Shown here one piece after another: positions 1 through 58,996 of a stretch of 58,996 nt of DNA. The number at the start of each line of letters is the position of its first letter. Position 1 is the stretch's first letter. The notes beneath the pieces were generated by a model. It searched no databases. It was given only the letters and a program-made list of their open reading frames with translations, and had not been told where the DNA came from. A program made the translations under genes and the position numbers. The stretch is taken from the NCBI GenBank assembly GCA_039182125.1, contig JBCDCH010000024.1, positions 1 through 58,996 on the forward strand. Reading direction: 5' to 3'. This DNA comes from Planctomycetota bacterium. GTDB lineage: Bacteria > Planctomycetota > Phycisphaerae > Tepidisphaerales > Tepidisphaeraceae.

Positions 1-139
1 GGGGGGGGCGGGGTTTTTTGGGTTTGGGCGGGGTTGACCTTTTGGTTGGGGGGGGGGGCTACGCCGCGGGGGTCCACTTTCCTCCAACGGGGGGGCTTCG
101 CCGCAGCCGCAAAATGTGTATGTACGAGTTCTGCTTCGG
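1..139. other. G-run-rich low-complexity window edge, no gene
   Basis: This stretch holds many runs of six to ten G on the plus strand and no convincing gene. It lies downstream of the PEP-CTERM gene. The G runs are unlike the rest of the window and may reflect poor base calling at a contig end. No clean terminator hairpin can be seen. Confidence 0.5.
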
Positions 140-697
140 CTATCGACGCCGGCGGATGAGCAAGGTGCCTGCGGCACCGAGCAGGCCGAGGCTGGCCGGT
201 TCGGGCACGACGATCTGGCCGCGTAGCTCACCGGGTCCGTTCTGCTCAGTGTGGAAGTTGACGTAGTAGTTTCCGCCGAGCAGGCCGTCGATGAACATCT
301 GGTCGATGTTGGCGGTGCCGGTGAGGTTGCCGGTGGCGGGTTGGCCGTTGGGCACGATACCGCCGATGGGGTCAACGCCCGACGGCGTGTCGCCGACGAG
401 ATCGACCACGGTCGGCCCGTTGCCGCCAAAGGTCTCGGCCGAGTGGACGTGCGCACCAGGCGCCACAATCGGGCCGGTCAGATCCTGGTAATCAATGTCC
501 CAAGAGAAAGTCATCGCGTCGGTGTCGAGCGTCAGCACGGCGTTGCCCGTGGGCAGCGTCTGGCCGGGATCAAAGTTCGCGCCCGGGTTGGTCTGCAGGC
601 TGTCGAGCGGGACGGTAAAGGTCTGGGCCGACGCGACGCCCGCAGTCAGTGTGACGGCGGCGGCAGCGGGCAGGGCAAAGCGAAGTAAGTCGTGCAT
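140..697 (-). CDS. CHRD-domain protein with PEP-CTERM sorting signal
   Basis: The protein has 185 residues. A signal peptide covers about residues 1-24 and ends in an ASA-type cleavage site. The middle resembles a CHRD domain: it opens with an FTVPL strand, has the conserved HVHSAETFGGNG segment, and ends with NYYVNFHTEQNGPGELRGQI. The C-terminus is a classical PEP-CTERM tail, with VPEPASLGLLG from about residue 164, a hydrophobic stretch and a final run of four Arg. Proteins with this tail are exported and processed by an exosortase, usually in biofilm-forming bacteria. The gene is divergent from trpS across about 140 bases. The natural ligand or function of the CHRD domain is not known. Confidence 0.88.
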   Translation of the reverse strand: MHDLLRFALPAAAAVTLTAGVASAQTFTVPLDSLQTNPGANFDPGQTLPTGNAVLTLDTDAMTFSWDIDYQDLTGPIVAPGAHVHSAETFGGNGPTVVDLVGDTPSGVDPIGGIVPNGQPATGNLTGTANIDQMFIDGLLGGNYYVNFHTEQNGPGELRGQIVVPEPASLGLLGAAGTLLIRRRR

Positions 698-837
698 GGA
701 TTCTCCTTGAGAGAAAAATTGAGTGAGTATTGCGTGTCGGATGGGATTACGAAGTCCCTCGCCCGACGGATGTCGAAAATCCCGGTCGATGGAAGGTCAG
801 GGAGAAAGCCCGTGCCAGCGCCGTGCATGTGCTGCAA

Positions 838-1971
838 ATGTCCACCTATCCTCACCGCGTGTCTGAACCAACCGCCAAACCCCGCCTGCTCACCGGCGAT
901 ACGCCCACCGGGCAACTTCACCTGGGCCACTGGGTCGGGTCGCTGGAAAACCGGCTGGCGATGCAGGAAACGCATGACTGCTTCTTCCTGATCGCCAACA
1001 AGCACGCATTCACCACGCGGGCCGACAAGCCGGAGGAGATCCGCCAGTCCGTGCTCGACGTCGCGACCGACTGGCTCGCGATCGGCATCGACCCGGACAA
1101 GTCGGCGATGTTCGTTCAGTCGGAGGTCCCCGCGATTGACGAACTGACGTTCTTCTTCGCGATGCTTTTGCCGTTCAACCGCGTGATGCGCAACCCGACG
1201 CTCGCGCAGGAGATCAAGGACAAGGGCCTGGGCGACAAGCACAGCTTCGGATTTCCGTTGTACGCGGTGGGGCAGTGTGCGGACATTCTCGCGTTTCGAC
1301 CGGACGTGGTGCCGGTCGGCGAGGATCAGACGCCGCACTTGGAGATGACGCGCGAGGTCGCTCGCAAGTTCGATCAGCTCTACTGCGGCGTCGACAGTCA
1401 CGCGGACGATGCCGACTACGCCAAACTCGGCGGTGTGCTGCCGGTGCCGCAGTTGAAGATCGGCCGCGTCGGTCGCCTGCCCGGCATCAACGGCCCCGTC
1501 GAGCCGGGCGGCCCGCTGCAGAAAATGTCCAAGTCGCTCAACAACGCGATCTACCTCGGCGACTCCGCCGATGAGCTTCAGGCCAAGGTCCGCAGCATGT
1601 ACACCGATCCGGCCCGCCTGCGCAAGACCGACGCGGGCAATCCCGATCCCGACGCCAACCCGCTCTTCGCTTTCCTGCGCAGCTTCCATCCGGACCAAGC
1701 GTGGGTCGACGAACAGGCCGACGCCTACGCCAAGGGCGGCGACACCGCCCCCGGCGACATGCAGCTCAAGAAAGAGCTTGTCCAAGTCCTCGAAGCCGTC
1801 ATCGCCCCGATCCGCGAGAAGCGTGCCCACTTCGAGCAACGCCCCGACGACGTGATGGACGCTCTCAAGTCCGGCACCGCGCGGGCCAACGCCGTCGCCG
1901 AGGAAACCCTTGCGTTGTGCAAAGCCGCGATGAAGCAGGACTTCTTCGAGCGGACGCTGACGATCAAGTAG
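838..1971 (+). CDS. trpS: Tryptophan--tRNA ligase
   Basis: This class I aminoacyl-tRNA synthetase charges tRNA-Trp with tryptophan using ATP in the cytoplasm. The HIGH-type signature is PTGQLHLGH at residues 23-31 and the KMSKS loop is at about 229-233. The 377-residue length is somewhat longer than short bacterial TrpRS proteins but within the family range. The reading frame is open further upstream to a TTG at 730, but that extension has no family similarity. The ATG at 838 puts the catalytic domain at the normal distance from the N-terminus. The gene is convergent with the membrane-protein gene downstream and separated from it by a GTAG-type hairpin. Confidence 0.95.
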   Translation: MSTYPHRVSEPTAKPRLLTGDTPTGQLHLGHWVGSLENRLAMQETHDCFFLIANKHAFTTRADKPEEIRQSVLDVATDWLAIGIDPDKSAMFVQSEVPAIDELTFFFAMLLPFNRVMRNPTLAQEIKDKGLGDKHSFGFPLYAVGQCADILAFRPDVVPVGEDQTPHLEMTREVARKFDQLYCGVDSHADDADYAKLGGVLPVPQLKIGRVGRLPGINGPVEPGGPLQKMSKSLNNAIYLGDSADELQAKVRSMYTDPARLRKTDAGNPDPDANPLFAFLRSFHPDQAWVDEQADAYAKGGDTAPGDMQLKKELVQVLEAVIAPIREKRAHFEQRPDDVMDALKSGTARANAVAEETLALCKAAMKQDFFERTLTIK

Positions 1972-1981
1972 CGCGGTATCC

Positions 1982-2010
1982 GTAGCCCGGTCGCCACGCA
2001 ACCGAGCTAC
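1982..2010. repeat. REP-like GTAG/CTAC hairpin
   Basis: The 29-base imperfect palindrome starts with GTAG and ends with CTAC. Eleven of 13 stem positions pair around a 3-base loop. It sits between two convergent genes (trpS and the membrane protein), so it could act as a transcription end. Its GTAG start resembles bacterial REP elements. A second hairpin of the same design lies at 21541-21565. Confidence 0.5.
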
Positions 2011-2011
2011 A

Positions 2012-2527
2012 TCATTCGGTTTGATCATCCGGCTCCACGCTCGTGGGCATGATCGGCTCGAAGCCGCGGGGGGCGTTGTCCTCGGGGCCCATGCGGATCA
2101 CGTCGAAGGATTTGATCAGCAGGTAGAGCAACTGCGAAAACGCGATGAGAAACAAGACACCGACGCCGAGCATGACGTAGCCGCCGATGTTGACGTCGCC
2201 GTCATCGACGAGGAGCACGTTGATCAAGCCGCCTGCGATGATCATGAGACAGCCCAACAGCAGGAGCGACGTCAACACCAGCCCGACGATCACCGCCCAT
2301 GTCTGGTACCGCTTGAGATAGATCGACGTGATGATCAGCAGTGTGCCGGGGACGACGTAGAACGTCGAGAACACCACGATTGCGATGACGGCCGCAGAGC
2401 CTCCGGCGGAGATGGTGAGCGCGCCAAGCAGCACGGCGATGCTGATCAACAGCACACCCACCGACTGCATTGAGGATGCTGCGGCGAACAGTGGCCGCCG
2501 TGGATCGCCACGTTTAGGTAACCCCAT
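2012..2527 (-). CDS. Hypothetical four-helix membrane protein
   Basis: The protein has 171 residues and no family I recognise. Four hydrophobic segments lie at about residues 22-42, 46-70, 77-103 and 115-138, followed by a short acidic cytoplasmic-type tail. There is no signal peptide, and no catalytic motif is visible. It is the last gene of a minus-strand group (rsmE, a second membrane protein, this gene), 53 bases after its neighbour, so cotranscription is likely. The similar four-helix layout of both small membrane proteins suggests related roles, but this is inference only. Confidence 0.65.
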   Translation of the reverse strand: MGLPKRGDPRRPLFAAASSMQSVGVLLISIAVLLGALTISAGGSAAVIAIVVFSTFYVVPGTLLIITSIYLKRYQTWAVIVGLVLTSLLLLGCLMIIAGGLINVLLVDDGDVNIGGYVMLGVGVLFLIAFSQLLYLLIKSFDVIRMGPEDNAPRGFEPIMPTSVEPDDQTE

Positions 2528-2580
2528 CGATCAAACGCTACCGGCTTGTCGGGCCGGTGCAAGCATTGCCCGCTTGACGC

Positions 2581-3153
2581 TCACCCAGGTCCGGGCAACT
2601 CGCCGGGGCCGATGGGGACTTGAAACGTGGCCGGGCGGACGTCACCGATCTCGGGCTCCGGGCCAACGTCGTCGCGGGCCTTTGCCATGAGCGCGATGAC
2701 CCACCCCAGCAGCATCGCCGGCCCCGCGAGCAGGATCGACACCAACGCCGACCCCGGCGCGAACAGCGCACCGAGTACGCCAACGAAACCGATGGCGACG
2801 AACGCGAACATCAGCACGCCCACCGCGATCGCGCCCGTTCGCAAGGCCCGCGCGCTCCCGCTCCGTAGCCGAACGCCCGAAACCGCCAGGACGACCGACG
2901 CGATGATCAGCCCGCTGATCAGCACCGCGAGAATCGACAGCAGCCATGTCGCGCCTCGTACGCCGATCGGCGGCTGGCCGATGCTGCTCTGTTCATATGT
3001 CGCGTTGATGGCCGCAAGCATCTCTGACGGCGTCGTCGTCACGACGGGCAGGAGGTTCATGCCGAGCAGCACCGCGCATGCCACGCCGGTGAAAAGCATG
3101 AACCAACTCGCCCGTTCGCGGGGTGTCTGCGACGATGTCGGCGGCTGCGACAT
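2581..3153 (-). CDS. Hypothetical four-helix membrane protein
   Basis: The protein has 190 residues with about four hydrophobic segments: one near the N-terminus (about 17-38), a pair around 70-95 and 105-130, and one at about 135-155. The C-terminal tail is rich in Pro and Gly. I do not recognise a family. The frame is open further upstream, but the ATG at 3153 is preferred because it begins eight bases after the rsmE stop codon, which implies cotranscription with rsmE. The extension upstream of it is low-complexity Arg-rich sequence from the shadow of rsmE. Confidence 0.65.
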   Translation of the reverse strand: MSQPPTSSQTPRERASWFMLFTGVACAVLLGMNLLPVVTTTPSEMLAAINATYEQSSIGQPPIGVRGATWLLSILAVLISGLIIASVVLAVSGVRLRSGSARALRTGAIAVGVLMFAFVAIGFVGVLGALFAPGSALVSILLAGPAMLLGWVIALMAKARDDVGPEPEIGDVRPATFQVPIGPGELPGPG

Positions 3154-3161
3154 GCGAAAGT

Positions 3162-3836
3162 CTACGACCCCCGCAGCAGCGTCGCGAACACGCCGGTGCC
3201 CACGACGGCCGCGGTTTCGATCCGCAGCACCGTCGGCCCGAGCGTGACGGCGGTCGCCCGCCGGTCGGCCATCAGCGTGAGCTCGCGATCCGTCCATCCG
3301 CCCTCGGGTCCGATCAGCAGCGTGGCGGCTTCGCCCGGCGTCGGTCGGGGCGGTTCGGAATCCACGGTGCTCAACACATGCAAGGGGCCGTCGGCGGTTT
3401 CGAGGAACCGCTCGAGCTTTACCGGTTCGCCGATGCTCATTACGCCGGGCGTGCCCGCTTGCTTGGCCGCTTCGATCACACGGCGGCGGAGTTTCTCGAG
3501 TTTACCCGGACGCGGGTCCACCGTGCTCCGCTCGGTGAGCAGGGGATGCCAGGACGCCACGCCGAGTTCCGCGAGCTTTTCGACGAGCCACTCCACGCGA
3601 TCCCCCTTGGGCACGGCCGACGCAACGCTCAGCGTGACGTCCCGTTCTCGACGCGTCGGCGGTGCGTGTTCGATGGCGTCGCCAGCGATCGTGCCGTTCG
3701 CCTCGTTGCCGTGCGCGTCAAAGAGCTGGACATGGTTACCATCGCCGAGCCGCAAGACGTTTCGTAGGTGGTGACGTTCTTCGGGGGCGGGAACGGTGCG
3801 TGGCGGCGTGAACTTCTCGATGAACACGCGCGGCAT
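3162..3836 (-). CDS. rsmE: 16S rRNA (uracil(1498)-N3)-methyltransferase
   Basis: RsmE methylates U1498 of 16S rRNA with S-adenosylmethionine. It has the SPOUT-class trefoil-knot C-terminus, seen here as LLIGPEGGWTDREL followed by TLGPTVLRIETAA, the cofactor-binding hallmark of the family. The N-terminus starts in the usual way with MPRVFIEKF and continues into the PUA-like domain with HHLRNVLRLGDG. I chose the ATG at 3836 because an AAGGGA ribosome-binding site lies nine bases before it. An ATG seven codons upstream (3857) is possible but has no such site. The gene heads a group with two membrane-protein genes and is divergent from the acidic repeat protein. Confidence 0.93.
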   Translation of the reverse strand: MPRVFIEKFTPPRTVPAPEERHHLRNVLRLGDGNHVQLFDAHGNEANGTIAGDAIEHAPPTRRERDVTLSVASAVPKGDRVEWLVEKLAELGVASWHPLLTERSTVDPRPGKLEKLRRRVIEAAKQAGTPGVMSIGEPVKLERFLETADGPLHVLSTVDSEPPRPTPGEAATLLIGPEGGWTDRELTLMADRRATAVTLGPTVLRIETAAVVGTGVFATLLRGS

Positions 3837-3964
3837 TCGGCTTGGTCCCTTGGCCATGCGGGCATGCTAAGGAACGATCGAGGTTTCGCTTGAGATTCGT
3901 GTGGGCTGACCGATAATGAACCGGAGCCGCGCTGCGTGGCACGGATGGACGATGGTGTAGAAGC

Positions 3965-4984
3965 ATGGACGCTGACCGCGATCAACCCGAGTCTGCCACC
4001 GCCGTTGCCGATCGCGACGGCCGGCCCGAAGTCGCCGAGCGCGCCGAGTCCGCCGCCGCCGAAAAACTTGCCGAAGCGGACGGCGTTCTCGAAGCCGAGC
4101 TCGACGAGTTGTTCAGCGCGGTCGGCGGCGAGGAGGGTGACGAAAAGCCCCTCGATCCGACCGATGAGCTGATCCAGCACCTGTCCGTCGAGTCGCAGGA
4201 CGATCCGGAGGTCGACGAAGAACTCGCTGACGGCGACGCGCTCGACGAACTGCTCGGCGAGCTTCAAAGCGATACACCCGCAGCACCATCCGAGCCGGCT
4301 GCCAAGCCCGCCGAGTCAGCGGAGACGGTCGATGAATCGGAGCTCGACGCGTTGTTCGATGAGATGCGGGATGCCGACTCGGCCGAGGCACCCGCAGCGG
4401 AAGCCGATGTTGCCGCTCCCGAACCGGAGCCCGTGCAAGCCACCGAAAAGGTCGCGTCCAAGGCCGAAGGTCTCGAAGGCGAACTGAACGAGTTGTTCGA
4501 CGCGATCGAAACCGGTGTGGTGCCTGACGACCCCGAGCCGGCCGCGAGCGTTGCGGCCGAGCCGGCCGAACAGAAGGACGGCATCGACGGCGAGCTTGAT
4601 GAGTTGTTCGACGCGATGCAAAGCGGCGAAGTCCCGCCTGATGCCGAACCGGTAGCTGAATCTGTTGCCGAGGACGACAGCCCCGACGCGGCGGCATTGC
4701 GGGCCGAGATGGCGATCGACGAAGCCCCCGCGCCCGCGAAAGACGTCGCCGAAACCGCTCCGGCTGATGACCCAGTTGCTGAAGATGAGCCGGCGGACCC
4801 GCCCGTTGCCGACACGGCCCCGTCGGATACCGCCGATGATCCGTGGTGGGTCAAGGCATTGATCATTGCCAATCGCCCGTTGGACAATCTCAGCGATGCC
4901 CATCGCGACGCGGTCGGCAAGATCGGCATCGTCACGCTCGCAAACGCGCTGGCGCTGATCGTTTACACGCTCGTGATCCGATAG
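3965..4984 (+). CDS. Acidic tail-anchored protein with ELDELF repeats
   Basis: The protein has 339 residues, is extremely rich in Asp, Glu, Ala and Pro, and has no signal peptide. A short motif, roughly ELDELFDA, recurs at about residues 44-51, 92-100, 125-133, 171-180 and 208-217, separated by disordered acidic linkers. The C-terminus carries a WWVKALIIANRPLDNLSDAHR segment and then one hydrophobic helix (about 318-338), ending almost at the stop. This is the layout of a tail-anchored protein with a cytoplasmic disordered arm. The repeated amphipathic motifs look like short binding motifs for a partner. No family is recognised. The next gene, coding for a TPR protein, follows closely on the same strand. 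Confidence 0.7.
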   Translation: MDADRDQPESATAVADRDGRPEVAERAESAAAEKLAEADGVLEAELDELFSAVGGEEGDEKPLDPTDELIQHLSVESQDDPEVDEELADGDALDELLGELQSDTPAAPSEPAAKPAESAETVDESELDALFDEMRDADSAEAPAAEADVAAPEPEPVQATEKVASKAEGLEGELNELFDAIETGVVPDDPEPAASVAAEPAEQKDGIDGELDELFDAMQSGEVPPDAEPVAESVAEDDSPDAAALRAEMAIDEAPAPAKDVAETAPADDPVAEDEPADPPVADTAPSDTADDPWWVKALIIANRPLDNLSDAHRDAVGKIGIVTLANALALIVYTLVIR

Positions 4985-5032
4985 CGCGGCGTGAACGCCG
5001 GCGGCTGGTATCATGTCACCGGAGAGCGTCAC

Positions 5033-6334
5033 ATGCGTTTGTTGATCCTGGGACTCTTGTTGTTCGGTGTCACCACGGCCGCGACCGCCGACGTCGTCGT
5101 GCTCAACGATGGCAGCGAAGTACAGGGTGACATTCGCCGTGCCACTGGCGGCTACGACGTCATTCTCAAGGACGGCACTCGGCAGTTCATCCCCGACTCC
5201 CAGGTCAAGTCCCTGCGGATGGGCCCGTCGCAGACCGACGCCGATGTGCAGTTGGCCAACCTTCGGCGCAGTGTCGAGCCGCTGGAAGATCTCGACCTCG
5301 TCATCGAGCGATACGAGCAGTTCCTGGAGCGTATCGGTGAAGGCGAGGTTGCCGACAAGGCTCGCGTCGAACTCGCCCAATGGGTGCGGTGGCGCGAGGA
5401 AGGCCGGGTGTTGTTCGACGGCGAATGGATGAAGCCGCAGGAACAGCGTGAGCGTGCGGCACAAAACATCGTTGCGGTCAACGAAGTTCGCGGCATGATC
5501 AAGTCGGGCAAGCGCGGCGAAGCGCTCAAGCTCGTACACGACCGATTGCGCGAGAACCCGCGTGATGTGTCGTCGCACTACCTGCTTGGGCTGATGCAGT
5601 ATCGCAGTGGCGATGTCGCCGGCGCGCGGCGAAGCTTCGAGGAGGCCGCCGTGCTCGCGCCGGACCACGCGCCGACGGCCAACAACCTCGCCGTCGTGCT
5701 TGTGCGGCAAAATCAACTGCCGCGTGCCGTCCTCGCGCTCGGCAACGCCCTGCGTGACGCGCCCGACACCAAGAGCCTGCTCGACAACGCCGCCGAACTG
5801 ATCGAGCTTGTTCCCGAAGCGCAACGTGACACGACCGTCTATGCAAACCTCCGCACGCGATTCGAGGCGCAGGATCGAATCCTCGGCTCGCGACTCGCCG
5901 AGCAGGGTTGGCATCGTTTCGGGGCCAAGTGGGTCGATGCCGCCACGTTTGCCACGATCGAAGCCCAGCGCAAGGAAGCGAATGATCGGCTCGATGCGCT
6001 CCAGGCCGATTACGACGTGACCAACCAGCGGATCGTGGCCGTGCAAAATGACATCGCCGAGGCCGAGCAAACGCTCGCCAGCATCCGTGCCAACAGCCTG
6101 CGTCGCACCGGCGACGGTCGGATCATCCAACTGCCGCTGCCGGACGTATACTTCGAGATCGAGCGTGAGAAGCAGGCCGATGAGCGCGACTTGGGCGATC
6201 TCGCGAGCCGGATCGGCCTGCTCCAACAGGAAGCCATGCGGGTTCGTGAGCGGATGCCCAAGCCCCTGTACGACGGCACTCTCGAGCTGATCGGCGCGGA
6301 CGGCGTCCCGGTAACGATGCCGATGCCGGAGTGA
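5033..6334 (+). CDS. Secreted or periplasmic TPR-repeat protein
   Basis: The protein has 433 residues and starts with a signal peptide (MRLLILGLLLFGVTTAATA). The mature N-terminus has a short beta domain (VVLNDGSEVQGDIRRA, then IPDSQVKSL), common in planctomycete proteins. TPR-like helices follow: LGLMQYRSGDVAGARRSFEEA and PTANNLAVVLVRQNQLPRA at about residues 185-240. The C-terminal third has long charged helices, probably coiled coil (about 310-400). The ATG at 5033 is preferred over an upstream GTG because GGAGAG lies seven bases before it and the signal peptide starts there. It probably scaffolds other envelope proteins. No enzyme motif is seen. Confidence 0.8.
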   Translation: MRLLILGLLLFGVTTAATADVVVLNDGSEVQGDIRRATGGYDVILKDGTRQFIPDSQVKSLRMGPSQTDADVQLANLRRSVEPLEDLDLVIERYEQFLERIGEGEVADKARVELAQWVRWREEGRVLFDGEWMKPQEQRERAAQNIVAVNEVRGMIKSGKRGEALKLVHDRLRENPRDVSSHYLLGLMQYRSGDVAGARRSFEEAAVLAPDHAPTANNLAVVLVRQNQLPRAVLALGNALRDAPDTKSLLDNAAELIELVPEAQRDTTVYANLRTRFEAQDRILGSRLAEQGWHRFGAKWVDAATFATIEAQRKEANDRLDALQADYDVTNQRIVAVQNDIAEAEQTLASIRANSLRRTGDGRIIQLPLPDVYFEIEREKQADERDLGDLASRIGLLQQEAMRVRERMPKPLYDGTLELIGADGVPVTMPMPE

Positions 6335-6353
6335 GTTCAGCGGGTCGGTCGAT

Positions 6354-7529
6354 TCAGGCGGGCATCCCGTGCGGCGGCAGCGTGACGGTGAAGACGCTGC
6401 CACGGTCGGGGCCATCCGTTTTGCTCTCGGCTTCGGCGCTACCCCCGTGCAGTTCGACCAGGTGCCGCACCAGCGCCAGTCCAATGCCGAGCCCGCCGGG
6501 CCGTGTGCGGCCGTTAGTGTTGACATCCAACCGGGTGTCGCCCTGGCGGAAGCGGTCGAAAATGAACGGAAGGTCTTTCGCGCCGATGCCCGGCCCGTTG
6601 TCGGCGACGGTGATGACGACGTTGGTGTCGTCGGCCGTGAGCCGCAGCGCGACGTGGCCGCCGTCTTGCGTGAACTTCACCGCATTGTTGGCCAGGTTCC
6701 AGACGATCTGTTGCAGCCGGGTCGGGTCGCCGAAGAACGCACCCATCGTGTCAGCCGCGGCGAGGTCGCTGGTCACCTGAATCTGTTTGGCCAAAGCCAG
6801 GGACTGACAGCCCTCGAGCGCATCCTCGCAAACCCGCGCGAGATCGACCGGTTGTCGCTTGAGTTCGAGCTTGCCGGCGACGATTCGGCTCACGTCCAGC
6901 AAGTCGTCGACGAGTTGTGCCTGCAGACGCACGTTGCGCCCGATGGCGTCGATCGCTTCGGCGAGTGTTTCGGTGTCGATTTGATTTACGTCGTCGAGTT
7001 CGAGCAGCTGCACCCAGTTCGAGATCGCATTGAGTGGCGTGCGGAGTTCGTGGCTGAGCAGAGCGAGGAAGTCGTCCTTTGCCTGATTGGCGGCTTCGGC
7101 GGCGCGGCGGGCGGCCTTCTCGCGGATCAATCGACTCCGCTGTCGTTCGAGCCGTCTGCTCTGGATCGCGTACCGAACCGCGCGCTCTAGCTCCACCGCC
7201 GTGAGCGTGCCTTTCTGCAGGAAGTCCGCCGCACCCGCGCGCATGGCGTCGGGATCGACCGATTGGTCTTCGGACCCCGCCAGCAAAAGAATCGGAACAT
7301 TGGAAGTCCGCACGTCTTCGTCGTCGAGCAGGTCAATACCCGTTTGCTCTCCGAGTCGATAGTTGAGCAGGGCGACGTTGTGACACGCATCGGTGAGCAT
7401 CCGCTTGCCCGCCGCGTAGCCCTCGGCCAAGTCCGCCTCGAACGGTTCGCGCATGCCTTCCGCAAGCAACCCGCGTACTCGCCGCGCGTTGGCTTCGTCG
7501 TTGTCGATGATGAGCACGCGGACGGGCAT
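6354..7529 (-). CDS. Histidine kinase with N-terminal degenerate receiver domain
   Basis: The protein has 391 residues. Residues 1-115 form a response-regulator receiver fold: acidic residues D9 and D11 and the late Lys (K106) are present. The position of the phospho-accepting Asp is Asn (N56, in ALLNYRLG), and the conserved Thr/Ser of strand 4 is Ala (A84). A helical linker is followed by a HisKA domain with H160 in the H-box (SHELRTPLNAI) and an HATPase domain with an N-box (about 274-287) and DNGPGIG at 310-316. No membrane segment or periplasmic sensor is seen, so the kinase is cytoplasmic and probably receives its signal through the pseudo-receiver. No partner regulator gene is adjacent. 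Confidence 0.9.
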   Translation of the reverse strand: MPVRVLIIDNDEANARRVRGLLAEGMREPFEADLAEGYAAGKRMLTDACHNVALLNYRLGEQTGIDLLDDEDVRTSNVPILLLAGSEDQSVDPDAMRAGAADFLQKGTLTAVELERAVRYAIQSRRLERQRSRLIREKAARRAAEAANQAKDDFLALLSHELRTPLNAISNWVQLLELDDVNQIDTETLAEAIDAIGRNVRLQAQLVDDLLDVSRIVAGKLELKRQPVDLARVCEDALEGCQSLALAKQIQVTSDLAAADTMGAFFGDPTRLQQIVWNLANNAVKFTQDGGHVALRLTADDTNVVITVADNGPGIGAKDLPFIFDRFRQGDTRLDVNTNGRTRPGGLGIGLALVRHLVELHGGSAEAESKTDGPDRGSVFTVTLPPHGMPA

Positions 7530-7660
7530 GGTGCGGGTCCAACGGACTTGGACTCCGTGCTGGGAAAATATCCGCCTAGTTTGGGCATGGGTAGCCGGGC
7601 AACCCCCAAATCAACCGACAACGTGATCTCGCTCACGCCCAGTCTGTTTGGTTCGAACCT

Positions 7661-9064
7661 CTACCGGTTTCGGAGGAAGTAGCCCATGACCAGCAGCATC
7701 GCCATGCCCGCGAGGCAGATGCCCGCCGTCGCGGCGAGACCGACGTAGGCGATGAGCGCAGGAAAGCCCGCGACGGTGAGGATCCCGCCGCCGATGAACG
7801 GCGCGGTCAGCGGGGCGGCGGCGGCATACGTCTCGGCCGCGGGGGTGTCGAGATCGCGGTCGACGATCCGCAGCAGCAGCATGCCCTGCGCCGTCGTCGC
7901 GGTGCTCATGCCGTAGTTGATCAGGCCGAGCTCGAACCAGTAATCCCTTGGCAGCAGCCAGCGCCCGATGACGACGAGTCCGACGATCGCCCAAAGGCTC
8001 CCGACGATGAGCAGCACGACCGCCGGCGCGAAGTACGTCGCGATCGCCTCGACCCGCAACGACGCGATCGCCGCGACGATCAAGAACTCCATGGCAAAGC
8101 CGATGATCCGCTGCACGCTCGGCGGATCGATCAGGTCGCCGAGCTTCATGGCGTGCAGCACTTCGCGGACGATCCAACCGCCGACGAGCGCGAAGAGAAA
8201 CAACGGGATGTTGTCGATGAACCCCATGGCCCGCTCGGTCGCAACCAGGCCGGTCGCGGCGAGGAAGAGCTGTTGCAGTCCGTAGCCGACGCCTAGCGCC
8301 GCACCGACGATGAGCACTTGAAAGACGAACGGGTCGATCACCTGCCCGCCGACACGTCCGAAGGCGACGGGCTTGGGGGCGCGGCGTGGTTCGAGGCCGG
8401 TATCGGCGGCGGTTTGCAGGTCGGCGGTTTGCAGGTCGGCGGTTTCGCCCGAACGCTGGGCGAGCCAGCCGGCACGGACGCCGATGTTGACCAGCACGAT
8501 GCCGGAGAGGGTGCCGTAGATCAAGCCGTAGGTGGCGAAGAAAAATCCGAGGTCGCGGCCGGCGGTGAAGTCGAGGCTCGCGAAGACCTCGCCCATTGCC
8601 GCTGCGGTGCCGTGTCCGCCGGCGAAGCCGGTTTCGATCAGTTGGCCGAAGCTGCCGGGCACGTCGGCGTCGAGCAAGCCCAACGGCTTGAGCACTAGGA
8701 GCACCGTGAGCAATCCGACGGTGACTTGCCCGAGGATGATCAGCCAAGCCACGACGCCTTGCTTGGCCGTACCAACGGCGGTGTCGGCCAGCGACTTGCT
8801 CGACCGCTCCAACAGCAGCCCGGCGAAGACGACGCTGATCAGAAAGCCCGGCCACTTGGAAAGCACGCCGCTGACTTCGGTCGCGAAGCCGGCGATCGCA
8901 TCGACCCGCAGCAATCCCTGTATCAGCCCGAGCCCGACGACGCCCCCGACCACCGCCGCCGGGACGTACAGAACCCGCAGCAGCCCGACCCCCGCCCGCA
9001 GCGCGAAGCCGATCAGCAGCAGCCCGCAGGCAAGCAGGATCGCGTGCATGAACGCGTCAGGCAT
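7661..9064 (-). CDS. gltS: GltS-family sodium:glutamate symporter
   Basis: The protein has 467 residues and about ten to eleven hydrophobic helices. The family signature FAGGHGTAAAMG is present, as is a second inverted-repeat half with YGMSTATTAQGMLLLRIVD. GltS carriers import glutamate with sodium through the inner membrane. The protein is longer than the E. coli carrier (about 400 residues), mostly because of a central cytoplasmic loop that contains a small tandem duplication. Its start lies three bases after the stop codon of an exported amidohydrolase gene, so the two are almost certainly cotranscribed. The actual substrate may be another organic anion released by that hydrolase; this is inference. 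Confidence 0.88.
   Translation of the reverse strand: MPDAFMHAILLACGLLLIGFALRAGVGLLRVLYVPAAVVGGVVGLGLIQGLLRVDAIAGFATEVSGVLSKWPGFLISVVFAGLLLERSSKSLADTAVGTAKQGVVAWLIILGQVTVGLLTVLLVLKPLGLLDADVPGSFGQLIETGFAGGHGTAAAMGEVFASLDFTAGRDLGFFFATYGLIYGTLSGIVLVNIGVRAGWLAQRSGETADLQTADLQTAADTGLEPRRAPKPVAFGRVGGQVIDPFVFQVLIVGAALGVGYGLQQLFLAATGLVATERAMGFIDNIPLFLFALVGGWIVREVLHAMKLGDLIDPPSVQRIIGFAMEFLIVAAIASLRVEAIATYFAPAVVLLIVGSLWAIVGLVVIGRWLLPRDYWFELGLINYGMSTATTAQGMLLLRIVDRDLDTPAAETYAAAAPLTAPFIGGGILTVAGFPALIAYVGLAATAGICLAGMAMLLVMGYFLRNR
8407..8445. repeat. 15-base tandem repeat inside gltS
   Basis: The unit CGGCGGTTTGCAGGT occurs twice in full and once in part (about 2.6 copies). It is in frame (15 bases), so it adds the peptide ADLQT twice to the central loop of the symporter without breaking the gene. 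Confidence 0.85.
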
Positions 9065-9067
9065 CGC

Positions 9068-10231
9068 TTACTCGATCTCCAGTCCGAGCAGCGTCGCCGC
9101 GTTGTCGAAGTAGATCTTCTTCAGCACGTCATCGGGCAGGAACACGCCATAGATGCGCCAGTCGCCGGTCGGTGGGAACGGGTGGTCGTAGTACTTGAAG
9201 TACTCGTCATCGGTCTCGAGGAAGCGGAAGTAAATGCGATGGCGTGGCTGACGCTCGCGTCCCGGGTACCGGTCGGTGCCGAAGAGCACGCGGTCCTGGA
9301 ACTCGATGAGGAACTTGCGTGCCGTGTACGGCTGACGCCCGAGCTCGGCGACCCGGCCGCTGATGTCCACGCTCAGGTTCGGCAGCTTCCGCATCCGCTC
9401 GGCCAGCGTCGCAAGGTCCTCCGCGTCACCCGCCATGTGTGGGCCGATGAACTTCGTGTTCGGATGGTTCGCGAACATGCGGTCCTGTTCGTCGAGCACC
9501 TCGCGGAAGCTCGGGAACTGCTCGCCGTGGAAGCTCCATGACGGATGGCGATGCAGCTGCATCCAGCGTTCGTTGTGCTCATCGATCGGCTCGAAGAACG
9601 CCACGGGGTCGCCCGAGTGGATGAGCACCGGCACCCCGAGCTCGCCGGCCTTGTCCCAGATCGGCGCGAGGCGCGGGTCGTCGATCGCGAGCCGCTGGCC
9701 CGTCTCGTCCAACACCGTCAGGCCCAGATCCTTCCAAACCTTCAATCCACCGGCGCCCGCTTGCACCGCTCGCTCGAAGTCGGCGACCGTCCGCTCCACC
9801 CACGCCTCGCCGTCGAAGCCGTCCCACGAGATCGTGTAGAACATGATCAGCCGAGGGTCGTCGTACTGCTCCAGCATCGCGATCACGTCGTCGCCGTTGC
9901 CGCCGGAGAGGTTCACGACGTACGCGACATTCCTTGCTTCCATCGCGGCGAGGAGCTGGGCTTGGGGCACGTCCTTCGACCAGTGGCCATGCACGTCGAT
10001 AACCGGAAACTTCGCGGCCTGCACCGGGTTCGCGTCGACCTTCAACGCCGGCGTCGGGTCGTAGCCGAAGATGACCGTGTCGCCCACATACACCGCCATC
10101 CCCGTCTCGGGCACCTCGGCGGGGCGCGTCGCGGGGAGCGTGACGATCGTGGCATCGTGTTGGGGCTCGGCCGGCTGCGTGGTCGGTGGACCGGGGTGCA
10201 GCAGCGTCAATAGCAGGAGCAAGTGGGCCAT
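9068..10231 (-). CDS. Exported amidohydrolase (amidohydrolase_2 family)
   Basis: The protein has 387 residues with a short hydrophobic N-terminus (MAHLLLLLTLLHPG), a probable signal peptide, then a TIM-barrel metal hydrolase. Visible motifs are VIDVHGHW (strand 1 metal ligands), GLKVWKDLG (strand 4 Lys), LIHSGDP, KFIGPHMAG and a late GTDRYPG Asp. The family covers decarboxylases, lactonases and hydrolases, and I cannot name the substrate. The gene precedes a GltS-like symporter by three bases, suggesting the pair handles one extracytoplasmic organic acid. It is divergent from the toxin-antitoxin operon. Confidence 0.82.
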   Translation of the reverse strand: MAHLLLLLTLLHPGPPTTQPAEPQHDATIVTLPATRPAEVPETGMAVYVGDTVIFGYDPTPALKVDANPVQAAKFPVIDVHGHWSKDVPQAQLLAAMEARNVAYVVNLSGGNGDDVIAMLEQYDDPRLIMFYTISWDGFDGEAWVERTVADFERAVQAGAGGLKVWKDLGLTVLDETGQRLAIDDPRLAPIWDKAGELGVPVLIHSGDPVAFFEPIDEHNERWMQLHRHPSWSFHGEQFPSFREVLDEQDRMFANHPNTKFIGPHMAGDAEDLATLAERMRKLPNLSVDISGRVAELGRQPYTARKFLIEFQDRVLFGTDRYPGRERQPRHRIYFRFLETDDEYFKYYDHPFPPTGDWRIYGVFLPDDVLKKIYFDNAATLLGLEIE

Positions 10232-10274
10232 GCGAGTATTGCAAACCGTCCCGCCCGCCGACGCAACCCGCTAA

Positions 10275-10289
10275 CATGACATTGTCATG
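10275..10289. promoter_or_regulatory. Palindrome covering the antitoxin start codon (putative operator)
   Basis: CATGACA and TGTCATG form a perfect 7-base inverted repeat around a single T. The last three bases of the right arm are the antitoxin ATG. Type II antitoxins commonly bind such palindromes to repress their own operon, so this is a good operator candidate. Binding itself is inference. Confidence 0.5.
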
Positions 10290-10595
10290 GGCAAACGCAC
10301 GATCGAACTGAGCGACGCGGACTGGGCCGGCCTTGAACGCGAAGCCCACCGCACCGGCCACGCGAGTGCTCAGCAGTACGCCCAGCACCTGCTGCACGAA
10401 GCGGTCCAGCTTGCACCCGAATCCGACGGGCTCGGTGACATCCTTGGCGATGACCACAAAGCTGTTCTCACCGAAGTCCGTCGCCGGCAGGATACGCCGC
10501 TGGAAGACTCCATCCCGGCCGACGAGTTCTTCGAGCGGCTGCGAAACCGCATCGCTGAGCGAACCGGTCGCCGGCCCGATGAGGTGGAGTTCTAA
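10287..10595 (+). CDS. Antitoxin of a ParE/RelE-type toxin-antitoxin pair
   Basis: The protein has 102 residues. The N-terminal part begins with a short strand (KRTIELSDADW) and an amphipathic helix pair, as in ribbon-helix-helix or related DNA-binding antitoxins. The C-terminal half (TPLEDSIPADEFFERLRNRI) is the likely toxin-wrapping segment. It is followed immediately, with no spacer, by the toxin gene. A palindrome overlaps its start codon and probably serves autoregulation. The exact antitoxin family is not certain from sequence alone. Confidence 0.75.
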   Translation: MGKRTIELSDADWAGLEREAHRTGHASAQQYAQHLLHEAVQLAPESDGLGDILGDDHKAVLTEVRRRQDTPLEDSIPADEFFERLRNRIAERTGRRPDEVEF

Positions 10596-10943
10596 GTGGG
10601 CCGGGCCGACATTGCTTACGCGATCGAGTACCACCCCGGCGCGTTGATTGATCTGGACATCATGCATGGCTTCATCGCGGCACGCTCCGAGTCTCTGCGT
10701 CCGGCGGATCGGTTCGTCGCGGCAGTGCGAGCCGAGGTTGAGCGTCTTGATCGGCTCCCTGACGGGTACCCGATTGCCAGCGAACCACCCCCGCGACACG
10801 CGTTCTGGATTCCGTTCAAGCGGAAGTACCTAATCTTTTTCGAGGTCTTTGAAGTCGAGCGGGTGTGCCGGGTGTTGTACCTTTGGCACGCTGCCCGATC
10901 GGACCGGCCGGACTTCGCGCGGCAGGATGACCAACTGCCATGA
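10596..10943 (+). CDS. ParE/RelE-family toxin
   Basis: The protein has 115 residues and starts with GTG directly after the antitoxin TAA. The ParE/RelE fold is recognisable from the N-terminal strand (YAIEYHPGALIDLD), two helices rich in Arg and Glu, and the C-terminal strands FWIPFKRKYLIFFEVFE and CRVLYLWHAARSD, which match the end of the ParE domain with its HAARD-like motif. Members either inhibit gyrase (ParE) or cleave mRNA on the ribosome (RelE). The motif favours ParE, but this is unproven. The stop codon overlaps the start of the dus gene (ATGA), so the toxin and a tRNA-modification enzyme share one transcript. Confidence 0.83.
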   Translation: MGRADIAYAIEYHPGALIDLDIMHGFIAARSESLRPADRFVAAVRAEVERLDRLPDGYPIASEPPPRHAFWIPFKRKYLIFFEVFEVERVCRVLYLWHAARSDRPDFARQDDQLP

Positions 10944-11989
10944 CCCTCGCCTTGGGCCCCATCATGCTCGACGCGCCGCTTATGCAGGCGGGGCTCGCCG
11001 GGTATTCCGACCGGGCGATGCGGAGCGTCGCGCGGCGGCGGGGGTGTCCGTACGCCGTCACCGAAGCGCTGCTCGACATCACGCTCCTCGCCGGCGGCAA
11101 GGGGCTGACCAACTCCATCGACATCGACGACGAGGATCACCCGGTCGCCGGCCAGATCATGGGCAGCGAGCCGGCGCAGGTCGCGGCGGCGTCGGCCATT
11201 CTTGCCAACCATGGGTATGACGTGATCGACCTGAACTTCGCCTGCCCGGTGAAGAAGGTGAAAAACAAGGCACGCGGCGGGTGGATGCTCAAGGACCTGC
11301 CGCGCGGCTTCGGCATCCTGCGCGCCGTGCGCGACGCGTTGCCGAACTATCCGCTGAGCGTGAGCCTGCGGCGTGGCTTCGACGACACGCCCGAGTCGGC
11401 CGAGTGTTTCTTCAAGCTCTGCGACGAGGCGTGGCAGCTCGGCTTCGTTGCGGTGCGCGTGCATGGCCGAACCGTCGAGCAGAAGTACGCCGGCCGCAGC
11501 AAACGCCCGTTCCTCGCCGAGGCCAAAGCGGCCTATCCGGACCAAATCATCTGGGGCAGCGGCGACGTCTTTACCGCGCAGGACGCCGTCGACATGCTGC
11601 GCGAAACCAACGTCGATGGCGTCTGGATCGCCCGCGGCGCGATCGGCAACCCGTGGATCTTCCGCGACACGATCAAGCTTCTCGCCGACGAGCCGATCAC
11701 GCCCCCGACCGTCGCCGAGCAACGCGACGCCCTCGCCGAGCACTTCGACATCGCGATGGCGATTCACGGCGAACAGCTCGCCGGCCGACGCATGCGCAAG
11801 ATGGGCATCAAGTACAGCCGCTTCCATCCCGACCACTCTTTTGTCAAGCAACGCTTCATCAACATCCGCAGCCTGCGCGACTGGCAAGCGGTGTTGGACG
11901 AGCACTACACCGACGATCGTCCCGGCGTTTGGCCGGCGAGCGAAGCGGTGGATGAGGTGAACGCTTGTGCCCCGACCGCGGCGCGGTAG
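10940..11989 (+). CDS. dusB: tRNA-dihydrouridine synthase
   Basis: This FMN-dependent TIM-barrel enzyme reduces specific uridines in the tRNA D-loop. The catalytic Cys is C102 in LNFACPVKKV; the FMN-binding region includes VHGRTVEQKYAG, IIWGSGDVFT and WIARGAIGNPWIF. The length, 349 residues, is normal. The C-terminal helical domain ends with RRMRKMGIKYSRFHPDH and following sequence, which is a slightly unusual version. The DusB subgroup is my best guess from the NPWIF context. The start overlaps the toxin stop codon by four bases, which implies translational coupling. Confidence 0.9.
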   Translation: MTLALGPIMLDAPLMQAGLAGYSDRAMRSVARRRGCPYAVTEALLDITLLAGGKGLTNSIDIDDEDHPVAGQIMGSEPAQVAAASAILANHGYDVIDLNFACPVKKVKNKARGGWMLKDLPRGFGILRAVRDALPNYPLSVSLRRGFDDTPESAECFFKLCDEAWQLGFVAVRVHGRTVEQKYAGRSKRPFLAEAKAAYPDQIIWGSGDVFTAQDAVDMLRETNVDGVWIARGAIGNPWIFRDTIKLLADEPITPPTVAEQRDALAEHFDIAMAIHGEQLAGRRMRKMGIKYSRFHPDHSFVKQRFINIRSLRDWQAVLDEHYTDDRPGVWPASEAVDEVNACAPTAAR

Positions 11990-12124
11990 GCTTGGCGGGC
12001 GTGGTCTCGGCCGCGCCCGGTCCGCGGGAAGGGCTCAGCCCACCGATCCGATTCGTACATTTCATCGGCACCTTCTTTCCAGCCCGATCGTGCGGACACC
12101 GGGCATTACCGAAGGAAGGTCCGC

Positions 12125-13717
12125 ATGGACTCCATCAAGAAACTCCCGGTCGACCCGTCGGTCGAGCACCTCCGCAAGCAGGCCAAGCGTCTGCTCGCCG
12201 ATCATCGCCTTGCCCAGCCGTGGGCAACGCAGCGGTGCTCAGCAGTCCTGCCCGGCAAGGCGATCAAGCTCGCCGATGCGCAGCATGTCGTCGCCGTCGA
12301 GTATGGATTTACGAGTTGGGTAAAACTGATCGGCCACGTCGAGTCGGTCACCGCGGACTCCGCGGCGTGGAGTGCTGATCCCAATGACAACATCCCGAAG
12401 GCGGCGACCGCCGGCGACTTCGAGCGCGTCCGCCGGCTCGTTGACGAAGGCCGCTTCACGCAGCACGACCTCGACCTTGGACTCGCCCGCGCGACGCACC
12501 AGCACCTCGACATTGCTCAGTACCTGGTCGACCACGGTGCCGACGTCAACGGCGAGTACGGTGGCGGCTACGGGCCGATCCTGCTCGCGTCATGCGAAGG
12601 GGCCAACCTCGCGGGAATCCGCTTTCTGCTCGAACGCGGGGCCGACCCCGACAGCGACCCGGACCGACGGACCAAGTACGCCAACCACAACACGCCAATG
12701 CGGATGCTGCTCGGCAGTTACATGCGCGTCGACCCGGCGACGAAACACGCGGCCATCGATCTGTTGCGCGAGTACGGCGCGACGCAGCCGAGTGAAGTGG
12801 ACGACCTTGCATTTGCGGTCTTCCGTGACGACGCGGATCAGCTCGCGGCGTTGCTCGACGCCGACCCGTCGCGGATTGCACAACGACTCGCCGGCTTCGA
12901 CTACGGCAACATCAAACTCGAAGGCGCGACTTACCTCCACCATGCCGTCGAGCATCAGGCGGTCCGTTGTGTCGATCTACTCTGCGAGCGTGGCTACGCG
13001 CACGGGATCGAGATCAACACGCGGGCCAATCAGACCGAAGGTCCGATCAACGATCGCCGCGATTTCCGTGGTGGCGGGCAGACACCCATCTTCCATGCCA
13101 TCGCCTCCAACGGCGGTGGCAACTTTCCCATGTTCGAGCACCTGCTTGAGCGCTACGGCCGATGGATCGACTTCTCCATGCGGGCGACGATCCGCATGTA
13201 TAGCTGGCGCACCAAGCGTGATGAAACGTTCGAGAACGTCACGCCGCTTGAGTTCGCTAAGGCGAATTTTGATTCTGAAGACGCTAACTCGTGGTGGAAG
13301 ACGCGTGACCGAGAGCTGGCGATTCTCAGACAACGCGACGTGCGCAGCGCAATGGAGCAGGCGGTCAAGCGCGGCGATCTTCTTGTAGCTTCCGAGTTGA
13401 TGGACGCGCATCGCCAGCATGTTGGGCCGCACCTCTGGGCGGCGGCGGTTCACGATGCACGTTCGTTGGCGTTAACCGAAGCGTTGCTTGAACGCGGACT
13501 CAACCCCAATGCTCGGGCCGACCCACGCTCGGCATTGGATATGGCATGTTACATCGGCAATCCGGCGATCATTGCCGCCCTTGTTGCCGGCGGGGCGAAG
13601 GTAAACACGACCAATCCGTTGGGCGAGTTTCCGGCCGAGCTACTCGGCCGATACGAACCGCTCACGGAAGATCGGCTAGCCGCGTGCCGCGCCGCTCTAG
13701 GCCTGTCAACGACGTAG
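12125..13717 (+). CDS. Ankyrin-repeat protein
   Basis: The protein has 530 residues and no signal peptide. The first 70 residues form a conserved leader found in bacterial ankyrin proteins (PSVEHLRKQAKRLLADH and EYGFTSWVKLIGHVES). Ankyrin units follow: ARATHQHLDIAQYLVDHGADVN, ILLASCEGANLAGIRFLLERGA, TYLHHAVEHQAVRCVDLLCERG, and, near the end, LNPNARADPRSALDMACYIGN. Such proteins bind other proteins; no enzyme motif is seen. A GAAGGAAGGT ribosome-binding region precedes the ATG. The following small membrane-protein gene starts nine bases after its stop. Confidence 0.85.
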   Translation: MDSIKKLPVDPSVEHLRKQAKRLLADHRLAQPWATQRCSAVLPGKAIKLADAQHVVAVEYGFTSWVKLIGHVESVTADSAAWSADPNDNIPKAATAGDFERVRRLVDEGRFTQHDLDLGLARATHQHLDIAQYLVDHGADVNGEYGGGYGPILLASCEGANLAGIRFLLERGADPDSDPDRRTKYANHNTPMRMLLGSYMRVDPATKHAAIDLLREYGATQPSEVDDLAFAVFRDDADQLAALLDADPSRIAQRLAGFDYGNIKLEGATYLHHAVEHQAVRCVDLLCERGYAHGIEINTRANQTEGPINDRRDFRGGGQTPIFHAIASNGGGNFPMFEHLLERYGRWIDFSMRATIRMYSWRTKRDETFENVTPLEFAKANFDSEDANSWWKTRDRELAILRQRDVRSAMEQAVKRGDLLVASELMDAHRQHVGPHLWAAAVHDARSLALTEALLERGLNPNARADPRSALDMACYIGNPAIIAALVAGGAKVNTTNPLGEFPAELLGRYEPLTEDRLAACRAALGLSTT

Positions 13718-13725
13718 ACTGCCGC

Positions 13726-14064
13726 GTGCCCGATGAGCCGCCCATCGACTACGCCACCGGTACCAACCAGCGACTTCCGTTCTGGTGGACGCCGTGGGTG
13801 GCGGCGGCGATTGGGGCGTTCGGGTTGCTTTGGATGAGCGTGGGCTGGGGGAGCGTGTTTCTCGCCGAGCCGAGGAAGGCCCAAGCGTCGGGCGTCCTGC
13901 TCGGGATGCTCACGCTGGCGATCCTGCCCGGGGCGGCGGTCGGAATTTTCCTCTCGGTCGTCGCGTTGCAACGTGTCGGCGGTTCGATCGCGTGGATCGC
14001 GCTCGGGCTCAACCTGACGAACCTCGCCGCCGGTCTTGCGGGGATTGTCTGGAGCTTCTTCTGA
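13726..14064 (+). CDS. Small three-helix membrane protein, unknown
   Basis: The protein has 112 residues and starts with GTG (VPDEPPIDYATG), eight bases after the ankyrin gene stop. The frame is open further upstream inside the ankyrin gene, but that part is only its shadow. Three hydrophobic segments lie at about residues 20-42, 50-75 and 82-110, ending at the stop. I do not recognise a family. It may be cotranscribed with the ankyrin gene. Confidence 0.6.
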   Translation: MPDEPPIDYATGTNQRLPFWWTPWVAAAIGAFGLLWMSVGWGSVFLAEPRKAQASGVLLGMLTLAILPGAAVGIFLSVVALQRVGGSIAWIALGLNLTNLAAGLAGIVWSFF

Positions 14065-14074
14065 CCCCACCACC

Positions 14075-14338
14075 ATGGCCGGCCCGACCCGCAATCGCCT
14101 CGCTAAACCCCTGCCCGATCGCTGGCGGGATTGTCTCGTCGAGCTCGGTTGTCCTCGCCGCAAATACACGGCGGTCTGCACGTTGACGCTTGCCGACGGC
14201 ACGGTCGTCGAGCAGGCGGTGGTCGAGGACGGTTGGCTCATCGCCATCGGTACCGATGTGCTGACCGCGAAGTTCGAGCAGCGGATCGACATCGATCCGG
14301 ACACGGTCATCGCGCTCACGCTCGATCTGCTGGTGTGA
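14075..14338 (+). CDS. Small hypothetical protein, 87 residues
   Basis: A short soluble protein that starts ten bases after the previous stop. It begins with a basic segment (MAGPTRNRLAKPLPDRW), followed by alternating strand-like sequence (KYTAVCTLTLADGTVVEQAVVEDGWLIAIG). No family is recognised. The position between two cotranscribed genes and the regular strand pattern support it as real, but coding evidence is weaker than for its neighbours. Confidence 0.5.
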   Translation: MAGPTRNRLAKPLPDRWRDCLVELGCPRRKYTAVCTLTLADGTVVEQAVVEDGWLIAIGTDVLTAKFEQRIDIDPDTVIALTLDLLV

Positions 14339-14385
14339 CCATGACGTCGCTTGCAGTAGCATGGCAAACCTCAGTGAGGAAGCCC

Positions 14386-15531
14386 ATGAACACATTCGCG
14401 TTGGTCACATTGCTTGTTCTCGCCGGTTGTCAGATGTCTCGTGTCGCGGGAGGCGATGACAGGGCGGGTGTGCCCATCGAGCCGACTCGTGAACCAACCT
14501 TGCCCGAAGCGGCCGAAGGGCGGTTCCTCATCGGCACGGCGATCATGGCACGTGCGTTGGACGATCCCGCCGTCGCCGATCTGATCCGCACGCAGTACAA
14601 CGCGATCACCGCCGAGAACGAGTTGAAACCTAAATCAGTTCAACCCGAGCCCGGCGCTTTCGATTTCACGGCCGGCGACAAGCTCGCCGATTTCGCCGAG
14701 GCCAACGACATCGCGCTTATCGGCCACACGCTGGTCTGGCATCAGCAGGCACCCGCATGGATGTTCGAGGACGAGGCCGGCGAGCCGTTGCCGCGCGACG
14801 AAGCCCTGGAGAATATGCGGGCGCACATCCACACGGTGGTCAAGCATTTCAAGGGCCGCGTGCACGGTTGGGACGTGGTCAACGAAGCGATCTCCGACAA
14901 CGGTCCGTACCTGCGTGACACGCCGGCCCTTCGCGCGATCGGCGACGACTATGTGATCAAGGCGTTCGAGTTCGCCCGCGAAGCCGACCCGGACGTCGAA
15001 CTCTACTACAACGACTTCAATATCGAACTCGACTACAAACGGGACAAGGCCTTGCGCCTGCTCGCCGAACTCGATGCCGCCGGCGTCCGACCGGATCGCG
15101 TCGGCATCCAGGGCCATTGGCTCATCGGCGGTCCCGACATCGAGCAACTCGAGCGCGGCCTCACCGCCTACTTCGACGCCGGATACGACATCGACATCAC
15201 CGAACTCGACATCGACATGCTCCCCCGCGACGCGGCCGGTGCCGATCTGGACATCAGCCCCGGCGCGGTCGGCAACCCGTATGCCGACGGCCTGCCCGAC
15301 GAAAGGCAACAAGCGTTGGCCGACCGCTACCGCGAGATTTTCGAACTGCTCACCAAGTACGACGAACGCATCAGTCGCGTGACGTTCTGGGGGACGCACG
15401 ACGGAGCGACCTGGCTCAACGGCTGGCCGGTCAGGGGCCGCACGAACCACCCATTGCTCTTCGATCGCCAACTCCAGCCCAAGCCCGCATTCGACGCGGT
15501 GATTGAAGTGTTGCAAGCGAAGAAACAATGA
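14386..15531 (+). CDS. GH10 endo-1,4-beta-xylanase lipoprotein
   Basis: The protein has 381 residues. A lipoprotein signal peptide ends in the lipobox LAGC with C15 as the lipidation site, so it is anchored to a membrane. The GH10 TIM barrel follows. Family hallmarks are ITAENELKPKSVQPEPG, GHTLVWHQQAPAW, the acid/base E167 in GWDVVNEAIS, and the nucleophile E273 in DIDITELDIDM. FWGTHDGATWLNGWP completes the site. GH10 enzymes cut xylan backbones. GTGAGGA lies six bases before the ATG. The stop codon overlaps the start of the RTX protein gene (ATGA), so the two are translationally coupled and probably both face the cell surface. Confidence 0.93.
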   Translation: MNTFALVTLLVLAGCQMSRVAGGDDRAGVPIEPTREPTLPEAAEGRFLIGTAIMARALDDPAVADLIRTQYNAITAENELKPKSVQPEPGAFDFTAGDKLADFAEANDIALIGHTLVWHQQAPAWMFEDEAGEPLPRDEALENMRAHIHTVVKHFKGRVHGWDVVNEAISDNGPYLRDTPALRAIGDDYVIKAFEFAREADPDVELYYNDFNIELDYKRDKALRLLAELDAAGVRPDRVGIQGHWLIGGPDIEQLERGLTAYFDAGYDIDITELDIDMLPRDAAGADLDISPGAVGNPYADGLPDERQQALADRYREIFELLTKYDERISRVTFWGTHDGATWLNGWPVRGRTNHPLLFDRQLQPKPAFDAVIEVLQAKKQ

Positions 15532-17462
15532 ACCCGTCGCGGCGTCACTGGGGTATGGACATGGGGTATCGAGTTGAAGTGTTGGAACCTCGCCGTCTCT
15601 TGGCAGCGGGTGTTTCGCTTGTTGATGGCGTGCTGCGTGTAAGCGGAACACCAGCGGACGATCGGATCGAGATTGTGCAGTCGTCACGGCCGCCCGCAGA
15701 CGGGTCTGGCCCCTGGACACTCGGCCTGATTGCGCGGATCACGAACAGTCATGACAACGTGGTTGGTGAGTTCGTGCCGTATGGCATTCTTGAGCGTGTC
15801 GAAGTGGAAGCGGGCGGGGGCGATGATTGGGTCGAGTCCGGGCGCTACCGCGTGCCGATGACATTCATCGGCGGCCGCGGCGACGACGTGCTGATTGGCG
15901 GCGATGGGGCCGACCTGCTCTCGGGCGGACCGGGTGCGGACATCCTCTACGGCTTCCTTGATGCCGACACGCTGCTGGGCAACGACGGTGATGACGAACT
16001 CTGGCCCGGCACCGGTTCCAACATCGTCGGCGGCGGAAGGGGGACGGACCAACTCGTTCGGGATGGCGGCAGCGCACGCGGCCCGGCGTTCGGCGAGGCG
16101 GACCTCTCCGCCGAGCGCGTCACCGATACCGATGGCAACCCGATCAATGGCGACTACACCCCGCGCATCAACCTCCGCAACGCAGTCGGCAACATCTACC
16201 TCGGCAGCGCCAACGGCAACCGCGCCGCACTGGTCAGTTTCTATCTCTCCGACTCCGGCTTCCGGCTCGACTGGGTGGTGCTTCCGAGCTTTGACCGCAC
16301 GTTGCGTATCCGAGTGACACCGACCGACCCGCCGGTCGGAGCTGCACAGGCGTTTACCAACTACAACGGGCGGTTCGACCTCGGCCCGGCTGGCGGCGAG
16401 TCGTTCGACCGCATCGAAGTCATCACCCCCGACGACGGCGTCGTGCTCAGTCGCAACGTCGTTCGCGGCGACGACGACCTGCGCGGTCTGACGGGTGTCG
16501 GGTCCATCGCGATGTTCCCGCCGGTCACTCATGCGGTTCCGCTGGAAGGTCCCGGCCTGCCGGCAGGAAGCGTTTACATCGGCGGAACGGTCTTCGGCGA
16601 CGAGCTGCTTATCACAACAACTGGGTCACAGATCCTCGTAACCGGCCGGTATATCGAGCCCATCGCGATCAACCAGGAGAACGTGATCCGCCTGAGCGTA
16701 GAGGTCGGCGCGGGTAACGACAGCGTCGCGGTATCGGGTGACCTGCCAGTCGTGTTGCGCGGCGGCGACGGCGACGACCTGCTCATCGGTGGTGACGGCG
16801 GGGGGTACCTCGTCGGCGGTGAGGGCGACGACACCCTTGGCGGCGGTGACAGTCGCGACCGCATCGAAGGCAATGCCGGAAACGACCTGCTCTCGGGCGT
16901 GGACGGCGACGACGTGCTCAACGGCGGCGCGGGCGACGATCGGCTCTTCGCCGGTACCGGCATCAACGAACTCATCGGCGGTGATGGTTTCGACTGGTTC
17001 CGCGACGGCGGCGACGACGGCTGGGACCGCACCGTCGGCGTCGAACAACGGCGCAGCTTTCCTGGTGATCGTCGCGAGCCACGCATCGACTGGGTCGACA
17101 CTGGTCTCTTTGAACGTGCCCGCACCGTCTTCGGCGGTCCGGCGTTCGATCTCTTCCGCAACGTCTTCACCAACGACGGCACGGGCTTCCAGGCACAGTT
17201 CTTCCTCAACGTCCCCGACAACTACACCTACGACATCACCTCCCGCCGTGAGGGCGAGGTGCTTTTCATCGACTTGAGCAGGCCGCGGGAGGGGCGGGGC
17301 TTCAACAATACCGCCACCGTCGTCTTTGGCACGGAGAATCCGCCGGCCGAGGTCGTCCTGTTCGACGCGTTTGCCGGCCGCGAGATCGAGCGCCAGACGC
17401 TCGACCCGACCACCGTCCCCGACGAGCCCGGCCCGTTCGGCACTCGCGGATTAATAGGCTAG
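15528..17462 (+). CDS. Secreted LEPR-XLL protein with RTX calcium-binding repeats
   Basis: The protein has 644 residues. The N-terminus contains VEVLEPRRLLAAG, the LEPR-XLL motif of planctomycete extracellular proteins, which replaces a classical signal peptide. Two blocks of hemolysin-type nonapeptides (GGDGxDxL) occur at about residues 115-175 and 405-490; these form calcium-binding parallel beta rolls. The rest is beta-rich with no catalytic site recognised. The start overlaps the xylanase stop by four bases. A xylan- or surface-binding scaffold role is plausible from this coupling, but not shown. A hairpin terminator follows ten bases after the stop. Confidence 0.85.
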   Translation: MNPSRRHWGMDMGYRVEVLEPRRLLAAGVSLVDGVLRVSGTPADDRIEIVQSSRPPADGSGPWTLGLIARITNSHDNVVGEFVPYGILERVEVEAGGGDDWVESGRYRVPMTFIGGRGDDVLIGGDGADLLSGGPGADILYGFLDADTLLGNDGDDELWPGTGSNIVGGGRGTDQLVRDGGSARGPAFGEADLSAERVTDTDGNPINGDYTPRINLRNAVGNIYLGSANGNRAALVSFYLSDSGFRLDWVVLPSFDRTLRIRVTPTDPPVGAAQAFTNYNGRFDLGPAGGESFDRIEVITPDDGVVLSRNVVRGDDDLRGLTGVGSIAMFPPVTHAVPLEGPGLPAGSVYIGGTVFGDELLITTTGSQILVTGRYIEPIAINQENVIRLSVEVGAGNDSVAVSGDLPVVLRGGDGDDLLIGGDGGGYLVGGEGDDTLGGGDSRDRIEGNAGNDLLSGVDGDDVLNGGAGDDRLFAGTGINELIGGDGFDWFRDGGDDGWDRTVGVEQRRSFPGDRREPRIDWVDTGLFERARTVFGGPAFDLFRNVFTNDGTGFQAQFFLNVPDNYTYDITSRREGEVLFIDLSRPREGRGFNNTATVVFGTENPPAEVVLFDAFAGREIERQTLDPTTVPDEPGPFGTRGLIG

Positions 17463-17471
17463 CAACGAAAC

Positions 17472-17495
17472 AACCCCCGCCGATCGGCGAGGGTT
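17472..17495. terminator. Bidirectional hairpin terminator
   Basis: A 10-base stem with one mismatch (AACCCCCGCC against GGCGAGGGTT) encloses a GATC loop. It lies between the RTX gene (plus strand) and tRNA-Leu (minus strand) and could end both transcripts. The T-rich tract on the minus-strand side is only moderate. Confidence 0.7.
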
Positions 17496-17501
17496 GAAAA
17501 G

Positions 17502-17584
17502 TGCGGATGAGAGGACTCGAACCTCCACGACCAATGGTCACCGCCACCTGAAGACGGCGCGTCTGCCAATTCCGCCACATCCGC
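17502..17584 (-). tRNA. tRNA-Leu (anticodon CAG)
   Basis: The acceptor stem is formed by GCGGATG and CATCCGC with discriminator A. The D-arm region has GGCGGAATTGGCAGACGC, typical of tRNA-Leu. The anticodon loop is TTCAGGT, giving CAG (bases 17548-17550 on the plus strand), closed by a 5-base stem. A long variable arm and a GGTTCGAGTCC T-arm complete an 83-base class II tRNA. The CCA end is not encoded; a T run follows the discriminator. Confidence 0.95.
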
Positions 17585-17637
17585 AGTAGTGGGTATTGTT
17601 CCCCGACCGGCGCGGCGAATCAAGCTACACTTTCGCC

Positions 17638-18120
17638 GTGGCCAAGAAGGGCAAACAGAAAGTCGACCACAGCCCGCGGCTACTCAACCGCCGGGCCCGG
17701 CATGACTACTTCCTCTCCGATCACATCGAGTGCGGCATCGCGCTGCTCGGGTCGGAAGTGAAAGCCCTGCGCGCCGGCCAGGGCAATCTCGGTGAGGCCT
17801 ACGCACGGTTCACGCCGCGTGGTGAACTCGAGGTCGCCAACTTCCACATCGACCCCTACCGCAAGTCGGGCATCGCGAACCAGCACGAGCCGCTGCGGTC
17901 CAAGAAGCTGCTCGTCCACAAGCGTGAGATCCGCAAGCTGCAGGAAGCGACGCGCGAGAAGGGCACGAGCCTGATCCCGACAAGCGTGTACTGGAAGAAC
18001 GGCCGGGCCAAGCTTGAGCTCGCGGTCGCCAAGGGCAAAAAGGAACACGACAAACGCGAGACGCTCAAGCGAAAAGTGCAGGAGCGCGAGATCCGCCGGG
18101 CGATGACGGTGAAGCAGTGA
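17638..18120 (+). CDS. smpB: SsrA-binding protein SmpB
   Basis: SmpB brings tmRNA to stalled ribosomes for trans-translation. The protein has 160 residues and begins at GTG (VAKKGKQK). Family markers are LLNRRARHDYF, GIALLGSEVKALRAGQGNLGEA, and the basic C-terminal tail ending GKKEHDKRETLKRKVQEREI, the part that enters the mRNA channel. The frame is open to 17596, but the extension lacks similarity and would run toward the tRNA. No tmRNA gene is seen in the window. Confidence 0.95.
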   Translation: MAKKGKQKVDHSPRLLNRRARHDYFLSDHIECGIALLGSEVKALRAGQGNLGEAYARFTPRGELEVANFHIDPYRKSGIANQHEPLRSKKLLVHKREIRKLQEATREKGTSLIPTSVYWKNGRAKLELAVAKGKKEHDKRETLKRKVQEREIRRAMTVKQ

Positions 18121-18146
18121 CTTCCCGGAACGGGTAGATTGCGGCG

Positions 18147-19511
18147 GTGAACGTTCTCCTGCTGCTCACCGACCAACTGACGTCCCGTGCCTTGTCGATG
18201 TACGCAAAGGGTGATGCGACGCTTGCGCCGACGCCGAACCTTGATCGGCTGGCGACCGAGGGGGTGGTCATCGACGACATGTGTTCGACGTGTCCGGTGT
18301 GTACGCCGGCACGGGCGATGCTGTTGACCGGTCGACATCCGCAGACGACCGGACACGTGATGAACTCCGTCCGCCTGCGGCATGACGAGGTGACGCTCGC
18401 CGACGTGTTCCGCGATGCGGGGTACCGCACCGGCTGGATCGGCAAATGGCACCTGCACACGGGTGCGTTCCCCGCGGCGAACGTTCCGGATTACGTCCCC
18501 GTCGGCCGTGACCGCGGCGGCTTCGAGCATTGGCGGGGCTACAACCAACACATGATCTACTGGGATGGCCCGCTCGCCGGTGACGATTGGGACACGATCC
18601 GGTGGAAGGGCTATGAGACCGACGGGCTGGGCGATTTTGCGTTGGACTTTCTCCGGGCGGACGATGATCGGCCGTTCCTGTTGTGCGTGTCGCCTCACCA
18701 GCCGCACGACTCGACGTGGTCGGACCTGAAGCAACACGCGCCGGACTGGGCCTACGAAGGTCTGCCCAACGAGGCGAATTTGGTGCTCCCGCCCAACGTC
18801 GCGGCGTTCGAGGAACACGAAACCACCCGCTGGGGCTACCGCGAGTACCTCGCCATGATCCGCTGCGTCGACGCAATGGTCGGCCGACTGCTCGACGAAC
18901 TCGAAGCACTCGGCAAGCTCGACGACACGCTGTTCATCTTCACCAGCGATCACGGCAACGAGGGCGGCGCACGCGGCGGGCGGTTCTTCGAGAAGCGCTC
19001 GCCTCACGAGGAGTCGATCAGCATTCCGCTCATCCTGCGGCATCCGGCGTTGGGCAGCGGTCGGCGGTCGGTGCTGATGGGGATGCCGGACATGATGCCG
19101 ACGCTCTGCTGCATGTGCGGGTTGGGCGTGCCGGCCACGGTCGAGGGCGTCGATTGCTCGGCCGGCTGGCGGGGTGCGTCGGCGGGGCAAGACGCGTTGC
19201 TGCTCATGCGGTTCAGCGAGGCGTTCGATCACCTCAAGACCGGTGCCGAGTGGCGCGGCGTCCGCACGCCGACGCACACCTACGCCCGCTGGCTGACCGG
19301 CGAGCGTGTGCTCTTTGACAACGCGGCCGACCCGTGGCAGATGAACAACCTCGCGGATACGCCGTTGGCCGACGAGTTGGAAGCGACGATGCAAACACTC
19401 ATGGCCGAGCGCGGCGACGCACTGGGACCGTGTACGAACTACGCCGACTGGTTCGACGAACAACGCCGCGTGGTACGCAATGCCTGGGGGCCGTTGCCGG
19501 TATCGGGTTGA
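18147..19511 (+). CDS. Formylglycine-dependent sulfatase
   Basis: The protein has 454 residues. The early metal-binding Asp (D9 in LLTDQ) and the sulfatase signature CTPAR at residues 52-56 (followed by LLTGRHPQT) are present; C52 would be oxidised to formylglycine. GKWHLHTG (Lys and His of the active site) and FTSDHGNEGG (late metal ligands) are in place. No signal peptide is found, so it may be cytoplasmic or its start may be misassigned. Planctomycetes carry many such enzymes for sulfated polysaccharides; the substrate is unknown. The gene is convergent with the minus-strand gltX group. Confidence 0.92.
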   Translation: MNVLLLLTDQLTSRALSMYAKGDATLAPTPNLDRLATEGVVIDDMCSTCPVCTPARAMLLTGRHPQTTGHVMNSVRLRHDEVTLADVFRDAGYRTGWIGKWHLHTGAFPAANVPDYVPVGRDRGGFEHWRGYNQHMIYWDGPLAGDDWDTIRWKGYETDGLGDFALDFLRADDDRPFLLCVSPHQPHDSTWSDLKQHAPDWAYEGLPNEANLVLPPNVAAFEEHETTRWGYREYLAMIRCVDAMVGRLLDELEALGKLDDTLFIFTSDHGNEGGARGGRFFEKRSPHEESISIPLILRHPALGSGRRSVLMGMPDMMPTLCCMCGLGVPATVEGVDCSAGWRGASAGQDALLLMRFSEAFDHLKTGAEWRGVRTPTHTYARWLTGERVLFDNAADPWQMNNLADTPLADELEATMQTLMAERGDALGPCTNYADWFDEQRRVVRNAWGPLPVSG

Positions 19512-19536
19512 TGACGTCGGAGACCTTCGCGATGCC

Positions 19537-19908
19537 TCACGCCCAACGGCGGACGGCGTCGACGGTGTCGAACGGCAGCGTGTTGAACGCGATTCGGCAG
19601 CCGGGGGCGTGCCGGACCACGAGGTTGATCACCTTCTCGAAGAGCAACAGGTGGTCCGGGTCGTTGCGCACACCCGCGCCGATCACCACCACGTCCGGGG
19701 CGAACTCGTCGAGCGTCTCGACGACGACTTGCTCGGCCGTCTCGCCGGTGTCGACCAGGCAGTTGCGTGGCTCGAACCCTTGGGCGGCTAGCTCGTTGAG
19801 GAGGTCCTTGAACCCTGCCTCGAGTTTCTCGGGCGTGAGTTGTGGCCACTTCTCGAAGTCGACCGCGGACGTCTTCAAACCGATCAGCATGACTTTGGTC
19901 TGGCTCAT
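19537..19908 (-). CDS. Hypothetical alpha/beta protein downstream of gltX
   Basis: The protein has 123 residues and starts 11 bases after the gltX stop with GAAAGGA as ribosome-binding site. It has a Rossmann-like alternation: a first strand KVMLIGLKT, then FEPRNCLVDTGETAEQVVVETL, a second strand DVVVIGAG, then RIAFNTLPFDTVDAVRRW. The pattern recalls small flavodoxin-like or CoA/NAD-type folds. I do not assign a function. It is likely cotranscribed with gltX. Confidence 0.7.
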   Translation of the reverse strand: MSQTKVMLIGLKTSAVDFEKWPQLTPEKLEAGFKDLLNELAAQGFEPRNCLVDTGETAEQVVVETLDEFAPDVVVIGAGVRNDPDHLLLFEKVINLVVRHAPGCRIAFNTLPFDTVDAVRRWA

Positions 19909-19919
19909 GGTGGTTCCTT

Positions 19920-21530
19920 TCAGGCGGTTTCGGAAAGCGCCGCGAGGGTCGCGTCGATTCGGGTGAGGGTTTTGTCCTTGCCGAGGAAGGCCAGCGTGTC
20001 GAAGATCGGCGGGCTGACCGGCCCGCCGGCGACGGCGATGCGCAGCGGCTGGGCGACCTTGCCGAGGCCGGCGCCGCTGCCCTCGCATTGTTTGCGGATC
20101 GCGGCCTCGATCGTCGCAGTGTCCCACGTCTCGACCGCCGCGAGCACCTCGCGGCTGGTTCGCAGATGCTCCAACCCGCTCGGCTCGCCCTTGCGGATGA
20201 ACTTCGCGACCGCCTTCTCGTCATACTCGGTCGGTGCTTCGAAGAACAGGGTCGACTTTTGCTCGACCTCGGCGAGGACGTGAAAGCCGGTGTTCATCGC
20301 GAGAAGCGTGCGCAGCTGATCGTCGTCGCACCGGTGCAACGGGCTGTCGGGGTTGACGCTGAGCCAGTCCGTCATGGCGCCGAACACGCGTTGCGGCTCG
20401 GCGTGTTCGAACGCCTCGGTGCTGAACTTGGTCAGCTTCGCGCGGTCGAACTTGGCCGAGCTCTTGCCGATGCGGTCGAGGCTGAAGCGTGACACGAGCT
20501 CGTCCATGCTCATCCGCTCGGTGTCGTCGCCGGTGGACCAGCCGAGCAGGGCGAGGAAGTTGTTGAGCGTTTCCGGCAGGTAGCCGGCCGCGCGGAAGTC
20601 GGCGATGTTAATCTCCGGCAACTCACGCCGCTCCATCCCGATCACCGCCATCACTTTGTCCTGCTCGGCGGTTTCGAGCTGGCTCTTCTTGTCGCTGAGG
20701 AACTTCTCCACGTCCACGCCGTCGACGACGATCTCGCCGTGCGCGTCACGCCACTCCCGGGCACGCTCGCGGATGAGTTTGTCCTGATCGCGCTTGGACA
20801 TCTTGCCGCCGCCCATCTTCTCGATGACCGGCAGGTGCGCGTACTTGGGCCGGTCGTAGCCGAGGGCTTCTTGCAGGGCGATGTGTTGGCAGGTGTTGAG
20901 TAGGTGCTCGGCCCCGCGCAGGATGTGCGTGATGCCCATCTCCGCGTCATCGATGACGACGGCGAAGTGGTACGTCGGCATGCCGTCGGTCTTTCGGATG
21001 ACGAAGTCCTGAGCCTGGTCCGCGTCGACGCCGCACTTGGGCCCGAGCACCTCGTCGTCGAAGTAGTACGGCTTCTCCGCCATCGCGAACCGCACGACCG
21101 GCTTGCGGCCCTCGTCCTTGAACTTCGCCAGCTGCTCGTGGGTGTAGTTCTGCCGCTTGTACAGGAACGGTCGCTTGGCGATCGCGGCTTGGCCGCGCAT
21201 GTTGTCGAGCTCGGCCTTGGTCTCCCACGCCTCGTACGCAAGTCCGCGCTCCATCAACTCACTGATCAGCTTGTCGTAGATCGGCACGCGCTTCGACTGG
21301 TACATCAGGTCGTCGGCGTTGTCCCAGTCGTAGCCGATCCACTTCAGGTCGCGCAGCAGCGATTCGACCGACGACTGGGTGGAGCGTGCTTGGTCGGTGT
21401 CCTCGATACGGAGGTAGAACTTGCCGCCGGTGTTGCGGGCCAGCAGCCAGTTGAACAGTGCGGTGCGAGCGCCGCCGACGTGCTGCTCGCCGGTGGGGGA
21501 AGGTGCGTAGCGGGTGACGATCTGGGACAT
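19920..21530 (-). CDS. gltX: Glutamate--tRNA ligase
   Basis: This class I synthetase charges tRNA-Glu (and possibly tRNA-Gln for amidation) with glutamate. It starts MSQIVTRYAPSPTGEQHVGG, which contains the HIGH-type signature, and has the KMSKRDQ loop and the LRGAEHLLNTCQH region. The length is 536 residues. An in-frame ATG 16 codons upstream lies in the spacer hairpin and is not the likely start. It follows psd and pssA on the same strand, with a short GTAG hairpin in the spacer, and precedes a small hypothetical gene. Confidence 0.96.
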   Translation of the reverse strand: MSQIVTRYAPSPTGEQHVGGARTALFNWLLARNTGGKFYLRIEDTDQARSTQSSVESLLRDLKWIGYDWDNADDLMYQSKRVPIYDKLISELMERGLAYEAWETKAELDNMRGQAAIAKRPFLYKRQNYTHEQLAKFKDEGRKPVVRFAMAEKPYYFDDEVLGPKCGVDADQAQDFVIRKTDGMPTYHFAVVIDDAEMGITHILRGAEHLLNTCQHIALQEALGYDRPKYAHLPVIEKMGGGKMSKRDQDKLIRERAREWRDAHGEIVVDGVDVEKFLSDKKSQLETAEQDKVMAVIGMERRELPEINIADFRAAGYLPETLNNFLALLGWSTGDDTERMSMDELVSRFSLDRIGKSSAKFDRAKLTKFSTEAFEHAEPQRVFGAMTDWLSVNPDSPLHRCDDDQLRTLLAMNTGFHVLAEVEQKSTLFFEAPTEYDEKAVAKFIRKGEPSGLEHLRTSREVLAAVETWDTATIEAAIRKQCEGSGAGLGKVAQPLRIAVAGGPVSPPIFDTLAFLGKDKTLTRIDATLAALSETA

Positions 21531-21540
21531 GGGGTCAAGC

Positions 21541-21565
21541 GTAGGCCGGGCATTGCCCGGACTAC
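21541..21565. repeat. REP-like GTAG/CTAC hairpin between pssA and gltX
   Basis: GTAG and CTAC flank a 6-base stem (CCGGGC/GCCCGG) with a 3-base loop. The design is the same as the hairpin at 1982-2010. It overlaps the last bases of pssA and could moderate read-through or mRNA stability into gltX. Confidence 0.5.
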
Positions 21566-22485
21566 GACGCGCTCGCATGGGCTCGGCGCCAGCGGCCGTG
21601 GAGCCACACGATCGGTCCGCTGAGCATGAGCGTCAAGGCGAACAGTCCCAGCACATAGCGGTGTTGCACGATGAGCAAGGCCACGATGCCAACGGCGAGA
21701 ACCAGAACGCCGAGGTTTCTGCGACCGCGTAGCCCGCGGTTGACCAAGTGCGGGTAGCGGATGTTGCTGACCATGAGCAAAGCCGCGCCGAGCGTGACGA
21801 CCGGAACGGCGATGGTCGCGATGATGCTCAACACGTGCAGCGTGGAACCGATCCCGCTGCCGGCGAAGCGGACGGCCTCTTGCAATAGATCTTGTTGCAT
21901 GAGCGCGAGCCCGCAGACCGCGCCACCGGCCGCGGGTGAGGGCAGGCCGAGAAACGACATGTGATGCTGCTCGCCGTGCTCGTTGGTGACGTTGAACCGC
22001 GCGAGCCGCAGCGCGGCACAGGCGACGTACATCATGCTCACGCCGAAGATGAGCCGAGTGAGTACGAGCGGCAGATCGACGCCGTCGAAGCGGAAGACCT
22101 TGAGCGCGATGATCGCCGGGGCGACGCCGAAGCTGACCATGTCGGCCATCGAATCAAGCTGCCCGCCGAAGTCCGTGGTGTGGCGGGCGATGCGGGCCAG
22201 GCGGCCGTCGAGCGCGTCGAAGATCATGGCCAGCGCGATGAGATAGATGGCCGCGACAACGGTGTGTCGCATGAAGAACGCGGTGATCGGGTCGACGCTC
22301 GTGATGGTGGCTGCGTCGACCGCGTCGATCGGTGTGAGTGTCGCGACATAGATGGCCGCGAAGCCGCTGACCGCGTTGCCGAGGGTGGCGAGCGACGGAA
22401 GCGTGTGGACGCCGCGGATCACCGCTTTGCGTCGCACCCGCGCCCGGCGGTGCCGCTTGCGATCGCGTTCGACGTGGGAGTCCAT
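21562..22485 (-). CDS. pssA: CDP-diacylglycerol--serine O-phosphatidyltransferase
   Basis: This integral membrane enzyme makes phosphatidylserine from CDP-diacylglycerol and serine. The protein has 307 residues; its CDP-alcohol phosphotransferase signature reads DALDGRLARIARHTTDFGG followed by LDSMADMVSFG, with all the Asp residues intact. A basic N-terminus precedes about eight hydrophobic segments. The gene lies 35 bases after psd, whose product decarboxylates the PssA product, so the two steps of phosphatidylethanolamine synthesis are encoded together. Confidence 0.94.
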   Translation of the reverse strand: MDSHVERDRKRHRRARVRRKAVIRGVHTLPSLATLGNAVSGFAAIYVATLTPIDAVDAATITSVDPITAFFMRHTVVAAIYLIALAMIFDALDGRLARIARHTTDFGGQLDSMADMVSFGVAPAIIALKVFRFDGVDLPLVLTRLIFGVSMMYVACAALRLARFNVTNEHGEQHHMSFLGLPSPAAGGAVCGLALMQQDLLQEAVRFAGSGIGSTLHVLSIIATIAVPVVTLGAALLMVSNIRYPHLVNRGLRGRRNLGVLVLAVGIVALLIVQHRYVLGLFALTLMLSGPIVWLHGRWRRAHASAS

Positions 22486-22520
22486 TATGCAGAGGATAGC
22501 AAGTCGGCCGAGTGTGTTGC

Positions 22521-23219
22521 TTACACCGGCGTCGTGCTCGCCAACGGCTCGGCCTCGTCGTGGGTCTCGCCGACGCCGACCATGACCGTCCTGGCCCCCT
22601 GCACCTTGTCGCCGACGGCCACGAGCACGTCCGGGTACAACGCTTTGGGGACGGTCAGCTCGGTGCGGGAGCCGAACTTGATCATGCCGATGCGCTCGCC
22701 GCGGGTGACGGTGTCGCCGGCCTGCTTCGTGCAGACGATGCGGCGGGCGATGAGGCCGACGATCTGCTTGACCACCGCACGGACCTCGCCGGTTTCGGGG
22801 TCGGCGATCACGAGCGTGTTGCTCTCGTTCTCGTCGGACGCCTTGGCGTGGTCGAGGGCGTTGATGAACTTGCCCTTTTTGTAGATGACTTCCTTCACGA
22901 CGCCGTCGCAGGGGCTGCGGTTGACGTGAACGTTGAAGACCGAGAGGAAGATGCCCACGCGCGTCGCCGGGCCGCCGACGAGTGGGTCGTCGTCAATCGT
23001 GGTGACGTCCGAGACCTTCCCGTCGGCCGGCGAGACATAGGTCTGCACGTCATCCGGCGAGGAACGTTCCGGGTCTCGGAAGAACGCGAACAGGAAGACG
23101 AGTGCCGGCAAGATCACCAGAGCGAGTGGCCACCAAACCCATCCGAGCGCGAAGCCGGTGAGCGCGAGCACGAGCGAACCGACGAGCAGTTCACGAAAGC
23201 CGTGTCGGGTGAAGGGCAT
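22521..23219 (-). CDS. psd: Phosphatidylserine decarboxylase proenzyme
   Basis: The protein has 232 residues, the short form of the family. Two hydrophobic segments lie at about residues 11-47, followed by FFRDPERSSP, YVSPADGKV and NVHVNRSPCDGVV. The self-cleavage motif is FGSR, with S184 expected to become the pyruvoyl group. It converts phosphatidylserine to phosphatidylethanolamine in the membrane. The start at 23219 is chosen because the N-terminus MPFTRHGFREL is typical and the upstream frame is the shadow of another gene. It is immediately upstream of pssA. Confidence 0.95.
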   Translation of the reverse strand: MPFTRHGFRELLVGSLVLALTGFALGWVWWPLALVILPALVFLFAFFRDPERSSPDDVQTYVSPADGKVSDVTTIDDDPLVGGPATRVGIFLSVFNVHVNRSPCDGVVKEVIYKKGKFINALDHAKASDENESNTLVIADPETGEVRAVVKQIVGLIARRIVCTKQAGDTVTRGERIGMIKFGSRTELTVPKALYPDVLVAVGDKVQGARTVMVGVGETHDEAEPLASTTPV

Positions 23220-23263
23220 GGCCAAGCGTAGGTCGCGCGTCGACCGGGTCGGTGGATCGGAGT

Positions 23264-23680
23264 TCAACGCTGCGCGCCGCGTTGGGCCGCCGATCGACCG
23301 AGCCGATCGATGACCTTCGGCCAGCCGAAGCCGAGAAACAGTCGGGCCGTCAGGTCGCCCCAGCCGAAGCCGGTGTGCGTCAGCGTGAGCCGAGTTTGAT
23401 CGGTGCCGAGCGGTTCGAGCGTGAAGGTGACGATGGTGTCGAGCTTGCCCGCCTGCCAGCGGAGTTGAAGCATCTTCTCCGGTTCGACTGCGAGCACCTC
23501 GCCGTGGGCGATTCCGTCGAAGCCGGGTCCGGGCTTGGTGCGGAACGTGAAGGTGTGTCCGACGGTCGGGCGGAAATCGTTGGGCATCAACCATTCCGCC
23601 ATCGCGTCGGCGTCGGTCAGTGCCTCCCACGCGTCAGCGACGGGGTGGGGAAGAGTGCGTTGGAGGCGGATCTGCTTCAT
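23264..23680 (-). CDS. SRPBCC (AHSA1-like) domain protein
   Basis: The protein has 138 residues. The AHSA1/START-like fold shows in RTLPHPVADAWEALTDADAMAEWL, then MPNDFRPTVGHTFTF and TRLTLTHTGFGW. Such proteins bind hydrophobic ligands and are often encoded directly after a small ArsR regulator. That is the case here: the start codon overlaps the stop codon of the broken arsR (ATGA). The ligand is unknown. With the regulator broken, its expression may be unregulated. Confidence 0.87.
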   Translation of the reverse strand: MKQIRLQRTLPHPVADAWEALTDADAMAEWLMPNDFRPTVGHTFTFRTKPGPGFDGIAHGEVLAVEPEKMLQLRWQAGKLDTIVTFTLEPLGTDQTRLTLTHTGFGWGDLTARLFLGFGWPKVIDRLGRSAAQRGAQR

Positions 23681-24004
23681 GGTGCTTGTTTGCGGCGTGC
23701 GGCGGCTTTGCGGTCGAGGTGTCGCCCGAGGGCGTCGAGGCGGTCGGTCCAAAAGTGGCGATAGTGGTCGAGCCAGCTGTCGATGACAGCCAGCCCCGCC
23801 GCGTCGGCGGCGTAGAAGCGTCGGCGACCCTCCTCCCGCACCTTCCACCAGCCCCGCCTCGTACAGCGTCCGAAGCTGCTGCGAGATGTCCATGATGTCG
23901 ACCAACGTTCCGACCGGCTGTTCCTCATCCTGGACCGCGTCGAGCAATCGACGACGGTTCGGGTCGGCGATGGCCTTGAAGATCAAGTCCGGGGAGCGCT
24001 TCAC
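23677..24004 (-). pseudogene. Broken ArsR-family regulator
   Basis: The start (GTG at 24004) gives an ArsR N-terminus (FKAIADPNRRRLLDAVQDEEQP). The frame then loses about five codons where ISQPAVSKHL-like sequence is expected: DISQ runs directly into QLRTLYEAG, deleting most of the DNA-recognition helix. About 25 bases further on, one extra base in GTGGAAGGTGCGG (about 23841-23846) shifts the frame. The downstream frame gives a perfect ArsR C-terminus (VREEGRRRFYAADAAG, SWLDHYRHFWTDRLDALG). Two independent lesions suggest a real pseudogene rather than one base-calling error. It overlaps the SRPBCC gene start. Confidence 0.8.
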
Positions 24005-24022
24005 GGAGGCAATCGTGTAATC

Positions 24023-24041
24023 ATTTGATTATGAATCAAAT
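24023..24041. promoter_or_regulatory. Intact ArsR-type operator palindrome
   Basis: ATTTGATT and AATCAAAT form a perfect 8-base inverted repeat around ATG, 18 bases before the start of the broken arsR. AT-rich palindromes of this size are typical ArsR/SmtB binding sites. The site is intact although the regulator gene is not. Confidence 0.6.
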
Positions 24042-24105
24042 CGTGTCTCATCGACGCATCACGCGCACCGCATGTGCGTGAGCACTCAGCGTTGCGGCCG
24101 GTGCG

Positions 24106-24511
24106 TCAATCTTCATCCAGTCGGATCAGTCCGGCCTTGGCCGGTCGAAACCCGCAAGCCCGGTAAAAGGGTTCGAGATGATCCTCGAAGTCGACGTGCA
24201 GCCAATGGAGTCTTCGCGCCCGGCACGCTTGCGTCGCCTCATGTACGAGTCGACGACCAATGCCGTGGCGCTGGTGAGAGCGTCGCACGGTCGGCTCCAG
24301 AAGAAATCCATGTACGCCGCCGTCCCAAGCGACGAAAGCGAAGCCGACGAGTGAGTCGATCACCGTCAAACGCCGCGACGTGGAGCAGGCAGTGCTTGAG
24401 CTCGGCCTGCCATGACCCGGTGGTGTGGTTCGGCCATGTCGAGTCGGCGTACAGCTCGTTGAGCGTCTCGTCGTCGAGGGGCGGAGAGATGTCGTAGGTG
24501 ATGGCGGCCAT
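24106..24511 (-). pseudogene. Frameshifted GNAT-type acetyltransferase
   Basis: The N-terminal frame (MAAITYDISPPLDDETLNELY to HVAAFDGDRL) and the C-terminal frame (VGFAFVAWDGGVHGFLLEPT, RRSHQRHGIGRRLVHEA, FYRACGFRPAKAGLIRLD) join into one normal GNAT protein of about 135 residues. The acetyl-CoA-binding motif is RRSHQRHGIGRRL. A 4-base tandem duplication (GAGTGAGT at 24349-24356 on the plus strand) separates them; removing one copy gives the expected DGDRLVGFAF. The gene lies 12 bases after sdhB and was probably cotranscribed with it. Confidence 0.8.
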
Positions 24512-24523
24512 TCGGCCGCGAGC

Positions 24524-25342
24524 TTACTTGATGAAGAACCGCTTGAGCGCGTAGAAGGTTGCTTGGCGTTGGACGCTGGCGATGGACTCGAGGAGCGGGA
24601 TTTCCTTCGGGCAGACTTCGACGCAGTTGCCGGCCTTCGAGCAGTCGGCGACGCCGCCGGGCTTCATCAGTTCTTCGAGGCGCTCGTTCTTGAGCGCCTC
24701 GCCGGTGGGGTGGTCGTTGAAGAGGCGGACTTGGCTGATCACGGCGGCCCCGACAAACTCGTTGGTCGGCGTGTACTGCGGGCACGCTTCGAGGCAGCAA
24801 CCGCAGGAAATGCAGCGGGAAAGTGGGTAGCGCTCTTCTTGCAGGTCTTCGCTAATCGGTGGACCGGCACCGAGGTCGTAGGTGCCGTCGATCGGGACCC
24901 ACGCCATGACCTTCTTCAGATCGTTGAACAACCGCGAGCGGTCCACCCAGAGATCGCGGATGAGCGGGAATTTGGTCATCGGCTCGAGCGTGATCGTGTT
25001 GTTGTCGTCGGTGATCTCGTCGACCAACGCCGAGCAAGATTGCCGCACGCGGCCATTGATAACCATGGTGCAAGCGCCGCAGACTTCCTCGAGGCAACCG
25101 GAGTCCCAGACCGGCGGGGTGGTGTTCTTGCCGTCGACGGTCGTGGGGTTGGCGGCGATGTACTGCAAGACCGAGATGATGTTCATGTTAGCCCGGACGG
25201 GCACATCGAAGGCTTCCCAGCGAGGCTCGGCGTCCGGCGAGTCCTGACGTTTGATGCGTACACGGACCGTTTTCTCGGCCGTCGCACGGCCGTTGGCGGT
25301 GTCATCAATCACGGCGGTTTCGGTCGGGGCAAAGTTCATCAT
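24524..25342 (-). CDS. sdhB: Succinate dehydrogenase/fumarate reductase iron-sulfur subunit
   Basis: The protein has 272 residues. SdhB carries electrons from the flavoprotein to the quinone site of complex II at the inner membrane. The [2Fe-2S] ligands are C83, C88, C91 and C103 (SGCLEEVCGAC and QSC). The ferredoxin-type half has CISCGCCLEACP and CSKAGNCVEVCPK for the [4Fe-4S] and [3Fe-4S] clusters. It resembles the longer Bacillus-type subunit. No sdhA or sdhC gene is adjacent: the upstream neighbour is the pilus-like operon and the downstream one is the GNAT pseudogene. Confidence 0.94.
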   Translation of the reverse strand: MMNFAPTETAVIDDTANGRATAEKTVRVRIKRQDSPDAEPRWEAFDVPVRANMNIISVLQYIAANPTTVDGKNTTPPVWDSGCLEEVCGACTMVINGRVRQSCSALVDEITDDNNTITLEPMTKFPLIRDLWVDRSRLFNDLKKVMAWVPIDGTYDLGAGPPISEDLQEERYPLSRCISCGCCLEACPQYTPTNEFVGAAVISQVRLFNDHPTGEALKNERLEELMKPGGVADCSKAGNCVEVCPKEIPLLESIASVQRQATFYALKRFFIK

Positions 25343-25374
25343 CGGACTTGAAGTTTAGGTTACACCAAAACAGA

Positions 25375-25452
25375 CGACGACCGCGACAGGGCGTTCATCA
25401 GGCGATTTGAAACAGGTCACGCCATCAAAACGCGGGTTTGTCGCGGTCGTCG
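25375..25452. repeat. 14-base inverted repeat between the pilus-like operon and sdhB
   Basis: CGACGACCGCGACA (25375-25388) and TGTCGCGGTCGTCG (25439-25452) are perfect inverted copies separated by 50 bases. The structure lies in the 132-base spacer after the third pilus-like gene. It could be a terminator or an operator; the wide loop makes a strong terminator unlikely. Confidence 0.45.
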
Positions 25453-25474
25453 GGGGTAAGCGAGCAACCGATGT

Positions 25475-27307
25475 TTATCGGCTGTCGGCAATCTGGATTT
25501 GATCGCGAAGCTCGTCGACTTGGTCATCGGAGAGGTCGGCCTTGCCGCGAATCTGTACTCGACCGTCGGTGTGAATGAGCACAGCGACGCGTTCGTTAGT
25601 GGCCGGGTCTTGGCGGACGTCGGCAAGGATCCAGCCGGTGGTGTAGTCGATGTCGTCCTTCATGCCGCCGATGGGATCCCCCGGGCTTGCAGTGAAACTC
25701 TCTTCGTTCATGGTTCCGTCTTTCCAACGGAAAACAGTGAACTCGGGCGAGTTGTCGTTGCCGCGGATTTCCTTGGCGAGGAACAGGTAGGTGTCGGGCT
25801 CGACTTCGATCTGTTCGGACCAGCCGGTGGCCAGTTGGTCGCTCTCGATGAACAGCGGGTCAAGCAGGGCGAGCTTGTCCTCGGGGAATTCGTCGCCCGC
25901 GTCGTAGTTCCAGAGCGGGTTCTGCAGGGCGTACATGACCTTGTAGCGGTAGGTCTTGCCCGGCTCGGCGGTGATGTCGTAGAGCCAGCCTCGGACATTG
26001 GCGTCGAGGTCGCTGTCGTCGAGAGGGTTGAAGAACGACCGGGGGGCGTAGCCGATTTCCTGGTCGCCGCGTCGGATGCCGGGCCGGCCACCGCGTGGAT
26101 CACCGAACTCGTCGCCGTAGCCGAAACCGCCGAAGCCGAACTCGCCGCCATAACCTCCGAACTCGCCAAAGTTCTCAAATTCCCTGCCGCTTGGCGGACG
26201 GGACTGGGCGATGGGCAGGAAAGCACCGCTGTCAGGGCCGAACTCACCGCCGTAGCCTTCAAAGCCTCCGAATCCGCCAGGGCCACCGCCACGAGGACGA
26301 TTGCCTTCCCTTTGACGACGCTGGGCTTCCTTCCGGCGGGCGTCGAGAACCGCTTCACGCTGTTCCGGGGTCAGGTCGTCGGGGATGGGACCTTCGAGGA
26401 AGTCCTCGGGGTTGAAGTCATCATCCCGGCCGGCCACGTTGCCCTCATCGCCTTCCTCTTCTTGCACCGGCTCAAACCGTGGGTCGTCGCCTTCCTCGAA
26501 CTGGAAGAACGGTTCCATCACGATGTCGACCTGCTGTTGGGCCATGAAGTTGCGGAACGACTCTTCCTGGCCCTTGTTGCCGACGGCCGGTTCTTCGGGG
26601 ATGAAGACGGTGGGCAGTCGGTCGATCTTGATCGCCGGGCCCCATTCGCCGTTGGGCAGGAGTTCCTCGCGGACGAGATGGGCGTCCAGGAAGACGGTCT
26701 GCTTGGCGACGTTCGGCAGAGCCGCCTGCTGCCAAGACTGACGCAGTTGTGCCAGGGGGATTTCGTAAACGACCTTCACCCAGTTGGTGTCGATCGCGTC
26801 ATCAGGATTGCCTTCGGGCGCGACGTCGTCGATGCCTTCGAGGGCGAAGGGGATGGCCTTGGCCTTGCCGTCGTAGACCAACGCGACCGTGGCCGGGGGA
26901 ATCTTGGGAAGTTCAGCGATGAAGACGCCGCCGCTTTCTTCGGGCATCTCGCCGCCCTCAGGGAGGTCCGGCAGTTCGAAGTCCGCGCCGAGGCTGGGCA
27001 CGGTTTCCCGGGCGATTTGCGGGAACGTGTCGTCTTGCTTGTCGAACTTGGCCGCGATCGCTTCGACGACGTTTTCGACCTCGATGTCGACGGTGCGTGG
27101 ATTGTTGATAGCCGATTGCAGGCGGGTCGCGTTGCCTTCAAGGAGCTTTTCGTCCACCTCGCCCGGTCCGACTTTGTCGCCGGCGAGTTCGGCGGTGGTC
27201 GGGTTGTTCAAGACGTACAGGTACACCATGAACAGAACGAACACGCCCGCCACGGCCAGGACGACCCATTCCAGATACTTCTCGGCAAATGCGGTGAGCT
27301 TTTCCAT
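25475..27307 (-). CDS. Single-pass envelope protein of a pilus-like operon, with Gly/Phe/Glu/Tyr-rich region
   Basis: The protein has 610 residues and no family I recognise. One membrane helix lies at about residues 14-33 with a short cytoplasmic N-terminus, so the rest should be periplasmic. Residues 34-300 form a folded domain with an acidic end; 310-340 is a charged helix; 341-408 is a low-complexity region built from FGGFEGYGGEFG, FENFGEFGGYGGEFG and related units. Residues 430-610 are a strand-rich domain (GWLYDITAEPGKTYRYKVMY and following). GGAG precedes the ATG. It is the last gene of the operon and sits where PilP-type lipoproteins usually are, but no lipobox is present. Confidence 0.75.
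   Translation of the reverse strand: MEKLTAFAEKYLEWVVLAVAGVFVLFMVYLYVLNNPTTAELAGDKVGPGEVDEKLLEGNATRLQSAINNPRTVDIEVENVVEAIAAKFDKQDDTFPQIARETVPSLGADFELPDLPEGGEMPEESGGVFIAELPKIPPATVALVYDGKAKAIPFALEGIDDVAPEGNPDDAIDTNWVKVVYEIPLAQLRQSWQQAALPNVAKQTVFLDAHLVREELLPNGEWGPAIKIDRLPTVFIPEEPAVGNKGQEESFRNFMAQQQVDIVMEPFFQFEEGDDPRFEPVQEEEGDEGNVAGRDDDFNPEDFLEGPIPDDLTPEQREAVLDARRKEAQRRQREGNRPRGGGPGGFGGFEGYGGEFGPDSGAFLPIAQSRPPSGREFENFGEFGGYGGEFGFGGFGYGDEFGDPRGGRPGIRRGDQEIGYAPRSFFNPLDDSDLDANVRGWLYDITAEPGKTYRYKVMYALQNPLWNYDAGDEFPEDKLALLDPLFIESDQLATGWSEQIEVEPDTYLFLAKEIRGNDNSPEFTVFRWKDGTMNEESFTASPGDPIGGMKDDIDYTTGWILADVRQDPATNERVAVLIHTDGRVQIRGKADLSDDQVDELRDQIQIADSR
26084..26287 (-). repeat. Gly/Phe/Glu/Tyr repeat region, third pilus-like gene
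   Basis: This segment encodes residues 341-408 of the 610-residue protein. It contains two copies of a GYGGEFG unit plus FENFGEFGG and FGYGDEFG variants. At DNA level it repeats blocks like CCGAACTC, CCGTAGCC and CCGCC also found in the two upstream genes. Confidence 0.8.
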
Positions 27308-27404
27308 GTGAACTCCGTGTCATGTCCGGCGTCATCGCCGGGTCGAGGTGGGATAATAACAAAACTGGGGTGATAAGCGTGGAAGGTGGCGAGGCGAGAA
27401 CGGG

Positions 27405-28769
27405 TCAGAACCCGCCGAACTCACCGCCGTAGCCCTCGAATCCGCCAAAGTTCGCGCCGCCGGGGAAGCCGAAGTTGCCGCGGTCGGATTCTTCTTCGAC
27501 GTTCATGATCGCCGCCTGAACCGCCTTGGGCACATAGCTGGCGAGCCAGGAGCGGAGCATCAAGGCTTCGCCTTCGACCTCGAGTTCGACGACCGGCGCA
27601 TCGCCGTAGAGGAACGACTGGCTTTTGGCCAACCCGTTGTCGATGACTTCCATGCTCGTGATGTTGAGCACCGACAGCAAGCGGTTGTCGCTGAAGGCAG
27701 CGAGCACCGCCGGTACCTCGGTCGCGTCGACCCGCATACGGACCGTGAAGGGCACGACCTCGTAGAAGGAGTTGCTCTTGCGGCCGGTGAGCGAAACGGT
27801 GTAGTCCGGCTCGATCGTCGCGGCTGGGTCGGCGGGGTAGTCCACGTCGGTCGGCGTGTTGCGTTGGTTGCTGCCACGGCCCGACTCCAGGCCGCCCAGT
27901 GCGTTGGCATCGACCTCCACGCGTAGCAGGTGCTTGACCGGGGCATCAAGGATGTTGGTCGCGTCGGCATTCGCGTCGGCGATCGCACCGGCGATTTCTT
28001 CCTGGGCCCAGAGTGCGACCTGGGCGTAGAAGACGTCGATGTTCGTCGGGGCCGTGTCGGCCGTCATGGACTGCGAAACTTCGAACGCGTCGGGGCTGAC
28101 ATAGAGCTTGGCCGTCTGGGCCTTGCGGGCGACCAATCGGTCGGCGAGCGCTTCGAGTTGTTCGTCGATCTGGGCCATGACCTCGTCCTCGTTGATCGCT
28201 TGGCCGGCCGCGTCGAACTGGATGCGCTGGCGAAGCACGCTCTCGATCCGCTCGGCTTCGCGATCGAGCTCATCGCTGTCGAGCGGGAACGTGCCCTGCA
28301 GTGGGTTGGCCACAAGCGAGCTTTCGGGCGTATCGCCGTTGGCGTTCATCCGACGCTGGTAGGTGCGTTGGAACCCTTGCAGCAGCACGATGCGGTTCGG
28401 CTCGCCGAGTTCGAGGGGGAGTGCGCCGTCGACCAACGGCCGCTTGGCGTTGATCGCGTCGATGAGGCTGATGACCTGATCGGCCGACTGGCTGAAGTTT
28501 TCGACGGCTTCGACGCCGAGGTTGTAGTTGGCCTCGGTCGGGAAGACGGTCAGCTCTTCCGGCTCGTCGCCGTCGATGCTGATGTCAGGCAGCGAGCGCG
28601 ACTTGTTCAGCAGGCTCGACAGGTCCGAGTCGAGATTGGCGCGTGTTTCCACCTCGCCTTGCAGGCTCGCAAGCATGCCGGGCAGCGGATAGAACAGGCC
28701 GGCCACGATCGAGGCGATGGCGATCAGGCCGAACACGATGTACAGGCCGAATTTCTTGATGAAGTCCAT
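27405..28769 (-). CDS. PilO-position inner-membrane protein with C-terminal GFEGYGGEFGGF tail
   Basis: The protein has 454 residues. One membrane helix lies at about residues 9-28 after a short basic N-terminus, as in PilO/GspM proteins. Helical periplasmic sequence follows, then a ferredoxin-like segment (YEVVPFTVRMRVDATEVPAVLAAF, then LLSVLNITSMEVID), like the PilO C-terminal domain. The last 14 residues are FGGFEGYGGEFGGF, almost identical to motifs in the two neighbours. The ATG at 28769 is chosen because AAGGTGG precedes it; an ATG seven codons upstream is weaker. PilO function (inner-membrane pilus platform) is inferred from position and layout. Confidence 0.75.
   Translation of the reverse strand: MDFIKKFGLYIVFGLIAIASIVAGLFYPLPGMLASLQGEVETRANLDSDLSSLLNKSRSLPDISIDGDEPEELTVFPTEANYNLGVEAVENFSQSADQVISLIDAINAKRPLVDGALPLELGEPNRIVLLQGFQRTYQRRMNANGDTPESSLVANPLQGTFPLDSDELDREAERIESVLRQRIQFDAAGQAINEDEVMAQIDEQLEALADRLVARKAQTAKLYVSPDAFEVSQSMTADTAPTNIDVFYAQVALWAQEEIAGAIADANADATNILDAPVKHLLRVEVDANALGGLESGRGSNQRNTPTDVDYPADPAATIEPDYTVSLTGRKSNSFYEVVPFTVRMRVDATEVPAVLAAFSDNRLLSVLNITSMEVIDNGLAKSQSFLYGDAPVVELEVEGEALMLRSWLASYVPKAVQAAIMNVEEESDRGNFGFPGGANFGGFEGYGGEFGGF
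27408..27449 (-). repeat. GFEGYGGEFG motif at the end of the PilO-position protein
   Basis: This segment encodes the last 14 residues (441-454) of the protein and ends at the stop codon. Its sequence closely matches the blocks at 29060-29134 and 26084-26287. Confidence 0.85.
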
Positions 28770-28813
28770 GGGGCCACCTTGTTGGGGCAAAAAGGTCGGT
28801 TAACTGACTCATG

Positions 28814-31045
28814 TTACTGGTTCAATGCGGTGGCGTTGAAGTCGCCGTCGACGGGGTCCTCACCCTCGGGGGCAGCTTCCGGCTCGTACGGCTCGGGATC
28901 GACCATGACCGCGAGGTACACGGTGATTTCCCAGTCGTCGAGCTGTGACTCGCCGGTCAGTCGGTCGAGATAGGCGGCGTTTCCGTCCTCGTCGTCGTAA
29001 AGATTGCCTTGGCGACCAGATCGGTTGCGTTGGTTGTTGCGAGGGCGGAAGTCTCTGGGCGGTCCCCCGAACTCGCCAAAGTTCTCGAAGCCCCCGAACT
29101 CGCCCCCGTAGCCTTCGAACCCGCCAAACCCGCCGCGGTTGCCACGGGTGTTGTTGCGGCGGGTGCCGAGGTCGGCGCCGAGTTGAGTTTCTTCCTGTGT
29201 GGCGGTGTACGCTCGTTCCATGTCGTCGAGACGCTGGTTATTGCGCTTGAACTGGTCGGAATCGGCGACGACGGCTTTGACGACTTTGTAGCGTGCGTTG
29301 GGGTTGTCCGGGTTGGGGCCGATCGCTTCGAGGGCGGGGATGACCTCGCTGGACACGAACACGTCCGCCTGGGCCATCGGTGAGATCAGGTCAAGCTGGA
29401 CGACAAAGCCACGGGCGTCGGCGGGGACTGGGCCTTCGGTGGCCGGTGCTTCCTCGGCGTCTCTGCCACGGCCGAACTGTCGGCCGCGGGTGCGTTCGCC
29501 CAGTGCCGAGCCGGCCGCGGTGACGAAGTCGGTGTCGTTAGCGATGCTCGCCAAATCCGAGACGTACTTGGCTTGGAAACCCTCGATCTGCACGATCGTT
29601 CGCTGGTCGCGGGGGACTTGCTTGACCATGTCGGCATCGCCTTCGGCCAGCCCTCGGGCGACCTCTGGCTGTGGTTGTGGCAACGCGACGAAGGGTGCGG
29701 GATAGAAGTCGGCCCAGAACGTCTGGTACTCGGCGAGGTCGCGGGCGTTGCGGATCTTGACCAGGTTGTCACCGCCGGCATCCTGGACGTTGCTGGCCCA
29801 CTGACTGTCGAGGTTGCGTGCCTTGGAAAGGATCTGGTCCACGTCGCGGCGGTTGTCCTCGGCAACGGGGTTGTTGAACGCCAGTGAGTTCACGCCGAAC
29901 GCCGCCAGCGGCACCATCGCGCCCACGACGAACAGTGCGGCAGCCGCGGCGAACCACTTGGTCTTTCCGGCCCAAAGTTGTTCCTTGCGGATGTGCTCGG
30001 GCAGGAGGTTGGCTTGCACGGACGTTTCTCCCAGCCCTTGCAACGCGAGTCCGTAGGCCGCTCCGAGCGAGAGCAGTTGGTCGGAGTACGCCGAAGCCTT
30101 GGCGCTGTCGCTCGGCGGGTTGGCCAGGAACCGATCGGGCCGATCGACCGGCATCGAGAGGTTCTGCTGGAGGTACTTGGCCAGCATGGGCAGCTTGAAC
30201 CCGCCGCCCATCGGGATCACCTTGCGGATCTTCTTGTCCTTGTGGGTCGAGGTATAGAAGCCCTGCGAACGTTGGATCTCGGAGACGAGCTCGGCGAAGA
30301 TCGGCCGCATGGCCTGGAAGATCTGCCGCGAGTACTTGGAGGATTTGGCTTCACGCTTGAGCTTTTCGGCCTTGGCGAAGTCGACCTTGAACGCCGACTC
30401 GATCGCCTCGGTGAAGCTGTTGCCGCCGATGGGGATATTGCGGGTCCAGATCGTGTGATCGTCGGCGATGATCAGGTCGGTGTTGTCCATCCCCATGTCG
30501 AGGATCATCGCCGCACCCTTGACCAGCCGACCGTCGTGCTGGACGCCGTTGTAGAGGGCCAGCGGGTTGGTCTGGACGAGTTGGACGTTGAGTTCGAGAT
30601 CAGTGAAGTTCGCGACGTGCTGGTTCACCAACTCTTTTCGCATCGCGAAGATGCCGACTTCGAGGTCCGGATCATCGGGTTCCTGGAAGAGCTGGTATGA
30701 CCATTCGACATCGTCGAGCGGGAAGGGGATCTGCTGGATGGCTTCGAAGTTGACAATCTTGTCGACTTCTTTGGCCTCGACGGGCGGGAGCTTGACGAAC
30801 TTGGAGAACGTCTGCCCGCCGGTGACGCCGACGGCGATCGGGAGTTTCTTGGTTTCGTTTTCCTCGACGAACTTGCCCAGCGACTGCTGGATGAGCGTGT
30901 CGCGGTTGTCGCCGGCCTGGGAGAGCGGGGTCTCGTGCTCAACGAAGGCGAAGTCCTCGACTTTCAGCTCGCCGCCTTCGCGGGTGAGCTTGATCGCCTT
31001 GAGGGCGCGGTTGCCGATATCAATGCCCCATGCGGTGGATGCCAT
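28814..31045 (-). CDS. pilM: Fused PilM-PilN-like type IV pilus assembly protein
   Basis: The protein has 743 residues. Residues 1-340 are PilM, an actin-like ATPase fold: GIDIGNRALKAIKL, ILDMGMDNTDLIIAD and VIPMGGGFKLPML are its phosphate and adenosine motifs. ANLLPEHIRKEQ at about 346-356 is the PilN hallmark, followed by one membrane helix (about 364-386). Residues 390-630 are periplasmic and helical; residues 638-662 carry the Gly/Phe/Glu/Tyr motif; a short strand-rich end follows. PilM and PilN are normally separate partners joined through this N-terminal PilN peptide, so a fusion is consistent. GAAAGGGA precedes the ATG at 31045. It is the first gene of the operon. Confidence 0.9.
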   Translation of the reverse strand: MASTAWGIDIGNRALKAIKLTREGGELKVEDFAFVEHETPLSQAGDNRDTLIQQSLGKFVEENETKKLPIAVGVTGGQTFSKFVKLPPVEAKEVDKIVNFEAIQQIPFPLDDVEWSYQLFQEPDDPDLEVGIFAMRKELVNQHVANFTDLELNVQLVQTNPLALYNGVQHDGRLVKGAAMILDMGMDNTDLIIADDHTIWTRNIPIGGNSFTEAIESAFKVDFAKAEKLKREAKSSKYSRQIFQAMRPIFAELVSEIQRSQGFYTSTHKDKKIRKVIPMGGGFKLPMLAKYLQQNLSMPVDRPDRFLANPPSDSAKASAYSDQLLSLGAAYGLALQGLGETSVQANLLPEHIRKEQLWAGKTKWFAAAAALFVVGAMVPLAAFGVNSLAFNNPVAEDNRRDVDQILSKARNLDSQWASNVQDAGGDNLVKIRNARDLAEYQTFWADFYPAPFVALPQPQPEVARGLAEGDADMVKQVPRDQRTIVQIEGFQAKYVSDLASIANDTDFVTAAGSALGERTRGRQFGRGRDAEEAPATEGPVPADARGFVVQLDLISPMAQADVFVSSEVIPALEAIGPNPDNPNARYKVVKAVVADSDQFKRNNQRLDDMERAYTATQEETQLGADLGTRRNNTRGNRGGFGGFEGYGGEFGGFENFGEFGGPPRDFRPRNNQRNRSGRQGNLYDDEDGNAAYLDRLTGESQLDDWEITVYLAVMVDPEPYEPEAAPEGEDPVDGDFNATALNQ
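29060..29134 (-). repeat. Gly/Phe/Glu/Tyr motif in the PilM-PilN fusion
   Basis: This segment encodes residues 638-662 and contains FGGFEGYGGEFGGFENFGEF. It shares its core with both downstream proteins, at both peptide and DNA level. Confidence 0.85.
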
Positions 31046-31387
31046 GGTCAGTCCCTTTCTTCGTGGGCCGATTCTTAACTGGCCGGGTCGGTGTACAGCT
31101 GTTTCACGAACAGTCGGTCGGACGGGTCCGGCCGGTGATGCAATGTGATCGAACACCGCCCTTGGCACAAGTGGGAGCGGGTTTCACATCCGGGTTTTCG
31201 GCACCGCAATCCTCCGATCGCGGCGATACTTCAAGCGGCCACGTCTGGTCGCGGCCGGCGGGGATCGAACCGGACAAGCGTTTCTCGTGTCCGGCTCGGG
31301 GCGACCCGCGACGCCACCTCCTGTAGCTTCGCGCGACGCCCCAGCATAACACATCCTCCACGCGCCACAAGCTTCTACGATGCACGC
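31046..31387. other. 342-base intergenic region with nested hairpins and a tRNA-like fragment
   Basis: This spacer separates the divergent pilM-like and mtaB genes and must hold both promoters. Bases 31248-31312 can fold: GTCGCGG pairs with CCGCGAC outside, and CCGGACA with TGTCCGG inside (7 bases each). On the minus strand the centre contains GGTTCGATCCCCG, which resembles a tRNA T-arm, followed by CGACCA. D-arm and anticodon arms are missing and the spacing is off by one, so it is at best a tRNA remnant or a structured leader. Confidence 0.4.
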
Positions 31388-32725
31388 GTGCCTGAGGTTT
31401 TCGTTGAAAAGAAGCACCGGACCTTCTCCGTGCACACGCTCGGGTGCCGGGTCAACCATTACGAATCGGAGCAGATCGCTCAACTCCTGCGACAGCGTGG
31501 CCTGCGGCAGGTGGCGAAAGACGGCGACCTGCGCGTCGTGAACTCGTGCGCCGTGACCAACGAAGCGTCGGCCAAGAGCCGAAAGCTTACGCGCAAGCTC
31601 GGTCGGGGTATGGGACGTTCGCTGCCGGTGCTCGGCCAGGACGAGCCGGCGGGTGACGTGATCGTCGTCGGCTGCTGGGCAACGGCCGAGCCGGAGCAGG
31701 CCGCGACGATCGACGGTGTCGCGGCGGTCGTGACCCATCGCGATTCCGCCGCCGACAAGATCGATCGTGTTCTGGGCACACGTCATCGCGCGACGTATCT
31801 GCCGATGCTCGGCACCGAGGGCGCGGACCGGACCCGCGCGTTCCTGAAAATCCAGGACGGCTGCAACGCCCACTGCACCTATTGCATCATCCCGTCCCTC
31901 CGCGCGCGGCTCGAGAGCAAGCCGATCGAGGACGTGGTGGACGAGGCACGCAGGCTCGTCGACGCCGGGCACCGGGAAATCGTGCTCACCGGCATCTTCC
32001 TTGGCGCGTACGGCCAACCCACCGCGCTGCGTCGCCGACAGGATCGGCCCACCGCCGAAGCACTGGCGGAACTCGTCGAGGCGTTGTGCACGCGGGTGCC
32101 CGGTTTGCCGCGGCTGCGGCTTTCTTCGCTCGAACCGGGCGATATGAACGATCGACTCATCGGCGTACTGCTCGACCATCCGCAGCCGGTGCCGCACTTT
32201 CACCTGCCGTTGCAGTCCGGTTCGGACCGGTTGCTGCGTCGGATGAACCGGCAGTACGGCCGGGATGATTTTCTCCGGCTCGTCGACCTCGTGCGCGGCC
32301 GCTTCGATCGACCGGCGCTCTCCACCGACATCATCACCGGCTTCCCCGGCGAGGCCGACGCCGACTTCGCCGACACGATCGCCGTCGCACGCCACGCCGG
32401 GTTCATGCACATCCATGCGTTCCCGTACTCGCCCCGTCCCGGCACTGCGGCGGCACGCTGGACCAAGGACCACGTCAATGGCGCGGTTGCCAGGGACCGG
32501 GTCAGGCAACTCAACGATCTCGCGGCCGAGCAATCGCTGGCATTCCGTCGGCAGTTCGTCGGTGAAACGATGGACGTACTCGTCGAGCGTGGAACACCGT
32601 GTCACGGGCGAACCGGGCGGTACTTCGATGTGCAGCTTGACGACGTGCTTGACCCGGGCGACATCGTGAACGTGCGGATCGAGAACGTTGGCGAGGTGAC
32701 ACACGGCACGGTGGTACGGCCATGA
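31388..32725 (+). CDS. mtaB: MtaB-type tRNA methylthiotransferase (radical SAM)
   Basis: The protein has 445 residues. The methylthiotransferase N-terminal domain has its cluster cysteines at C20 (TLGCRVNHYESEQ), C54 (NSCAVTNEA) and C96 (VVGCWATAE). The radical SAM cluster motif is C159, C163 and C166 in DGCNAHCTYCIIP. A TRAM domain closes the protein (FVGETMDVLVERG). The TLGCRVNHYES start points to the MtaB group, which adds a methylthio group to t6A37 of tRNA. I use the GTG at 31388 because the extended frame upstream covers the structured spacer. The stop overlaps the dtd start (ATGA). Confidence 0.9.
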   Translation: MPEVFVEKKHRTFSVHTLGCRVNHYESEQIAQLLRQRGLRQVAKDGDLRVVNSCAVTNEASAKSRKLTRKLGRGMGRSLPVLGQDEPAGDVIVVGCWATAEPEQAATIDGVAAVVTHRDSAADKIDRVLGTRHRATYLPMLGTEGADRTRAFLKIQDGCNAHCTYCIIPSLRARLESKPIEDVVDEARRLVDAGHREIVLTGIFLGAYGQPTALRRRQDRPTAEALAELVEALCTRVPGLPRLRLSSLEPGDMNDRLIGVLLDHPQPVPHFHLPLQSGSDRLLRRMNRQYGRDDFLRLVDLVRGRFDRPALSTDIITGFPGEADADFADTIAVARHAGFMHIHAFPYSPRPGTAAARWTKDHVNGAVARDRVRQLNDLAAEQSLAFRRQFVGETMDVLVERGTPCHGRTGRYFDVQLDDVLDPGDIVNVRIENVGEVTHGTVVRP

Positions 32726-33171
32726 GGACGGTCCTCCAACGCGTCGATGAAGCCCGTGTTGTTGTCGGCGGCAAACGGGTCGCACGGATCGAGCGTGGAC
32801 TTCTGCTGCTGACGGCCGTGGAGGCCGGCGACACCGAGGCGTCCGCGATGGCTCATGCCGAGAAGCTCGCCGCGTTGCGTGTTTTCCCCGATGGCGAGAA
32901 GGCGTTCGACAAACCGGTGGGCGATGTCGGCGAGGTGCTGGCCGTGAGCAACTTCACGGTCGCCGCCGCGACGGCGAAAGGACGTCGACCCGCGCTCGCC
33001 CCGGCCGCAGGGCCGAAGGAGGCCAACGCGCTGTTCGGCCGGTTCGTCGATCGGCTGCGCGAGCTCGGGCTGCCCGTCGCCACCGGCATCTTCGGCGCGG
33101 ACATGAAGGTCCACAGCATCAACGACGGTCCGGTGACGTTCATTGTCGGCGGGGCTGGCGACGCCCGATGA
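32722..33171 (+). CDS. dtd: D-aminoacyl-tRNA deacylase
   Basis: Dtd removes D-amino acids wrongly attached to tRNA. The protein has 149 residues, the normal length. Its start MRTVLQRVDEARVVV, the VSNFTVAAATAKGRRPALAPA segment (family pattern SQFTL...KGRRPSF) and the NDGPVTFIV catalytic loop are typical. It is translationally coupled to mtaB. Its last 32 bases overlap the end of the convergent LuxR-type gene. Confidence 0.95.
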   Translation: MRTVLQRVDEARVVVGGKRVARIERGLLLLTAVEAGDTEASAMAHAEKLAALRVFPDGEKAFDKPVGDVGEVLAVSNFTVAAATAKGRRPALAPAAGPKEANALFGRFVDRLRELGLPVATGIFGADMKVHSINDGPVTFIVGGAGDAR

Positions 33172-33982
33172 ACTTCGCCATCAGCGCCGCCCGGCTCGTG
33201 ACACCGAAGATTCGATAGATTTCCTTTACGTTGGCATGCACGGTGTGCGGCGAGCGATGCACGGCTTCGGCGATCTCTGCCTCGGACTTGCCGGTGAGAA
33301 GCTCGTCAAGGGTGAGCCCCAGCCGGGGGCGGAGGTTGGGCGAGACCTTGCCGGTGGTGATGAGCTTCGCGGTGTGCGCATGAACGGCACGTAGCGGCGG
33401 GGCGGTTTGGCCGGTCGGAGTCCGTGCGTGCATCAGCGTGAGAAAAACCCGATCGTCGTTGATCATCGTGCTGCCCATCCAAGAGGCGCGATCGTCTTCT
33501 TGTCGGGTCAAGTCGATCAACGGTACCACGACTGGCCGACCGGCACGGGCGACCGTCACACGCATGACCCGCTTCAGCCAGCCCGGTCTTTCGGCGAGTC
33601 GGTCGTGAAGACGGCCGGACCCGGACGCGCGATCCTCGACCGGGATCCCGGACGCTTCGATCATTCGGTCCGGCGTCAGTGTGATGCAGACCACGTCCGG
33701 CTTAGCTTTGGCGGAATTCGGTGGTTTGACGGCGTCGAGATCGGCCAGTTCGTTGGCGATGGTCCGGAGTTGCCATCCCGTGTCAGGCGGACCGTCCATG
33801 AGCTTGACAGTGAGGCGGAGCAGCCGACCGACGATGTTCAACGGCAGTTGGCGGGGTGCGTGTCGCCGCACGGCGTTTCGCCCGTTGGGGGCTTTCTCAT
33901 GCGGATCGTTTTCATCACGGACGAGCAGGGCTGAACCAGGAGAGCGGTTTGATTGTTTCGGTCTTGATTTGGTGTCGTCCAT
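33140..33982 (-). CDS. LuxR-family transcriptional regulator
   Basis: The protein has 280 residues. The C-terminal LuxR/GerE helix-turn-helix is clear at about 222-272: LGLTLDELLTGKSEAEIAEA, then VHRSPHTVHANVKEIYRIFG. The N-terminal 200 residues match no common sensor domain; they contain strand-helix sequence and a conserved-looking VTVARAGRPVVVPLIDL segment, which may be a PAS-like fold. No receiver domain is seen. The start at 33982 is chosen as the first ATG close to the divergent gene. It is divergent from the glycoside-hydrolase-like gene and may regulate it; this is inference from position. Confidence 0.82.
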   Translation of the reverse strand: MDDTKSRPKQSNRSPGSALLVRDENDPHEKAPNGRNAVRRHAPRQLPLNIVGRLLRLTVKLMDGPPDTGWQLRTIANELADLDAVKPPNSAKAKPDVVCITLTPDRMIEASGIPVEDRASGSGRLHDRLAERPGWLKRVMRVTVARAGRPVVVPLIDLTRQEDDRASWMGSTMINDDRVFLTLMHARTPTGQTAPPLRAVHAHTAKLITTGKVSPNLRPRLGLTLDELLTGKSEAEIAEAVHRSPHTVHANVKEIYRIFGVTSRAALMAKFIGRRQPRRQ

Positions 33983-34148
33983 GTCCCTGCCCGTCACTGC
34001 TCGCGTGTGCGGTATCCAACCCGGGTTGGCCCCTGGAACCTTGTCCCACGCGTTTGCATTGGGGCGTCCGTTGCCCCGTGGCTCAATCGCCTGATCGGGT
34101 AGTAACCGGAATCGGGTAATGGGATTTTCAAGTGTTATGCTCCGCCCG

Positions 34149-35204
34149 ATGTCCCAAGCCCGATCCGCTCCCCACGTCACCCTCGACGGCGCACGTTTCC
34201 TTTTTGACGGCCGGCCGACCAATCCCGGCAGTTCGTGCGAAGGCTTGCTCATGAACTGCCGGATGGTGCAGGCGACGTTCGACGACCTGAACCCCGAGAC
34301 GCACTCACGTTGGAAGTACCCCGACGGAATGCCGTTCGACGCCGAGGAGAACACCCGGCGGTTTTGCGCGATGGTGCCGACCTACGCCGAGTGCGGGCTC
34401 AATGCCGTGACGATCAACCTGCAAGGCGGCAGTCCGCAGGGGTACTCCAAGCATCAGCCCTGGCACAACTCCGCTTACACCGCCGACGGGTCGCTTCGTA
34501 CCGAGTACCTGCGCCGCACGTCCATGGTGCTCGACGAATGCGGCAAGCACGGCATCGCCGTCATCCTCGGGCTGTTCTACTTCGGGCAGGATGAACGCCT
34601 CGCCGACGAGGAGGCGGTCTGCCGAGCGGTCGATGGCGTCGTCGATTGGCTGCTCCAGCGCGGCGACCCGCACGTGCTCATCGAGATCGCCAACGAGTCC
34701 GACATCGATGACTGCGGCTTTCCTGGAAATTTCGGTTACGAGCACCTCATCCTCCGCGCCAACCCGCGCGGCCATGAGCTGATCAAGCGCGTCCAACAAC
34801 GCTCGCAAGGCAAGCTGCTCTGCTCGACCAGCTACCGCGGCGGCGGTCGGCTCACGCCCAACGTCGCCGAGGCCGCCGACTTCATCCTGCTGCACGGCAA
34901 CGCGGTCGACGACCCGGAAGAACTTCGCAAACTCATCCACGACGCCCGCAAGTGCGAGGGCTACCACGGCCAGCCGATCGTGATCAACGAGGACGATCAT
35001 TTCGACTTCGACAAGCCCAACTCCAACATGCAAACCGCCATCGACGAAGGCGTCGGCTGGGGCTATTTCGACTACCGCATGGACGGCGAAGGCTACGAGG
35101 CCGGCTACCAAAGCGTTCCGACGGATTGGAGCGCCGACCACGAACGCAAACGCGGCTTCTTCGAGAAGCTACGGGCGGTGACGGGGCAAGGCGCTGGGCG
35201 CTAG
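34149..35204 (+). CDS. Glycoside-hydrolase-like TIM-barrel protein
   Basis: The protein has 351 residues and no signal peptide. It shows a cellulase-like TIM barrel: YAECGLNAVTINLQGGSPQG, GIAVILGLFYFGQ, LIEIANESDIDDCGF (Asn-Glu like the acid/base of clan A hydrolases) and IVINEDDHFDFD (second candidate Glu). I cannot name the CAZy family or the substrate. The ATG at 34149 is used; an ATG ten codons upstream is possible. The TAG stop lies inside the left arm of a 28-base inverted repeat. The divergent LuxR-type gene may control it. Confidence 0.75.
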   Translation: MSQARSAPHVTLDGARFLFDGRPTNPGSSCEGLLMNCRMVQATFDDLNPETHSRWKYPDGMPFDAEENTRRFCAMVPTYAECGLNAVTINLQGGSPQGYSKHQPWHNSAYTADGSLRTEYLRRTSMVLDECGKHGIAVILGLFYFGQDERLADEEAVCRAVDGVVDWLLQRGDPHVLIEIANESDIDDCGFPGNFGYEHLILRANPRGHELIKRVQQRSQGKLLCSTSYRGGGRLTPNVAEAADFILLHGNAVDDPEELRKLIHDARKCEGYHGQPIVINEDDHFDFDKPNSNMQTAIDEGVGWGYFDYRMDGEGYEAGYQSVPTDWSADHERKRGFFEKLRAVTGQGAGR

Positions 35205-35268
35205 GAGTTAGGCGCCAGGGCTTGAGACGGTGCATCGTGGCGAGCCCTAGCGCCTAACCCCTAGCGCC
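35197..35268. repeat. 28-base imperfect inverted repeat covering the upstream stop codon
   Basis: The arms (35197-35224 and 35241-35268) match at 25 of 28 positions around a 16-base loop. Each arm is itself built from a GGCGCTAGG/GTTAGGCGC direct repeat. The left arm supplies the TAG stop of the glycoside-hydrolase-like gene, and the right arm ends one base before an in-frame ATG of lpdA. It is a probable terminator or a mobile repeat unit. Confidence 0.75.
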
Positions 35269-35281
35269 TATGCTCCCCCAC

Positions 35282-36679
35282 ATGGCACACGATTACGATT
35301 TGATTGTCGTCGGCGGCGGGCCGGCGGGGTACGCGGGGGCGATTCGGGCCGGGCAGTTGGGCAAGAAAGTCCTCTGCGTCGAGAAGGAAAACCTCGGCGG
35401 CACTTGCCTCAACTGGGGCTGCATCCCCACCAAAGCCCTGCTCGACAGCGGCGCGTTCGTCCGCAAACTCCGCGAGGAAGCCGACGAGTGGGGGGTCTCC
35501 TACGACAATCTGAAAGTCGACTTCAATAAGCCCATCCAACGCAGCCGGGCGATCGCCGCCCAGCTCAACAAGGGCATCGCGCACCTGTTCAAGAAGTACA
35601 AGGTCGAGCACGTCATGGCGACGGCGAAGGTCACCGGGCCCAACGAAGTCACCTTCGAAAAGGACGGCCGACCGACGAAGAAGACCGGGCAGTTCCTCCT
35701 GCTCGCGACCGGTGCCAAGCCCAAGAGCCTGCCGGGCATCGAGTTCGACGGCAAGAAGATCATCAGCAGCCGCGAGGCGATGAGCCTGACCGAGCAGCCC
35801 AAGCGGCTCGCGGTCATCGGTGCCGGTGCGATCGGCTGTGAGTTCGCGGACTTCTACAACGCGATGGGCACCGACGTGACGATCGTCGAGTACCTGGATC
35901 ACTTGCTGCCGATCGAGGACACCGACTGCTCGTCGGCGTTGGAGCGCGTGTTCAAGAAGCGCGGGATCAATGTGATGACCGCGAGCAAGACAACGGCGGT
36001 GAAGACCGACGGCGACGGCGTCGTGCTGACGGTTGAGCCGCGCGACGGCGGAGATGCGACGACCGTGGAGGCCGACGTGTGCCTGCTCGCGGTCGGCGTG
36101 ACCGGCAACATCGACGGGCTCTTCGACGGCGTCGATGTCGAGATCGACCGCGGCCACATCAAGGCCGGGCCGGACTACAAGACCAACATCGACAGCATCT
36201 ACGCCGTCGGCGACGTCATCGGCCCGCCGTGGCTCGCGCACGTCGCCCACCACGAGGCCGTCGGCTGCGTCGAGGACATGTTCGGCGAGGGTCATGCCGC
36301 CATCGACTACCACCAGATCCCCGGCTGCACTTACACCCACCCGCAGGTCGCGTCCCTCGGCATGACCGAGCGCAAGGTCAAAGAGAGCGGCCGTGAATAC
36401 AAAGTCGGCAAGTTCCCCTTCCAAGCCAGCGGCCGCGCCCTCGCCGCCGGCGAAACCGACGGCTTCGTCAAGCTCATCTTCGACAAGGACACCGGCGAAC
36501 TCCTCGGCACCCACATGATCGGCGAACACGTCACCGAGCTGCTCAGCGAACTGATCATGGCCCAACGCCTCGAAGCCACCGAAGACGAAATCATCGCCAT
36601 GATGCACCCCCACCCGACGCTCAGCGAAGCGGTGATGGAAGCGGCAGGCGTGGCCGACGGGCGGGCGATTCACTTGTAG
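35282..36679 (+). CDS. lpdA: Dihydrolipoyl dehydrogenase
   Basis: LpdA re-oxidises dihydrolipoamide in 2-oxoacid dehydrogenase and glycine-cleavage complexes, passing electrons to NAD. The protein has 465 residues. The FAD site is IVVGGGPAGYAGA, the redox disulfide C42/C47 is in GGTCLNWGCIPTKA, and the NAD site is AVIGAGAIGCEFA. The catalytic His-Glu pair is in HPHPTLSEAVMEAA. An ATG four codons earlier is possible, but MAHDYDLIVVG is the usual N-terminus. No other complex subunit is nearby. Confidence 0.96.
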   Translation: MAHDYDLIVVGGGPAGYAGAIRAGQLGKKVLCVEKENLGGTCLNWGCIPTKALLDSGAFVRKLREEADEWGVSYDNLKVDFNKPIQRSRAIAAQLNKGIAHLFKKYKVEHVMATAKVTGPNEVTFEKDGRPTKKTGQFLLLATGAKPKSLPGIEFDGKKIISSREAMSLTEQPKRLAVIGAGAIGCEFADFYNAMGTDVTIVEYLDHLLPIEDTDCSSALERVFKKRGINVMTASKTTAVKTDGDGVVLTVEPRDGGDATTVEADVCLLAVGVTGNIDGLFDGVDVEIDRGHIKAGPDYKTNIDSIYAVGDVIGPPWLAHVAHHEAVGCVEDMFGEGHAAIDYHQIPGCTYTHPQVASLGMTERKVKESGREYKVGKFPFQASGRALAAGETDGFVKLIFDKDTGELLGTHMIGEHVTELLSELIMAQRLEATEDEIIAMMHPHPTLSEAVMEAAGVADGRAIHL

Positions 36680-36689
36680 GGAGAATGCT

Positions 36690-37562
36690 ATGAACGATTA
36701 TCCGTTGCCGCTGTACCTCAATCAGAAATACGTATTCGATGTGCTGGCGATGATGGAGAATGGGTTCTCGCATATATCAAATCTCAAAAGCCGATCGAGT
36801 TCCGAAGATGGCAATGCTCGCAGTCTAAGTGTCGATGTTGGCGGTAGTAATCTCTTCTCGTTCTTGGGCGTTACTCTTGGAGGCGGCCGTAATACGACTA
36901 CTGCTAACGCGGAAACTGTCGAGGTGAGTACGGAGAAGGTCCACACGCCTAACTCGTTGTTTGAGAGAGTTCGTCGACACCTGCTCGAGCAATCTCTCGT
37001 CTCAACCGGCCCGGCGGGCGAAATGAAGCTAGGCGATTTTGCCGAGATTCGTTGCCGATTGCAGCCGAATCCTCTGGTGCGAACCCTTGAAGGAATGAGA
37101 TCTATTCTGGAAAGTGCATTGGCTTTTGTTGAGCCGAAGGCGAAACCTAAAGACCACCCAGAGTCCAAAGCCTCATTGGAAAAGCAAGTGCAGCAGATTG
37201 ATCACTTGTTGAAGTCGTTCTCTGATGCTCGCACTGTCGATCTCGTTGGATCAGTCAAAGACCAGGAAGTCCGCGTGGTGCTTTCGCTGGACCGAAACTA
37301 TCTACTCGATCCGAGTCTTGGTGATCTTTTAGAAGCCGATCTTGCCGTTTTCGGTAAAGTAACTGCGGTGCTGGCCAGCGAGTCTGATCGCCCTGTGAAT
37401 TTACTGCGGAAAACGCCGCTCGGGCTATTGGCCGCCGAGCGTGTTGCGGAGTTGTCCAAGCCACTGTCCGACGAATCTACAACTGACTTTGATCTTCCAG
37501 AAATGAGTACCACGGTAGTTGCTCCAGCAATTCAGCTTCTTCCGATTGCCGTGTTTGCGTGA
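36690..37562 (+). CDS. Probable DUF6414-family protein with atypical base composition
   Basis: The protein has 290 residues. Its start, PLPLYLNQKYVFDVLAMMENGFSHISN, recalls the DUF6414 family, in which a YLNQK.VFDLLA start is typical; I am moderately sure. A central helix lies around 160-190 (SLEKQVQQIDHLLKSF), and the C-terminal half is strand-rich (VDLVGSVKDQEVRVVLSLDRN). No membrane segment or catalytic motif is seen. Codon and base use are clearly more AT-rich than in all neighbours, which suggests recent transfer. It starts 11 bases after lpdA and converges on the Uma2 gene. Confidence 0.6.
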   Translation: MNDYPLPLYLNQKYVFDVLAMMENGFSHISNLKSRSSSEDGNARSLSVDVGGSNLFSFLGVTLGGGRNTTTANAETVEVSTEKVHTPNSLFERVRRHLLEQSLVSTGPAGEMKLGDFAEIRCRLQPNPLVRTLEGMRSILESALAFVEPKAKPKDHPESKASLEKQVQQIDHLLKSFSDARTVDLVGSVKDQEVRVVLSLDRNYLLDPSLGDLLEADLAVFGKVTAVLASESDRPVNLLRKTPLGLLAAERVAELSKPLSDESTTDFDLPEMSTTVVAPAIQLLPIAVFA

Positions 37563-37672
37563 GTGTTCCCAGCGATCGGTGAACGTGACGTTAAAGTTCG
37601 CTGGCCTCTTGGGCGGCATCGCGTTACCCGGCCCGGCGACGCTTGAGCCGAAGTCGGACGGTTAGCGGCTTC

Positions 37673-38230
37673 CTATCCGAATAGCTTTTTCACGGCGACG
37701 CTGAAGTTCGGCAGCACGTCCTCGCCGGTGAGCGTGTCTTTGACGCCCAAGCGGGTGTTGTTTCCGTCGGGGCGATGGACCATGACGTAGCGTTGTTCGC
37801 GCTGCACTTCCCACACGAGCTTCGCTCCGGCCGCGAGGTACTCGGCGATCTTGGCCGCTACTTCGAACGATGTGTCGTTGGGTGAGACGATCTCGACGCA
37901 GATCTCCGGGCAGACGTCGATGTAGGCCGCGTCGGTCGGGCGATCGCCGAGGCGATCGAAGGTGACAAAGGCGACGTCCGGTCGTCGGCCGCGCTTCGGG
38001 TCGTTCGGATTAATTCGGACCAGCCCTTCGACCGTTGCAATCCCGATCGGCTTGGCGTCTTGGGCTTCGTCGATGTACCTGCCGACCTTCAGCTGCACGC
38101 TTCGTTCTAGGTATCCCATCTCAAGTTTCTCTACGGGCGCACCATCGATCAGCTCCATGTGATCGCTGTCGGGCAGGTCGACAAACTGGTCGAGGGTCAG
38201 ATCGGTGCTGGGTGCGTCGATGACGGACAT
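37673..38230 (-). CDS. Uma2-family (DUF820) restriction-endonuclease-like protein
   Basis: The protein has 185 residues. The PD-(D/E)XK-type fold is indicated by MELIDGAPVEKLEMGYLE, the acidic PDVAFVTFD, and EICVEIVSPND followed by a Lys-containing helix (EVAAKIAEYLAAGAKLVW). Many cyanobacteria and planctomycetes carry numerous copies; their DNA target and role are not established. It is convergent with the AT-rich DUF6414-like gene and divergent from the RimB/RimK pair. Confidence 0.9.
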   Translation of the reverse strand: MSVIDAPSTDLTLDQFVDLPDSDHMELIDGAPVEKLEMGYLERSVQLKVGRYIDEAQDAKPIGIATVEGLVRINPNDPKRGRRPDVAFVTFDRLGDRPTDAAYIDVCPEICVEIVSPNDTSFEVAAKIAEYLAAGAKLVWEVQREQRYVMVHRPDGNNTRLGVKDTLTGEDVLPNFSVAVKKLFG

Positions 38231-38304
38231 GGCGTTGCTCCGGCAGAGAGTATAACACGTTGCCCCTTGTCGAAGTGCGTCGTTTGCCGTTACGTTTGGC
38301 CACG

Positions 38305-38721
38305 GTGAAGACCATCGGCTGGCGAGAACGAATCGACTTCCCCGAGTGGGGTGTTTATGGCATCCTCGCCAAGAGCGACACCGGGGCCGCGACGGGTGCG
38401 GTTGATACCGGGACGATCAAGGAGCTCGATAACGACCGGGTGCGGTTTCGCGTGCGGACCGGACGGGGGTTGTCGGAGAAGATCACGGCCAAGGTCAGCC
38501 GTCGCGGCGACGTCCGCTCGGCGCACGGCCATGCCCAGCCGCGGGTGTTTGTGGAGACGACGCTGCGTGTTGGGAAGACGGAGAAGAAAGTCGAGATCGG
38601 GCTGGTGTGCCGGATGCACATGAAGTGCCGCGTGTTGCTGGGTCGGGCGGCGCTGGAGGGGACGTTCCTCGTCGACAGCGGCCGGACGTACCTGCTGACC
38701 AGCCGAAGGACCAAAACATGA
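38305..38721 (+). CDS. Retropepsin-like protease partner of RimK (RimB-type)
   Basis: The protein has 138 residues. The start KTIGWRERIDFPEWGV, then ILAKSDTGAATGAVD with a DTGA active-site-like motif, matches the RimB/ATP-dependent zinc protease family (PF05618). Members often lie next to RimK, a glutamate ligase that adds glutamates to ribosomal protein S6 or other targets, and may trim such tails. I use the GTG at 38305 since the family starts near KTIGW; a TTG 15 codons earlier is possible. The stop overlaps the rimK start (ATGA). Confidence 0.85.
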   Translation: MKTIGWRERIDFPEWGVYGILAKSDTGAATGAVDTGTIKELDNDRVRFRVRTGRGLSEKITAKVSRRGDVRSAHGHAQPRVFVETTLRVGKTEKKVEIGLVCRMHMKCRVLLGRAALEGTFLVDSGRTYLLTSRRTKT

Positions 38722-39857
38722 AGATCGGGATTCTCTCTCGTTCCATCCGGGCTTACAGCACCAAACGTTTGCGCGAGGCCGCCGAGCAGCGCGGGCACAA
38801 GGTCAAGGTGCTCGACACGCTCAAGTTCGGCCTGTATGTCGACGCGGAAAATCCGGCGCTGACCTTCCGCGGCAAAGCACTGACCGACTACGACGCCGTC
38901 GTCCCGCGCATCGGCGCGAGCATCACGTTCTTTGGCTGCGCCGTCGTTCGCCAGTTCGAGCAACTCGGCATCTTCACGCTCAACGGTTCCAACGGCATCA
39001 GCGTCTCGCGCGACAAGCTCCGCTCGATGCAGATCCTTTCGCGCCACGACATCGGCATGCCGCCCACGGCGTTCGTGCGTGATCGCAAGGACATCGCCCG
39101 CGCCGTCGAGTCCGTCGGCGGGGCACCGGTCATCATCAAACTGCTCGAAGGCACGCAGGGCATCGGCGTCGTGCTTGCCGAGACGGAGAAGATCGCCGAG
39201 GCGGTCATCGAAGCGTTGCAGTCCGGCGGACAGAACGTGCTCGTGCAGAAGTTCGTCGCCGAGTCCAAGGGCAAGGACGTGCGGGCGTTGGTCGTCGGCG
39301 ATCGCGTGGTCGCGGCGATGCGCCGCAGTGCCGTTGGCACCGAGTTCCGCAGCAACGTCCATCGCGGCGGCACGACCGAGTCCATCGAGCTTGACGATGA
39401 CTACCAACGCACCGCCGTCCACGCTGCGGCGATCATGGGCTTGAAGGTCGCCGGCGTCGACATGCTCGAAGGCAAGGACGGCCCGCAGGTCATGGAGGTG
39501 AACTCGAGCCCCGGCCTCGAAGGCATCGAGAACGCCACTGGCCGCGACATCGCTGGCGAGATCATCGAGCACCTCGAACAGCAGGTGCAGTTCCCCGACA
39601 TCGACATCCGCCAACGCCTCTCGATCAAGGCCGGCTACGTCGTGTCCGAGTTCGTCGTCGACGAGAACAGCGAACTCGCCGGCAAGACGATCGCCGACAG
39701 CAATCTCCGCGATCGCGACGTGCTGGTACTCACCATCGTCCGTGGCTCGATCTCCATCCCCAACCCCCACGGCCACCGCGAAATCCTCCCCGGCGACAAG
39801 CTCTTCTGCTTCGGCAAGAAGGACGTCCTGCAACATCTCGCCCCGGCCAAGCGCTGA
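38718..39857 (+). CDS. rimK: RimK-type alpha-L-glutamate ligase with C-terminal RCK_C-like domain
   Basis: The protein has 379 residues. Residues 1-300 are RimK: MKIGILSRSIRAYSTKRLREA, NGSNGISVSRDKLRSMQILSR, and the ATP-grasp loop IIKLLEGTQGIGVVLAET, with the metal-binding VMEVNSSPGLEGIE. RimK adds glutamates to C-termini such as that of ribosomal protein S6. Residues about 312-375 (FVVDENSELAGKTIADSNL, then ILPGDKLFCFGKKDVL) resemble the TrkA-C/RCK_C domain, a small-ligand module of ion-channel gates. Standard RimK is about 300 residues, so this is an added regulatory domain. It is translationally coupled to the RimB-type protease. Confidence 0.9.
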   Translation: MKIGILSRSIRAYSTKRLREAAEQRGHKVKVLDTLKFGLYVDAENPALTFRGKALTDYDAVVPRIGASITFFGCAVVRQFEQLGIFTLNGSNGISVSRDKLRSMQILSRHDIGMPPTAFVRDRKDIARAVESVGGAPVIIKLLEGTQGIGVVLAETEKIAEAVIEALQSGGQNVLVQKFVAESKGKDVRALVVGDRVVAAMRRSAVGTEFRSNVHRGGTTESIELDDDYQRTAVHAAAIMGLKVAGVDMLEGKDGPQVMEVNSSPGLEGIENATGRDIAGEIIEHLEQQVQFPDIDIRQRLSIKAGYVVSEFVVDENSELAGKTIADSNLRDRDVLVLTIVRGSISIPNPHGHREILPGDKLFCFGKKDVLQHLAPAKR

Positions 39858-39895
39858 TCGCTTGCGGTCACGCCGGCATCGGCGACGATCAGGGG

Positions 39896-41086
39896 ATGCC
39901 TTCCATCCTCGACGACTACCCGACCAAGCTCGACGCCCTGCGTCGCAAACATGCCGACCTCATCGAACGGCCCAACGCGGTCGATGAGCGTTGGTACAAC
40001 GGCGTATTTGATCGCTTCGAGCATCCGATCCTCACCGCCGAGCACGCGCCGATCGAGTGGCGGTACGATCTGAATCCCGAAACAGATCCCCGCCTCCAGC
40101 AACGCATCGGCGTCAACGCGACGATGAACAGCGGCGCGATCTTCCACGAGGGCAAGGTCAAGTTGATGGTCCGCGTCGAGGGGGATGACCGGAAAAGCTT
40201 CTTCGGTTTGGCCGAGAGCATCAACGGGCTCGACGGCTTTCGCTTCGTCGGCGATCCGATCGTGATGCCACCGCTGGAGGACGACGAAACCAACCACTAC
40301 GACATGCGTTTCGTCGAGCACGAGGACGGCACGATCTACGGCATGTTCTGCGTCGAGAAACACGACCCGAGCGGCGCGACCAATGCGGCGATTGCACTGG
40401 GTGGGCTCGCGCGGACGACCGACCTCGTCAACTGGGAACGCCTGCCGAACCTGCAAACGACGACCGCTCAGCAGCGCAACCACGTCCTGCATCCCAAGTT
40501 CGTTGATGGCAAGTACGCCTTCTACACCCGGCCGCAGAACTCGTTCATCCACGCCGAGAAGGACACCGGCGAGACCGCGACCGGCATCGGCTTCGGCCTC
40601 TGCGACTCGATGGACAAGCCGGTGATCGAAACCGAACGCCCCGTCGACGATCGCGTGTATCACACGATCAAGGAACTCAAGAACGGCCAGGGCCCGGCGC
40701 CGATCGAGACCAACGCCGGCTGGCTGCACCTCGCTCATGGCGTCCGCGAGTGCGCCGCCGGCTTCCGCTACGTGCTGTACATGTTCCTCACCGCGCTCGA
40801 CGACCCGGCCAAGATCATCGCCGCCCCGGGCGGTCACTTCCTCGCGCCGATGTTCGACGAGCGCGTCGGCGACGTGAGCAACGTCGCCTTCACCAACGGC
40901 TGGGTCCGCATGCCCGACGACACCGTGCTGATCTACTACGCCAGCTGCGACACCCGCATGCACGTCGCCCGCAGCACCGTCGGCCACCTGCTCGACTACG
41001 TCCAGAACACGCCAAGTGATCCGCGGCGGACGTACAAGTGCGTCGAGCAACGCCGGGCGTTGTGTGCCGCGAATCGCTCAAGATGA
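39896..41086 (+). CDS. 4-O-beta-D-mannosyl-D-glucose phosphorylase (GH130)
   Basis: The protein has 396 residues and is close to the GH130 subfamily 1 enzymes: WRYDLNPETDPRLQQRIGVNA, KLMVRVEGDDRKSFFGLAES, VYHTIKELKNGQGPAPIE, WLHLAHGVRECAAG and YYASCDTRMHVA all match what I recall of the Bacteroides enzyme. Phosphorolysis of mannosylglucose yields mannose 1-phosphate and glucose, feeding mannan degradation in the cytoplasm. No signal peptide is seen, as expected. The gene is convergent with a GT4 glycosyltransferase gene. Confidence 0.92.
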   Translation: MPSILDDYPTKLDALRRKHADLIERPNAVDERWYNGVFDRFEHPILTAEHAPIEWRYDLNPETDPRLQQRIGVNATMNSGAIFHEGKVKLMVRVEGDDRKSFFGLAESINGLDGFRFVGDPIVMPPLEDDETNHYDMRFVEHEDGTIYGMFCVEKHDPSGATNAAIALGGLARTTDLVNWERLPNLQTTTAQQRNHVLHPKFVDGKYAFYTRPQNSFIHAEKDTGETATGIGFGLCDSMDKPVIETERPVDDRVYHTIKELKNGQGPAPIETNAGWLHLAHGVRECAAGFRYVLYMFLTALDDPAKIIAAPGGHFLAPMFDERVGDVSNVAFTNGWVRMPDDTVLIYYASCDTRMHVARSTVGHLLDYVQNTPSDPRRTYKCVEQRRALCAANRSR

Positions 41087-41096
41087 CGATGGGTAG

Positions 41097-42353
41097 CTAG
41101 GCCGTCGCAGCTTCAGTACGTTCAGCCGCCTTCCCTGAAACCGTTGCTTCGACGTCGTCGATCATCTTGGCGCAGAGGATGTCCTGGCTCAGCGAGTTGC
41201 GGAGCACGCGCTGGGCTTCAGCGCCCATGTCAGCCAACCGCTGTTCGCTGGCGTCGGCCAGGTTGCGGATGGCGTTGACCGCGGCGTCGACGTCGCCGTG
41301 CGAGACGTGTTTGCCGAAGTCGTGGTTGTCCAACAGATCACTGACGTGCGACGGACGCGGGCCGAAGAACAGCACCGGTCGGCCCACCGCCATCGAGCCG
41401 TACACCTTGCACGGGTGAATGATCCCGACCATGTCGTCGCCGAGCGAAACCACATGCACGTCGCCCGCACTGAGCGAGTAGCGCAGCGTTTCAATCGGCT
41501 GGTAGGGCAGCGAGATGACGTTCTTCGCGCCGTGCTTCTTGATGAACGCTTCGACGTCCTTCTTGCCGAGCCCGCCGCCGACGAAGAGGAAGCGAATGCG
41601 GTCGTCGTCCTTGAAAGCGCGGGTCGCTTCGAGCAGCGTGTCGAGCGGGTTGCTGGGCGAGTGGTTGCCCGAGTACATGATGACGAACTTGCCGTCGAGT
41701 TCGTGCTTCTTGCGCCAGTGGTTCTCGTCGTGCGAAAGCGGGGCGTCGGCTTTCTCGTGGGGCCAGGGCGGGATGATGCTCATGCGATCCGCGACGGGCG
41801 CGCGAGCTTCGAGCCGGGCGGCCATGAACCGGTCCAGCGCGATCACGCGGGTGCTGTTGTGCAGGATCGTCTTGTTGATCGACTCGAGCAGGCGAGTGAT
41901 GAGATCGCCTTCCTTGATCTTCCCGAGCGCGATGAGCTGATCGGGGTTGAGGTCCATCGCCCAGTAGACGGTTGGCACCCGGCGGAACATGCGGACAATC
42001 GTGACCGCCGCCCCGATCAATGGCGGCGACGTGCTGAAGAGGATCGCATGGACGTTGCGCGTGAATAGCCCGGCGAAGATCGCCTGCAGTGCGAAGCTCG
42101 CGGTGCCGAGGATGCGCAGGAGGATGTTCTTCTTGCCGAAGGATGAAAAGGGGAGCCGGCGGATGTGGACGCCGTCGCGCTCCTCGCGCGGCTCGTATTT
42201 CCGCGTCGGATCGTCGTACCCAGCCCGGGACGTCACGACCTGCACGTTCCACCCACGTCGCGCCAGCTCCGCGGCGGCATCGTGCATGTGCTGGCCCACC
42301 GACGCGGGGTCGGGGACGTAAACCTGGCTGAGAATGAGGATGGACTTGGACAT
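41097..42353 (-). CDS. GT4-family glycosyltransferase
   Basis: The protein has 418 residues with a GT-B fold. The N-terminal domain (ILILSQVYVPDPASVGQHMHD, VVTSRAGYDD) and the C-terminal nucleotide-sugar domain (VIMYSGNHSPSNPLDTLLEA, FLFVGGGLGKKDVEAFI) are clear. It resembles the WbuB-type family used for surface polysaccharides. A hydrophobic stretch around 80-105 suggests membrane association. Acceptor and donor are unknown. Confidence 0.88.
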   Translation of the reverse strand: MSKSILILSQVYVPDPASVGQHMHDAAAELARRGWNVQVVTSRAGYDDPTRKYEPREERDGVHIRRLPFSSFGKKNILLRILGTASFALQAIFAGLFTRNVHAILFSTSPPLIGAAVTIVRMFRRVPTVYWAMDLNPDQLIALGKIKEGDLITRLLESINKTILHNSTRVIALDRFMAARLEARAPVADRMSIIPPWPHEKADAPLSHDENHWRKKHELDGKFVIMYSGNHSPSNPLDTLLEATRAFKDDDRIRFLFVGGGLGKKDVEAFIKKHGAKNVISLPYQPIETLRYSLSAGDVHVVSLGDDMVGIIHPCKVYGSMAVGRPVLFFGPRPSHVSDLLDNHDFGKHVSHGDVDAAVNAIRNLADASEQRLADMGAEAQRVLRNSLSQDILCAKMIDDVEATVSGKAAERTEAATA

Positions 42354-42455
42354 GGCGGGTACGACGCCGAGGGGGCTCGCGCGTGGTCAATGATGCCACA
42401 CGAACGTTAGCGCGGACGGGGTGCGGATTATCAGACCCGTTGCAAGGCAGGGTCT

Positions 42456-44090
42456 TCAACGGCGTAGCGCCTGCTGCGCCCTGTTCGCGGCACTGGCGGC
42501 GGCGATGTGCTTGCCGATGATGTCCATGACCACCGGCCCGCGGTCGGCGTAATCGGGCGGCAAGGTGGAGGTAATCACGCGCGTCGCCACCGCGCCCATC
42601 GGCTTGTTTTGGAAGTCCGCGTACGGGTCGGCTTCGGCTTCGTAACTGTCGAGGTCGTCGCGGTAGGTGATCGCCGTATCCCCGGAGGCCTCGATGGCTT
42701 CGGACATCCGACGCGCGTCTGGCTCGTCACGAATCAACATTACCGGTAGCACGCCCATTGTCCGCGCCTCGGTCACCATCGCCGCCAGCACGGGTACCGA
42801 ACCGACCGTTGGATCGTCGTCGGCCTGGAGCACAACGACCTTTGCCCGGCCCTTTCGACTCTGCTCACCCAGCAGTCGCACTGCGACTTCGAACCCTGCA
42901 GCAGGTGCGCCCGCGGATCCGTCGGCTTGACCGCCGGGGTGGCCGGTGGGGACACCCGAGAGTCGATCTTTGGCCATCGCCTGCAGCAGCGCGTTGTAGT
43001 TGTTCGTGAGCGGGATGACGTCGAAGAGAAACGCATTGGGGTGGTTGTTGGCCATCGCTTCGCGACAACGGTCGGTCTGCAGCTCGGGGCGGATCTCGTG
43101 CCGGTAATAGGCGACGCCGACTCGGATATTGTCGCTGAGCACGGACAATGCTTGAAGTGTCACGGCCAGGTAGTGCTTGAGGTAGGCGTTACTTTGCTCG
43201 AGGCTCCCGGTCGCGTCGATGGCGAGAACCAAATCGACGCCGGAGATGCTCAAGTCGCCCAACTCGACCTCGCGACGAAACCGGGGGTCCTCCGCATCGT
43301 CGATCACGGTCGGCTCGTCGAACCAGATGCTGCCGCCGTCGTAAGCCCGCGGCATCGGCGTGAGTTCGAGCGTGTTGGCCCACTTTCGCCAGTCGCCGAC
43401 CGACGCTTCGGGCGAGGGCGTGTCGGGTAGTTGGTTCAGCACGAAGCGGGTGCGATTGGCTTCGGCGTTGTCACCCCGAACGTTCCGGACGAGCCGCCCG
43501 ATCATGTTCTTGTCGCCCCAGGCGAGCAGCGCCTGACCGGCGGCCTCGAGCGTTGCACGGCCGTCGTCGGTGCCGAGGTCGTTCTGGGCGATCGCGCGAT
43601 TGATCAGGTCGGCAAACCGCGGCATGTCCCGTTCGACCGGCCGACCCGCCAGCGCGAGCAATAGCGGCCGCAACTCCGACCCGAGGAACACTTCGTCTTT
43701 GTACCGGCCGGTCGCGAGCTTGAGTCCCGCGTCCTGCCATGCGCGGACCTGTTCGTCGGTGAGCGAGGCATGGCGTGCGGCGAGTGCTTCCCATGCCGCT
43801 TGTGCGATGATCGGGTCCCCGCCGTCGGCGACTTCGACAAGTCGGGCCGTGAGTGGGGCACCGTCGTATCGGCTCAGCGAAATCACCGACACCAATCCGC
43901 CGAGCCGCGACTCGAAGTTCTCCGGTTTTCCGTAGAGCTTGGCGTAGAAGTCGAGCAACTGCGCGACGCCGTCATCCGTTGCGGCTTCCGATGTCGGCGC
44001 CGGTGCGGCGGGTTGGGCGATCGACGATCTCGGCGTCGTGCCGACGGCCAGTAGCAAGCCGGCCGCGACGAAGGGGCTGAACCAATGCAT
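42456..44090 (-). CDS. Secreted VWA-domain protein
   Basis: The protein has 544 residues. A signal peptide (to about SIAQ, residue 25) is followed by helical, HEAT-like sequence. The von Willebrand A domain begins at about residue 285 (VDLVLAIDATGSLEQSNAYL) with a DATGS metal-site motif; later KVVVLQADDDPTVG and VLPVMLIRDE are its further strands. Such proteins act as surface or periplasmic adhesion scaffolds. No partner is evident. Confidence 0.85.
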   Translation of the reverse strand: MHWFSPFVAAGLLLAVGTTPRSSIAQPAAPAPTSEAATDDGVAQLLDFYAKLYGKPENFESRLGGLVSVISLSRYDGAPLTARLVEVADGGDPIIAQAAWEALAARHASLTDEQVRAWQDAGLKLATGRYKDEVFLGSELRPLLLALAGRPVERDMPRFADLINRAIAQNDLGTDDGRATLEAAGQALLAWGDKNMIGRLVRNVRGDNAEANRTRFVLNQLPDTPSPEASVGDWRKWANTLELTPMPRAYDGGSIWFDEPTVIDDAEDPRFRREVELGDLSISGVDLVLAIDATGSLEQSNAYLKHYLAVTLQALSVLSDNIRVGVAYYRHEIRPELQTDRCREAMANNHPNAFLFDVIPLTNNYNALLQAMAKDRLSGVPTGHPGGQADGSAGAPAAGFEVAVRLLGEQSRKGRAKVVVLQADDDPTVGSVPVLAAMVTEARTMGVLPVMLIRDEPDARRMSEAIEASGDTAITYRDDLDSYEAEADPYADFQNKPMGAVATRVITSTLPPDYADRGPVVMDIIGKHIAAASAANRAQQALRR

Positions 44091-44157
44091 GGCGGGATGT
44101 TACCACGTCGGCCGTGATGCTTGCCGGGTTAACCCAACGAAAACGGACCGGGCCTGA

Positions 44158-45060
44158 CTATCGCCGGACGATGACCACCAGCGCCCCGGCCGCGATCAGT
44201 CCGCAGGCCGGGAAAAACATCGCTTGTGGCACCTCGCCGAGCACCGGCACCGCGAGCAGAGTCGCGAACACGACCTGCCCGAGTGACGTGATCGCGACCA
44301 CCTGCCCGCGGAGTTTGACCATCGCGAGGTTGAGAATGCTGTGCCCGACGGCGGTGGGGATGATGGCCAGCGCCAAGAGCAGTGCGATCTCTCGGCCGAC
44401 ATGGAGCGAGCCATCGGTGAGTTGGCTCACCTCACCGAGGGCAACGCCGCTGGCAAGGGTGATGACCGCCGCAGTGGCGTAGAGCGGCACGAGATAGCCG
44501 AAAATGCCCAACGCCTGATCCCCGGTCTTCTGCCGGGCACGCTTGGCCGAGACGAGATAGCCGACGGCGAGCGTCATGCTCCCGATGCAGATCAGGTCAC
44601 CGATCAGGCCGGCCTTCTCGACCCGTGCCGATCCCGCTGCAAGAACCAGGACGCCAACCACGGCCAGCGCGCTGCCCCAGACCTCCCGCCGGGTGACCTT
44701 TTCCCCGACCATCAGGTACAGCGCGAACGGCATCGCGACCGGGGAGAGGTTGACGATGAGCGACGCGTTGGCGGCGGTGGTCAGGCGGATGCCGATGAAC
44801 CACGTGATGAAGTGGGCCGCGAGCAGCGTCGCCGCCGGCAGCAACGCACGCACCGGGAGTACGGCTTTACCCGTTCGCCGCTCGGCGATCAGGAACGGCA
44901 CCAACACCGCCGCCGCCACGAGCAACCGTCCCGACGCGAGCAAAGACGGCGGCATGTCCGAGAGCTTGACAAAGATCACCGCCGTCGAAAGCGCGACCAC
45001 ACCGACGCCGAGCAGGATGTACATCGAAAGCAGTGACTCGGATGCGGCGGGGCGTTCCAC
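44158..45060 (-). CDS. EamA/DMT-family transporter
   Basis: The protein has 300 residues and ten hydrophobic helices in two repeats, the typical EamA layout: ALSTAVIFVKLSDMPPSLLASG in repeat one and AIIPTAVGHSILNLAMVKL in repeat two. It is a drug/metabolite exporter-type inner membrane protein. The substrate is unknown. It is transcribed away from the Erm-like gene. Confidence 0.88.
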   Translation of the reverse strand: MERPAASESLLSMYILLGVGVVALSTAVIFVKLSDMPPSLLASGRLLVAAAVLVPFLIAERRTGKAVLPVRALLPAATLLAAHFITWFIGIRLTTAANASLIVNLSPVAMPFALYLMVGEKVTRREVWGSALAVVGVLVLAAGSARVEKAGLIGDLICIGSMTLAVGYLVSAKRARQKTGDQALGIFGYLVPLYATAAVITLASGVALGEVSQLTDGSLHVGREIALLLALAIIPTAVGHSILNLAMVKLRGQVVAITSLGQVVFATLLAVPVLGEVPQAMFFPACGLIAAGALVVIVRR

Positions 45061-45363
45061 TGGTGGACAAGCGTAGGTGTTTGTCCTGGTAGGGGCTGAT
45101 GCCGGTGGAGCGGCATCCTGAAGCCGGTCGAGAAAGGCACATACTCGGATCGGTCAACGGGCTGCCTATTGTCGAAACCAAACGGCTTTAGATTTTACCG
45201 ATGTTGATCAAGTAGCACCTGACTCCGCTGATGACACCGCTTGGCGCCAATCGTGGTGATTGGCTGCTCTGTTGTGGCATGGGCGGAAGTTTCGTCGGGC
45301 GTTCTGCCCGCGGGTGCTTCCATCAACGCGTCATTCATCTGACGCCCAGTCGGGGCCAGCCTG
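45061..45363. other. Intergenic region with no gene seen
   Basis: This 303-base spacer lies between the divergent transporter and Erm-like genes. No leader peptide with clear signals or strong hairpin can be identified, though inducible erm genes often have one. An open frame from 45231 overlaps the methyltransferase start but shows no family or codon support. Confidence 0.5.
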
Positions 45364-46197
45364 ATGGCTTTACAACATTCGCAGAACTTCCTGCACAGCC
45401 GTCGGCTTGTACGGGAGATGGTCGCGGCTTCTTCGCTGTCCGCCGTGGACCATGTCTATGAAATTGGTCCCGGTCGAGGGATCATCACATCGGAACTTGC
45501 TCGACGTTGTCGGCGTGTCGACGCGATCGAGGCGGATACGGCTTTGGTTGCCGAGCTTCGTCGGCGTTTTGCCGGCGATCCGCACGTCCACATCCGGAAC
45601 GGCGACGTGCTGAGAGACAGATTGCCGAGAGGGCCGTTCAAGGTGTTCGCCAATCTTCCGTTCAATCGAACGGCCGCGATCATGCGGCTCTTGTTCGCCG
45701 GCCGGCATCCTCCCACCGATGCGTACCTGATCCTTCAGCGTGAGGCGGCCGCAAAGTATGCGGGGTTCGGGCGTAGGACGCTGCTATCGACGGTGCATGA
45801 GCCTTGGTATGTGATGGAAAAAGTCAGATCGCTGGCCCGTTCGGACTTCCGCCCACGACCGGGAGTCGAGACGGTGTTGCTACGGGTGCTTCCGCGTCGA
45901 TCACCGCCAATCCCGTTGTCGGCACGCGGTGAGTTCGCGGACCTTGTCGCGATTGGCTTTTGCGGCAAGCGGAAGAACCTGCAGAACAACTTACGGGGAT
46001 TACTCGGGCGACGGCAGTTTCGGCGGTTGGCGGATGATCTCGGTTTTCATGCCCAAACACTCGCGAGTGGATTGACGTCCAAGCAGTGGCATGCCTTGTT
46101 CGATTACGTTCGGCGCGAGGTTTGTCCACGACGCAGGGCCATAGTTGCTGGCGCGTTCGCTAGAGCCGGTCGGCCGACGAGGCGCGGTCGATCATGA
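45364..46197 (+). CDS. Erm-like rRNA adenine N6-methyltransferase
   Basis: The protein has 277 residues. SQNFLHSRRLVREMV and VYEIGPGRGIITSELA give the SAM site, DAIEADTALVAEL the acidic strand, and FANLPFNRTAAIMRLLF replaces the NLPY motif. The LPFN form and YLILQREAAAKYAG fit the Erm branch better than KsgA. Erm enzymes methylate A2058 of 23S rRNA and give macrolide-lincosamide-streptogramin B resistance. The C-terminal half is basic and helical, as expected for rRNA binding. Activity and target need testing; a KsgA-like role cannot be excluded. Confidence 0.82.
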   Translation: MALQHSQNFLHSRRLVREMVAASSLSAVDHVYEIGPGRGIITSELARRCRRVDAIEADTALVAELRRRFAGDPHVHIRNGDVLRDRLPRGPFKVFANLPFNRTAAIMRLLFAGRHPPTDAYLILQREAAAKYAGFGRRTLLSTVHEPWYVMEKVRSLARSDFRPRPGVETVLLRVLPRRSPPIPLSARGEFADLVAIGFCGKRKNLQNNLRGLLGRRQFRRLADDLGFHAQTLASGLTSKQWHALFDYVRREVCPRRRAIVAGAFARAGRPTRRGRS

Positions 46198-46271
46198 GCC
46201 ATGACGAAAAACCGCCGACCGGTGTGGATGCACCGGTCGGCGGTTCATTCGCTGTTCCCGAGCGGCACGTG

Positions 46272-47288
46272 TTACGCCGTCGCGTATTGGCTCACCTTGT
46301 ACTTCTCTTGGCCCTTCATCTGGTCGTAGATCCAGGCGTAGGTTTGCTCCATGCCGTGGCGGAGGGAGATCGACGGGGCCCAGCCGAGCTTTTCCTTGAT
46401 GAGGGTGTTGTCGGAGTTGCGGCCGCGGACGCCTTTGGGGGCGTCGAGGTTGTAGCTGCGTTCGAGCTTGATGCCGGCGATGTCCTCGACGATGTCGACG
46501 AGTTGGTTGATCGAGACGAGTTCGTCAGATCCGAGGTTCAGCGGCTCGGTCACGTCGGAGTGCGTGATGCGGTCGATGCCTTCGAGGCAGTCGTCGATGT
46601 ACATGAACGAGCGGGTCTGCTCGCCGTCGCCCCAGATTTCCATGCGGTGGTCGCCGGACATCTTGGCCTGGATGACCTTGCGACACATGGCGGCGGGGGC
46701 TTTCTCACGACCGCCGTCGTAGGTGCCGTACGGGCCGTAGACGTTGTGGAATCGGGCGACGCGGGCGCGGAAGCCTTCGTCCTCTCGGAAGTGCCGGCAG
46801 AGGCGTTCGGAGAAGAGTTTTTCCCACCCGTAGCCGTCCTCGGGCATGGCGGGGTAGGCGTCGGCTTCCTTGAGCGCGGTGACGTCGGCTTCGACCTGCT
46901 TGTCGCCGTTGTAGACGCAGGCGCTCGAAGCGTAGAAGTAGTTCTTGACGTCGGCCTTGTTGGCTTCCTGCAGCAGGTGTGTGTTGATGAGGATGCTCAT
47001 CATGCACAGCAGCTTGTTGTTCTCGATGAAGCCCATCCCGCCCATGTTGCAGGCGAGGTTGTAGACGGTGTCGCGGCCCTTGACGGCGTCGGTGCACTTC
47101 TCGACGAGGTTGAGATCGGCTTGGACGTTCTCGGCCTCGGGGTGGACCATGTACCATTGGTCGAACGGTTTGATGTCGACGACGCGGACGTCGGTGTGGC
47201 CGGTGGCGATGAGTTTCTTGGCGAGGTGTCCGCCGATGAATCCGCCGCCGCCGCAGACGACGACCTTTCCGTCTTTTCCGTTGCTCAT
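46272..47288 (-). CDS. GDP-mannose 3,5-epimerase-like SDR enzyme
   Basis: The protein has 338 residues. The Rossmann motif is VVCGGGGFIGGHL. The active site is YASSACVYNGDKQ, with Tyr-x3-Lys at DGYGWEKLFSE. GGREKAPAAMCRKVIQAK, WGDGEQTRSFMYIDDC and GVRGRNSDNTLIKEKLGWAP match plant GDP-mannose 3,5-epimerase, which makes GDP-L-galactose (ascorbate and cell-wall sugars). A GGAGAAAAG ribosome-binding site precedes the ATG at 47288. The product in this organism is unproven; other NDP-sugar epimerase roles are possible. Confidence 0.9.
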   Translation of the reverse strand: MSNGKDGKVVVCGGGGFIGGHLAKKLIATGHTDVRVVDIKPFDQWYMVHPEAENVQADLNLVEKCTDAVKGRDTVYNLACNMGGMGFIENNKLLCMMSILINTHLLQEANKADVKNYFYASSACVYNGDKQVEADVTALKEADAYPAMPEDGYGWEKLFSERLCRHFREDEGFRARVARFHNVYGPYGTYDGGREKAPAAMCRKVIQAKMSGDHRMEIWGDGEQTRSFMYIDDCLEGIDRITHSDVTEPLNLGSDELVSINQLVDIVEDIAGIKLERSYNLDAPKGVRGRNSDNTLIKEKLGWAPSISLRHGMEQTYAWIYDQMKGQEKYKVSQYATA

Positions 47289-47520
47289 GTCTTTTCTCCG
47301 AGTGGAACGTGCTTGGCTGTTGAAGTTGGGACGCCGCCACCGACGAGTCGGGTCGCGGCCTTGGATGATGAGAGCATGGCACACGGGAATCAAGAACGTT
47401 CTCCGTACTCTGAAAGAATGCCGCCCCATAACATGCGACGCACGCAGCGGATGCGGTCGATTCGGCAGAACCGGCACGACCCGACCGCATGAACTTGTGT
47501 CTAGTCCGTTGGAGGCCGTT

Positions 47521-50500
47521 ATGACCGATGTTCAAGCCGAACCGACAACCCAGCCCCAAGGCGACACACCCAAGCCCCGCAAGCGGCGTTGGCTCCGATG
47601 GCTGTTGGGCGTCGTGGCGGTGCTGCTCATTGGTTTGGTGTTGTTTGTCGCACTGTTGCCGACGCTGATTTCGACCGGGCCTGGCACGAAGGCCGCGCTC
47701 GGCTTTGTCGAGCCGTTAATCGATGGGAAGCTGACCGTCGACGAGTTGTCGGTCGGCTGGTTCAGCGGCACATCGCTGGGCGGCGTCGCGCTCTACGACA
47801 ACGCCGGCCAACTCGTCGCTTCGGTCGATCGGCTCGACTCCGAACTCACGCTGCTCGGCGCGCTCGGCAGCGAACTCGACTTCGGCGAAACCACCGGCGT
47901 CATCGACCTCAACCGCGTCCGCATCGACAAGGACGGCAACACCAACCTCGCCACGATCTTTGCCCCGATGATGGAAGGCGACTCGGATTCCGAGTTGCCA
48001 GGGATTGTCGGCAACTTCGACGTGAAGATCGAAGGCGCGCTGGAGTACATGATTCCCGACGAGCAGGGCGGCGGGGCCGGGACGTTGATGATCCGCGACG
48101 GCCGTCTGGCGGCGGACGTGACCGACCTCAACGGGCCGATCACCGTGCAGGTGTCGCTGCCGCTGACGCAGGACGGCCAGACGCGGAGCCGCATCGTGAT
48201 CGACGGGACCGCCGACGTTCTCGACGACGGTGCGTTGGACATGCAGGGCTTGACCGCGTCGGGCGACCTGATGCTCGAGCAGTTCGATCTGGCGTTGCTC
48301 GATCCGGTGCTGCAGTTGCTTGGCAAGTCCGAGCGTTTCGCCGGTGTTGTCGATGGCAAGATCACCGCGACACGGACGGGCGAAGTCACCCAGATCGCCG
48401 GCACGATCGGTGCGGCCGATCTGGTCACGTCGGGGTTGCCGGGCGAGGTCACGACGTTGGCGGTCGGCGTGCTCGAGGTCCGGCCGACGGTGTCGTTCGA
48501 TCCCGGCGGCGACCTGTCGTTGGACATTGATCTTATCCACGAAGGCCGGGCGGTCTTTCACGCCGACGGCGTGATGCCGGTGGCCACGTTGGGTGCGATC
48601 GACGGCCTGCCCGCCGGCCGGATGAACGTGCAGGCGGACCTGCCGACGGGGGTGCTCGCGCTGGCCGGGCCGTTCGTCCCGGCCGATTATCGTGCGATGC
48701 TGACCGACCTCGCGGTGACCGCCGAGGCCAACCTTAACCCGTCGGCCGGTGGCCCCGCGTTGCCGTTCGCCGTCACCGCCAACCGTGGCGACAAACGCAT
48801 CCTCAACGCGTTCGGCACCATTACCGAACTCCAGCTCGGCGAAGACTTCGCGGTGGCGTTCGAGGGTGTCGACATCGGCAAGATCGACGTGGCGGATCTG
48901 CTGGCGTTTACCAACATCGAGGCTGTCGAGGCCACGCTTGCCGAGCAGCAGATCACCTTGCCCAGCGGCATCGTTTCGTTTAGTGGCGGCGGGCGGTTTG
49001 CTGGCGATGTGTTCACCCCGACCGAGTCGGTCGTGGCCAAGGTCAGCTATCTCACCATCGGCAAGGCCGGCCGGGGGTTGGTCGCCGACCATCTCGTTCA
49101 AGTGAGCACCGACCGGCCGGTCGATCTGACCGCCGGTATCACGGCCGAGCAATTCCGCGTGATCGTCAACGGCAATCGCGTCATCCTCGATGCCGATGTT
49201 CAGGATCTCATCCAAGGTGATGCCGGGGTCGCGGCACGGGTCAACGTGCGGAAGTTCCAGGCGGGCGATCCGAGCCAACTGGCCGAGGCGTTCGACGTGC
49301 CGATCGAGGGCTTCGACATCGACGGCGGCGCGGTCGTCTTCGGCGGCGCGCTCACGCTCGACACCACCACGCCACAACCGACGATCGCGACGGTCGGTCA
49401 GGTCCGCCTGATGCTCGATCGCATGGGCGTGGTGCAACAAGCCGACCCGGCGGACCCGGCGAGCGAGCCGCGGACGTTGCTCGAACGGTCCGACACGTTC
49501 GTGCTCCTCGCCGACATGAACCTGTCGGACGATCTCAATCTCCGGTCCCTGCGTGGCTCGCTCAACGACGACGCGCTGCTCATCGAAGCTCACGCCAACG
49601 TCTACGACCTCGAACGCCAACGCTCCTTGGACAACGCCCGGCTGCTGATCAACGCCGACATGGATCGGCTGACGCCGAAGCTGCGGGACATCCTCGGCGA
49701 CACGGCACGCGGGGCGGGGCCGATGATCGTCGATATGCGTGTGGCCGGGAGTTACCCGGCCGACGCCGACGAGCCGTTGCGGATGCTCTCCGCCGAAGGC
49801 AAGGTCACCTTGCAGGAACTCGACGCGTACGGCATGGAGATGCGCAGCGGCAACATGCCGATCACGCTCGCCGGTGGCGTGTTGGACATCGACGGCGGGG
49901 CCTTGGTCAACGGCGGGCGCGGCAACACCGATCTGTCGATCGACCTCACGCAGGACGTGCCGGTGCTGTCGATGCCCGACCGCGTGCAGGTGCTGCGTGA
50001 TTCGCAGATCAACTCGCTCGCGATGCAGATCATCGGCTCGACGGCCGGCTCGTTCGGACGCGAAACTACCCGCGCGGCTGGTTTCATCGACGTGTCACTT
50101 CTCGAAGCCAGACAAGTCCCGCTGAATTTCGAGCAACTCGCGGCGGGCCGTGGTCGGTTGCGGGTTGCGTTTTCCCTACGCGAGATGGACATCGAGTCCG
50201 AGGCGATCGGTAACGCCCTGGCGGCGGTGGCGCAGGTCCCGCAGCTGGGCTCGGTGCTCGGCCGGGCGAGCAATCTCAACCGCCTGAGCGGCCTCATCAA
50301 TGACGGCGAGTTGCTCATCGACGACGGCGTCGCCAACATCAACATCTCGCTCAACGTGTTTGATCCCCGCGAAGGCATGGGCGGTCCGCTGTATCCGATT
50401 GGACTGGCCGGGCGAGTCAACCTCTCGACGTTCAGCCAGGAAATGACGATGACGCTCGGGCCGGAGCTGACCAAAAAGTGGTTCGGTGACGACATCGCAC

Positions 50501-50634
50501 GGCTGCTGCCGGCGACGGGGCTGCCGGTGAAGATCACCGGCACACTGGATGCCCCGAAGTACGAGCCGGCCATTCAGGTCGAAAACCTGTTGCAGAATCA
50601 GCTCGAGCGCGGACTGAGGGATCTGTTCGACTGA
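47521..50634 (+). CDS. AsmA-like envelope protein
   Basis: The protein has 1037 residues. A basic Pro-rich cytoplasmic N-terminus is followed by one membrane helix (about 26-48) and a very long periplasmic part of repeating strands. The first part (LTVDELSVGWFSGTSLGGVAL) is the usual AsmA/TamB-like start, where lipid-transfer bridge proteins begin. The C-terminus (LPVKITGTLDAPKYEPAI) resembles AsmA_2/DUF ends. A role in lipid or outer-membrane transport is family inference. The gene is divergent from the epimerase across 232 bases. Confidence 0.8.
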   Translation: MTDVQAEPTTQPQGDTPKPRKRRWLRWLLGVVAVLLIGLVLFVALLPTLISTGPGTKAALGFVEPLIDGKLTVDELSVGWFSGTSLGGVALYDNAGQLVASVDRLDSELTLLGALGSELDFGETTGVIDLNRVRIDKDGNTNLATIFAPMMEGDSDSELPGIVGNFDVKIEGALEYMIPDEQGGGAGTLMIRDGRLAADVTDLNGPITVQVSLPLTQDGQTRSRIVIDGTADVLDDGALDMQGLTASGDLMLEQFDLALLDPVLQLLGKSERFAGVVDGKITATRTGEVTQIAGTIGAADLVTSGLPGEVTTLAVGVLEVRPTVSFDPGGDLSLDIDLIHEGRAVFHADGVMPVATLGAIDGLPAGRMNVQADLPTGVLALAGPFVPADYRAMLTDLAVTAEANLNPSAGGPALPFAVTANRGDKRILNAFGTITELQLGEDFAVAFEGVDIGKIDVADLLAFTNIEAVEATLAEQQITLPSGIVSFSGGGRFAGDVFTPTESVVAKVSYLTIGKAGRGLVADHLVQVSTDRPVDLTAGITAEQFRVIVNGNRVILDADVQDLIQGDAGVAARVNVRKFQAGDPSQLAEAFDVPIEGFDIDGGAVVFGGALTLDTTTPQPTIATVGQVRLMLDRMGVVQQADPADPASEPRTLLERSDTFVLLADMNLSDDLNLRSLRGSLNDDALLIEAHANVYDLERQRSLDNARLLINADMDRLTPKLRDILGDTARGAGPMIVDMRVAGSYPADADEPLRMLSAEGKVTLQELDAYGMEMRSGNMPITLAGGVLDIDGGALVNGGRGNTDLSIDLTQDVPVLSMPDRVQVLRDSQINSLAMQIIGSTAGSFGRETTRAAGFIDVSLLEARQVPLNFEQLAAGRGRLRVAFSLREMDIESEAIGNALAAVAQVPQLGSVLGRASNLNRLSGLINDGELLIDDGVANINISLNVFDPREGMGGPLYPIGLAGRVNLSTFSQEMTMTLGPELTKKWFGDDIARLLPATGLPVKITGTLDAPKYEPAIQVENLLQNQLERGLRDLFD

Positions 50635-50642
50635 CGCCGGGC

Positions 50643-51602
50643 TTACTGCTGTTGCTGCTGTGCTTGCCGGTAGACGTCGGTGAGCACATGCGGGCGGTGG
50701 ATGAGTTCGCCGACGTCGAGGACGCGGTTGGGGCGGTCGGTGATGTCGGTCGGCAGCGTGTCGAGAACTTCGCTCTCGACGGTGGCGGTGATCATCTCGT
50801 CGGAGCCGCCGCGATAGACGCCTTTGTTGGGCGGAACGTCGCGGTAGTCGCGGCCGATGGCGATCTTGACGTATTCGGGACCGACGGTCGTGTTGTTGGT
50901 CGGGTCGAAACCGACCCACAGGTTGGGCCCGACGAGCAACTCACACCACGCGTGGGTCTGAGTGAAGCCGCGGAACGATTCCTTCATCGGATGCACCAGC
51001 CCCGAGACGTACCGCGCGGGAATGCCCAGCGCTCGCGATAGGCCGAGCATGAGGTGGGTGAAGTCCTGGCAGACGCCCTTGTATCCTTCGAGCAGGTCCG
51101 TGATCGGGCTGGCTGATGTGGTGACGCCGGGCTCGTAGGTGAAGGATGTGAAAATGTGATTCATGATCCGTCCGGCGATCGCGCCGATCGGTTCGCCTGG
51201 CTGTGGGGCGATCGCGTCGAGGTGCGTTTGGAGCAGATCGGACTTGACGACGGGCCCGCCGAAGTCGACGAAGTCGTGCAGTGCCGGGGGCGGGGCGGCA
51301 TCATACGGGTCGCCAAGGTCGGCGGCGGGGCTTTTCTCGCGCCGGGTCTCAACGTAGCTGGTCGCTTCGACGACGACCTTGCGGTGGGGTGCGTTGACGG
51401 TCAGGGCATGCACCGTGTTGCCCAGCCAGTCGACGTAGCTCGTCGGCGACGAGGGCGGCCCGACCGCGAGGTTGAACGAAAGCCGGCGTTGATCCGGCTC
51501 CTGACGCGGCATCACCCGCAACTCCATCACGCTCTCGGTGACGGTTTCGGTGTAATCCAGTTGGGTTCGGTGCGTGAGTTTGAGGAGGAGTCGTGACTTC
51601 AT
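50643..51602 (-). CDS. Transglutaminase-like cysteine protease family protein
   Basis: The protein has 319 residues. An N-terminal beta domain (LLLKLTHRTQLDY, VMPRQEPDQRRLSFNL) is followed by the catalytic core with C178 (GVCQDFTHLML), H217 (TQTHAWCELL) and D233 (GFDPTNN). The tail is Gln-rich. Bacterial members are peptidases or peptide ligases of unknown target. It is convergent with the AsmA-like gene and divergent from an ABC-2 permease gene. Confidence 0.9.
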   Translation of the reverse strand: MKSRLLLKLTHRTQLDYTETVTESVMELRVMPRQEPDQRRLSFNLAVGPPSSPTSYVDWLGNTVHALTVNAPHRKVVVEATSYVETRREKSPAADLGDPYDAAPPPALHDFVDFGGPVVKSDLLQTHLDAIAPQPGEPIGAIAGRIMNHIFTSFTYEPGVTTSASPITDLLEGYKGVCQDFTHLMLGLSRALGIPARYVSGLVHPMKESFRGFTQTHAWCELLVGPNLWVGFDPTNNTTVGPEYVKIAIGRDYRDVPPNKGVYRGGSDEMITATVESEVLDTLPTDITDRPNRVLDVGELIHRPHVLTDVYRQAQQQQQ

Positions 51603-51697
51603 GGGGTTCCGCGGTCTGGGCGGAGCGCCTCAGCAGCGTACCAGAATGGGGTGGAATCGGCATCCGTGGAATCGTCGGCTATCCTTGTCGCCCGCTC

Positions 51698-52591
51698 ATG
51701 TACCGCACGTTCGTCATCGCCCGCCACACCGCCGTCGAAGCCATCGCACAGCCGATCTACCTGCTGCTGTTGGCCGTCGGTGCGGCCCTCATGGGGATTT
51801 TCGGGCTGCTCCCGTTCTTCACGCTCGGCGAGGACACCAAGATGTTTCTCGATGTCGGGCGTGATTTCGTGTTGCTGCTCGTGCTGATCGCGACGCTTTT
51901 TGCCACCAGCGCGACGGTGTTCAACGAGATCGAGAACCGCACGATGCTCACGCTCATGAGCAAGCCAGTCGGGCGGTTGGAAGTGTTGCTCGGTAAGTAC
52001 CTCGGGCTGCTCGCGTCGGCGCTGCTGGCGGTGGTGGCGTTGGGGCTGGTGCTCGGTCTGGCGACGTGGCTGCGTGTGCCGACCGATTACACGCTCAACC
52101 CGGAAACCGTCGACGGCGAGGAAGCGGCCCGGCTCTTCGACACGCGCATGATGCACCTGACCGGGCTGGCCGTGTCGTTGTTGATGGCGTGGATGCAGAT
52201 CGGCGTGCTCGCCGCGATCAGCGTGGCGATCAGCACACGCGTCTCGCTGGTGGTGAATCTGCCGGTGCTGTTTCTGCTGTACCTCGCGGGCAACCTCGCC
52301 CGGTTCCTCGATGTGCTGGGCGGCGAGGCGAACGTACTGGTTCGCGGGATCGCGCAGGTCGTCAACACGTTGCTGCCGTTCCTCGCGGTGTTCGATCTGC
52401 GGGAGCTGACGCTGTACGCGCCGATCGCGCTGCCGGGTAGTGTCTTCGCGGCCGACCCGGGTGCCACCTCGGTGGGCACGCTCACGGCGGAGGTGGGGCT
52501 GAGCAGCTTGTACTTCGTGCTCTACGTCACCGCGGCTCTCACCACCGGGTTGCTTCTCTTTCGTGGGCGTGAACTGGGCGGAGGGGAATGA
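51698..52591 (+). CDS. ABC-2-type transporter permease
   Basis: The protein has 297 residues and six hydrophobic segments, with a large loop between helices 3 and 4. FNEIENRTMLTLMSKPVGRLEVLLGK is the coupling-helix region typical of ABC-2 permeases. The C-terminus is GRELGGGE. No ATPase gene is adjacent, so its partner must be encoded elsewhere. The ATG at 51698 is preferred; an upstream in-frame ATG extends into the divergent gene. Confidence 0.85.
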   Translation: MYRTFVIARHTAVEAIAQPIYLLLLAVGAALMGIFGLLPFFTLGEDTKMFLDVGRDFVLLLVLIATLFATSATVFNEIENRTMLTLMSKPVGRLEVLLGKYLGLLASALLAVVALGLVLGLATWLRVPTDYTLNPETVDGEEAARLFDTRMMHLTGLAVSLLMAWMQIGVLAAISVAISTRVSLVVNLPVLFLLYLAGNLARFLDVLGGEANVLVRGIAQVVNTLLPFLAVFDLRELTLYAPIALPGSVFAADPGATSVGTLTAEVGLSSLYFVLYVTAALTTGLLLFRGRELGGGE

Positions 52592-52640
52592 GGAGAATTG
52601 CGTTGCCGCGTCCTCCCCTTTCCCGTTCGGTCGGTAGACT

Positions 52641-53429
52641 ATGTGCATGGCCCACCTCTCCCGCGAGCAGTTTGCGCAGGACGTTGTCCGTCGGGTGCGG
52701 GCAAGGTTTCCGTTGGTGCAGATCGGTCGGGCCGAGCAGCCGTTCTCGCTGCGGGTCAACGGCCACGTCGCGTCGCTGGAGAATCTCTATCGCATCGCCG
52801 AGCTTCAGCCCGACGAGCTGCAGCACCAGATCGAGCGGTGGGCCGTGGAGTTGCTACGTGTGGGCGAAGGTCGGCCGGACCATGGCGATTCGTTCGAGGC
52901 CGTTGCCGACAACATCATGCCGATCCTGCTCAACGGCGCAAGTGAGGGCAAACGGGTCGAGACGCTCGCCAGCCAGCCCCTGGTGGCGGACCTGCACGTC
53001 GGCTACGTCATCGACGGCGACCGCACCATCGCGTACATCCCCCAGGGCATGTTGCAGAAGTGGGAAGTGACCCACGAGCGCATGCACGAACAGGCGATCG
53101 CCAACCTCGTCGGGCGGAGCCAGAACATGAGCGCCCATGCGATGCCTGACGAAGACGGTGAACTGTCTCTGATGTTGTTTCAGTTGATGGACGGTTATGA
53201 CGCGAGTCGGCTTCTGTTGCCGGCTTTGCACGATCGTCTGCGTGAACACCTCGACAGCCCGTTCTGCGCGGCAGTGCCTAATCGGGACATTCTGCTCTGT
53301 TTCCGTGACGACGAGCAGACGGTCGAGAAAGTCCGTGGCCAGATCAAAGCGGACTATCGCACGATGCCGTACCACGTCAGCGACGCGGTGCTGTTGGTGA
53401 CCGCCGACGGTGTTGCCGCGTATCGCTAA
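52641..53429 (+). CDS. DUF1444 (YtpQ-like) protein
   Basis: The protein has 262 residues. VRRVRARFPLVQIGRAEQPFS at the start and the central VADLHVGYVIDGDRTIAYIP, then AMPDEDGELSLMLFQLMDGYD, are DUF1444 features. No catalytic role is known. The ATG at 52641 is used; one two codons later is equally possible. It is followed closely by a sugar-isomerase-like gene. Confidence 0.8.
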   Translation: MCMAHLSREQFAQDVVRRVRARFPLVQIGRAEQPFSLRVNGHVASLENLYRIAELQPDELQHQIERWAVELLRVGEGRPDHGDSFEAVADNIMPILLNGASEGKRVETLASQPLVADLHVGYVIDGDRTIAYIPQGMLQKWEVTHERMHEQAIANLVGRSQNMSAHAMPDEDGELSLMLFQLMDGYDASRLLLPALHDRLREHLDSPFCAAVPNRDILLCFRDDEQTVEKVRGQIKADYRTMPYHVSDAVLLVTADGVAAYR

Positions 53430-53462
53430 GCAAAACAGTGCGAAACCTGCTACAACCTTGAC

Positions 53463-54251
53463 ATGCCTTCCTTTGGCGTTTGTACATCCGTGGACCGGGC
53501 GGCGGTTCTGCAATCGGTCGGCTTCGATCACGTCGAGGCGGCGGCCGTGCCGTTGTTCGACGGGCGGGTCGCCGACGATTCCGATCTGGACATCGACGCC
53601 GTCCGCCGCGCCGTGCTGCCGGTGCCGGCGTGCAACATGCTGCTTCCCGGGGACGACATCACGATCACCGGGCCGACTTTCGATCTGCGTCGGTTGACCA
53701 CGTACATCGATCGGACCTTCCGCCGTGCCGCGAGTGTTGGCGTCGGGATTCTGGTCTTCGGTTCAGGTGCCGCCCGTCCGATCCGCGATGGCCAAACACC
53801 CGAACGGGCGCGGGAGCGGATTCTGACGTTCCTTCGCACCGCCGCACCGCTGGCCGAACTGCACGGAGTAACCTTGGCTATCGAGCCGCTGCGCTCCGAG
53901 GAGTGCAACATCATCAACACCGTTAGCGAGGCGATGGAGTACGTTGACGAGGTCGACCACCCCGGCGTGCGCTGTCTGGTCGACAGCTTCCACATGTGGG
54001 AAGAACGTGAGCCGCTGGCCAGTGTCGAGGAGGCGATGGGGTGCGTCGTTCACGTTCACGTCGCCGATCGCGGGACACGCGCCGGCAGCGGTGCCGACCC
54101 GCGACGTGCCGGTGAGTACCGCGACTTTTTCGCATTGCTCAAGGGCGCGGGCTACGACGGTGCGGTCAGCGTCGAAGGCAAACACCGCTGGGACGAGGAT
54201 TCGCTGCGGACGATTCACGACTTTCTGCACGAGCAGTGGAACGCGGCGTAA
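53463..54251 (+). CDS. Sugar phosphate isomerase/epimerase-like TIM barrel
   Basis: The protein has 262 residues of the AP-endonuclease-2 superfamily. Metal ligands are visible as LAIEPLRSEECN (Glu), CLVDSFHMWEE (Asp/His), VHVHVADRGTRAGSG (His) and VSVEGKH (Glu). Enzymes of this group isomerise or epimerise sugars or inositols. The substrate is not known. The class V aminotransferase gene follows after 38 bases. Confidence 0.88.
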   Translation: MPSFGVCTSVDRAAVLQSVGFDHVEAAAVPLFDGRVADDSDLDIDAVRRAVLPVPACNMLLPGDDITITGPTFDLRRLTTYIDRTFRRAASVGVGILVFGSGAARPIRDGQTPERARERILTFLRTAAPLAELHGVTLAIEPLRSEECNIINTVSEAMEYVDEVDHPGVRCLVDSFHMWEEREPLASVEEAMGCVVHVHVADRGTRAGSGADPRRAGEYRDFFALLKGAGYDGAVSVEGKHRWDEDSLRTIHDFLHEQWNAA

Positions 54252-54289
54252 CCGGCGGTAACGTGCGGGACTCATCCGATCACCCGCCC

Positions 54290-55456
54290 ATGCTCAACAA
54301 GTACCGCCTTTACTGCCCCGGTCCCACGCCCGTCCCCGAAGAAGTGCTCGCCAAGTGCGCTGAGCCTCAGCTACACCACCGCACGCCGGCCTTCCGCAAA
54401 ACGCTCGAGTCGGTTACCGGCAAGCTCCAGACGATTTTCAAGACCACCCAGCCGGTCTACACGATCACCGGCTCGGGAAGCAGTGCGTTCGAGGCCGGCC
54501 TGCTCGCGGTGCTCAAGCCCGGCATGCGTGTGCTCAACGTTGCCAACGGCAAGTTCTCCGAGCGTTGGAGCACGATGGCCAAGCAGTACGGCGGCGACGT
54601 CACCGATATCACCAAGGACTACGGCGATCACGTCACCCCGGCCGACATCCAGGTACACATCAACCAGGACGGCACGCCGCCGGATCTGTTCATCGTCACG
54701 CACTCGGAGACGTCGACCGGCGCGGTCTGCGATCTCAAGGCGGTGCTGGACAAGTTGCGTGACCACGCGCCCGACTGCCTGATCATGGTCGACGGCATCA
54801 CGTCGATCGGCGCGTTGCCTTTCGATATGGACGGGTGGGGCGTCGACATCGCGATCACCGGTAGTCAGAAGGCGATGATGCTCCCGCCGGGGCTCGGGTT
54901 CGCGTCGCTGTCCGAACGCGCGTGGGCTGCCTATGACGCCAACGACCGCAAGGACAACTTCTACCTCGACCTCGGTGCGTATCGGACGTCGTACGAGAAC
55001 TGGGACACGCCCTACACGCCCAACAACCAACTCATCAACGCGGCCGACGTGTCGCTCGGCATGATCGTTGACGAAGGGCTCGACACGATCTGGCAGCGCA
55101 CCGAGGCGTGTGCCGAGGCGGTCCGGTCCGGGGTCACCGCGCTAGGGCTGGAGCTGTTCGCGATGATGCCGGGCAACTCCGTCAGCTCCGTCCGCTATCC
55201 AGCCGGGGTCGAGAACCCGGACAAGGCGTTCCGCCTCGCGATCCGCAAGCGGTTCAACATCCACCTCGCTGGCGGGCAGGGCAGCATGAAACCCGAGCTG
55301 TTCCGCATCAACCACATGGGTTACACCGACGTGTTCGAGGCGATCAGCGTGATCGCCGCGATCGAGTACGGCTTGGCCGAGTGCGGCAAGGACATTACGT
55401 TCGGCAAGGGTGTTGCCGCGGCCCAGGCGGCAGCGGCGGCCGTGCTCAACCGGTAA
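54290..55456 (+). CDS. Class V PLP-dependent aminotransferase
   Basis: The protein has 388 residues. PGPTPVPEEVLAKCAEP at the start, VTHSETSTGAVCDL, and the PLP lysine motif ITGSQKAMMLPPGL place it with alanine/serine--glyoxylate and related class V aminotransferases. Substrates cannot be assigned. The ATG at 54290 is the start that fits the family. It is followed by yraN after three bases. Confidence 0.9.
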   Translation: MLNKYRLYCPGPTPVPEEVLAKCAEPQLHHRTPAFRKTLESVTGKLQTIFKTTQPVYTITGSGSSAFEAGLLAVLKPGMRVLNVANGKFSERWSTMAKQYGGDVTDITKDYGDHVTPADIQVHINQDGTPPDLFIVTHSETSTGAVCDLKAVLDKLRDHAPDCLIMVDGITSIGALPFDMDGWGVDIAITGSQKAMMLPPGLGFASLSERAWAAYDANDRKDNFYLDLGAYRTSYENWDTPYTPNNQLINAADVSLGMIVDEGLDTIWQRTEACAEAVRSGVTALGLELFAMMPGNSVSSVRYPAGVENPDKAFRLAIRKRFNIHLAGGQGSMKPELFRINHMGYTDVFEAISVIAAIEYGLAECGKDITFGKGVAAAQAAAAAVLNR

Positions 55457-55459
55457 GCC

Positions 55460-55870
55460 ATGCTCATCGAACGCGTCGTCCATGCCCTGCGTGAACGTTT
55501 CGGCGGCTCCGCTGCGGCGGGCGTGGGCGGTGACGGTGAGAACGCCGCGGCCAACCACTTGCGTGCCGCCGGCTTGCGCATCCTCGGCCGCAACTTCCGC
55601 ACCTCTGCCGGTGAGATCGATCTCGTCTGCAAGGACGGCGACGTGGTCGTGTTCGTCGAGGTCAAGACCCGGGCCGACACCAACAGCCTGCCCGAGAGTG
55701 CCGTCACGCCGCGCAAGCAGCGCCAGATCAGCCGGGTTGCCGAGGGGTACCTCGCCCGGTTCGGCACGGAACGGCCGGCGTTTCGTCACGACGTGGTCGC
55801 GGTGCACTGGTCGGGCCAGGGCGAGTCGGTGGTGCATCACTACCCGAGCTTTTTCGAGCACCGCCCATGA
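55460..55870 (+). CDS. yraN: YraN/UPF0102-family nuclease-like protein
   Basis: The protein has 136 residues. GENAAANHLRAAGLRILGRNF and the GEIDLVCKDGDVVVFVEVKTR strand pair carry the Asp and Glu-x-Lys of a PD-(D/E)XK nuclease fold. Its cellular role is not well known. It is coupled to tatD by an ATGA overlap. Confidence 0.93.
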   Translation: MLIERVVHALRERFGGSAAAGVGGDGENAAANHLRAAGLRILGRNFRTSAGEIDLVCKDGDVVVFVEVKTRADTNSLPESAVTPRKQRQISRVAEGYLARFGTERPAFRHDVVAVHWSGQGESVVHHYPSFFEHRP

Positions 55871-56640
55871 TCGACACGCACTGCCACCTCACCGACCCGC
55901 GTTTGCACGGCCAGCTCGACAACGTGCTGCGGCGTGCCGCCGATGCGGGTGTGGATCGCGTTGTGTCCATCGGCACCGGGCTCGACGACGATGTCGCGAC
56001 GATCGCACTCGCCGAACGCCACGAGAACGTCTACGCCGTCGTCGGTGTTCATCCGCATTACGCCGCCAACGACCCGGCCGACCCGACGCCCCGCTTGCGC
56101 GAGATCCAGGCCCACCCCAAGGTCGTCGCGCTCGGTGAGATGGGGCTCGAGTATCACTGGGACGACACGCCGCGGGACGTGCAGTGGAAGAGCTTCGAAC
56201 ACCAGCTCGCGCTCGCCGCCGAGCTCGGTCGGCCGGTCGTGATCCACAGCCGCGAGGCGATCGACGACACCTTGGCGATCCTTGCCCAGCAGCCGGGTGT
56301 TCCCTGCGTATTCCATTGCTTCACCGGCACGCCCGACGAAGCAACGAGGATCGTCGACGCCGGCTACCTCGTCGGCTTCACCGGCGCGGTGACGTTCAAC
56401 AAGAACGCCGATCTGCGTGATGCCTGCAAGCGCGTTCCGCTCGACCGACTGCTCGTCGAGACCGATGGCCCTTATCTCTCGCCCGAACCGGTGCGGAAAC
56501 AGAAGACCTGCGAGCCGGCGTTCGTGATGCACACCGCCAGGCTCGTCGGCGCGTTGCACGGCAAGACGCTCGACGAGATCGACGCGATCACGACGGCGAA
56601 TGCGGAGCGGTTTTATCGCTTGCCGACGAACTCGACTTAG
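55867..56640 (+). CDS. tatD: TatD-family DNase/deacylase
   Basis: The protein has 257 residues. The metal site shows MIDTHCHLTD, GEMGLEYHWD, HSREA, FHCFTGTPDEA and VETDGPYLSPEPVR, as expected for the TatD TIM barrel with 3'-5' exonuclease or D-aminoacyl-tRNA deacylase activity. The start overlaps the yraN stop. Its end overlaps the convergent DUF2062 gene by 53 bases. Confidence 0.93.
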   Translation: MIDTHCHLTDPRLHGQLDNVLRRAADAGVDRVVSIGTGLDDDVATIALAERHENVYAVVGVHPHYAANDPADPTPRLREIQAHPKVVALGEMGLEYHWDDTPRDVQWKSFEHQLALAAELGRPVVIHSREAIDDTLAILAQQPGVPCVFHCFTGTPDEATRIVDAGYLVGFTGAVTFNKNADLRDACKRVPLDRLLVETDGPYLSPEPVRKQKTCEPAFVMHTARLVGALHGKTLDEIDAITTANAERFYRLPTNST

Positions 56641-57409
56641 GGAAGCTCTTTCGAGCCCGCGCGGCCAGTGATTGCAGCGCGACCCGCGGATCGCCGGGAT
56701 GGAACTTGCGATGTAACGCGCCGAGTCCCAGGCCGATCCGGCGGTACAGCGGAATCTGTTTCTGGCATGCGGGGCAGAGCTTGACGTCGACCGTCGGCTG
56801 ATCGTCGCCGCCGAGGACGAGGTGTCGGCAGTGCGGGCATTGGACGTGATGGCCGCGATACTTCCAGCGGCGCACGATGCCGAAACGCCAGAGCATTTTC
56901 ACGCCCCAGTACCCCGTGCCCGCCGCCAGCGTCCCGAGCATGCCGCATCCGATGATCAGCGGGATGACGCGGTTGAGGTTGTCGGCGAAGTAGGCGAAGA
57001 GCCCCTTGGTCCCTTCGACCACGCCCTCGTTGGCGAGCCGCTCGATCTCGGCGGCGAGCCCGATGGCTTCGGGCTGCCCGGTGACGGCGAGGCCGACGCG
57101 ATACCCGGCGTAAAATATCGGCACCCAGGTGATCGGATTGCTGATCCATGTGAACAGCATCGCCACGGGGATATTGCCCCGCAGCGAGATCGAACTCATC
57201 AACGCACCGATCGTCTGGATCGGCAGGGGGATGAAGGCCCAGAACGTACCACAGGCGACGCCGCGGGCGACGGACTTGCGGTTGAGCTGCCAGAGCCGGC
57301 GGTTGCCCAGGACCGGGCCCATGACTTTTTCCACCAGCCGGCCGATCCGTGTGTTCGAGAGCTGCCCCGAGCGTCGAGGGAGGAGTTTGCGGAACAACCG
57401 GCGGGACAT
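56588..57409 (-). CDS. DUF2062 membrane protein with zinc-ribbon
   Basis: The protein has 273 residues. The DUF2062 domain covers residues 40-140 with the signature GVACGTFWAFIPLPIQT and ISNPITWVPIFYAGYRVG, between two to three membrane helices. After a further helix (about 155-175), two Cys pairs (VQCPHCRHLV and KLCPACQKQI) form a probable zinc ribbon, an uncommon addition. The tail is Ser-rich. Function is unknown. Confidence 0.85.
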   Translation of the reverse strand: MSRRLFRKLLPRRSGQLSNTRIGRLVEKVMGPVLGNRRLWQLNRKSVARGVACGTFWAFIPLPIQTIGALMSSISLRGNIPVAMLFTWISNPITWVPIFYAGYRVGLAVTGQPEAIGLAAEIERLANEGVVEGTKGLFAYFADNLNRVIPLIIGCGMLGTLAAGTGYWGVKMLWRFGIVRRWKYRGHHVQCPHCRHLVLGGDDQPTVDVKLCPACQKQIPLYRRIGLGLGALHRKFHPGDPRVALQSLAARARKSFPKSSSSASDKTAPHSPS

Positions 57410-57474
57410 GATTTATCCTATTTCGGCCGATCGCCTCGCGCGCATTGCATTTCACGAGATTCAGCAACGGCGTT

Positions 57475-58401
57475 TTATCGGGCCGGTCTGACCCGGATCT
57501 CGTCGATGAGTTGGTCGACGAGCGTGGGGTCGAGGTGGCCGGCGTCGGGGCAGGCGGCGTTGGCGGCCCCGCAGGCCGAGGCCGTCCGGCAGGCCGTGGG
57601 CACATCGTCACCCGCCGCCATCCGCACCGCCAGCCCCGCCGCGAATGCGTCACCGCTGCCGACGCCGCTGACCGTCTCCACGCGGGCCGAGCTTACGTCC
57701 CAGAACGCCTCGCCGTCGGTGACCGCCGCGCCGCCGCTGCCCCGTGTGACGATGCACCACCGGGCACCCAACGCACAGACCTCGACCATCGCCGACCGCA
57801 GGGCCGATTGTGACTCCATGCCCCGTCTGAACGTCAAGCCAAGCTCTTCCACGTTGAGTTTCACCACCGTCGGTCGCTGTGGCAGACACGCCAGCAGCGG
57901 TTCGCCCCGGCCATCGACGATGCTCGTGACGCCCGGCGCTGCTTCGAGACAGCGTCCGTAGAAATCGTCCGCCACGCCGCCGGCCAGCGACCCGCTGAGT
58001 AGCAACGCCGAGCAGCCGCCGGGCATGTGCAACAGCGTGTCGAGCAGGGCGGCCCCGTCGCGTTCGGTCACGTCGGCCGGCTCTTCGATGAACTCCGTGG
58101 CCCGGCGTTGTTCGCGGTCGACGACGGTGACGCACAACCGCGTCTGGGGCGTGACCTCGATGAACGCGTGTTCGATCCCGGCGGTGTCGAGATCCCGGCG
58201 GATCATCCGGCCACGCTCGCCCCCGACAAATCCCAGGCACCGCACGGATTCGCCGAGCGTGTGTAGGACACGGGCGACATTGATGGACTTGCCGCTGGCA
58301 AAGTCGTGGACCGATCGCGCCCGTAACACACCGCCGGGCCGCACCCGGTCGAAAGTCATTGTGCGCTGCACGGTGGGAGTGGTGCCGAGCGTAAGAAACA
58401 C
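57475..58401 (-). CDS. PfkB-family hexose kinase (1-phosphofructokinase-like)
   Basis: The protein has 308 residues. The N-terminus LTLGTTPTVQRTM and ASGKSINVARVLHTLG, and the catalytic GVGSGDAFAAGLA motif near residue 242, place it with 1-phosphofructokinase/tagatose-6-phosphate kinase. The substrate is not resolved. It uses ATP to phosphorylate a sugar phosphate in the cytoplasm. It is close to pyrD on the same strand. Confidence 0.9.
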   Translation of the reverse strand: MFLTLGTTPTVQRTMTFDRVRPGGVLRARSVHDFASGKSINVARVLHTLGESVRCLGFVGGERGRMIRRDLDTAGIEHAFIEVTPQTRLCVTVVDREQRRATEFIEEPADVTERDGAALLDTLLHMPGGCSALLLSGSLAGGVADDFYGRCLEAAPGVTSIVDGRGEPLLACLPQRPTVVKLNVEELGLTFRRGMESQSALRSAMVEVCALGARWCIVTRGSGGAAVTDGEAFWDVSSARVETVSGVGSGDAFAAGLAVRMAAGDDVPTACRTASACGAANAACPDAGHLDPTLVDQLIDEIRVRPAR

Positions 58402-58462
58402 GCGAGTGGTGTAGTCGCAAGTCGGGGTGGTTGCAATCGACGCTGCCGAAGGGTTTAGCGGG

Positions 58463-58996
58463 TTATCGCTTGATCACCGACCACGCGAACTTGGGACCGG
58501 CCTTGGGGCCTCGGACGAATCCGTTGTACGCCTGCGCCGCCGTGGCGCCAGCGTCGATGTAAGCGTCGAAGTGCTCGTGTCGGAAGACCCCGCCGCAGCC
58601 GATGATCGTTTTGCCGGTCTTGGCAAGATGTCGCACCATCTCCAGCGCGATCGGCCGCACAGCGCTGCCGGATTGTCCGCCCTTGCCGTGCTTGGGATGA
58701 TCTACCGGCATCGTGTTGGCGCAGACGAAACCGTCGACGCCAGCGTCCAGGCAAACCTCCGCGATCGCATCGAGCTCGGCCCCGGGTTGGCGTGGCGAGA
58801 GCTTGACGACCAGGGGCGGGGCATCGTCGAGCCGATTCGGTTTGAGCGCGGCGAACAAATCGGCGAGCGCCGCGGGTTCCTCGAAAGTCTTCCCCTCGGC
58901 GGTGTTCGGGCAACTGATGTTCAGCGCCGTGTAGATCCCGTATTTGCCGACCAGCCGATAGCAGTCGACCACGTCGTCGATGGCCGCGTCGCCGAC
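58463..58996 (-). CDS. pyrD: Dihydroorotate dehydrogenase, partial
   Basis: The right window end cuts this gene; its N-terminus lies beyond the window. The visible 177 residues include the FMN/catalytic segment LNISCPNTAEGKTF and the late phosphate-binding IIGCGGVFRHEHFDAYIDAG. The SCPNT motif is shared by class 2 enzymes that oxidise dihydroorotate to orotate with quinone in pyrimidine synthesis. The frame stays open to 58996. Confidence 0.92.
   Translation of the reverse strand, partial: VGDAAIDDVVDCYRLVGKYGIYTALNISCPNTAEGKTFEEPAALADLFAALKPNRLDDAPPLVVKLSPRQPGAELDAIAEVCLDAGVDGFVCANTMPVDHPKHGKGGQSGSAVRPIALEMVRHLAKTGKTIIGCGGVFRHEHFDAYIDAGATAAQAYNGFVRGPKAGPKFAWSVIKR

Follow-up and report, generated by a model that had tools for sequence, protein, structure and literature searches.

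The window, a stretch of 58,996 nucleotides from a Planctomycetota bacterium (contig JBCDCH010000024.1), contains three consecutive minus-strand genes, here called MN, O and T, whose products each carry the peptide GFEGYGGEFG once. The copies lie at 29093-29122 in MN, 27414-27443 in O and 26237-26266 in T, and a second peptide, FENFGEFGG, is found in MN (29063-29089) and T (26153-26179), all on the minus strand. These coordinates bear out the first-pass annotation, which had reported the former peptide in three adjacent proteins and the latter in two. In its full extent, the house motif of this genome reads GGFGGFEGYGGEFGGFENFGEFGG in MN (aa 679-702; 29063..29134), where it occupies the loop separating the periplasmic domain from the last conserved stretch of the protein, and FGGFEGYGGEFGGF in O, of which it forms the final 14 residues (27408..27449). 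T carries one copy, GGFGGFEGYGGEFG (aa 344-357; 26237..26278), in its disordered linker (residues 339-416) and a second block, EFENFGEFGGYGGEFGFGGFGYGDEFG (aa 376-402; 26102..26182), in which an additional related run, GYGGEFGFGGFGYGDEFG, reaches 26102. The longest identical stretches between the proteins span 14 aa for MN-O, 14 aa for MN-T and 12 aa for O-T, and the copies in the three genes are encoded by differing synonymous codons.

By reading, the neighbors of the trio are a succinate dehydrogenase iron-sulfur gene and an MtaB-like gene, and neither an Amuc_1102-like pilin gene nor a secretin gene lies next to MN, O and T in the window. Elsewhere in the window, an ORF at 15528-17459 (+) bears LEPRRLLA, a start motif known from planctomycete surface proteins, in its N-terminus.

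Domain architecture of the MN, O and T proteins

MN (28814..31168, minus strand; ORF of 784 aa) combines a PilM domain, a transmembrane helix (aa 403-431; 29876..29962, from hydropathy) and a periplasmic PilN-like part, the portion beyond the helix occupying the PilN position. The PilM domain is recognized above the respective cut-offs by both PF11104 PilM_2 (E=7.3e-39; 134.1 bits versus 27) and TIGR01175 pilM (153.5 bits versus a curated 133). Against the Amuc_1101 family (NF045709, an equivalog) MN scores 214.5 bits (E 3.2e-63) and misses the curated cut-off of 650 bits; on these profile scores it is a distant relative of that family lying outside the equivalog. For both MN and O, translation probably begins downstream of the listed ORF start; the ATGs at 31051 (MASTAWGID...) and 28769, respectively, fit the conserved starts and are favored here.

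O (27405..28790, minus strand) was modeled with AF2 from an alignment of 28 sequences (mean pLDDT 76). The model predicts a transmembrane helix, a coiled coil, a ferredoxin-like domain and a disordered C-terminal tail (431-461, pLDDT<50), and among solved structures its fold comes closest to Akkermansia Amuc_1100 (Foldseek 6lad, E=8.5e-5, prob 1.00; VIA Z 12.3 over 176 aligned residues, rmsd 4.7), followed by PilO and the periplasmic domains of GspM/GspL. At the sequence level, 3 of the 28 O homologs match Amuc_1100_fam (best E 2e-4), the O of the window not being among them.

T (25475..27307, minus strand) is predicted to be a single-pass protein in which an FnIII-like sandwich (VIA Z 7.4 versus 1cfb) is split by the disordered linker and followed by a possible GspC-HR-like domain. 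Its AF2 model has a mean pLDDT of 74, with low confidence in the linker (339-416). Residues 506-590 (25538..25792) form a candidate GspC homology-region fold, the type that binds the secretin N0 domain, aligning with 3oss_C at 62/65 residues and rmsd 2.2; the VIA Z of 6.4, below 8, makes this likeness suggestive only. Both domains came from VIA alone, a Foldseek search with the whole T model returning nothing at E<=0.001. Searches of the T and O sequences against solved structures gave nothing useful, T showed no sequence match to GspC or PilP, and an NCBIfam scan of T and its homologs found no relevant family. Instead of the PilP lipoprotein anchor, T has an N-terminal hydrophobic helix, and it lacks a lipobox cysteine; it is probably GspC/PilP-like.

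Given the PilM domain, the Amuc_1100/PilO fold and the possible GspC region, the trio resembles an inner-membrane platform of the PilMNO/GspCLM kind. The earlier proposal of an undescribed system is accordingly withdrawn in favor of a planctomycete version of this platform, related to Akkermansia Amuc_1099-1101. Such platforms are widespread in Planctomycetota: of 61 genomes searched, namely the window's own and those of relatives, 56 contain an MN homolog, and a sample of 149 Planctomycetota genomes yielded homologs in 115.

Each of the three proteins has one hydrophobic helix (MN 403-431, O 10-41, T 10-36), and every motif copy lies downstream of it. With the PilM domain cytoplasmic and an N-in orientation, the copies would all face the periplasm, in agreement with the topology predicted in the first-pass annotation. 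The motifs of O and T, the two proteins that were modeled, fall in the low-confidence parts of their models (431-461 and 339-416), which are presumably disordered.

House motifs in the window's genome and its relatives

A whole-genome search of the 4.13 Mb assembly (E<=10) recovered motif matches only in MN, O and T. A degenerate DNA pattern allowing <=2 mismatches hit four sites, all inside these genes, and its reversed control none. These searches rule out a generic or mobile genomic repeat, the possibility raised when the motif was first noticed. When the low-complexity segments were shuffled 60 times with their composition preserved, the real shared order of residues did better than every shuffle, and this held for all three pairs. 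Separately, a secretin of the same genome (L153:178-2487, contig C10; T2SS-T3SS_pil_N domain) contains LFGFGEFGEDIS, a FENFGEFGG-like sequence that possibly arose by chance.

None of the relatives' operons inspected showed GFEGYGGEFG itself. The corresponding regions there are nevertheless of low complexity and often carry another motif common to the subunits. All three proteins share FGPPGG repeats in loci L092 and L096, FGGPPGG in L039, PGMPG in L113 and L045, and GMGMG in L123. In several genomes the match is limited to two of the three subunits: MN and T share GPPGYG in L103 and L133, GMPGMG in L143 and L070, MPGMPG in L040 and L042, and acidic-aromatic stretches in L149, whereas O and T of L066 have the ending DDDYGA in common. 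GMGMPG is also among the relatives' house motifs. The first-pass annotation had held that absence from close relatives would indicate a local, neutral expansion; the absence was confirmed, but the conclusion drawn from it proved misleading, as the relatives' linkers share motifs of their own in the same subunits and the codons are randomized (see below). Since different motifs are shared by the same subunits, the general phenomenon is the matching and not any particular sequence. Outside Phycisphaerae, most operons lack shared motifs, with weak forms in one family (L160-L164). In one such non-Phycisphaerae locus, L184, MN ends in KKKKRRGRRRGRH and O in KKKRRRGRRRR, both strongly basic and a possible house motif.

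Whole-genome searches in nine other genomes located the house motif, where found, almost only in the MN-O-T operon, although the pattern used missed the motif of G006. The off-operon exceptions were confined to G062, G064, G041 and a single one-mismatch site in G017. The G041 hit, a GMPG-pattern match, was rejected as a house-motif protein because it is the C-terminal tail of GroEL. In G062, a secreted protein of 560 aa with a duplicated domain (L156:3752-5434, +) carries the house motif GGGFGPPGGFGPPGGFG in its second half; in G064, a membrane-anchored protein of 512 aa outside the operon (L157:2483-4018, -) carries that genome's house motif GMPGMGGMGMPGMDGMGMGM, and its C-terminus looks pseudopilin-like by eye, with no Pfam family above cut-off. 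Both could be recruited partners.

Statistics of matching and the joint replacement of motifs

Subunits from the same genome have more 4-mers in common than partners permuted within family or class, none of 5000 permutations reaching the observed value for any of the three pairs. We also ranked each subunit's own partner by local alignment in 77 full operons, using low-complexity segments only, delimited by a threshold that was a single choice of ours, and leaving near relatives out of the comparison set. The own partner fell in the top 5% for 17/69 MN-T, 12/54 O-T and 8/54 MN-O comparisons (binomial p 4e-8, 1e-5 and 0.005, respectively), p-values that are somewhat too small because the near relatives counted (L092/L096, L040/L042, L103/L133) are not independent. 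Over the union of the three pairs, matching was detectable in 28 of 77 operons, against up to ~10 expected by chance at 5% in three tests, and is therefore common, not universal. Composition shuffles were beaten by 26 of the 69 MN-T pairs.

In the longest peptides shared between genes, 191/467 codons are identical, compared with 179.9 expected from codon usage. Because synonymous codons are randomized between the genes, recent DNA copying fails to explain the sharing, and recent gene conversion or duplication was ruled out. The amino acids have been kept while the DNA has not, so that the peptide match has outlasted synonymous saturation, a pattern that points to selection on the protein. Adjacent units inside arrays are mildly above expectation (143/340 identical codons versus 116), and a few arrays have expanded recently, with adjacent-unit identities of 9/11 in L103 MN, 13/17 in L105 T and 18/28 in L126. 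The last of these is a run of about ten GMMGP units in MN (8.3 identical codons expected), a recent expansion unlike most arrays.

Two comparisons of sister lineages capture the replacement of motifs. L096 and L113 are near sisters in the PilM-domain tree (protein identity 80% for MN, 73% for O and 67% for T); at homologous sites of all three proteins, the former has FGPPGG and the latter PGMPG. Likewise, the GPPGYG of L103/L133 corresponds to acidic D/E/Y/W sequence in L149 in the MN loop, the T linker and the T C-terminal tail. In both comparisons the motif was replaced jointly in all motif-bearing subunits, and no other observation argues as strongly that the subunits are required to match.

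Competing explanations and comparison with known systems

The explanation we propose, at somewhat less than an even chance, is that the matched periplasmic segments make multivalent like-with-like contacts that hold MN, O and T together. The machine would be the planctomycete counterpart of a type IV pilus or type II secretion system, with a platform made of MN (PilM+PilN or GspL-like), O (PilO/GspM/Amuc_1100-like) and T, the probable GspC/PilP-like subunit. Each subunit would expose at least one disordered low-complexity periplasmic segment beside its folded domain, and in many lineages the segments would share one short house motif. In the version found in the window, Gly spacers would alternate with Phe/Tyr/Glu stickers capable of such contacts, helping to join the three subunits and keeping the T arm toward the secretin tethered. 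A change in one subunit would be selected to be copied in the others, and with only matching at stake the motif itself would be free to drift. XpsC, XpsL and XpsM, the C, L and M proteins of a type II secretion system, assemble into a single trimeric complex (PMC11981180), which would bring segments on homologous subunits close together in space. Sharing, near restriction to the operon, excess over the partners of other genomes, randomized codons and coordinated replacement are direct observations; we infer that the segments touch and are selected for doing so. More broadly, and with greater reserve, the subunits of one envelope machine may all need the same low-complexity motif, arbitrary in itself and specific to the lineage, which would be replaced in all of them as a set. 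It would give each lineage a private cohesion code for its platform, possibly recruiting further tagged envelope proteins.

The sharing, the codon data and the concerted switches would also fit if the motif in all three proteins bound a fourth partner, such as the secretin, peptidoglycan, a glycan cargo, or a periplasmic chaperone or modifying enzyme, with the subunits co-varying as they follow it. The rare house-motif proteins elsewhere in the envelope, secreted in L156 and membrane-bound in L157, are explained as well by recruitment to a common partner as by homotypic contact, and the related Akkermansia MUL2 locus has been linked to glycan attachment (PMC13174399). However, the analysis turned up no fourth protein that has a co-varying feature, and the secretins of the window's own genome read without the motif, although a partner need not share it; we regard this account as rather unlikely. 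Somewhat less probable still is a neutral origin, in which slippage and recombination between neighboring genes would have spread a repeat through tolerant disordered loops. The genes are indeed adjacent, repeat number differs between the close relatives L092 and L096, a few arrays (L126, L103 MN, L105 T) expanded recently, and the codon data leave room for each motif to have originated by conversion or copying. Yet unconstrained loops would have lost a match that has outlived synonymous saturation (191/467 versus 180), and homologous positions switch jointly across subunits. A genome-wide compositional habit, by which each genome fills its low-complexity loops with favorite residues and makes the loops of any two proteins alike, accords with the matches that fail against composition-preserving shuffles (e.g., MN-T of L047 and L072), but 26/69 MN-T pairs beat such shuffles and the house motif is almost confined to the MN-O-T operon, making this the least plausible alternative and a very improbable one.

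If the subunits of one machine do turn over a disordered motif in concert, they would offer a natural system for testing sequence matching among low-complexity proteins. The motif exists in many natural variants, and partners are swappable since sister species differ in it. A further interest lies in the poorly understood pilus or uptake machinery of Planctomycetota, related to that of Akkermansia, and in what holds it together in a periplasm of unusual width (PMC5394234). Macromolecule uptake in planctomycetes occurs near pili-like fibers (PMC5394234), and it is a guess on our part that these fibers are connected with the MN/O/T platform.

Among known systems, the Akkermansia MUL2 locus (Amuc_1098-1102) is similar through MN, a match to the Amuc_1101 family, and through O, whose fold is that of Amuc_1100. 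In other planctomycete classes, MN-O-T is followed in many loci by a gene of ~900 aa, the order that 1101-1100-1099-1098 would give; Amuc_1098 we take to be a secretin, and a secretin role for the ~900 aa gene is putative. The MUL2 locus differs in that the window's trio has no adjoining pilin or secretin, MN stays below the Amuc_1101 cut-off and T has no NCBIfam match; in the published text consulted, no motif shared among the Akkermansia proteins is mentioned. The PilM-PilN-PilO-PilP set of type IVa pili is matched in its roles, in a PilM domain above curated cut-offs and in a PilO-like fold (2rjz, Z 6.7). Unlike in that system, PilM and PilN are fused in the window, T is helix-anchored and much larger than the lipoprotein PilP, and MN, O and T all have long disordered segments bearing the shared motif. 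With GspC-GspL-GspM (XpsCLM) of type II secretion, the trio has in common three single-pass subunits, one with a cytoplasmic actin-like domain (GspL-like), a ferredoxin-like domain in O (XcpY, EpsM and PulM folds, Z about 5-6) and a possible GspC HR domain on T, whereas the window's proteins have no Pfam match to GspL, GspM or GspC. Matched motifs between subunits of such platforms were not described in the open-access literature searched. Homotypic low-complexity segments, namely FG-, GYG- and prion-like stickers and spacers, combine glycine and aromatic or charged residues with disorder and repeats, and the window's segments are alike in all these respects. Such segments, however, act within one protein type or broad class, whereas the exact motif of the window is confined to a single operon of a single genome, and motif changes run in concert through the subunits.
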